In this document: positions 1 to 35,926 of the stretch, in pieces
How the letters are laid out: every line of letters begins with the position of its first letter
Numbering within the stretch: the first letter of the stretch is position 1
Assembly: GCA_025358575.1 (NCBI GenBank)
Contig: JANYJA010000061.1
Span: 1 to 35,926, forward strand
From: Terriglobia bacterium
GTDB lineage: Bacteria; Acidobacteriota; Terriglobia; Bryobacterales; Bryobacteraceae
DNA length: 35,926 nt
Direction: 5' to 3'
Program-made: the position numbers and the translations under genes
The notes under the pieces: model-generated
Database searches by the model: none
What the model saw: only the letters and a program-made list of their open reading frames with translations
Told to the model about the DNA's origin: nothing

Positions 1-515
1 AACGAAATGTTTTCATCGTGGCCGCTTTGAGCTTTGGATGCCGGCGTGAAGATGGGCTCGCGCAGCTTGTCGCTTTCGCGCAGCCCCGGCGGAAGCCGGA
101 CCCCACAGACGGCCCCATCGCGTCTATATTCTTTCCAGCCCGAGCCAGCAAGATAGCCGCGCGCGACGCACTCCACTTGAATCATCTCCGCTTTGCGCAC
201 CAGCATGGAACGGCCCGCGAGCTGGTCGCAGAAAGGCTGGAGTTCGGCGGGATACTGGGCAAAATCGGCGGTTACGAAATGAGTTGGAAGCACGTCCCGC
301 AGCCAGCCGAACCAAAATACAGACATCTGCGTGAGCACTTCACCCTTCTCGGGAATTCCGTTTGGGAGCACGCAATCGAATGCGGAGATGCGGTCCGACG
401 CGACGATCAGGAGCCGATTGCCGACCTCAAATACATCGCGCACTTTACCGCTTGAAAAGTGCCGGATGCCGGGAAGTTTTATTTCTGTGAGAACTGAATT
501 TTTGGTAAGACTCAC
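1..515 (-). CDS. purC: Phosphoribosylaminoimidazole-succinocarboxamide synthase (SAICAR synthetase), 5' part
   Basis: This is the N-terminal ~171 residues of SAICAR synthetase, which joins CAIR and aspartate with ATP in purine synthesis in the cytoplasm. The reading frame continues past base 1, so the C-terminal part is outside the window. Family features visible are the N-terminal GKVRDVFEV nucleotide-binding segment, the SDRISAFD motif, and the VECVARGYLAGSGW segment followed by GVRLPPGLRES. The likely start is a GTG at 513-515, because family homology begins right after it (SLTKNSVLTEIKLPGIRHFS) and there is no good ATG nearby. The upstream ribosome-binding site is weak. It lies 92 bases downstream of an APC permease on the same strand but has its own promoter-like sequence, so it may be transcribed independently. 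The identification is secure and the exact start is moderately sure. Confidence 0.93.
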   Translation of the reverse strand, partial: MSLTKNSVLTEIKLPGIRHFSSGKVRDVFEVGNRLLIVASDRISAFDCVLPNGIPEKGEVLTQMSVFWFGWLRDVLPTHFVTADFAQYPAELQPFCDQLAGRSMLVRKAEMIQVECVARGYLAGSGWKEYRRDGAVCGVRLPPGLRESDKLREPIFTPASKAQSGHDENIS

Positions 516-550
516 GATGCCTACGCAACTTTGAACTCGGGGGTATTGCG

Positions 551-579
551 ATCATACCGCGAGCGAGGCCGCGGTCCAA
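551..579 (-). promoter_or_regulatory. Putative purC promoter
   Basis: Reading the minus strand, TTGGAC (574-579) is followed by a 17-base spacer and TATGAT (551-556), a near-consensus -10. Transcription would begin about 30 bases before the purC GTG. This is seen only as a sigma-70-like match and has no experimental support. Confidence 0.4.
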
Positions 580-607
580 ACGCGATCCTCGTGAACGCGT
601 AATCAGG

Positions 608-2203
608 CTAAAGTTGGCTTGGGCCGCCCTGTTGCACCGTGCTGTGCTTACGTCCGTACGCAAAGTAAATTATCAGTCCGATCCCCAACCAAATGATGAG
701 ACGGGCCCAATTCACCCACCCGAGCTTGTACATCATATAACCGTTGAATAAGATTCCGAGGATTGGAACCAAAGGCATGCCCGGCGTTCTGAACGGACGG
801 GGCTGGCTGGGATTGGTCTTCCGCAGAACCAAGATGGAGATGCAAACGATGACGAAGGCCAGCAAGGTTCCGATGTTCACCATCTTGCCAATATCGTCGA
901 TGGGCGTGACGCTGCCGACGATCGCGGCGAGCAAGCCGACCAAAATGGTGTTCTTGTACGGCGTGTGGAATTTGGGATGGATGGCGGCGAAGAATTTGCG
1001 CGGCAGCAAACCGTCATTCGCCATGGCGTAGAGCACGCGCGTTTGACCCAAGAGCATGACGAGCATGACACTGGTAAGCCCGGCCAGCGCGCCCGTGGTG
1101 ATGATGTCCGAGGCCCAAGCCAAATTGCGGTCGAGAAAAGCGCGCGCGATAGGCGCTTCGATATTAATTTCACGCCACGGCACCATTCCGGTGAGGACCG
1201 CGGCGACGCCTATATACAAGAGCGTGCAGACGGCGAGCGAGGCAATGATCGCGATCGGCAGATCGCGCTGCGGATTCTTGGCTTCCTGCGCGGTGGTGGA
1301 AACGGCATCAAATCCGATATACGCAAAGAAGATGTATGCCGCTCCCGCGCCGATTCCGGAAAAACCATAAGGCGCGAACGTCGACCAATCGTGACCCCAA
1401 TTGCCGGGATGCACATATTGCGAACCCAGCGCGAGCACGAACAAAACAACAGCGACTTTTAACACGACGATGGTCGAGTTGAAGCGCGCGCTTTCTTTGA
1501 TACCGATGACGAGGATGGCGGTGATCACCAAGGCGATTACGAATGCGGGTAAGTTGAAACCAATCTCGACACCGAACAAATTGGGCGCCGCCAACAGGGT
1601 ATGCGCTCGGCTCAAGATGTCGGCGGACGGCGCGCTCTTCACGGTGTTGAGCTGCTGTAGAAAAACCTGGGACCCGGGGAGCAGGGAAGGAAAATTCTGC
1701 AACGTCTGTTGGCGGGCCACCTGATCGATGGCGGCACGCAGGCCGGTCCAATGATCGTAGGCCAGCCAAAGCGGGATCTCAACGTGAAAGATGCGCAGCA
1801 GTTCGATGAAATGATTCGACCATCCCGAGGACACGGTGCTGGCGCCCATGGCATATTCAAGCGTAAGGTCCCATCCGATAATCCATGCGATCAGCTCGCC
1901 CAGCGTGGCATATGCGTAGGTGTAGGCGCTGCCCGCCAGAGGAATCATGGCTGCGAACTCGGCGTAACACAAACCGGCGAACGCGCAGCCCAACCCGGAG
2001 AGCACGAAGGAGAGCATCAGCCCGGGTCCGGCATAGTGCGCGCCGAGTCCGGAGAGCACAAAAATTCCAGCGCCAATGACCGCGCCGATGCCGAGTGCGG
2101 TTAATGAAAACGGGCCTAAGGTGCGCTGCAGGCCGCCTTCACGCACTTCCATGGACTCGGCAATTAGCGCGTCAACTCGTTTTTTCGCGAACAGGTTAGA
2201 CAT
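608..2203 (-). CDS. APC-family amino acid permease, CAT-like
   Basis: A 531-residue integral membrane protein of the amino acid-polyamine-organocation superfamily, probably taking up an amino acid by proton symport at the inner membrane. After a ~25-residue cytoplasmic N-terminus (with the VREGGLQRTLGPF segment), the first membrane helix carries the signature GIGAVIGAGIFVLSG. About 12 hydrophobic segments follow, including the AYIFFAYIGFDAVSTTAQEA region typical of cationic amino acid transporter-type permeases. The sequence EAKNPQRDLPIAI is also typical. The C-terminus is a short positively charged tail. The start codon ATG overlaps the stop of the upstream permease by 8 bases (ATGTCTAA), so the two are probably translationally coupled. 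The substrate cannot be read from sequence. A second unrelated-looking APC permease directly upstream suggests either two substrates or a duplicated transport function. Confidence 0.9.
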   Translation of the reverse strand: MSNLFAKKRVDALIAESMEVREGGLQRTLGPFSLTALGIGAVIGAGIFVLSGLGAHYAGPGLMLSFVLSGLGCAFAGLCYAEFAAMIPLAGSAYTYAYATLGELIAWIIGWDLTLEYAMGASTVSSGWSNHFIELLRIFHVEIPLWLAYDHWTGLRAAIDQVARQQTLQNFPSLLPGSQVFLQQLNTVKSAPSADILSRAHTLLAAPNLFGVEIGFNLPAFVIALVITAILVIGIKESARFNSTIVVLKVAVVLFVLALGSQYVHPGNWGHDWSTFAPYGFSGIGAGAAYIFFAYIGFDAVSTTAQEAKNPQRDLPIAIIASLAVCTLLYIGVAAVLTGMVPWREINIEAPIARAFLDRNLAWASDIITTGALAGLTSVMLVMLLGQTRVLYAMANDGLLPRKFFAAIHPKFHTPYKNTILVGLLAAIVGSVTPIDDIGKMVNIGTLLAFVIVCISILVLRKTNPSQPRPFRTPGMPLVPILGILFNGYMMYKLGWVNWARLIIWLGIGLIIYFAYGRKHSTVQQGGPSQL

Positions 2204-3614
2204 TCAGTTTGGTTGCCTCCGGGTTCGAGTTTCTTCGCCACAAGTAATAAACAGGCACGCCCAGAAGCACAATTGCGAGCCCCGGGAACGTGTAATTCGG
2301 TTTGTAGAGCAACAGCAGAATTTCGACGGCTCCGGCGGCCAGAATGTAGACAGCGGGCAGCACGGGGTAACCTACAGCGCGATAGGGCCGCTCCATTCCG
2401 GGGCGCGTGCGGCGCAGCACAAAAATGCCGACGATAGTCAGAATATAGAACAGCAGAACAGCAAAGATAACATAGTCGAGCAGATCGTTGTACTGGCCGC
2501 TCAGCGTCAGCAGCACGGCCCACGCGCATTGAATACCCAATGAGAAAACCGGCGTGTGACGCTCGGGGTGCAGCGATCCAGCGCGCTTGAAGAAGAGCCC
2601 GTCGCGCGCCATGGTGAAGTAGACGCGCGCGCCGGAGAGGATCATTCCGTTGAGACATCCGAATGCGGACACCATGATGGCCGCGGCCATCAACTTCACG
2701 GCGACGGGGCCGAAGATGACGGCAGCGGCGGCGGTCGCCACGCGATCTTGCGGCGCCGTCTTAATTGCATTCAGCGGAAGCACGCTCAAGTAAATAAAGT
2801 TGCACGCGAGGTAGAGGGTCGAGACCACGCCGACGCCCATCGCTAGCGACAGTGGCAAATTGTGCTTGGGGTTGCGAACTTCGCCCGCGGTAAACGTTAC
2901 ATTATTCCAGGCATCGGATGAGAACAGAGCTCCGACCATGGCGACTCCAACCAAGCGGACGGCGTGCATGCTGAACGACGCGCCATCCCAGAAGCGGCCA
3001 AAATTCATGCTCATGGCTTCTGGATTGCGGCCCAGAATGATGCCGAAGAGGACGAGTGCCAATAGCGAAGCCACTTTTGCAAAGGTAAAAACGTTCTGCA
3101 CCACTGCGCCGGTGCGGATGCCGCGGGTGTTCAACGCGGTCAGCAGAATCAGCACTGAGATCGCGACCATTTGCTGGGTGGTCACGCCAATTTTTCCGGC
3201 GCCGATTAGGTAGTGGTCCGCCGCAATCCAGGGCAGGAACACACCGGTGAATTTCGCAAACGCGACCGCCACCGCGGCGATGGTGCCGGTTTGAATCACG
3301 AGGAACAGCGTCCATCCGTAGAGAAATCCGCTCAGCGGCCCAAAAGCTTCGCGAAGGTAAACGTACTGGCCGCCGGCATGCGGCATGGCGGCGGCCAGTT
3401 CGCCATAGCTCAAAGCCGCGATGATGGTCAGAGCCGCGGCAATGAGCCACACCATGATCAGCAAGCCCGGCGAATTAACTTGCCGCGCGATATCGGCCGA
3501 GACGATGAAGATTCCCGAGCCGATCATCGACCCCATCACCAAGGTGGTGGCTGAAACCAGGCCGAGGCCCTTCACCAAACCAGTGCTTACTTCCGCGTTG
3601 TCAATCGTCGCCAT
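2196..3614 (-). CDS. APC-family amino acid permease, LAT/SteT-like
   Basis: A 472-residue inner-membrane amino acid permease. The first helix has the family motif GSMIGSGIFIVSADIA. Helix 3 is preceded by SYGELAAAMPHAGGQYVYL, very typical of L-type and SteT-like exchangers, and FSSDAWNNVTFTAGEV and RNPKHNLPLSLAMG mark the helix 6-7 region. About 12 membrane segments are visible and a charged C-terminal tail ends the protein. An open frame runs 30 codons further upstream (to 3704), but that part overlaps thiE, is arginine-rich and lacks family character, so I chose the ATG at 3612-3614. It has a GGAAGA sequence close in front. This start overlaps the thiE 3' end by 28 bases. The substrate is unknown. 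The arrangement thiE-permease-permease could hint at transport of a thiamine-related compound, but APC homology favours amino acids. Confidence 0.88.
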   Translation of the reverse strand: MATIDNAEVSTGLVKGLGLVSATTLVMGSMIGSGIFIVSADIARQVNSPGLLIMVWLIAAALTIIAALSYGELAAAMPHAGGQYVYLREAFGPLSGFLYGWTLFLVIQTGTIAAVAVAFAKFTGVFLPWIAADHYLIGAGKIGVTTQQMVAISVLILLTALNTRGIRTGAVVQNVFTFAKVASLLALVLFGIILGRNPEAMSMNFGRFWDGASFSMHAVRLVGVAMVGALFSSDAWNNVTFTAGEVRNPKHNLPLSLAMGVGVVSTLYLACNFIYLSVLPLNAIKTAPQDRVATAAAAVIFGPVAVKLMAAAIMVSAFGCLNGMILSGARVYFTMARDGLFFKRAGSLHPERHTPVFSLGIQCAWAVLLTLSGQYNDLLDYVIFAVLLFYILTIVGIFVLRRTRPGMERPYRAVGYPVLPAVYILAAGAVEILLLLYKPNYTFPGLAIVLLGVPVYYLWRRNSNPEATKLNV

Positions 3615-4225
3615 TCTTCCATCCGTTCGCTTATTGTGTCTTCGGTGCAATTTTCTGGCATGAGGTCGGCTATCACCGCAACACTGTCGACGCCGGCCGC
3701 CCACACGCCGGCGGCATTGGCGCGCGTGATTCCTCCGATGGCCACAAGCGGCAGCGTGGTCAACGCCCGCAAATTCCTGAGACCTTCGACGCCGATTTCA
3801 GGGTCCGGATTGCGCTTGGTCGCGGTTGGAAAAACCGGTCCGATGGCGATGTAATCCACCGGCTCGCGGGAGGCGGCCTCAAGCTGCCGCGCATTGTGCG
3901 TTGAATATCCGATCGTTTTCTCAGGACCCATCAAGCGCCGCGCGGCGGCGGGAGGAAGATCTTGCTGGCCCAGGTGAACACCGGCGTCGAGCAGCATGGC
4001 GATGTCAACACGGTCATTGACGATCAGCGCCGCGCCGCGTGCACGGCACAGATCGCGCACATGCTCGCCGAGTTCGAACGCGGCTCGACTCCAATCGCCT
4101 TTCACGCGAAGCTGCAGGATGCTCACGCCGTCCCGCAGGACGCCGCGCGCGGCGTCTACAAGCGAAATGCCCTTGGCGGAAAGAGTCTGTTCGTTGAGGA
4201 TCGGGTAGACACGGGGCAGCTTCAT
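3587..4225 (-). CDS. thiE: Thiamine-phosphate synthase
   Basis: A 212-residue TIM-barrel enzyme that joins HMP diphosphate and HET phosphate to give thiamine monophosphate. Family motifs run in order: SILQLRVKG near residue 35, LIVNDRVDIAMLLDAGVHLGQ (substrate and diphosphate binding), IGYSTHN, VDYIAIGPVFPTATK, and the C-terminal phosphate-binding LVAIGGITRANAAGVWAAG. Length matches the family. No TPP riboswitch is visible in front, and the gene sits inside a minus-strand run 16 bases behind the unknown gene at 4242-4772. It is therefore probably read from an upstream promoter. The final ~30 residues are charged and overlap the next gene's start. No other thiamine gene is in the window, so this may be an orphan salvage enzyme or part of a scattered pathway. 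Confidence 0.95.
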   Translation of the reverse strand: MKLPRVYPILNEQTLSAKGISLVDAARGVLRDGVSILQLRVKGDWSRAAFELGEHVRDLCRARGAALIVNDRVDIAMLLDAGVHLGQQDLPPAAARRLMGPEKTIGYSTHNARQLEAASREPVDYIAIGPVFPTATKRNPDPEIGVEGLRNLRALTTLPLVAIGGITRANAAGVWAAGVDSVAVIADLMPENCTEDTISERMEEWRRLTTRK

Positions 4226-4241
4226 TCGCTAGCCCCTGAGT

Positions 4242-4772
4242 TTATCGTGTTGTTGCGGAGACGCGAAATAAATCCCGCGGTTCTCCGAGGCGTTCGACGA
4301 CGCAACCAGGAAAGTACTCCTGAATTTCGGGCTTCAATGCCTGCCATGTCTCGTCGGTATTGGGTGCGAGAAGCCGGTCATTCACGAAGACTTCAGTGAG
4401 CGCGCGATTGAATTTCAATTTGCCGCGAAACGGCGGTTCATCTTCAAGGAGCTCGGTAGCCCGCAGCGCGGCACCGAACGCCTGATTTAATCGGTCGCGG
4501 AAGGTGCCTGGCAGCGCGTCCTTGCGATTGTAGAGCAGACCCAGGCGGCCTTCGCGATGGTCCAAACTGTAATTGGCCTGATGACCGATGAGAAGCACCC
4601 CGGGACCCGCTGGCACGTGGCGATAGTCCGCCACATCCACCAGCATTTCGTCGCAGACACTGTTCTTGATCCAGTTGTGGAAGACGGGAATCGCGTCGGC
4701 GAGATCGATGGCGACCGGGTTCTCGACGAAAATTTTGATGTTAATGTGTTGGACTTGGTTGGGATCGATCAC
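4242..4772 (-). CDS. Conserved-looking protein of unknown function coupled to nitrite/sulfite reductase
   Basis: I do not recognise a named family for this 176-residue soluble protein. It has no signal peptide or membrane segment. Visible features are an N-terminal IKIFVENP segment, IPVFHNWI, the strongly patterned DVADYRHVPAGPGVLLIGH (about residues 45-65), a tyrosine- and charge-rich HREGRLGLLYNRK, and a C-terminal half with two helical stretches and LKFNRALTEVFVNDRLLAPN. The glycine- and histidine-containing PAGPGVLLIGH loop could bind a ligand, but that is a guess. The start is GTG at 4770-4772, whose last bases form the TGA stop of the upstream reductase (GTGA overlap). Production of the two proteins is therefore very probably coupled. 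Context suggests a role in assimilatory sulfur or nitrogen reduction, for example as an accessory or assembly factor. No function is asserted. Confidence 0.8.
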   Translation of the reverse strand: MIDPNQVQHINIKIFVENPVAIDLADAIPVFHNWIKNSVCDEMLVDVADYRHVPAGPGVLLIGHQANYSLDHREGRLGLLYNRKDALPGTFRDRLNQAFGAALRATELLEDEPPFRGKLKFNRALTEVFVNDRLLAPNTDETWQALKPEIQEYFPGCVVERLGEPRDLFRVSATTR

Positions 4773-7051
4773 GCCATCACCTTTGAGGGAGTGGCGGACA
4801 TGCGCGCGTAGCAGCTATAGCAGGCCTCGATAAAGAGCTGTGCTTGTTCTATCAACTGATGCGCCGATTCCGGGCTGGCCGCGCGGCCGCCATCGTCGTG
4901 GGCATTGAAGAAATCCTGGGCGAACTTGCCGCGAACGAACGGATCGAAAAATAGTTCAGTGTCGTAAAACTGCGCGCGAAATTCGGCTACGATTTTGTCC
5001 GCATCTTCGGGGGCGAAGAAAAACTTGAACTTCAGAAGCGCTTGCGCGCCATGCAGCATGGATTCGTAAGCCATGGCGGCGGCTTTTTCGAACTGGCCGG
5101 AATCGAGGCTCAGCTGAGCTTCGAATACTTCGCGCTCGCAGGCGACTAGCGCGAAATCGATTGGGGTGATCACTTCGCCGGCGCATTCGCCGACGCCGAG
5201 GTCGCCGATGGTGAACTCACGAGCGTCTCCCCAGTCGGTGTAGAAAGAAGGATCCAGATCGTGGCTCGGAACCTGCATCAGGTCATCCAGCATCGCCTTG
5301 CACTCGGCTTTGCCAATGCGTTTCACAAACGCCTGGAAGGATTCGCCGACTGAGCGCTGGGCGAGATACCGGCCGGTGATGCGCTCCACGGTTTCGGGGA
5401 TGCGTTTCGAAGGCACCGCGCCGATAGCAAGGCCGTAGGCGCCGGCGTTGTGGGTCCATTCACCCCCGAGCACCACCTGGAAATGCGGAACCGTGTAGCC
5501 GTTCTTGTTGCGGCTGACGCCGTAGAAGCCGAGGTCCGAAACGTGGTGCTGGCCACACGAGTTGAAGCAGCCGCTGATCTTGATGCGGAGGCCGCGAATG
5601 GCTTCATCCATGGTGTGGTTCTGCGCCGTCAGACGCGTGCGCAGTTCGCTGGCGAGACCGCGCGATGACGCGATACCGAGCTTGCAGGTATCGGTGCCGG
5701 GGCAGGAGACGACATCCATGACGGTGCCGGCAGTGGCGGCGGCGAGATCGCCCTTTTTCAAATCTTCGAAGAGGGCGGGGAGGTCGGCCTCGCTCACCCA
5801 CCGCAGGACCAGATTTTGTTCGACCGTGCTGCGAACGGTCTCCTTAATATACTTTCGGGAGGCATCCGCTACAGCGCGTAACTGCGTGGCAGTGATGTCG
5901 CCGAGGGGCAGCGCGATGGTGACGGTGGCGTAGCCCGCCTGCCGCTGCGAATACACATTGGTCGCGCGCCACCGATCGAAATTGGCCTTGTCCGAATTCG
6001 CCGGCCAAGCGGCATCAATCTGCAAAAGCGAGGGCGGTTTCAGCGGCAGCTCGGCATCGGTTGGGACAGATTTGAGGAACGCCGTCCAAGCGGGGTCGTA
6101 AGGAAGAATTTGGCGCTCTTCCATCACGAGCCTCTTGAATTCCGCGATTCCGAGCTTCGTTACAAGGAACTTGATGCGCGCGGTGTTGCGATTTTTCTTC
6201 TCGCCCAATCGCGCGAAGACGCGAGCGATCGCCTGACCAATTGGGAGAATCTCTTCTTCGGGCACGAACTCATCGAACAAGCGCGCCTGCTGCGGCACGG
6301 GGCCGAGGCCGCCGCCGACCCACAGTTCAAAGCCGCGCCTTATCCTGCCGTTTATTTCGCGAGTCGCCGCAATGGCTCCGAAATCGTGCAATCGCGCGAG
6401 CGCACAGGCGTTGTCTTTGCATCCCGAAAACGAGATCTTGAACTTGCGGCCGAATGCCTGGGCATCGGGATGTCCCAGCATGAAATAAGCAATCGCCTTG
6501 GCATAAGGAGTCACGTCGAAAACCTGCTCGCGGCAGACGCCCGCGATGGGGCAGGCCGTTACGTTGCGGACCGCATTGCCGCAGGCTTCACGCGTGGTAA
6601 TGCCGACGGAAGCGAGGCGCCGCATGATCGACGGCGTGTCGTCAATGTGGATGAAGTGAAGCTGGACATCCTGGCGCGTGGTGATGTGGGCGATGCCGTC
6701 GGAATATTCTTCGCAGAGGTCGGCGAGCATTTCCAGTTGGGGCGCGTCGAGGCCCCCAAAAGGAATTTTGATACGCTGCATGCCGGGCGCATCCCAGAGC
6801 GTGTTGGGGCCTTTGGTTTCCTCCGAGGGGAACAGAAGCTTTTTCGTGGTCTGTCCGTCGGAGCGCTGGCCGTTGTCGTACCGCTGTCCGTAAGCGCCGC
6901 GGCGCAGCCGTGTTTCCGCAAAAACGCGATCCTCGATCTTACCCTGTTTTTTCAGGGCAATTTCGTTCTCGAAGACCTCTAGCTCCGCAGCCATTTGACT
7001 GGGAACGCGGTCGGCTAAGTGGGGTTTCCAAAAAGGATTACTGGCTTTCAT
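4769..7051 (-). CDS. Siroheme- and [4Fe-4S]-dependent nitrite/sulfite reductase with C-terminal helical extension
   Basis: A 760-residue member of the ferredoxin-nitrite/sulfite reductase family, catalysing six-electron reduction of sulfite to sulfide or nitrite to ammonia in the cytoplasm. It has the two-fold ferredoxin-like plus siroheme-domain layout. The first half shows HITTRQDVQLHF, GNAVRNVT and FELWVGGGLG. The second half shows VRSTVEQNLVLRWV. The cluster ligands are C450 and C456 (SCPGTDTC) and C495 and C499 (SGCFNSCGQHH). Unusually, the first half also has cysteines at the equivalent places: C167 and C173 (ACPIAGVC), C211 and C216 (SGCKDNAC). Residues ~630-755 form an extra mostly helical region with a GQFEKAAAMAYESMLHGAQ pattern resembling HEPN domains. 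The gene starts 12 bases after gyrA. Sulfite or nitrite cannot be chosen from sequence alone, so symbols such as nirA or sir are withheld. Confidence 0.92.
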   Translation of the reverse strand: MKASNPFWKPHLADRVPSQMAAELEVFENEIALKKQGKIEDRVFAETRLRRGAYGQRYDNGQRSDGQTTKKLLFPSEETKGPNTLWDAPGMQRIKIPFGGLDAPQLEMLADLCEEYSDGIAHITTRQDVQLHFIHIDDTPSIMRRLASVGITTREACGNAVRNVTACPIAGVCREQVFDVTPYAKAIAYFMLGHPDAQAFGRKFKISFSGCKDNACALARLHDFGAIAATREINGRIRRGFELWVGGGLGPVPQQARLFDEFVPEEEILPIGQAIARVFARLGEKKNRNTARIKFLVTKLGIAEFKRLVMEERQILPYDPAWTAFLKSVPTDAELPLKPPSLLQIDAAWPANSDKANFDRWRATNVYSQRQAGYATVTIALPLGDITATQLRAVADASRKYIKETVRSTVEQNLVLRWVSEADLPALFEDLKKGDLAAATAGTVMDVVSCPGTDTCKLGIASSRGLASELRTRLTAQNHTMDEAIRGLRIKISGCFNSCGQHHVSDLGFYGVSRNKNGYTVPHFQVVLGGEWTHNAGAYGLAIGAVPSKRIPETVERITGRYLAQRSVGESFQAFVKRIGKAECKAMLDDLMQVPSHDLDPSFYTDWGDAREFTIGDLGVGECAGEVITPIDFALVACEREVFEAQLSLDSGQFEKAAAMAYESMLHGAQALLKFKFFFAPEDADKIVAEFRAQFYDTELFFDPFVRGKFAQDFFNAHDDGGRAASPESAHQLIEQAQLFIEACYSCYARMSATPSKVMA

Positions 7052-7063
7052 TTAAGCAAACAC

Positions 7064-9607
7064 CTATTGCAGCGGAAGGTTTCCTTGTCCGTTCGAGCCA
7101 TCGCCCGGCACATCGTCCGACTCCGGAATTACGCAAGCGCCCGCGACATGGTCGCCCTCGTCCATGCGAACCAAACGCACTCCTTGCGTCGAACGCCCGG
7201 TCTGCCGGATTTCGCCCGACTCGATGCGGATCATCTTGCCGTCTTTGGTCACGATCATCAGATCCGAATCGTCCCGCACCGAAAGGATGGCGACCACATC
7301 GCCAATGCGTTTGTTGGTCTTCATATTGATGACGCCCTTGCCGCCGCGATGAATCTGCCGGTAGTCCTTGAGCGGCGTGCGCTTGCCGTAGCCGTTTTCC
7401 GAAATGGAGAGGATCAGCCCGGGCTCATCCACCACTTCCGCGCCCACCAGGTAATCGCCTTCGGCTAAATCCATGGCGCGAACGCCGCGCGCGGGACGGC
7501 CCATTGCGCGCACTTGTCCCTCCTCGAACTTGATCGCCTGGCCATCGTGCGAGCCGAGAAAGATGAGGTTCTTGCCGTTAGTCAAACGCGCTGCGATTAA
7601 CTCATCGCCGTCGTCAATCCCCACCGCGATGATGCCGCGCGACAGCGGATTGTTGAACTCGGTCAGCTCGCATTTCTTGATCACACCGAACTTCGTCACC
7701 ATCACGATGAAGCGATCCGGCACGAAGTCTTGCACGGCGAGAAACGCCTTCACGGTTTCGTCGGGTTGCAGGTTGATCAGGTTCGAGATGTTCTTTCCCT
7801 TCCCGGTTGTGGTGGCGTCGGGAATTTCGTAAATCTTGAGCCAGTACACGCGGCCCATGTTGGTAAAAATCAGCAGGTAGGCGTGCGTCGAAGCGACTAG
7901 GAAATATTCGACGAAATCCTCGGTACGGGTGCCCATCCCGATGCGGCCTTTGCCGCCCCGGATTTGCCGGCGGTAGGTATCGACGGACGTGCGTTTGAGA
8001 TAGCCGCCATGAGTTACGGTGACGGCAACATCTTCTACCGCGACCAGATCTTCGAGGCGAATCTCACCGAGATCCTCAATAATTTGGGTGCGGCGCGCGT
8101 CGCCGTAGTCCTTCTGGACTTCCTTGAGCTCCTTGATAATTAGATCGCGAAGAATCTTCTCGGACCCCAGGATTTCCAGGTACCCAGCGATGCGGATCTG
8201 GATGTCGGTCAACTCATCGAGAATTTTCTGGCGCTCCATGCCGGTGAGGCGCTGAAGCTGCATTTCGATAATCGACTGCGCCTGCTTATCGCTGAACGCG
8301 AATGCAGCCGTTAAAGCTTCACGAGCTTCGCGCGGTGAAGCAGCGGCGCGGATCAGCCGGATCACTTCGTCCAGATGGTCGAGCGCAATCTGGAACCCGA
8401 GCAGGATATGCTCCCGGTCGCGGGCCCTGCGCAGCTCGTAGTCGGTGCGGCGTCGCACCACATCCACGCGGTGCTCGATGAAATATTTAATGGTGGAAAT
8501 GAGCCCCAGCTCGCGCGGCTGCCCATTGCAAATGGAGAGATTAATGATGCCGAAGCTGATCTGAAGCTGGGTGTTCTTGTACAAGTTATTGAGAATAACC
8601 TCGGCCTGTTCGCCCCGCTTTAACTCATACACGATGCGCATGCCGTCGCGATCGCTCTCGTCGCGAATTTCCGAAATGCCTTCGATTTTCTTCTCATTAA
8701 CCAGAGCCGCGGTGTGCTCGATCAGTCGCGATTTGTTTACCTGATAGGGAATCTCAGTGACAACAATGCGCTCGCGATCTTTGCCCATGGGCTCGACCAC
8801 GGCTTTGGCTCGAATTTTGAGAGAGCCACGGCCACGAGTGTAGGCGTCTAGAATTCCCTGACGCCCCAAAATGAATCCGCCAGTTGGGAAATCGGGACCG
8901 GGAACCATCTCCATGATTCGTTCGAGCGGTGTATCCGGTTTCCGGATAATCTCAATAGTGGCATCGATAATTTCGGTAAGATTGTGCGGCGGGATGTTGG
9001 TCGCCATACCAACCGCGATCCCCGACGACCCGTTAATAAGCAGGTTCGGAACACGCGAGGGCAGCACTTCCGGCTCAGTCTCCGTATCGTCATAGTTGGG
9101 CCGGAAATCGACCGTTTCCTTATCGACATCTTCGAGCAAAGCCGTGGCGATCCAGGAAAGCCGCGCCTCGGTATACCGCGGTGCCGCGGGCGGGTCGCCA
9201 TCGATGGAGCCGAAATTTCCCTGCCCATCCACCAGCGGATAACGCAGGTTAAAGGGCTGCGCCATGCGGACCAATGCGTCGTAGATGGGGGCGTCGCCAT
9301 GGGGGTGATACTTGCCCATCACGTCGCCGGTGATCTTGGCGGATTTCCGCGTCGGCCGGTTGGGCGCCAGCCCCAGTTCGTGCATGCCCCACAAGATGCG
9401 GCGATGCACCGGTTTCAAGCCGTCGCGGACATCGGGAAGCGCGCGGCCGACGATGACGCTCATGGCGTAATCGAGATACGACCGGCGCATCTCGTCTTCA
9501 ATGTTGATGGAGATGATGTTTTTGTTCTCTCCGCCGCCAGCGCCGCCGGGAAGCGGCAGTTGCGGGGGCGCGGGTGGTCCTTGCGGAGGGTTTTCCTGAT
9601 CAGCCAT
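7064..9607 (-). CDS. gyrA: DNA gyrase subunit A
   Basis: An 847-residue type IIA topoisomerase breakage-reunion subunit, which with GyrB introduces negative supercoils. A ~30-residue proline/glycine-rich N-terminal extension precedes the conserved core ([22 protein letters not shown]). The catalytic tyrosine is Y145 in [10 protein letters not shown]. The C-terminal beta-pinwheel begins with a GyrA-box-like QIRGGKG, which supports GyrA over ParC; a second related blade motif, HRGGKG, occurs later. The quinolone-determining region reads [10 protein letters not shown], with Ala and Pro at the positions equivalent to E. coli Ser83 and Ala84. This is a pattern linked in other bacteria to low intrinsic quinolone susceptibility. 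The residue before Arg-Tyr is Pro instead of the common Met. The start ATG has no clear Shine-Dalgarno sequence. It is the first gene of the minus-strand run. Confidence 0.97.
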
Positions 9608-9636
9608 GGTTTTGGGTAAGTACCAATTTTAACATG

Positions 9637-9642
9637 ATTATA
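9637..9642 (-). promoter_or_regulatory. Putative gyrA promoter -10 element
   Basis: A perfect TATAAT on the minus strand 30 bases upstream of the gyrA ATG. No convincing -35 hexamer is found at 16-18 bases, so only the -10 is called. The implied leader is about 23 bases long. Confidence 0.4.
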
Positions 9643-9777
9643 GGACTCAACCAGCGGTGCAGTGTTGGGACAACGACTAATCCCGAATGCACTGAAAACC
9701 CGTTAGAAAAAGCTTCCTTTCACGGTGATATGATTCGCCGCCGCCCGTCACTATTACCTCGAAATACGGGAGAGAAC

Positions 9778-9936
9778 ATGTTTTTGACAAAATTATTGGC
9801 CGCCGGATTCACACTTTTCGCTTTGATCGCTTGCTTGTACCCGGCTACCTCGGATGGCCCAGTTGCGGGCCGGCGCAACGGGCCCACGATCCGTACCGCT
9901 TTAAAAAACGCGAAACTGCAAAAACTTTTGCCTTAG
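9778..9936 (+). CDS. Small putative lipoprotein, 52 residues
   Basis: I do not recognise this short protein. It begins MFLTKLLAAGFTLFALIAC, a lysine followed by a hydrophobic stretch and a lipobox-like LIAC at residues 16-19, so it would be lipidated at Cys19 and anchored in a membrane. The remaining ~33 residues (YPATSDGPVAGRRNGP and a lysine-rich tail) have no recognisable domain. The ATG is preceded by a strong GGGAGAG ribosome-binding sequence. The frame is open further upstream (to 9574), but that part overlaps the gyrA start and promoter and is not protein-like, so the shorter start is preferred. It stops 4 bases before the 3' end of selC on the opposite strand. It resembles the tiny lipoproteins annotated as entericidin-like or hypothetical in many genomes, but no family is claimed. 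Confidence 0.5.
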   Translation: MFLTKLLAAGFTLFALIACLYPATSDGPVAGRRNGPTIRTALKNAKLQKLLP

Positions 9937-9940
9937 CAGT

Positions 9941-10036
9941 TGGCGGAAGCTAGTGGGAGTCGAACCCACCGCGACACCAAAGGCGCCGCACACCGGGTTT
10001 GAAGCCCGTACCCAGCACCGGCCAGGAATAGCTTCC
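9941..10036 (-). tRNA. selC: tRNA-Sec (anticodon UCA)
   Basis: A 96-base selenocysteine tRNA including an encoded CCA end. The acceptor stem is 8 bp (GGAAGCTA with TAGCTTCC, at 10029-10036 and 9945-9952). The T stem is 5 bp (GTGGG/CCCAC) around TTCGACT, giving the 8+5 geometry of bacterial tRNA-Sec. The D arm has a 6-bp stem (CCTGGC/GCTGGG, two wobble pairs) with a 4-base loop. The anticodon loop is CTTCAAA, anticodon UCA. The long variable arm is an 8-bp helix (GCGGCGCC/GGTGTCGC) closed by TTT. The discriminator base is G. All the hallmarks distinguish it from tRNA-Ser. Its presence predicts selA, selB and selD and at least one selenoprotein elsewhere in the genome; none of them is in this window. 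Confidence 0.97.
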
Positions 10037-10042
10037 ATGCGG

Positions 10043-10048
10043 ATTGTA
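10043..10048 (-). promoter_or_regulatory. Putative selC promoter -10 element
   Basis: TACAAT on the minus strand ends 6 bases before the first base of the tRNA, the right place for a -10 that starts transcription at or very near the mature 5' end. The -35 region is poor. The rest of 10049-10197 holds nothing I can recognise. Confidence 0.4.
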
Positions 10049-10197
10049 GCAGGCCCGCGTATGCTTCACCGCGCCATTAAATAATTCAATCCGCGACATA
10101 GTAACTATGAATTTGACCAAATTTATCAAGTTCGTTACAGTTGCGATTACCACCTAAGGGTCGACCGAGAGTTCGCGTCCGCGGGCATCGTCACTAG

Positions 10198-10770
10198 AAA
10201 AAACATGGGTTCGGCGACACTCAAGCTGAATGTCTTTTCAGTGAAGCCATCGAACAGCTAGAACGTATTGGCGGAACTTGCGTTGAGATCGACTTTATGC
10301 CTTTCAAGCAAGCCGGCAAGCTTCTCGACGAAGGTCCGTGGGCCGCCGAACGTTTGGCTTGGTTGCAGGAGTTTTACGATTCCAACCCGCAGAGTTTTTT
10401 CCCCGTGACGCGGCAGATCATCGGCGGGGCAGGGAAGTCGAGCGCCGTCGACGCCTTTCGCGGCATGTATAAACTGGCTGAACTCCGCCGCCAAACCGAG
10501 TTTGAGTGGGCACGTATGGATGCGCTGGTGGTCCCGACCACCGGCACCCTCTACACTCTTGCGGATGTGGAGCATTCGCCGATTGATCTGAATCGAAACC
10601 TCGGCCCGTATACAAACTTTGTGAACCTTCTGGATCTCTGCGCCATCTCGGTGCCCGCCGGATTCCGCCCGAATGGATTGCCTTTTGGCGTCACGCTGAT
10701 TGGGCCCGCGTTTCAGGATGCGATGCTGTGCGCGCTCGGCGCGGAGTATCAACGAGGTGCAGCGGAATGA
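10198..10770 (+). pseudogene. atzF: 5'-truncated allophanate hydrolase remnant
   Basis: This 190-codon open stretch encodes the last part of the amidase domain of allophanate hydrolase, which normally splits allophanate to ammonia and CO2 after urea carboxylase. Recognisable family segments are GDTQAECLFSEAIEQLERIGG, LDEGPWAAERL, VVPTTGTLYTLADVE, LNRNLGPYTNFVNLLDLC and SVPAGFRPNGLPFGVTLIGPAFQDA. The amidase-signature half containing the catalytic Ser-cisSer-Lys triad is missing. An in-frame TAG stands at 10195-10197 and homology starts about 10 bases after it. A first ATG occurs only at 10297. No urea carboxylase gene is near. The start of the remnant is ~160 bases from selC, a site often used for integration, so loss by a nearby rearrangement is plausible. 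It ends 12 bases from the convergent response regulator. Confidence 0.85.
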
Positions 10771-10782
10771 ATTCATTAATAC

Positions 10783-11526
10783 TCAACTTTCTTCGTCCGT
10801 CTTGGTCGGCTGAGCAACAAAACGGTAGCCAACACCGCGCACTGACAACAAGTGCCGCGGCTTGGCGGGCTCGTCCTCGATATAGCGGCGCAAACGAACA
10901 ATGAAGTTATCGATTGCGCGGGTGTCCGTGTCTTCGCGAACTCCCCACACATCTTCCAGCATGGATTTTCGCGAGACCACTTTGCCTTGATGGCGGATTA
11001 AATAGCGCAGCAGATTGGCCTCCATCAACGTGAGCGGCAGTGTTCGACCATCTACCCGCAGTTCCATTTCATCGAAATCGATTGTTTTTCCATCGAATGC
11101 GAACCGGTCACCATGGGGTTCTGCCGGTGCTTGCGCCACGGTCCGCATGCTCAACCATGAGTGCCTTCGAAGGAGCCCACGAATCCGCGCGACGAGTATG
11201 GCGAGTTCAAATGGTTTCGCCAGATAATCGTCGGCGCCAGCGGTGAAACCTTGCAACACATCTTCGGGACGATTGCGCGCGGTCAGCATCAGCACGGGCA
11301 CGAACTGGCCGTTTTTTCGCAATTCCGTAGCCACCTCGAAGCCGTTCATCCCAGGCAGCATCACGTCCAGCACAACCAAATCGAATTCGGGCGGTGTCCG
11401 CATCAGGAGCGTCAGCGCCGCTTCACCCGTCTCCACCACTTCGGTGACATAGCCCTCCTCAAGCAGATTGAACTTCAGTCCCTCGGCGAGATGCTGCTCA
11501 TCTTCAACGATGAGGATTTTGTACAT
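10783..11526 (-). CDS. OmpR/PhoB-family response regulator
   Basis: A 247-residue two-component response regulator. The receiver domain (about residues 1-118) has the acidic pair E8-D9, the phosphoacceptor D54 in VVLDVMLPG, T82 in MLTARN and K104 in AKPF. The C-terminal winged helix (about 145-240) shows LTLMEANLLRYLIRHQGKVVSR and AIDNFIVRLRRYIED, ending with the SVRGVGYRF wing. The open frame extends 37 codons further upstream, but the receiver domain begins at MYKILIVEDE, so the ATG at 11524-11526 is chosen. It lies 13 bases after the histidine kinase stop. Target genes cannot be told from sequence. It is the last gene of the minus-strand leu run and faces the atzF remnant tail to tail. Confidence 0.95.
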   Translation of the reverse strand: MYKILIVEDEQHLAEGLKFNLLEEGYVTEVVETGEAALTLLMRTPPEFDLVVLDVMLPGMNGFEVATELRKNGQFVPVLMLTARNRPEDVLQGFTAGADDYLAKPFELAILVARIRGLLRRHSWLSMRTVAQAPAEPHGDRFAFDGKTIDFDEMELRVDGRTLPLTLMEANLLRYLIRHQGKVVSRKSMLEDVWGVREDTDTRAIDNFIVRLRRYIEDEPAKPRHLLSVRGVGYRFVAQPTKTDEES

Positions 11527-11539
11527 TGCAGGCTGCAAG

Positions 11540-12448
11540 TTATTGTCGCGGAGCCAGCGGAAGAAGCAGCGTAAATGTGCTGCCGTGACCGGCGCCGTCA
11601 CTCTCCGCAAAGGCCTTTCCACCGTGCTTTTTGGCAATCGAACGAACGATGAAAAGGCCCAGCCCAGTGCCCTTCACGCGCATGGCGACCGTTCCCGGCA
11701 CCCGATAAAACCGCCTGAAAATGCGCTTCAGCTCGGCAGCGGAGATTCCGACGCCACGATCTTTCACCCGTATGGCGACGCGCCCTCCTTCAAGTGTTGC
11801 GAGCTCTACAACGACACGCACTTCCGGCCCAGAATACTTGATGGCATTGTCGATCAGGTTTAAGATCGCGGCCTTCAAATCATCGTCGTCGCCAACCACC
11901 ACGGCGGACTGGTGAGGGGTTAGCGACTCCTTGTATTGCAGCGCTTCAGCTGGCAGGTGATGACGAAGCCGCGCCAGTTCGAGGCATTCGCGAACCACAG
12001 CGCAAAGGTCAATCCGCGAGCGATGCAGCAAATGTCGTGAAGGCGCCTTGCCGGCGCGCAGCACCTGTTCAATCGTATGCAATAGCCGATTGCTATCGGC
12101 AAGCATGATGCCGTAAAAATGTTGACGTTTCTCTTCGTCGATCTCGCGTGTCTGAAGGGTTTCCAGGTAGAGGCGAATGGAAGCGACCGGCGTTTTCAAT
12201 TCATGCGTGACCGCGTTGATGAAGGTGTCGTGCTGCTCATTGCGCCGGATTTCACGAACCAGAAAGATCGTATTGAGAACCACGCCCGCGATGATGACTC
12301 CGAAGAACAAAACACCGAACACCAACAGAACGCCGGTGCGCCAATTGAGGACGATCCATCCGACGTTCAGTGTGACCGCAAGAGCAACCAGAAGCGCACC
12401 GAGCGTGATAAAGACGGCGATGGATTTGCGGCGACCGCTAAACGCCAT
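11540..12448 (-). CDS. Membrane sensor histidine kinase
   Basis: A 302-residue HisKA-type sensor kinase. Two hydrophobic segments (about residues 10-30 and 38-64) are joined by a very short WIVLNWR loop, so there is almost no periplasmic sensing domain. The phosphorylated histidine is H82 in the H-box VTHELKTPVAS. The ATPase domain has N-box NLIDNAIKYS, G1 DRGVGIS, F-box IFRRFYR and G2 GTGLGLFIV. Such short-loop kinases usually sense within the membrane or through a partner; that is inference. It sits 9 bases downstream of the broken metallophosphoesterase and 13 bases upstream of its cognate response regulator. It is probably transcribed with the leu genes unless a hidden internal promoter exists. 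Confidence 0.95.
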   Translation of the reverse strand: MAFSGRRKSIAVFITLGALLVALAVTLNVGWIVLNWRTGVLLVFGVLFFGVIIAGVVLNTIFLVREIRRNEQHDTFINAVTHELKTPVASIRLYLETLQTREIDEEKRQHFYGIMLADSNRLLHTIEQVLRAGKAPSRHLLHRSRIDLCAVVRECLELARLRHHLPAEALQYKESLTPHQSAVVVGDDDDLKAAILNLIDNAIKYSGPEVRVVVELATLEGGRVAIRVKDRGVGISAAELKRIFRRFYRVPGTVAMRVKGTGLGLFIVRSIAKKHGGKAFAESDGAGHGSTFTLLLPLAPRQ

Positions 12449-12457
12449 GCGTCCAGT

Positions 12458-13662
12458 TTAGTTCGAGATCATCTGGTGTTTCACCAGATCCACCGTAACG
12501 GCGTCGATGGGCGACTTGGTTTGTTGTCCGGGAGTGGCATCATGAAACTCGATCCGTAATTGTTTGCTATCCACCACCACCCACAGATATCCGTAATCCT
12601 GATCGTCAAAGTTTTCAAACAAGACGTCTTTCGAAACTTGCACCGGTGTCCGGAGCGGTCCCATCTTGGATCCCTTGATCGGGCTGAGACCATGGCCTCC
12701 GTTTCCGCACACCACGTAGGGAATATCGAATTGATTCACGGTGCGGGTGAATCGCTGGTAGTTGTGAGCGTGCCCCGACAGATGCGCGTGCGGCCAAAAA
12801 TTTACCTTTTTGCAGACTTGGTCGATATCGGCCAGCATCCGCGGGCTTCCACCGTGCATGATGCCGGCTGAATATGGCGGATGATGCGTCACCAGAAGCA
12901 CAGCGCCTTTACTGGCTTTCGCTTTTTGCAGAGCATTGGCGAGGAACAAAAGCTGTTGATCGTCTACAGGTGAAGTTGAGTTGCCTTCGCTTGAGATTAC
13001 GCCCGGATCCTCGAGCACGTTGCTGTACAGACCAATGATGGTGACGAACGGGGCGGTCAACGTGAAGTAAACACCGGGCTGAGTCATCGCCGTCCGAGCC
13101 AAGTTACCCGATTCCGATGTCTTGACCGGCTGATCGCTTACAAAATTCCGGAGGAATGCGGCGAGTGACGGGACTCCATCGCCGGAGTAAACCATTCCGT
13201 CATGGTTTCCCGCTGCCGCAAAAATAGGCGCTGGACAGGAACGGTAGGGCTCGTAAAAGACGGGCGATCGGCGGGATTCGCCTCATCATAATCGCCGGTG
13301 ACCTTGTCCGCGACTACCGACTGAGTTTGAGGGCCTTTGACCGAACCGGAATCGCCAACGCAGTGGAACACAATTTGATTGTTCTTCTGAATCTGACTTT
13401 CCACTCCTGGACCCGCGCTGCCCCACGCATCGGCCAGCGTCATTGCCGGATCACCGACTTTAGGCTTGGGCACGGCCTGCAATAAATACCTTTGCAGGCG
13501 GGCGTAGAGCGATTTGTCGGAGCCGTGCGCGGTTACGAAACTCGAAGGATCGGGCGACGACGTCGGTTGCCCAAAACCGGGTTGGCCCAATACGAGTGAT
13601 CCGTCGAGGGTCTTTGCGATCAGAACTGATTTTGGGCGAACCGGTTTGCGCTTAGTCGGCAT
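12458..13662 (-). pseudogene. Metallophosphoesterase, broken by an out-of-frame lesion near 13262
   Basis: Two consecutive frames together form one calcineurin-like phosphoesterase. The 5' frame (from ATG 13662) carries metal motif I in VFHCVGDSGS. The 3' frame carries GNHDG, THHPPYS and GHAHNYQR. The frames switch between DEANPADRPSF and YEPYRSCPAPIF, around 13255-13266; the shift is equivalent to one base missing, or to a deletion whose length is not a multiple of three. Proteins of this type that I know have a short block with a GD(V)-type second metal motif just before the FYEPY segment. Here it is absent, so a real deletion of roughly 20 codons is more likely than a simple base-call error. 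The product would end soon after the break or restart at 13195, lacking essential ligands. It is spaced 8 bases from leuD and 9 from the kinase. Confidence 0.82.
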
Positions 13663-13670
13663 GGGTTACG

Positions 13671-14279
13671 CTACAACGACGTGTGAATCGATCCTAGCCG
13701 TCCAGCCTCGAATGCCGTGATGGCGGATTCATGTTTCAGAATGTAGCCCAGCTCGTCGACGCCGTCCAGCAAACAGGTTTTCGAAAACGCATCCACCGGA
13801 AATTCAACCGACCTCCCGTCCGGCAGAATCAGCTTCTGCGACTTCAGGTCGACTTTCACTTTCACTCGCGGATCCGACTCCACCATTCGGAATAAGTCCT
13901 TATGGATTTCAGCCGGCACCACAATCGGCAGTAAAGAATTTTTCAGCGAGTTGCCCTTGAAGATGTCCGCAAAGGAAGTGCTGATGACGGCGCGAAAACC
14001 GAACTGCGTTAGCGCCCAGGGCGCGTGCTCGCGTGAACTGCCGCATCCGAAGTTATCGCCGCCCAGCAGAATTTCGACGCCCTGCCACTGCGGCTGATTC
14101 AGAATGAAATCGGGCTTCGGATTCCCCTGCGTGTCATATCGCCAGTCGTAGAAAAGCTGCCGATCCAGGCCTTCCTTCGAGGTTGTTTTGAGGAAGCGTG
14201 CCGGAATGATTTGATCGGTGTCGATGTTATTGACCGGCATCGGCATCATGCGGCTTTCGAAATCGCGGAACGGCTTCAC
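13671..14279 (-). CDS. leuD: 3-isopropylmalate dehydratase small subunit
   Basis: A 202-residue aconitase-swivel protein, partner of LeuC in isomerising 2-isopropylmalate to 3-isopropylmalate for leucine synthesis. Family segments are [14 protein letters not shown] near residue 18, [14 protein letters not shown] (substrate loop) and [17 protein letters not shown]. Length equals that of E. coli LeuD. The start is a GTG at 14277-14279 that overlaps the leuC stop (GTGA), so subunits are translationally coupled. In the related homoaconitase small subunits the specificity loop differs; the leuABCD context supports LeuD. Confidence 0.96.
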
Positions 14280-15676
14280 AAGATTCTCCTTACATCGGCG
14301 ACAACGCCGGCTAGCGCACTGGCCGCAGCCGTCAGGGGTGACGCCAGGAACGTCCGTCCGCCTTTGCCCTGCCGTCCTTCAAAATTTCGATTACTGGTCG
14401 AGACGCTGTATTCTCCGGGCTGCAACTGATCGCCATTCATGGCGATGCACATCGAACATCCCGGCTCGCGCCAATCGCAGCCCGCGGCACGGAAAATCTC
14501 CGGCAGTCCCTCGGCTTCAGCCTGACGCTTCACTTCCTGCGAACCCGGCACCACCATCACCCGCACGTTGGGATTCACCTTGCGACCCTTCAGCACCGAC
14601 GCGGCGCTGCGCAGGTCCGAGATTCGTGAATTGGTGCAGCTGCCGATGAACACCACGTCGACTTTGTGTCCCAAAATCGGTTTCCCGCCTTCGAGGCCCA
14701 TGTACTTCAGCGCAGCCAGAACTGAATCGCGCTGCAACGGATCGGCGATGTCGGAAGGTTCCGGAAGTGAGCCCGTGATCGGCACGCCCATCCCAGGATT
14801 CGTGCCGTAGGTAATCATCGGCTCAAGCACGTCCGCGTCAATAGTTACTTCGCGGTCGAAGGCTGCATCGTCGTCGCTCGGAAGTTTGCGCCAACGCGCA
14901 AGCGCCGCATCCCAATCCGCGCCCTTCGGAGCGAACTGACGGCCGGCCAAATATTCGAATGTGGTGTCGTCGGGCGCAACCAACCCAGCCCGCGCGCCAC
15001 CTTCAATCGACATGTTGCAGACCGTCATCCGCTGTTCCATATTCAAGCTGCGAATGGCCGGTCCCGCATACTCGAATATCGACCCGGTGCCGCCGCCGAT
15101 CCCGATCCGGGCGATTAGCGCCAAAATGATGTCCTTGGCCGTAACGCCAGCTTTCAGCGTCCCATCCACGCGCACTCGAAACGCTTTCGACTTTCGCTGC
15201 AGCAGGCACTGCGTGGCAAGCACGTGCTCCACTTCACTGGTCCCGATGCCGAACGCCAGTGCACCGAACGCCCCGTGAGTGGCCGTGTGACTATCGCCAC
15301 AAACCACGGTCATGCCCGGCTGCGTGGCGCCCAACTCCGGGCCGATGACGTGAACAATTCCCTGTTTCGCGCTGTGAATGCCAAAGCATGGGATGCCGAA
15401 CTCCCGGCAATTTTGCTCCAGTTGATCGAGCTGCTTCTTGGCGATGGTGTCCAGAATCGGCAGGCTGCGATCCGTTGTCGGGATGCTGTGATCGGCTGTC
15501 GCCAGCGTCAAATCCGGACGCCGCACCTTCAACCCTCGCTGGCGCAACCCCTCGAATGCCTGGGGCGATGTCACTTCGTGGACCAAGTGCAGATCGATAT
15601 ACAAAAGCGCCGGGGCGCCGGGGCGCTCTTCGACGACGTGCGAATCCCACACTTTTTCGATAATGGTTTGGCTCAT
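14276..15676 (-). CDS. leuC: 3-isopropylmalate dehydratase large subunit
   Basis: A 466-residue aconitase-family subunit holding the [4Fe-4S] cluster, acting with LeuD. The cluster cysteines lie in [11 protein letters not shown] and in [16 protein letters not shown], the canonical spacing. Substrate and fold motifs include [36 protein letters not shown] and [18 protein letters not shown]. Length is the family norm. The ATG has an AGGAAA ribosome-binding sequence and lies 8 bases after leuB. No frameshift or missing ligand is seen. Confidence 0.97.
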
Positions 15677-15684
15677 TATATTTC

Positions 15685-16767
15685 CTAAATTCCCGCGCAG
15701 ACGGCTTCGCCCACTTGCTCGGTGGTCGCCGGGGCTCCCGTTGGGTGCAGATCGGCGGTAACTCGCCCCGTTGCGAGCACTGCTTCTACGGCGACGCCCA
15801 CCGCTTCAGCTTCCTTTTTCAATCCGAAGCTATACTCCAACATCGCCGCCACGGACATGATCGCGCCGAGCGGATTGGCTTTGTTCTGTCCGGCAATGTC
15901 CGGCGCCGAACCATGCACCGGCTCATAAAGCCCCACCCACACGCCCGACGATTTGCGCTCGCCGATTGAAGCCGAGGGCAGCATTCCGATCGACCCCGCC
16001 AGCACCGCCGCTTCATCGCTGAGGATGTCGCCGAACATGTTCTCGGTTAACACGACGTCAAAACGCTTCGGATTCAAGATCAGCTGCATCGCGCAGTTAT
16101 CCACTAATATGTGATCGAGCGTGACATCGGGATACTCACGCGCCACCTCAACCACTACTTGCCTCCACAGCTGCGAGTTCTCCAAAACATTGGACTTATC
16201 GACCGACGTAACCTTCTTTTTTCGCCCTCGCGCCAGATGAAACGCCATGTGCGTGACGCGCTCGATTTCCGCGCGCGTGTAGGTCATCGTATTGACCGCG
16301 CGTGTATCCGGACCCTGCCCCGAAATTCCCCGCGGCGTGCCGTAATATATTCCACCAGTCAGCTCGCGGACAATGATCATGTCGGTGCCCTCTACCAGAT
16401 CGTTTTTAAGTGGCGAACTATCCAGGAGCGACTTGTAAGCGCGAACCGGTCGCAGATTGGCGAAAACGCCCATCGCTTTTCGAATGCCCAGCAGCCCACG
16501 CTCGGGGCGTTTTTCAGGTGGTGCTTCGTCAAACTCTGGCAGCCCCACGGCCCCCAGCAGCGTGGCATCGGCTTTCACCGCAAGTTCTACGGTTGCCGGA
16601 GGGAAAGGCGAGCCCGTCTTATGGATGGCAATCCCGCCCAGCAGCCCTTCGGTAAGTTTTACCGAATGATGATATTTGTCCGTAACGTGCCTAAGAACGC
16701 GGATGGCTTCACGCGTTACTTCCGTGCCAATGCCGTCGCCTGGGAGAACTAAAATATTCAGATTCAA
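15685..16767 (-). CDS. leuB: 3-isopropylmalate dehydrogenase
   Basis: A 360-residue isocitrate/isopropylmalate dehydrogenase-family enzyme, oxidatively decarboxylating 3-isopropylmalate with NAD+. Motifs are [11 protein letters not shown] at the N-terminus, [20 protein letters not shown] (substrate arginines), [11 protein letters not shown], the tyrosine/lysine pair region and [14 protein letters not shown], and the adenine-binding [20 protein letters not shown]. The start is TTG at 16765-16767, overlapping the leuA stop as TTGA; no ATG or GTG fits the conserved [12 protein letters not shown] beginning better. Expression is thus coupled to leuA. Confidence 0.97.
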
Positions 16768-17936
16768 CCGGCTACCTGCGCCGCCGCCGTCTTGGCGATA
16801 CGTTCAATCAATTTCACAATCTCTTCGTCCATAATGCCTTTCTTGCGATCCGCCAGGGTGGTGAACTCGGTGTAAACGGTGTCGAGTTCCTCGCGCGTCA
16901 AAACGAACCCAAGATCCTCGCACCGGCTTTTGAGCGCGTGCCGGCCGCTATGTTTTCCCAGCACGAGCCGGCCCTCGGGGACTCCAACCGAACGCGGATC
17001 GATGATTTCGTAAGTCGACTTTTCCTTTAAGTATCCATCCTGATGAATTCCCGCTTCATGCGCAAACGCATTTCGGCCGACGATTGCTTTATTCGGCTGA
17101 ACCCCGAATGTGATGATCGAACTTAGCAGTTGGCTGACCGCGTAGAGATGCTCGGCGTGGATGCCCGTTTTGTAGTGATACCGGTCATTGCGCGTCTTCA
17201 TGACCATGACGACCTCCTCCAACGAGCAGTTCCCGGCTCGCTCGCCGATCCCGTTCACGGTGCATTCGATCTGACGCGCACCTGCCTGTACCGCCGCCAA
17301 GGAGTTGGCCACGGCGAGACCTAAATCGTCGTGGCAGTGCACACTCACCACCGCTGAATCACCTAATACTTTAACTATCCGGCCGATCAGTTCACCGTAC
17401 TCATCCGGCGTCGAATATCCGACTGTATCGGGGATATTGACGGTGCGGGCACCCGCCGCGACCACCGCTTTCGACACCTCTTCTAAATAACCGGGATCGG
17501 TTCGAGCTCCATCCTCAGCCGAAAACTCAACGTCATCGACATATTGACGAGCCAGCGTAACAGCCGCAACTGCATCTTCTAAAACCTGTTGCCGACTTTT
17601 CTTCAACTTAAACTTTAGGTGAATGTCGCTGGTCGCGATGAAGGTGTGGATGCGGGGCCGCTTGGCCTTTTCGAGCGCGCGCGCCGCACGCACGACGTCG
17701 CCTGTGCAAGAGCGCGCAAGAGCGGCGACTTGCACCCAGTGAAACTCGCGGCTGATGGCATCCACAGCTTCGAAGTCGCCATCCGACGCAATCGGAAACC
17801 CGGCTTCCATGACATCCACGCCTAGCTCAGCAAGCTTTCTCGCGAGCTTTATCTTCTCAGGTACAGTCATGCTGCAGCCCGGCGATTGCTCTCCGTCACG
17901 CAACGTGGTGTCGAAAATCCAGACGCGATCGTTCAT
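16764..17936 (-). CDS. leuA: 2-isopropylmalate synthase, short form without the C-terminal regulatory domain
   Basis: A 390-residue DRE-TIM metallolyase condensing acetyl-CoA with 2-oxoisovalerate, the committed leucine step. The N-terminal [13 protein letters not shown] signature, the metal-binding VHCHDDLG and the [14 protein letters not shown] segment are present, as is the accessory region [12 protein letters not shown]. The protein ends soon after [14 protein letters not shown], where ordinary LeuA (about 510 residues) continues into the LeuA dimerisation/regulatory domain that binds leucine. Feedback inhibition by leucine is therefore likely absent or altered. Homocitrate synthase (NifV) has similar length, but leuBCD follow immediately. 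The start ATG has AGGA five bases upstream, 15 bases after the predicted transcription start. Confidence 0.93.
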
Positions 17937-17957
17937 CTAGTCCTGTGCCTCAGACGT

Positions 17958-17986
17958 ATTATCTGCTTCCCGGCAGAATAAATCAA
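17958..17986 (-). promoter_or_regulatory. Putative leuA operon promoter
   Basis: Minus-strand TTGATT (17981-17986), a 17-base spacer and GATAAT (17958-17963), giving a start near 17951 and a leader of about 15 bases. The -35 hexamer lies inside the palindrome at 17974-17996. The leader is too short for a T-box or peptide attenuator. Confidence 0.55.
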
Positions 17987-17996
17987 ATTTATTCTG
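17974..17996. promoter_or_regulatory. Perfect palindrome, probable LysR-regulator operator
   Basis: CAGAATAAAT, a CAA spacer, then ATTTATTCTG: two perfect 10-base arms. It contains a T-N11-A core (ATAAAT-CAA-ATTTAT), the classical LysR-type binding pattern. It sits between leuA and the divergent LysR gene, covering the predicted leuA -35. A second smaller inverted repeat, ATAAC-tctct-GTTAT, lies at 18009-18023, nearer the regulator gene. The binding assignment is inference. Confidence 0.65.
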
Positions 17997-18039
17997 TTAG
18001 TGCTTCATATAACTCTCTGTTATTATATCAACCGAGCTG

Positions 18040-18909
18040 ATGGAACTCTATCCACTCCACGTATTTCTCACTGTTGCGACTGAAAAAAGCTTTTCGCGTG
18101 CTGCTGAGAAGCTTCACAAGACTCAGCCTGGGATCTCGCTAGCCCTGCAGCGTCTGGAAGCGCAACTCGGCGAAAAACTGATCGACCGCACTGGCAAAGA
18201 ACTCATTCTGACGGATGCGGGGCGCGCGGTGCTGGAATACGCCCGGCGCTTCGAAAATTTAAGCGCGGAACTGCAGAATTCGCTGGCTGAGTTGCGCGAC
18301 AATTCAGCGGGCAGGCTCTCCATCGGAGCGAATGAATCCACCGCGCTCTACCTGTTGCAACACATTGAACGCTACCGCCGACTCTATCCCAAAGTAAAAG
18401 TGCAGATCCGGCGCAGCCTGTCGAGCAAAATCCCCTCGGAGCTATTGGACGGAAATCTCGAATTGGGCGTTGTCAGCTACGACCCGCGGGATGAGCGCCT
18501 GATTTCTAAAATCATCTACACCGATTCGCTGGCGTTCGTGGTCTCTCCACAGCATCGCTTGGCGGGGCGCGCCGAGGTCTCGATTACGGAGTTGGGGCTG
18601 GAAACTTTCATCGCGCACAATGTTCTCTCGCCATATCGGGATGTGGTGTTGCGGGAGTTCCAGCAGCATAAAGTCCCGCTGAATATGGATATTGAGATGC
18701 CGACGGTTGAGACGATTCGGCGGCTGGTGCAGAAAAATTTGGGAGTGGCATTTCTGCCGAGGATGTGCGTGGAGCAGGAGATTCAGGCGGATACGATTTG
18801 CGCGGTGAAAGTGGCCGAACTGCACGTGGAGCGGAAGGTGCGGCTGCTGCATCCGTCGCGGCGGGGGCTGAGTTATGCGGCGAATGCGTTTTTGGAGGTA
18901 GTGGGTTAG
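18040..18909 (+). CDS. LysR-family transcriptional regulator divergent from leuA
   Basis: A 289-residue LysR-type regulator. The N-terminal winged helix-turn-helix (residues ~1-60) reads FLTVATEKSFSRAAEKLHKTQPGISLALQRLE, then the linker helix and a periplasmic-binding-like effector domain (about 90-285) with GRLSIGANES and LGVAFLPRM. In overall style it is near the CysL/CysB-type group, but the ligand is not readable. It is transcribed away from leuA across a 103-base gap holding a strong palindrome, the usual layout for a regulator controlling its neighbour and itself. A TATTAT -10-like sequence at 18021-18026 would give a very short leader and the start codon has only a weak GAG in front, so leaderless translation is possible. 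Regulation of leucine synthesis is inferred from position. Confidence 0.93.
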   Translation: MELYPLHVFLTVATEKSFSRAAEKLHKTQPGISLALQRLEAQLGEKLIDRTGKELILTDAGRAVLEYARRFENLSAELQNSLAELRDNSAGRLSIGANESTALYLLQHIERYRRLYPKVKVQIRRSLSSKIPSELLDGNLELGVVSYDPRDERLISKIIYTDSLAFVVSPQHRLAGRAEVSITELGLETFIAHNVLSPYRDVVLREFQQHKVPLNMDIEMPTVETIRRLVQKNLGVAFLPRMCVEQEIQADTICAVKVAELHVERKVRLLHPSRRGLSYAANAFLEVVG

Positions 18910-18947
18910 GGAGCTCCCCTGACTGCAGCAAACGGTATCCGATACCC

Positions 18948-19767
18948 TTAGCAGGCTGCTGCAAAGCCGGTTCTGATGATCTCGGTAAGTCCGTTCACGT
19001 GTCTAAAGTGAATCAGCGCTTGAGGAAAGGTCGGGAACTTTGGTTCGGGCGACCCGTTTTGGTGCTCTGCTACGGGCTACGGTCCGGCCCTCGAAACCGC
19101 GTCTTTCATTGCATTGCGACCGTCTTCATCCAGCCGAACGCTTCCTCCACCCGCTTGCGCTTACGGTAACTTTCGATCGCGCAACTTCTCCACAAGAGCG
19201 CGTGTGTCGTACCCTCAGTCCGCGCCCAACGTCACCCTCTTGCCGGCGGGCTTGTTTTCGATCATGGCGATGGCCGTTTCCCGCTCCGCCGTCCCGCTGG
19301 CCAAGGTCAGTCTCGCGTCCACCCCTAGTCCGTTCCGGTTCTCGGTAACAATACGGCCCAGGTAGCAGATCTTAGCTTCCGATCCCTTGCTCTTCTTCAA
19401 TAAGCGCGCAAAGGGGTCGGTGGTTGATGCGTGCGTGACATTGGAGCGCTTCTGCTTGCGATAGTTCAGCGCCGGATTACGACCGGGATCGCTGGGAGGC
19501 GGCGGCAACAGAGTATTGATGTCTTGCCCTTCTTGGGTTGGAAACTCTTTGGGATGCCAGACCGGCTCGTTGGCCGAGAGTCCAACGAACCAGCGGAACA
19601 GCAGGTTGTACTCCAGCTGCTCCATCAGCATGCGTTCGCTTCGCACAGTGTAGAGAACCTGCAGAAGCAGCGCTCGCAGCAGCCGTCAATGGATGATTCG
19701 CTGGCACTCGCTCCTCCAGCGAACCGTAACTGAATAGATCGTGTTGTTGAATGTCTTCACCGCGCAT
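18948..19767 (-). pseudogene. Decayed IS5-type transposase (DUF772/DDE) remnant
   Basis: Minus-strand fragments of one transposase are scattered over several frames. They are an N-terminus [20 protein letters not shown]; a dimer-type block LRALLLQVLYTVRSERMLM, EYNLLFRWFVGLS and VWHPKEF; a catalytic-region block RKQKRSNVTHASTTDPFARL with ENRNGLGVDARLTLASGTAERE; and a late KRVEEAFGWMKTVA segment, which holds the last acidic residue of the DDE triad. Internal pieces are missing: about 45 residues after ANHPL near 19680, and another block between the WHPKEF and PPPPSDPGR segments. Frames shift again near 19210. The tail ends in GFAAAC-stop, near a GCAGGCTGCTGC sequence that may be a degraded terminal repeat. 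I see no intact opposite terminus or target duplication. The whole 18910-19813 gap is accounted for by this remnant. Confidence 0.85.
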
Positions 19768-19813
19768 AAATCTGAGACGCTGCCTGCTAGAAGTCACCAG
19801 ATATACTTTGTTA

Positions 19814-20269
19814 ATGCGTGTAGCGATCGGTTCGGATCATGCGGGCTTCGAACTAAAGACACTTCTATCAAAATATCTCACCGAGGAAGGCCACGACGTA
19901 GTGAACGTCGGAACCAATTCCAGTGTGTCCGTGGATTACCCGGACTATGCTGAGAAGGTTGCGGCTGCCGTCCTTCACGACGGCGCCGAGCGTGGAATAC
20001 TGATCTGCGGTAGCGGCGTAGGCGCGTCAGTCGCGGCGAATAAAATTCCGGGCATTCGAGCCGGCCTCGCTCATGATGTTTACTCTGCCCACCAGGGCGT
20101 CGAACATGACAAAATGAATGTCCTTGTGCTAGGTTCGCGCGTCATTGGTGCCGAAACAGCTCACGAATTGGTGCACGCTTATCTGGGCGCCCAGTTCAGC
20201 AACGGTGAGCGCCATGTGCGGCGCTTGGCCAAAGTAAACGCAATTGAAGCAAAGTATTCGTGCAAGTAG
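19814..20269 (+). CDS. rpiB: Ribose-5-phosphate isomerase B
   Basis: A 151-residue RpiB/LacAB-family isomerase interconverting ribose 5-phosphate and ribulose 5-phosphate. Visible are [10 protein letters not shown] at the N-terminus, the VDYPDYA segment, the catalytic cysteine loop [17 protein letters not shown] and [24 protein letters not shown]. The loop has Ser where E. coli RpiB has Thr. The frame is open to 19751, but the family begins at [11 protein letters not shown], so the ATG at 19814 is used. No Shine-Dalgarno sequence precedes it, and a TATACT at 19802-19807 would place transcription start about at the ATG, suggesting a leaderless message. It is the first gene of a pentose-phosphate operon and begins only 46 bases from the IS remnant. 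Confidence 0.95.
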
Positions 20270-20280
20270 GAGCGCACCGA

Positions 20281-23055
20281 ATGAATCCTCTGAAAGAATT
20301 GCTGACTCACGGCCAGTCTGTCTGGCTCGACTATATCCGCCGCGATTTGATGACCAGCGGCGAGCTGCAGAAGTATCTCGATGACGATGGCCTGCGCGGC
20401 ATGACATCGAATCCCGCCATCTTTGAAAAAGCCATGACGGGCAGCGACATATACGCGAAGTCGCTGCAGGATATTACGTCAGCCGACGCCATGGCGATCT
20501 ACGAGCATCTGGCCGTTCCCGATATCCAGCTTGCCGCTGACACCATGCGCCCCCTGTACGACAAAACCAACGCGCAGGACGGCTACGTGAGTCTGGAAGT
20601 TTCGCCCTATCTTGCCAAGGATACGCAATCGACGCTCGCCGATGCGCGAAGGCTGTGGAAGTGGGTTCACCGTCCCAACGTGATGATCAAGGTTCCTGGC
20701 ACCGCCGAGGGAGTACCCGCGTTTGAACAGTTGATCTCCGAAGGCATCAACGTCAATGTGACGTTGCTTTTCTCAGTGGAAGCCTACGAGAAAGTTGCCG
20801 AGGCTTACATTAGCGGACTCGAACGTCGCGCGAAATGCGGCGGGGATTTGAAAAGCGTCGCCAGCGTCGCCAGCTTTTTTGTAAGCCGCATCGACGTGCT
20901 GATTGACGGCATGCTCGAAAAGAAGAGCTCCGATTCACCCCTGCTTGGCAAGGTCGCCATCGCTAACGCGAAGATTGCCTACGAGCGCTATAAACAGATC
21001 TTCGGCAGCGAGCGATTTAGCAAGCTGGCGGCTATGGGTGCCCAACGCCAAAGATTGCTTTGGGCTAGCACCGGCACCAAGAATCCGAAGTATCGCGACG
21101 TGCTTTACGTCGAGGAACTGATCGGCCCCGACACCGTCAACACCATGCCACCCGCAACCTACGATGCGTTCCGCGATCACGGCAAAGTGCGCAATAGCCT
21201 TGAAGAGAGTGTCTCCACCGCCCACGCCACCATGGCCGCGCTCGCGAACGCCGGGATCTCCATGCGTGAGGTCACTGACACGCTGCTGGTGGATGGTCTG
21301 AAGCTCTTTGCCGACGCGTTCGATCAACTTTTGAACGCCCTTGATAAACGCTGCAAGACAAACTTCAAGCCAAAACTGACCGGTCAGACTTATAAGATCT
21401 CCGAAGCGGCAGCCGCTGCCGTGAAGCTCTCGCTCGATGAATGGAAAGCCGGAGGGAAGGTGCGCCGATTGTGGGGCGGCGATCCCGCGCTTTGGAGCGG
21501 CACCGATGAAGACAACTGGCTGGGCTGGCTCACCATTAACGACGATCAGATCTTGAACTCGAAGAAGTTTACCGACATCGCCGCTGAAGCCAAATCCAAA
21601 GGCTATGAGCACATCTTGCTGCTCGGCATGGGCGGCTCGAGTCTCTGTCCCGAGGTCATGCAGATGACCTTCGGCACGCAGCCCGGCTTCCCGCAAATGC
21701 ACGTGCTCGATTCGACGGACCCCGCTCAAATCCGGGCCACGGAAGCTAAAATCGACGTCGCGAAAACACTCTTCATCGTTTCAAGCAAATCCGGCGGCAC
21801 GCTCGAACCGAACATTTACAAGCAATACTTCTTCGAACGCGCGGGTGGCAATGGCAAGCAGTTCATCGCCATCACCGATCCCGGTTCGAAAATGCAGCAG
21901 GTCGCCGAACGCGACCGTTTCAGTCATATTTTCTACGGGCTCCCCAGCATCGGCGGCCGCTATTCCGCTCTTTCAAACTTCGGCATGATTCCCGCCGCCG
22001 CAATGGGCGTTGATGTCCCGAACTTCCTGTCGCGCACCGAACAAATGGTGCAGGCCTGTTCCACTTGCGTAAGGGCCGAGAAAAACCCTGGCGTAGTGCT
22101 CGGAACCATTCTTGGAACGCTCGCTAAGGAAGGCCGCGACAAGGTCACCATCGTCGCCTCCCCAGCGATTCACGATCTCGGTGCGTGGCTCGAACAGTTG
22201 ATTGCGGAATCCACCGGCAAAGATGGCAAGGGGCTCATCCCGGTGGATCGCGAAGCCCTCGGCAGCCCGGACGTCTATGGAAAGGACCGTGTCTTCGCAT
22301 ACGAGCGTTACACTCCCGAGCCCGACCCCGCGCAGGATGCGGCCGTGGATGCTCTTGAAAAGGCGGGCCATCCGGTAATTCGTATCGCCGTTGACGATCT
22401 CTATGACCTCGGCCAGGAGTTCTTCCGCTGGGAAGTCGCGACCGCTGTAGCCGGTTCCCTACTAGGCATCAACGTCTTCAATCAGCCCGATGTGGAAGCC
22501 AGCAAGATCGCGACGCGGAACCTAACCGATGAGTACGAAAAGACGGGTTCGCTTCCCGGCGAGTCGCCCATTTTCGAAGGCTCCGGGGTGAAGCTCTTCA
22601 CAGATGAAGCCAATGCAAAGGCACTCGGCAAACAAGACTCAATACAGGGCTATATTCGCGCTCACGTCGATCGGCTGAAGCCGGGCGACTACTTCGCGCT
22701 GCTCGCCTACATCGAAATGAATTGGAAGCACGAAGACGCTTTGCAGCAAATTCGCACCGGCGTGCGTGACAGAAAAAAGGTCGCAACCTGTCTTGGGTTT
22801 GGGCCTCGCTTCCTGCACTCCACCGGACAGGCGTACAAGGGCGGTCCGAACTCCGGCGTTTTCCTGCAGGTCACTTGCGACGATGCTCAGGATCTTAAAG
22901 TTCCCGGCCGGACGTACACCTTCGGAACAGTGAAAGCAGCGCAGGCGCGTGGCGATTTCGAAGTTTTGCTGGAGCGCAAGCGGCGAGCACTGCGGATACA
23001 TCTAGGACCGGACGTCCAAAAGGGCTTAGCGGGTTTGCAGCAGGCATTGGGATAA
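20281..23055 (+). CDS. tal-pgi: Bifunctional transaldolase / glucose-6-phosphate isomerase
   Basis: A 924-residue fusion. The first ~365 residues are a transaldolase, with [15 protein letters not shown], the Schiff-base lysine in [18 protein letters not shown] and [11 protein letters not shown]. The rest (about 375-924) is a phosphoglucose isomerase, with [39 protein letters not shown] and a long C-terminal part ending in the [17 protein letters not shown] segment. One protein therefore links fructose 6-phosphate made by transaldolase with glucose 6-phosphate, the substrate of zwf three genes on. The ATG at 20281 follows AGGAG eight bases upstream; an upstream in-frame GTG-type start at 20260 would overlap rpiB and is not favoured. 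Such fusions are known in a few bacterial groups. Both active sites look intact. Confidence 0.96.
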
Positions 23056-23065
23056 AAGGAGAAAG

Positions 23066-24049
23066 ATGCAGATTGGCATGGTAGGGCTGGGACGGATGGG
23101 CGCGAACATGGCGCGCCGGCTGATGAAGGGCGGGCATACATGCGTCGCGCTGGATTTGGATCCAGCAAGAATAGCGGAATTGGAGCACGATGGCGCGACT
23201 GGCGCGACCCAGTTGCCGGATTTCATTGCCAAGTTGCAGAAGCCCCGGGTCGCGTGGGTGATGGTTCCCTCCGGCGCGCCCACGGAGCAGATGGTCACCT
23301 CGCTTGCCGAAGCCATGGACCCCGGCGACATCATCATCGACGGCGGCAACTCCTACTACAAAGATGACGTTCGCCGCGCCAAAACATTCGCGGCTCGGGG
23401 CGTGCACTACGTGGACGCCGGAACTAGCGGCGGAATCTGGGGCTTTGAGCGCGGGTATTGCCTGATGATTGGCGGCGAAACCGAAATCGTAAAGCATCTC
23501 GACTCCATCTTCAAGACACTCGCTCCAGGTCCGGGCGATATCGCCCGCACGCCGGGCCGGCCCGAAAATCAGGGCACCGCGGAGCAAGGCTATATTCACT
23601 GCGGCCCATCCGGATCGGGGCATTTCGTCAAGATGATTCACAATGGAATTGAGTACGGGTTGATGCAAGCCTATGGCGAAGGCTTCGACATATTGCGTAA
23701 TGCGAATTCTCAAGAACTCGCGCCGGACTTTCGTTACGACCTAAACACTACCGAGATCGCCGAAGTCTGGCGCAGGGGCAGCGTGGTTGGGTCGTGGCTG
23801 CTTGATTTGGCCGCGATTGCACTCACCGAAAATCCCACATTGTCGAATTACACTGGCTTCGTTCAGGATTCCGGCGAGGGCCGCTGGACGATCATGGCGG
23901 CGCTTGAAGAGGCCGTGCCCGCCGATGTCTTGGCGGCTGCGCTCTATGCCCGCTTCCGATCGCGCCAGGACAACACCTTTTCCGACAAAATGCTGTCCGC
24001 GATGCGCAACAAATTCGGAGGTCACGTAGAGAGGCCCGCCGGTGGATAA
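23066..24049 (+). CDS. gnd: 6-phosphogluconate dehydrogenase (decarboxylating), short form
   Basis: A 327-residue 6-phosphogluconate dehydrogenase giving ribulose 5-phosphate, CO2 and reduced cofactor. The N-terminal Rossmann motif is [16 protein letters not shown], then [13 protein letters not shown], the [10 protein letters not shown] segment and the catalytic lysine region [20 protein letters not shown]. At 327 residues it belongs to the short class (as in B. subtilis YqeC/GndA-like proteins) rather than the ~470-residue enterobacterial class; short forms are often NAD-preferring. AAAAGGAGAAAG directly before the ATG is a strong ribosome-binding site, 10 bases after tal-pgi. Its stop overlaps the zwf start by 8 bases. 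Confidence 0.96.
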
Positions 24050-25580
24050 CGCCGCCAAGGAGCAAGACAAGGCTCTTGCCCAGGACCACGGGAAACCGGG
24101 CGACAAGTGCATTATGGTGATCTTCGGCGCGGCAGGGGATCTTACTACGCGCAAGCTCATCCCGGCGCTCTACAATCTCGGCAAAAGCGACCTTTTGCCG
24201 AAGGATTTTGCCATTGTAGGTTTCGCTTTTGACAAGCTCACGGAAGATGAGTTCCGCGTAAAAGTCCGCAAGGACATCCAGGAGTACACCGGAGCGCCAG
24301 GCGATTGCCCCATCTGCGATTGGATGATGGAGCGCATCTATTATTTGACCGGAGATTTTCGCGATGATGCCGCGTACAAGCGTCTGGACGATCTTCTCGT
24401 GGAGTTAGACCAGAAACACAACACACAGGGAAATGTTATTTATTATCTGGCGACCGCGCCTCAGTTTTTTGCCGAGATTGTCAAACAATTGGGCGCGCAG
24501 AAACTCACCAACGGGGAAAACGGTCACTGGCGTCGCGTTGTAATTGAAAAGCCTTTTGGCAGCGATCTGGAATCGGCGCGCGTCCTGAACCGCGACATCG
24601 GTCAGGTGCTCACTGAAAAACAGATTTACCGAATCGATCACTATCTCGGGAAAGAGACCGTTCAGAACATTCTCGTTTTCCGATTCTCCAACGGAATCTT
24701 CGAGCCGGTGTGGAATCGTCGTTACATCGATCACGTGCAGATCACGGTCGCCGAGAGTCTTGGTGTGGAACGCCGCGGCGGCTATTACGATACGGCCGGG
24801 GCGCTGCGCGACATGATTCCGAACCACATTTTACAGCTGGTTTCGCTCACCGCCATGGAACCGCCCATCTCTTTTCATGCGGATGCGGTGCGGGACGAGC
24901 AGGCCAAGATTCTCCACGCCATTACTCCAATGGCTCCCGAAGACGTCCTCACTCGCGCGGTACGCGGCCAGTACGATGATGGCGTCGAGGAAGGCGCTGC
25001 CGTTCCCGGATACCGCCAAGAGCAATCGGTGCCGCCGACATCCAATACCGAAACCTTCGTCGCTCTGAAACTCTTAATCGACAACTGGCGCTGGGCCGAC
25101 GTCCCGTTCTATATCCGCACCGGCAAGCGCATGGCGAAGCGCGTGACTGAAATCGCAATTCAGTTTCGCCGGGCCCCTTTTGTGCTATTTCGCGAGACGC
25201 CGGTTGAACGCCTCACGCCCAATCTGCTGGTGCTCCACATCCAACCGGACGAGGGAATTTCGCTGCGCTTTGGCGCGAAGGTGCCGGGGGCGCTGGTCAG
25301 GGTAGGCGCAGTCGATATGGACTTCGACTACAAAGACTACTTCGGCTCCGAGCCCAGCACCGGCTACGAACGGCTGCTATACGACTGTATGATTGGCGAC
25401 GCTACCCTCTTCCAACGCGCCGACATGGTAGAGGCCGGCTGGAGCGTCGTTGCGCCGGTTCAGGATGTTTGGAAAGCGCTGCCGCCGCGCAATTTCCCGA
25501 ATTATCATTCCGGCGCTTGGGGACCCAAAGAGGCGGACGATCTAATGAAACGAGACGGGCGTCAGTGGCGCACGGAATAG
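24042..25580 (+). CDS. zwf: Glucose-6-phosphate 1-dehydrogenase
   Basis: A 512-residue glucose-6-phosphate dehydrogenase, the first oxidative pentose-phosphate step. A ~25-residue polar N-terminal extension precedes the nucleotide-binding [32 protein letters not shown] and the active-site [15 protein letters not shown] follow, and the C-terminal half has [18 protein letters not shown] and [13 protein letters not shown]. Length is typical. It starts with GTG at 24042-24044 inside the end of gnd, with GAGAGG upstream. It is the last gene of the operon and ends 4 bases from the convergent isomerase gene, with no terminator hairpin visible. Confidence 0.97.
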
Positions 25581-25584
25581 CCCG

Positions 25585-26442
25585 CTAAACCGTCGCTAGT
25601 TCGACGAGACTCTTCCCGCAAATCATGCTCGCCAAATGCTTGTCGCCATTCGGCCCAGGCCAGTGAGTTTCCAGATGGATGCATCCTTGGTAACCGTCGC
25701 GAGCTAAAGCGGCGATTTGGGCCCGCCAGTCGATCGCGCCATCGTCCAAAGGGCCCCAGACCGGATGGTGATTTTGCATTCGGCAGTTCTTAGCGTGCAC
25801 ATGCGCGATGCGTCTTGGGGAGAGCAGAGAGTAACCCGTCGGGAAGGCTTCCTCGCCAGACACAAAGGCGTTTGCCGGGTCCCAGACGATTTGCAAATTC
25901 GGATGGTCCAGCGCCGACAGCGCGCGCGCGGTTTCCATTCCGGTGGCAATATTACAAGCGTGTTCATTTTCGAGGCCAATGATCAGTCCGCGCTTTCCAG
26001 CTTTCGCGGCAAGTTCGCCAAGAGCATCGACCACCCGCTCGAAGACAGCTTCCGGCTTTACCACGCGCCAATAAGAAAAGACGCGCACGACCTTCGCGCC
26101 CAGCCGGTCAGCAATATCGAAGGCTCGCTCGGTCAAACGGGGCTGATCTTCAAAAGTATGACGCGAAGCGAAAATGTCCTGCTGGAAACGGGCGTCTACT
26201 TCGGGAGCGTCGGGCAGCACGCACTTTAGCAATGGCGACGCGATAGACACCACGCGCAAACCCGCCTCTGCTACGATTTCGGCCGCGCGTGAAACTTCAT
26301 CGTCCGACAAATCCAGAATATTCTTGCCGAACACCACCCTGAGTTCCGCTGTCTCCATCCCCAACTCACGCATGGAGTGAACCGCAATTTTCAGATCTGG
26401 TGAGAACTCATCGGTAATCGAGCCAACAGTAAAAAGCTGCAC
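25585..26442 (-). CDS. TIM-barrel sugar phosphate isomerase/epimerase
   Basis: A 285-residue member of the xylose-isomerase-like/AP-endonuclease-2 TIM-barrel family. Features are an N-terminal VGSITDEFSPDL strand, metal-ligand-type acidic and histidine residues in GLIIGLENEHACN, LQIVWDPANAF, RIAHVHAKNC and the closing IHLETHWPG. There is no signal peptide, so it acts in the cytoplasm. The start is a GTG at 26440-26442. The members of this family act on many sugars and inositol or keto-sugar derivatives, so the substrate cannot be assigned. It is a single gene convergent with zwf and divergent from the GH13 gene. Confidence 0.85.
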   Translation of the reverse strand: MQLFTVGSITDEFSPDLKIAVHSMRELGMETAELRVVFGKNILDLSDDEVSRAAEIVAEAGLRVVSIASPLLKCVLPDAPEVDARFQQDIFASRHTFEDQPRLTERAFDIADRLGAKVVRVFSYWRVVKPEAVFERVVDALGELAAKAGKRGLIIGLENEHACNIATGMETARALSALDHPNLQIVWDPANAFVSGEEAFPTGYSLLSPRRIAHVHAKNCRMQNHHPVWGPLDDGAIDWRAQIAALARDGYQGCIHLETHWPGPNGDKHLASMICGKSLVELATV

Positions 26443-26479
26443 CAGAATATTTTAAAGCAGGGGCGGTCGCGGATACCGA

Positions 26480-27712
26480 GTGTCAGGGACGTGGTACGAC
26501 CACCCTCGCCTATTTCATAATCACGTTATGCCCCCCTGGCTGCCCTCTGCCGTCATATACGAGATCAACACTCGCAATTTCTCCCCCACCGCCGATTTCC
26601 GCGGCGTCGAAACGCGTCTTCCGGATCTTCAAAAGCTCGGCGTCACGGTGTTATGGCTTATGCCGATTCATCCTTTCGGCCAAGCCAAACACAAGGGCAC
26701 CGTCGGGAGTCCCTACGCCGTTCGCGACTACTACGCCATAAATCCCGAATACGGGACCGCCGCCGATCTCCACCGCCTCATCCGCAAAGCTCACGCCCTC
26801 GGTTTCCACGTCATCATCGACATCGTTGCGAACCATACCTCGTGGGACAGCATTCTGATGGAGCACACCAGCTTTTACAAGCACGATGCCGCCGGTCGAA
26901 TCATCCCTCCTCAACCCGATTGGGACGACGTTGCAGCTCTCGATTATGCCAACCCGCAACTTCGCACCTACATGATCAACATGCTGAAGCATTGGCTCGT
27001 TGAGTTCGAACTCGATGGCTTCCGCTGCGATGTCGCCGGTTTCGTGCCCACTGATTTCTGGGAGCAGGCCCGCACCGAACTCGAGAAGGTCAAGCCTGAT
27101 GTCTTCATGCTGGCTGAATGGGATTCACCCGACTTATTGCGTAACGCTTTCGACCTCGACTACTCGTGGCCGCTGCACAAATCGCTCAGCGCCGTGTTGA
27201 TGCAAGGCGCTCCGGCAAGACTCCTCCGACAAACCCATGAACAACAGCGCGCGCGCTTTCAACCCGGCGCTCTGCATATGCGCTTCTCCGACAATCACGA
27301 TGAGCAGCGGGCCATCGCGCGCTTCGGACTTGCGGGCGCGCTTGCCGCATCCGCATTCATGTTCACGCTCGATGGCGTGCCGCTTCTCTACAACGGCATG
27401 GAGGTTGGCGACTCCACCGAATCCGGCGCGCCCGCGCTCTTTGAAAAAGTGCCGGTGCTATGGCAGATGGCCGAGCGCCGCCCGCAGTTCGCGAAATTCT
27501 ACAGTGAAATGATTCCGCTCCGTCGCGCCCACCCCGCGCTGCAACAAGGTGAACTGATCTGGACCCCGAATGCCGATGACACGCGCCTTGTCTCGTATCT
27601 TCGCCGCGATTCGCGAGAATCGATGCCAGTCATCATCAACTTCTCGAATCAGCCTGCGGGCGACCTTCCCGCCTTCGGCTTTAAGATCGGGGATCGCCTG
27701 CTGCTACCTTAG
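26480..27712 (+). CDS. GH13 alpha-amylase-family glycosidase
   Basis: A 410-residue cytoplasmic alpha-glucan-active enzyme (no signal peptide). The GH13 regions are present in order: VIIDIVANHTSWDS; GFRCDVAGF with nucleophile D184; MLAEWDSPD with acid/base E213; and FSDNHDE with D274. The N-terminal VIYEINTRNFS and LGVTVLWLMPIHP strands are typical of the trehalose-synthase/oligoglucosidase-like branch. The protein is short and ends with a small beta domain (VSYLRRDSRESMPVIINFS). The start is uncertain: GTG at 26480 gives 410 residues, while ATG at 26528 (MPPWLPSAVIYE) is also consistent with the family; neither has a strong ribosome-binding site. The stop overlaps the GTG preceding the next gene by one base. 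Confidence 0.9.
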   Translation: MSGTWYDHPRLFHNHVMPPWLPSAVIYEINTRNFSPTADFRGVETRLPDLQKLGVTVLWLMPIHPFGQAKHKGTVGSPYAVRDYYAINPEYGTAADLHRLIRKAHALGFHVIIDIVANHTSWDSILMEHTSFYKHDAAGRIIPPQPDWDDVAALDYANPQLRTYMINMLKHWLVEFELDGFRCDVAGFVPTDFWEQARTELEKVKPDVFMLAEWDSPDLLRNAFDLDYSWPLHKSLSAVLMQGAPARLLRQTHEQQRARFQPGALHMRFSDNHDEQRAIARFGLAGALAASAFMFTLDGVPLLYNGMEVGDSTESGAPALFEKVPVLWQMAERRPQFAKFYSEMIPLRRAHPALQQGELIWTPNADDTRLVSYLRRDSRESMPVIINFSNQPAGDLPAFGFKIGDRLLLP

Positions 27713-27717
27713 TGCTC

Positions 27718-29694
27718 ATGCGCTTATTGCTTTTCTGCTTGATGGCATCGAATGCCATTGCGCAAACATCATCCGCGGCCTTAACTAAGATTATCGACTC
27801 GCAGTTTTCGCTGCGTCAGTATCGCCACGTTGCGATTTCGCCCGACGCGCGGCATGTCGCCTGGGTTGAAGCCATTCCCAATCCCGATGGCAGCGAATCG
27901 CAAAATTCGGCGATCTACATTCTGGATTTGACCTTGCCCGCCGCGCAGCCGCGTCGTCTCTCCCCCGACGGCAAGTCGCCCCACGCCGAACACAGCCCAG
28001 CCTGGTCGCCAGATAGTTCGCAGCTCGCTTTCCTTTCGGATCAAGGTTCGCCGGCCGACAAGCGTCAGCTTGAACTTTTCGTCACGGGTGTCGTGAAGAC
28101 GGCGCCGCACAAACTAACAAAGCTCACCGGCTTCCTCGCGACGCCCCGCTGGTCCCCCGACGGTCGCGTCATCGCGCTGCTCTTCACCGAAAACGCCCCG
28201 CGCGCCGCCGGTCCCCTCGAACCTTCGACCAGGGAATCTGGCGTCATCGAAGATCACATCTATGAGCAACGCGTCACGCTCGTGGATATCGCCACTGCAC
28301 ACCCCCGCACAATCACCGCCCCCAATCTCTACGTTTACGAATACGATTGGTCGCCCGACTCGCGCCAGATCGCCTACACTGCCGCCAAAGGCAATGGCGA
28401 CAATAACTGGTGGATCGCGAAGCTGCACGCCATCGATGTGGCTACCGGCGCATCGCGGGTCATCTTCGATAAGCCGGAAACACAACTCGCCGTCCCGCGC
28501 TACTCGCCAGATGGCCGGTCCATCGCCTTTATCCAAGGGCTGATGAGCGACGAAGGCGCCACCGGCGGGGACATTTATCTGTTACCCGTTGCCGGTGGCG
28601 CCGAGCCCAAAAATCTAACTTTAGGACGTAAAACATCGCCCGCATATCTGCACTGGCAGGCTTCCGGCAAACTGCTCTTTACCGAGCGCGTGGATGGCGG
28701 CAGCGCCGTCTCTCTTCTCAACACAACCTCCGGCGAAACGGAGACTCTTTGGAAGGGGGATGAATCCATTCGCGCCAGTGGGGACGACCTCAGCATCTCA
28801 GTCGCATCCGACGGCCGCACGTCGGCGATGGTGCGAAGCTCTTGGTCTCGCCCGCCTGAAGTCTGGGCCGGTCCCGTGGGCGATTGGCAGCCTCGCACGC
28901 GCGCCAATGAAGGCCGCGCTCCGGCTTGGGGCCAATCGAAATCAATCCACTGGACCCAGGACGGAGCCGATGTCCAAGGATGGCTGCTTTACCCTAGCGC
29001 CTTCGATGCGTCGCGCAAATATCCCATGGTCGTCTCGGTGCATGGCGGACCGGCATCGGCGAAGTCGCCTTCGTGGCCGGTAACGGGATACGAACTCCTC
29101 GCCTCCCAAGGCTTTTTCGTGTTCTTCCCGAATCCGCGCGGCAGCTATGGCAAGGGCGAGACCTTCACCCGCGCCAACGTGCGCGACTTCGGATACGGCG
29201 ATTTGCACGACATCGAAGCGGGCGTGGATGCCGTGGTGCGCGAGGCGCCGGTGGATGCGACCCGCGTCGGCATCGGCGGCTGGAGCTATGGCGGCTTTAT
29301 GACGATGTTCGCCGTGACGCAGACCACGCGCTTCCGTGCCGCCGTAGCGGGCGCGGGCATTTCGAACTGGCAAAGCTATTACGGCGAGAATTTGATCGAC
29401 CAGTGGATGATTCCCTATTTCGGCGCGTCCGTTTACGACGACCCCGCCGCTTATGCCAAGAGTTCGCCCATTCAATTCATCAAGAACGTGAAGACGCCGA
29501 CTCTGATCCTGGTTGGCGATAGCGACGCCGAGTGTCCCACGCCTCAATCCTATGAGTTCTGGCATGCGCTGAAGACCTTGGGCGTCGAAACGCAATTCGT
29601 GGTCTATCCGAACGAGGGTCATTCATTCCACGACCCCGAGCACCAACGGGACGTAATTCGCCGCGCCGCCGCATGGTTCACCGCGCACCTGTAG
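27718..29694 (+). CDS. Secreted S9-family peptidase (prolyl oligopeptidase/acylaminoacyl-peptidase type)
   Basis: A 658-residue serine peptidase. It begins with a Sec signal peptide (MRLLLFCLMASNAIAQ, probable cleavage after AIA), so it acts in the periplasm or outside. Residues ~30-380 contain several PD40/WD40-like propeller repeats (for example PAWSPDSSQLAFLSD, PRWSPDGRVIALL and YDWSPDSRQIAY). The C-terminal alpha/beta hydrolase domain holds the catalytic triad: S523 in GGWSYGGF, D603 in GDSDAECP and H635 in NEGHSF. A GTG six bases upstream at 27712 is an alternative start that overlaps the GH13 stop. The close spacing suggests cotranscription with the GH13 gene, though the two functions are not obviously linked. 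It probably degrades peptides scavenged from the surroundings. Confidence 0.94.
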   Translation: MRLLLFCLMASNAIAQTSSAALTKIIDSQFSLRQYRHVAISPDARHVAWVEAIPNPDGSESQNSAIYILDLTLPAAQPRRLSPDGKSPHAEHSPAWSPDSSQLAFLSDQGSPADKRQLELFVTGVVKTAPHKLTKLTGFLATPRWSPDGRVIALLFTENAPRAAGPLEPSTRESGVIEDHIYEQRVTLVDIATAHPRTITAPNLYVYEYDWSPDSRQIAYTAAKGNGDNNWWIAKLHAIDVATGASRVIFDKPETQLAVPRYSPDGRSIAFIQGLMSDEGATGGDIYLLPVAGGAEPKNLTLGRKTSPAYLHWQASGKLLFTERVDGGSAVSLLNTTSGETETLWKGDESIRASGDDLSISVASDGRTSAMVRSSWSRPPEVWAGPVGDWQPRTRANEGRAPAWGQSKSIHWTQDGADVQGWLLYPSAFDASRKYPMVVSVHGGPASAKSPSWPVTGYELLASQGFFVFFPNPRGSYGKGETFTRANVRDFGYGDLHDIEAGVDAVVREAPVDATRVGIGGWSYGGFMTMFAVTQTTRFRAAVAGAGISNWQSYYGENLIDQWMIPYFGASVYDDPAAYAKSSPIQFIKNVKTPTLILVGDSDAECPTPQSYEFWHALKTLGVETQFVVYPNEGHSFHDPEHQRDVIRRAAAWFTAHL

Positions 29695-29710
29695 GCGAAG
29701 CCTATTGTTT
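29692..29710. terminator. Possible weak bidirectional terminator between convergent genes
   Basis: TAGGC-GAA-GCCTA forms a short 5-bp hairpin with a stable GAA loop, followed on the plus strand by TTGTTT. It overlaps the S9 peptidase stop and abuts the permease stop. The stem is short, so termination is uncertain. Confidence 0.3.
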
Positions 29711-31577
29711 AACTCACATGAATCACGGGCCGGTGCGCCGGATCCGCAATCGCCCTACGCAGAACCTCATGCGTGATCAGCGCCACGTCCCCTTCGCCTA
29801 GAAACAAGAACCGCATCAAATTTCCCACGGGATTGCCCTCGGCCCATTTGAAGTAGCCATGTGGCAGCTTTCCAGTCGTCTTCTCCAAGTGAATCAGCAG
29901 CGCCGCAAACGCGTTTGCAACGACCGGACTCTTCGCGCGCAAAACGTAGTGCTTGCCCACACATTCGCTGGTCACATGCAGAGTCTCTTCGAAATCCGAT
30001 GCATCGCCGCGCTCCACCTCGACAAAATAAAGCTGCTCATCGTCCCTCAGATTGTTCAAGCGCCGCACTCTTTCATCGATCTTGTCGAAATCCTCCGCGA
30101 ATTCCGAATGCGGATGCCGCGCCACGATGTGAATCACTTGATCTCTGTCTTCCCGAAGCAGCATCTCGCACTGGGCATCCATTTCGACCGCGCAGATGCG
30201 CAGCTCCGTAGATCGCATCGCACGCGAGATCAGCGAGGTCACAATCATGGCACCGATAAAGAAACTTGCGATCTTGATGCCCTCGGGCCGCTGATAGATA
30301 TTCATCAGCGTGGTGTAAACGAAGATCAGCGCGATTGCGAGGAACGGCCACCGCAGAGCCTTTTTCCAGACCGAAATCGTCACGGCGAACGCGGCGGATG
30401 TGATCAGCACCAGCACCCCCGTGGCATACGCGCCGCCTTGCGCATCCACGTTGGCGCGGAAGAGAAGTGTCACAGTGACTGCAATCGCCATAAACACCAG
30501 CACTAGGGGACGAGATGCGCGCGCCCATTCGGGCGCCATTCCGAAGCGCGGCAGATAGCGCGGAATCAAATTGAGCAGCCCCGCCATCGCGGATGCGCCC
30601 GCGAACGCGAGAATCAGAATCGTACTGGCGTCGTAAACCGAGCCAAAAGCACTGCCCAAATAGCGGTGCGCCAGGTAAGCCAGCGCACGGCCATTGGCTT
30701 CGCCGCCATCCTGAAATTTCTTGGGTTCAATCAGCAGCGTGGTAATTACGCTGGTCGCGATCAGGAAGACGCTCATGATGACGGCGGCCGTAATCAACAA
30801 TTTGCGCGTGTTGCGAATGCGCGCGCCCAAGTCTTCGCCCTTGATGAGCGGCATGACGGCGACGCCCGTCTCGAACCCTGAAAGTCCCAGCGCCAGTTTC
30901 GGGAAAAGAATGAGCGAGATCCCGATCATTGCAAGCGGATTGCCGTGCTGTGTGAAGAGCGCGTTCTTCCAGTTGGGGATTAGCTGTGGGTGTGCGAGCA
31001 CCTCGCGAATTCCCACGAAGGTGACCACTACATTCAGGGCCAGATATGCGCCTACAAGAACCACCGCCACGCCGATTGCCTCCTTAAAGCCCTTCAAGAA
31101 GATCGCGCCGAGCATCGCCAGCAGCACCAGCGTGACCGCCATCTGGCTCTTCATCCAATCTGGTGTGAATGGATTCTGCGTGAAGTGCGCTGCGGCGTCC
31201 GCGGCGGAGAGGGTCATCGTGATCACGAAATCGGTGGTTGCAAACCCCAGCAGAATCAGCACGAAAGTCTTGCCGCTCCATTCGGGAAATAATTTCTCGA
31301 GCATCCCAACGCTCCCTTGGCCATTGGGGCTGGCTTCGGCAACGCGGCTATATACCGGAAGCGCCCCAAACAGCGTAATGAGCACGAGCACTAGCGTGGC
31401 CAGAGGAGAAAGCATTCCGGCGGCGAGGTAAGCGATGCCCGGCTGATATCCCAGCGTGGAAAAATAGTCGACGCCGGTCAGACACATTACGCGCCACCAG
31501 GCGTTTTCAGCCGCGGCCTTTCCCTGAACACCCTTTGGAAGCTTGAGGTCGTCGAGTAACCAATCGGAGAAGGTCAC
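29709..31577 (-). CDS. Large APC-superfamily permease with cytoplasmic C-terminal domain
   Basis: A 622-residue transporter. A 25-residue amphipathic N-terminus leads into helix 1 with [20 protein letters not shown], then ~12 membrane segments including [21 protein letters not shown] and [16 protein letters not shown], characteristic of APC-fold amino acid or potassium-type permeases. The last ~170 residues (after [13 protein letters not shown]) are hydrophilic, with charged stretches such as [24 protein letters not shown], and look like a regulatory cytoplasmic domain. The start is GTG at 31575-31577. The substrate is unknown. It resembles the family of long APC permeases widespread in actinobacteria and acidobacteria rather than the two shorter permeases at the left end. 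It is 114 bases downstream of kdgK, so separate or weak cotranscription is possible. Confidence 0.87.
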
Positions 31578-31691
31578 GGGCCAGTATTAACACGGCATCA
31601 ATGAAGAATCGCCGTTCCGCCGAAATAATACGGATTGTTCATGACATTCACCGCGGACGATCGGCAGCTACTCGCTGCTCGCGCCTATTCT

Positions 31692-32729
31692 CTAACGCTG
31701 CACTCGGCCCGAACCATCGCCCTTCAGAAGCTGATTCACCTCATCCACCGTGAATCGATTGAAATCCCCAGGAATCGAATGCTTCAAACAGCTGGCCGCC
31801 ACCGCAAATTCCAGCGCATCCTTCGCGCTCGGCAGAGCCAGCAAACCATAAATCAGTCCCCCCGCGAAACTATCACCGCCGCCCACGCGGTCCACAATGT
31901 GCGTGATCTCGTAATGCCGGCTCAGATAAAATTCCGTCCGGTCATGCAGACACGCCGACCATCCGTTGTGGCTTGCACTTCGCGATTCCCGCAGCGTAAT
32001 CGCAATCTTCCGCAACTTTGGAAACGCCGCCAGCACCTTCTCCGTTAGCGCGCGGTACTGCTCCGTGTCCAGATGCCCCGAATGCACATCGACGCTTTCC
32101 GTGTGAATCCCCAGCGCCATCTGGCAATCCTCTTCATTGGCGATTACGACGTCCACGTGCTTCACCAATTCGCCCATTACCTCAGCTGCCGTCCGCCCGT
32201 ACTTCCACAGATTTTTCCGGTAATTCAGATCGCATGAGACGGGAACGCCCGCTGCCTGCGCTGCCTTGACGCTCTCGATTGCCAACTCCGCTGCCGACGC
32301 GCTAATCGCCGGAGTGATCCCCGTGATGTGGAACCAGCCCGCACTTTCAAAGATGCTCTTCCAATCGAATGTGCCCGGCTTCGCCAACGCGATTGACGTA
32401 AAGTCGCGATCGTAAACCACCTTGCTCGCGCGCTGATTTGCGCCGGCCTCGACGAAATAAACGCCCATCCGCCCTTGGCCGCGAACGATGTGCGACGTAT
32501 CCACATTAAATCGCCGCAACTCGGCAACCACGGAATCGGCAATCGGATTGTTCGCTGGAAGGGCGGTCGCATAAGTCGCCGGCCATCCCATCGCCGCAAG
32601 CGTTACAGCGACGTTCGCCTCACCGCCGCCAAAAGTCGCCACGAATTGCGGGCTTTGCAGGAAACGTTCATAGCCCGGAGGCGCGAGGCGCAGCATAATC
32701 TCGCCAAAAGTAACTACAGGTTTTCGCAT
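31692..32729 (-). CDS. kdgK: 2-dehydro-3-deoxygluconokinase (PfkB family)
   Basis: A 345-residue ribokinase-family sugar kinase, best read as KDG kinase, which phosphorylates 2-keto-3-deoxygluconate for entry into the lower Entner-Doudoroff route. The N-terminus has [20 protein letters not shown] with the [16 protein letters not shown] substrate motif, then [31 protein letters not shown], and the PfkB signature [15 protein letters not shown] with the catalytic aspartate. The [10 protein letters not shown] and YDRD elements are typical of KdgK rather than fructokinase or ribokinase. It starts 9 bases after the triple-RidA gene. Partner genes such as KDPG aldolase are not in the window. Confidence 0.88.
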
Positions 32730-32738
32730 GGCAACGAC

Positions 32739-33848
32739 TTACTTATTTACCACGGCAACCACGTCGAGAGCGAAGCTCGCATCCACCGACGGGAGTCCCT
32801 CGAAAGGCAACAGTGTGCTTGCCGGAGGCCGCGCCGGATCGAAAAATTCGAACCGGATCTTTCGCACCTGGTCCGCAATGGAAGACGACAGCGGATAGAT
32901 GCTCGCCATCGCCACGTCCTTCGTCGACGAACCCAGCATCTCCAGCTCTTTCTGCAAACGCTGAAACGCCAGGCGCGCATTGTCGTCTTCAAAGCCGAAA
33001 GCCACTTGTGTGCCGGTCAGCGCAATTTTCTGTGCGCCCACCGCGGCCACTTGCGAGTAGGTTGCCGCCGGACCGGCCGCTGGCGGGTTCAAGAATTCAA
33101 CCGGCATCGAAATCGCTCGCGGCAGTCTAGCTACGGCCTCACACTCAACCACGCTCATGGGCGTCGCCCGCTGCGTCTGCACAAAATCGAGCGCGGCATG
33201 TTGGTAAACCGACGAAACCATCGGCGTGATCTCGATCACACGATCCAGCGCGCTCAAGAAACACGTGACGCGTAACACGTCATTCGGAACAGCGCCCGCC
33301 GACGCCAAGGCCGCGCGCAATTTCGTCAACGCCTGCTGTGCCAGCGGAACCGTCGGCTGCAAAGGCTCTGGCACCGACGCCGCCTGCCCCGAGATGAATA
33401 GCAAGCCTTGCGAATTCACATCGCGTTTGGCCAGCGAGATCGATTCCAGCGCCACTTGCGCGCCTTCAACGGGCAACCCTCCGCTCTGCACCACGCTCAC
33501 CGCGGGAAGCGCCATGCGCCTCTCCGTAAAAATTTCGCTCACGATCGCCGGCACCCTTCGCATATCTCCGCTGCCCGCGACAAATGCTCGAATCTTCACG
33601 ATAGGCGACCCGTTGTTCTCCCGCAGCAGGGCGCGGATCGCATCCCGTGTTTGCGCCGAGAGCAGCCCCTTTGACGAAAGTGGTGCTGTGTAGAACATCA
33701 GACGACGCGTTTCCGCGATAACACCAAACGGCGAATCCTTTGGAAGTTCCAGCACCTGCGTGATGTCGTCTTTCTTCTTCCGTGAGAACGGGGTGGCAAC
33801 AATGGCGAGCACCAAAATACCAGCGGCAATCAATCCGGGGATTTTCAT
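32739..33848 (-). CDS. Exported protein with three RidA/YjgF-like domains
   Basis: A 369-residue protein with an N-terminal membrane anchor or signal (MKIPGLIAAGILVLAIVATPF) followed by RKKK, so the body is probably exported. Three consecutive YjgF/RidA-like modules follow. Module 1 is about 45-145, ending in ALPAVSVVQSGGLPVEGAQVALE. Module 2 is about 150-270, with LLFISGQAA, VLRVTCFLSALD and AVARLPRAISMPVEF. Module 3 is about 275-365, with QKIALTGTQVAF and LLPFEGLPSVDASFALDVVAVV. RidA enzymes hydrolyse reactive enamines/imines using an arginine just before the VEVxxLP strand. In all three modules I see Ser, Met/Val or Val there instead of Arg, so deaminase activity is doubtful. The ATG at 33848 is preferred to one three codons earlier. 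It diverges from the PdxR-like gene and precedes kdgK. Confidence 0.82.
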   Translation of the reverse strand: MKIPGLIAAGILVLAIVATPFSRKKKDDITQVLELPKDSPFGVIAETRRLMFYTAPLSSKGLLSAQTRDAIRALLRENNGSPIVKIRAFVAGSGDMRRVPAIVSEIFTERRMALPAVSVVQSGGLPVEGAQVALESISLAKRDVNSQGLLFISGQAASVPEPLQPTVPLAQQALTKLRAALASAGAVPNDVLRVTCFLSALDRVIEITPMVSSVYQHAALDFVQTQRATPMSVVECEAVARLPRAISMPVEFLNPPAAGPAATYSQVAAVGAQKIALTGTQVAFGFEDDNARLAFQRLQKELEMLGSSTKDVAMASIYPLSSSIADQVRKIRFEFFDPARPPASTLLPFEGLPSVDASFALDVVAVVNK

Positions 33849-33950
33849 ATGGGGCATCGTCGAGGGTGTCTGCGATTAGCTTAGCAAGCCGCGACGGAAC
33901 AATAAAAACGGTTGCGTTGGTCAGTCCAATATGGCATGATCGCAACTGAA

Positions 33951-35408
33951 ATGGATCTAAAGCCAAATCTTAATGCACAATCGGAAGTTCCACTTTATAG
34001 GCAGCTTTCCGAACATTTCAAGATATTGATCGATACTGGCCTTGTAGATCGCGGTGAAAGGCTGCCAGCCACTCGTGAATTGGCTGGACAGCTTGGACTC
34101 AATCGGACTACCGTATCCGCCGCATACGAGCTTCTCGAAGAAGAAGGCTACATTTCAGGCCAAGTGGGTCGGGGAAGCTTTGTGACGGGGGGCGGCGGGC
34201 GTGATGCGGGACTGAACTGGGATTCGGTTCTTAGTGCCCCGCAAGTCGCCATGCGACCCTCGGTGGTTCCCGGCCCGCTCATCAGTTTCGCCACGTCCCG
34301 CCCCTCGGAGAAGCTCTTTCCTCTCGATAAATTTCGCGCCAGTTGTGAGGATGTTTTAGGCAGCGCTGATTTGGCGTCCATTTTGCAGCTTGGATCGCCC
34401 GGAGGGTACGAGCCGCTCCGCCAGTATTTGCTCGACGAAGCCCGCACGGAAGGCGTTGCCGGACCTGGTGACGATGTGATGATCACCAACGGATGTCAGC
34501 AGGCGCTCGATTTGATACGACGCGTGCTTGTGCGTCCGGGTGATCGCGTTGGCCTCGAAGATCCGGTATATCCGGGCTTAAAGAATTTATTCCTGCAAGC
34601 CGGCGCGGATTTATGTGGCGTCCCCGTGGGTGCTGAAGGCATCGATCTGGAACGGCTCCAGCGCGTGCGCCCCAAGCTTCTAATGGTTACACCGAATTTC
34701 CAGAATCCCACTGGTGCCACCATTCCTCTGGAATCGCGCAAGTCGATTCTGCGGATGTCGCGCGATTCTGGCACCGTCGTCGTCGAAAACGATATGTATG
34801 GCAGCCTGCGCTATGAAGGAAAAGCGCAGCCCACCCTCAAGGCACTCGACACAACTGGCGACACCATTCTGCTGCGCAGCTTCTCGAAAATTTCCTTTCC
34901 CGGACTTCGGGTCGGCTGGGTCGTTGGCCCGAAGACCTTTATCAGCCGCATGCTCGAAGCCAAGCAGCTAAGCGATTTGCACACCGACCAGTTCTCGCAG
35001 GCCGTGCTGCTCCGGTTTGCGCAATCGGGACGCCTTGAAGCGCACCAGGCGAATATGCTCGTTGCCGGCGCGGAGCGGCTGCTGGCCGTGCGCGCGGCTT
35101 GTGAACTTTACTTGCCGCAAGGCGCGCGGTTTTCTCGGCCGCAGGGCGGCATGAACCTATGGATCACACTTCCCGAACCGCTCGATTCAGCCGACCTTTT
35201 GCCGCGCGCCCAACGCGCCGGGGTCACTTATCTGCCAGGACGTTTTTTCGCAGTATCGGAGCCTCATGCCGGAGGACTGCGGCTTAGCTTCGCAGGCCTC
35301 GATCCTAAACAGATCGAAGAGGGTGTGCGCCTTCTGGGGCATCTGTTTTCCGAAGAACTGGACGCGCATACGGGATTCGACCACCGGCCGGCACCGGCCA
35401 TGGTCTAA
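33951..35408 (+). CDS. pdxR: MocR-type regulator (GntR helix-turn-helix plus aminotransferase fold), probable PdxR
   Basis: About 485 residues. The N-terminal GntR winged helix has PLYRQLSEHFKILIDTGLVDRGERLPATRELAGQLGLNRTTVSAAYELLEEEGYISGQVGRGSFV. From about residue 100 a fold-type-I aminotransferase domain follows, with MITNGCQQALDLIRRVL, TPNFQNPTGATIP, VVENDMYGSLRY and the PLP-binding lysine in SFSKISFPGLRVGWV. Such proteins sense PLP; PdxR members activate the PLP synthase genes pdxST. pdxS lies 33 bases downstream on the same strand, which supports the symbol. In the best-known cases pdxR is divergent from pdxST, so this codirectional layout is notable. The start is uncertain: ATG 33951 is nearest the domain, ATG 33936 and TTG 33912 are possible, and none has a Shine-Dalgarno sequence. 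Confidence 0.88.
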   Translation: MDLKPNLNAQSEVPLYRQLSEHFKILIDTGLVDRGERLPATRELAGQLGLNRTTVSAAYELLEEEGYISGQVGRGSFVTGGGGRDAGLNWDSVLSAPQVAMRPSVVPGPLISFATSRPSEKLFPLDKFRASCEDVLGSADLASILQLGSPGGYEPLRQYLLDEARTEGVAGPGDDVMITNGCQQALDLIRRVLVRPGDRVGLEDPVYPGLKNLFLQAGADLCGVPVGAEGIDLERLQRVRPKLLMVTPNFQNPTGATIPLESRKSILRMSRDSGTVVVENDMYGSLRYEGKAQPTLKALDTTGDTILLRSFSKISFPGLRVGWVVGPKTFISRMLEAKQLSDLHTDQFSQAVLLRFAQSGRLEAHQANMLVAGAERLLAVRAACELYLPQGARFSRPQGGMNLWITLPEPLDSADLLPRAQRAGVTYLPGRFFAVSEPHAGGLRLSFAGLDPKQIEEGVRLLGHLFSEELDAHTGFDHRPAPAMV

Positions 35409-35441
35409 CCAGAAACGAAAGGGAAAAATAAGGAGCAAGTG

Positions 35442-35926
35442 ATGTATTTCGACGAGACGTTTCGATTGAAAGTCGGGTTAGCCGAGATGTTGAAGGGCGG
35501 TGTGATCATGGACGTGGTTAATGCCGAACAGGCGATTATCGCCGAACGCGCTGGCGCCACCGCCGTGATGGCGCTCGAGCGGGTGCCTTCGGACATCCGC
35601 AAAGAAGGCGGCGTGGCCCGCATGTCTCCCGTGCGAATTATTCGCGAAATCATGGAAACCGTGAGTATCCCGGTCATGGCGAAAGCACGGATCGGGCATT
35701 TCACCGAAGCGCGAATTCTGGAAGTTCTGGGCGTTGATTATATCGACGAGAGCGAAGTCCTCACGCCCGCCGATGAGGAACACCACATCGCCAAGCGGGA
35801 TTATAAAGTCCCCTTCGTTTGTGGCGCCCGCAATCTGGGCGAGGCCCTTCGCCGCATTGCCGAAGGCGCCGCAATGATCCGGACAAAAGGTGAAGCAGGC
35901 TCCGGCAATATCGTGGAAGCCGTGCG
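35442..35926 (+). CDS. pdxS: Pyridoxal 5'-phosphate synthase subunit PdxS, 5' part
   Basis: The first ~161 residues of the PdxS (YaaD/SNZ) TIM-barrel lyase, which makes PLP from ribose 5-phosphate, glyceraldehyde 3-phosphate and ammonia supplied by PdxT. The sequence is nearly invariant in the family: [37 protein letters not shown], the first catalytic lysine in [24 protein letters not shown] and the second lysine in [11 protein letters not shown]. The frame runs off the right edge. A textbook AAGGAG lies six bases before the ATG. pdxT would be expected next. The ribose 5-phosphate supplied by the rpiB operon in this window is the substrate, although the genes are far apart. Confidence 0.97.

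Follow-up and report, generated by a model that had tools for sequence, protein, structure and literature searches.

The window, a stretch of 35,926 nt from a Terriglobia bacterium of the family Bryobacteraceae (contig JANYJA010000061.1), encodes on its minus strand a protein in which three RidA-fold modules follow one another in a single chain behind a putative signal sequence, and in which every module lacks the catalytic arginine of RidA-type deaminases (Arg105 in E. coli RidA). As a whole, these features are best explained by an exported, Arg105-less, one-chain pseudo-trimer that binds a small anionic molecule, a reading to which we give a probability of about one half. Sequence comparison or structure prediction provides the evidence for the three modules, for the absence of Arg105 and for the retained trimer-holding pairs, the pocket substitutions and two conserved cysteines. 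Neither a triple Rid fusion nor an Arg-less Rid protein is new alone (PMC4433059). What is new here is a predicted exported triple-Rid family that lacks Arg105 throughout, keeps the residue pairs that hold RidA trimers together and carries specific substitutions in its pockets. The family is strongly conserved despite the loss of Arg105 from all three modules of one chain.

The open reading frame spans 32739..33857 on the minus strand, with a preferred ATG start at 33848. The chain begins with a putative signal sequence, continues with a Lys-rich linker and ends in three RidA-fold modules:

32739..33848, minus strand: triple-Rid (3x-Rid) protein, predicted exported, 369 aa (ORF, Pfam PF01042, AlphaFold2)
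33795..33848, minus strand: putative signal sequence MKIPGLIAAGILVLAIVA, residues ~1–18, cleavage site uncertain (hydrophobic segment, 99/101 orthologues)
33765..33782, minus strand: Lys/Arg-rich linker RKKKDD, then a conserved TQ (alignment; at least four Lys/Arg in 86/101)
33423..33737, minus strand: Rid module M1, residues 38–142 (stand-alone model, hhalign to RidA)
33099..33422, minus strand: Rid module M2, residues 143–250 (strongest Pfam/NCBIfam stretch, hhalign)
32742..33098, minus strand: Rid module M3, residues 251–369 (VIA match to 5v4f, hhalign)

Conservation was counted over 101 orthologous sequences with a median pairwise identity of 47%. Many of these were retrieved with peptide patterns containing R97–R98 or the EGLP motif, and conservation at these two motifs is therefore inflated. 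Because the protein is conserved in orthologues at 45–57% identity, we regard it as the product of a real gene under selection.

The sequence-only reading had proposed three fused RidA modules, and this is borne out by profile searches and by structure prediction. Pfam PF01042 (Ribonuc_L-PSP) matches the protein in three stretches (78.9 bits versus a gathering score of 27.3, E = 4.1e-22 for the whole protein), and the modules scored singly in the genome give E-values of 3.7e-8 (M2), 3.9e-5 (M3) and 8.8e-5 (M1). A sequence search of the PDB returned weak Rid matches, to M2 only. The AlphaFold2 model, built with 30 orthologues, has a mean pLDDT of 92.6 and a pTM of 0.88 and shows three copies of the full Rid arrangement of strands and helices. 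A prediction with the Rid fold in one or two modules only was not seen: M1, the weakest module by sequence, is still Rid-like when modelled alone (pLDDT 89.2, pTM 0.82), and the best 50 VIA matches to this model are all Rid/YjgF structures (Z 9.1–11.7). M3 aligns with 5v4f in VIA at Z 9.6 over 120 residues (1.9 Å). AlphaFold2 and VIA/Foldseek agree on a RidA fold for the whole protein and for M1 alone, and the chain has the three Rid domains that define the 3x-Rid architecture. The VIA alignments of single Rid chains span residues 37 to 368, a hint that the N- and C-terminal strands may share one sheet.

The Arabidopsis RidA trimer is held by an invariant K136–E182 pair and by a Ser beside the catalytic Arg (PMC4960622); by alignment, the pair corresponds to Lys73–Glu122 in E. 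coli. The Lys73 equivalents are Lys or Arg in M1 (K85, about 93–94% of orthologues) and in M2 (R193, 92%), the Glu122 equivalents (E135, E237 and D362) are Glu or Asp in 99–100% of sequences in every module, and Ser or Thr occupies the Ser position in 92% of M1 and M3. The trimer residues of a 3x-Rid architecture are present to this extent, with the Lys in M1 and M2 and the Glu throughout; the trimer-holding Lys is missing from M3. The earlier suggestion of a pseudo-trimer gains support from the predicted fold (pTM 0.88), from the retention of most of these Lys–Glu pairs and from a VIA match to the single-chain chorismatase 5ag3 that covers 184 residues, more than a single module; a covalent one-chain assembly is likely.

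The hydrophobic N-terminus had been taken for a membrane anchor. We favor a signal sequence instead: an N-terminal hydrophobic stretch is found in 99 of the 101 orthologues, with a small-residue, cleavage-like motif behind it in 93 and classical A-x-A sites at its end in individual orthologues. The conserved hydrophobic segment and cleavage-like site of a Sec signal are recognized here by a crude hydrophobicity test (mean Kyte–Doolittle value of at least 1.7 over 10 residues), which 6 of 25 control N-termini pass too. Past the hydrophobic region, at least four Lys/Arg residues make up the linker in 86 orthologues. From the N-terminal sequence we infer that the protein is exported across the inner membrane. 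Its mature part contains exactly two cysteines in 85/101 orthologues, and in the window these are:

33261..33263, minus strand: C196, M2 strand 4 (Cys in 101/101)
33141..33143, minus strand: C236, last strand of M2 (Cys in 99/101)

The RidA alignment places C196 and C236 on strands 4 and 6, where their side chains would point to the same face. A C196–C236 disulfide is possible and would suit an extracytoplasmic location.

The position of Arg105 was located by profile alignment (hhalign) with E. coli RidA. M1 and M3 align without gaps at this position, where P-A-R-S of RidA is matched by P-A-V-S in M1 and by P-A-S-T in M3:

33498..33500, minus strand: V117, Arg105 position of M1 (Leu 67, Val 28, Ile 5 and Phe 1 of 101; Arg never)
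33189..33197, minus strand: A218–A219–L220, Arg105 region of M2 (register uncertain by 2; Arg in 0, 1 and 2 of 101)
32817..32819, minus strand: S344, Arg105 position of M3 (Ser 58, Gly 24 and Ala 9 of 101; Arg in 1)

The predicted absence of the catalytic Arg from all modules is confirmed by this alignment and by the 101 orthologues, and none of the three modules of the window protein has the Arg of a RidA-type deaminase. The equivalents of Glu120 are gone from M1 and M3 and are retained in 66/101 M2 sequences (65%). The TIGR00004 model of RidA-type enamine/imine deaminases gives 44.3 bits, against a curated cut-off of 106.25.

Triple Rid fusions, named 3x-RidA (e.g. EF_0115 of Enterococcus faecalis), were described by Niehaus et al. 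in 2015 (PMC4433059) and, like the window protein, have three tandem Rid domains per chain and are presumed to form a covalent trimer unit. Those authors placed 3x-RidA in the RidA subfamily, whereas the family described here is predicted to be exported, lacks Arg105 in every module and falls well short of the RidA-type cut-off. The same study defined the Rid4–Rid7 groups, which lack the essential Arg, carry Trp at position 105 in Rid4 and Rid7 and variable residues otherwise, and keep Glu120, and called the function of Arg105-less Rid proteins mysterious. The window family differs from Rid4–Rid7 in being triple and predicted exported, and it also falls outside these groups in that M1 and M3 have no Glu120 equivalent.

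A useful control comes from the window's own genome, which encodes an apparently exported 3x-RidA–SMP30 fusion of 694 aa (G000:C62; L040:8299-10380, minus strand). This fusion shares a signal-like N-terminus and a triple Rid region with the window protein but has Arg105 in all three modules, reaches 197 bits with TIGR00004 and ends in an SMP-30/gluconolactonase domain. Since this fusion keeps all three arginines, loss of Arg is not a consequence of export or of triplication. A further locus (G000:C62:1009-1332, plus strand; L033) encodes a single-domain RidA with a twin-arginine-like leader (NRRNFLGKG...ASA), and the genome apparently encodes three exported Rid proteins, as judged from their N-termini. 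Our literature search found nothing pertinent on exported RidA or on secreted or SMP-30-linked RidA in Acidobacteria.

The inter-subunit pocket of TdcF is lined by seven fully conserved residues, Tyr17, Gly31, Asn56, Asn88, Arg105, Pro114 and Glu120, among which Asn88 orients Arg105 through two hydrogen bonds (PMC1884159). Several of the corresponding positions of the window family carry Arg:

32862..32864, minus strand: R329, M3 equivalent of pocket Asn88 (Arg in 86/101)
32958..32960, minus strand: R297, M3 equivalent of pocket Asn56 (Arg in 100/101)
33555..33560, minus strand: R97–R98, Arg pair that opens helix 2 of M1 (100/101)

The Asn88 position is also Arg in 85% of M2 sequences; the window's own M2 has Thr208 instead. 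R97–R98 correspond to RidA positions 85 and 86, two to three residues ahead of the Asn88 position, and are invariant also in the 30 sequences that were retrieved without a peptide pattern. The near-invariant polar residues as a group are R87, D95, R97, R98, R227, R297, Y318, E350 and D356. The pockets thus look rewired rather than simply dead, and an Arg from another element may fill the old Arg105 site. These substitutions bear on the proposal that the protein binds a ligand and does not hydrolyse enamines: the loss of Arg105 on which it was built holds, but the pockets have not merely been emptied, given Arg at Asn88 in M2 and M3 and at Asn56 in M3.

In the mechanism that we favor, the protein would cross the inner membrane and adopt, as a single chain, a RidA-like pseudo-trimeric fold. 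The three pockets between its modules, without Arg105 and mostly without Glu120, the residues used for imine hydrolysis, would have been rebuilt with Arg at other pocket-lining positions. They would bind a small anion (carboxylate or phosphate) outside the cytoplasm, perhaps with a non-RidA reaction in addition, while RidA-type enamine deaminase action would not be expected. A more specific version, which we put forward tentatively, is that the carboxylate-binding Arg has moved from position 105 to positions 88 and 56, that asymmetric sites in the envelope bind or convert an anionic metabolite and that the family constitutes a new class of exported pseudo-trimers. If the Arg has indeed moved, this would provide a first concrete handle on the role of Arg-less Rid proteins. 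Residues open to test are R297, R329, R208, R97/R98 and C196–C236, with the Arg-keeping protein of the same genome as a control.

The alternative that survives best, although we consider it clearly the less probable, is that the protein is a new enzyme whose concatenated pseudo-trimer acquired another kind of catalytic site. Precedents are cyanuric acid hydrolase/barbiturase (the Toblerone fold) and the chorismatases, single-chain YjgF/RidA folds with other functions, which are not known to be exported. The best Foldseek matches in the PDB are single-chain enzymes of the cyanuric acid hydrolase/chorismatase type, and the best VIA match is the single-chain chorismatase 5ag3/5a3k (Z 12.7, 184 residues, 2.8 Å), the sole well-fitting structural match broader than one module. 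Cyanuric acid hydrolase itself probably arose by concatenation of YjgF monomers (PMC3758960), and the near-invariant polar residues of the window family exceed the strict needs of a binder. Membership of either enzyme family is nevertheless rejected on sequence despite the Foldseek ranking: a Pfam scan of the window protein found PF01042 and a sub-threshold DUF6456 and no Toblerone or chorismatase family. Neither is a conserved Ser–Lys set seen in each module, and the central barrel retains RidA-like stabilizing pairs in place of an active site.

It is improbable that the protein has remained an imine/enamine deaminase in which an Arg at position 88 or 56 stands in for Arg105. Such an Arg could reach the pocket, as Asn88 touches Arg105 in TdcF (PMC1884159), and Arg is found in 85% of sequences at positions 208 and 329 and in 99% at 297. 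However, M1 and M3 have no Glu120 equivalent and M2 has one in 65% of sequences, position 88 is Thr in the window's M2, and activity has been tied to Arg105 itself in published work (PMC4433059, PMC5619798). We regard RidA-type deamination by the window protein as unlikely.

The surroundings of the gene are a further source of hypotheses, and four features of the window are relevant:

31692..32729, minus strand: PfkB sugar kinase resembling KDG kinases (NCBIfam), 9 nt past the 3x-Rid stop
33912..35408, plus strand: MocR-type regulator PdxR, likely ATG 33951 (NCBIfam PLP_TF_PdxR, 319.7 bits versus a cut-off of 320)
33925..33938, plus strand: motif TCCAATATGGCATG just upstream of pdxR (consensus TCCAATATGGTATG, 31 intergenic regions)
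35445..35926, plus strand: pdxS, for a subunit of PLP synthase, truncated where the window ends (tblastn 81% identity; PdxS family)

Of 80 named loci, 32 (40%) have pdxR as the divergent neighbor. Among the 65 loci with at least 2.5 kb of upstream sequence, divergent pdxR occurs in 26, as do pdxS and pdxT; where sequence reaches, pdxS–pdxT lie behind pdxR, mostly together with a gene for a low-molecular-weight phosphatase. On the other side, a PfkB sugar kinase is the next gene on the same strand in 25/74 named loci, a VWA protein and an S24-peptidase-like protein also recur, and the amino-acid permease gene that comes next in the window is found again in 0/80. The consensus TCCAATATGGTATG is often preceded by ATTGGCTTG upstream of pdxR, and ATTGGCTTG...TCCAATATGGTATG may represent a PdxR operator and promoter of Bryobacteraceae. 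Where the genes adjoin, 3x-Rid and pdxR possibly share an intergenic promoter region.

A role in vitamin B6 homeostasis under PdxR control, for example the binding of PLP or a precursor in the envelope, is suggested by the recurrence of divergent pdxR with pdxS–pdxT behind it, in contrast to the permease, which recurs in none of the 80 loci. We consider this reading doubtful: the TCCAATATGGTATG motif is found upstream of none of the 69 3x-Rid genes without a nearby pdxR, and the recurrence of PfkB kinase, VWA and S24-peptidase-like genes on the other side fits an inherited gene order. As the motif travels with pdxR and is missing from all unlinked copies, we dropped 3x-Rid as a member of a PdxR regulon and interpret the PLP link as one of inherited position. 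What stands of the link drawn from the PLP-sensing neighbor is gene proximity. A functional tie to the PfkB kinase was also considered, as a RidA protein and KdgK lie in one cluster in a chitin-oxidation pathway (PMC9537276), and was set aside as weak: the relevant steps take place in the cytoplasm, and the remaining pathway genes are not seen nearby.

The least probable reading is an envelope protein with a structural or scaffold role and no catalytic activity. It would fit the loss of the catalytic Arg and Glu and predicted export with a Lys-rich linker, but a pure scaffold would have no need of near-invariant Arg at pocket positions, a pattern that counts against decay to an empty scaffold.

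A homologue of the 3x-Rid protein is present in 35 of the 37 searched genomes of Bryobacteraceae, nearly always at full length; the copy in genome G015 aligns as two pieces with a shortened M2. Close homologues were found in Bryobacteraceae only, and named records are from Bryobacteraceae/Solibacteraceae of soil, peat, groundwater and lakes. Single-sequence scans of genome contigs and viral contigs gave no relatives, whereas an alignment query and whole-genome searches did. Across the phylum, sampled evenly with 396 genomes, the matches beyond the family are weak and correspond to a distant family or to a partial chain.

This distant triple-Rid family of other Acidobacteria (alignment A3; L078–L082, L164–L170) is collinear with the window family across all three modules (hhalign probability 99.7, E = 5.7e-26, 24% identity) and patchy across other families of the phylum. 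Its members are ~360–400 aa long and begin with signal, lipobox-like or Tat-like sequences; in the five aligned members, inspected by eye, the Arg105 positions likewise hold no Arg. Unlike the window family, they keep both Glu residues in M2 (IEIE) and Asn at position 88 in M3. The phylogenetic check proposed at the outset thus yields conservation within the family and distant Arg-less relatives elsewhere in the phylum.

Three individual loci deserve mention. At L064:14861-15211 (plus strand), a fragment comprising M3 alone lies ~9 kb away from a full-length copy and resembles a duplicate in decay. At L077:5658-6689 (minus strand), the orthologue next to pdxR–pdxS–pdxT has a shortened M2 and a lipobox-like sequence at its N-terminus. 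Finally, the record L115 (VFZE01000059.1), titled 'Acidimicrobiia bacterium', holds a Bryobacteraceae-type gene; this title was probably assigned in error, as G030, the genome that corresponds to the record, falls in with the window's family.
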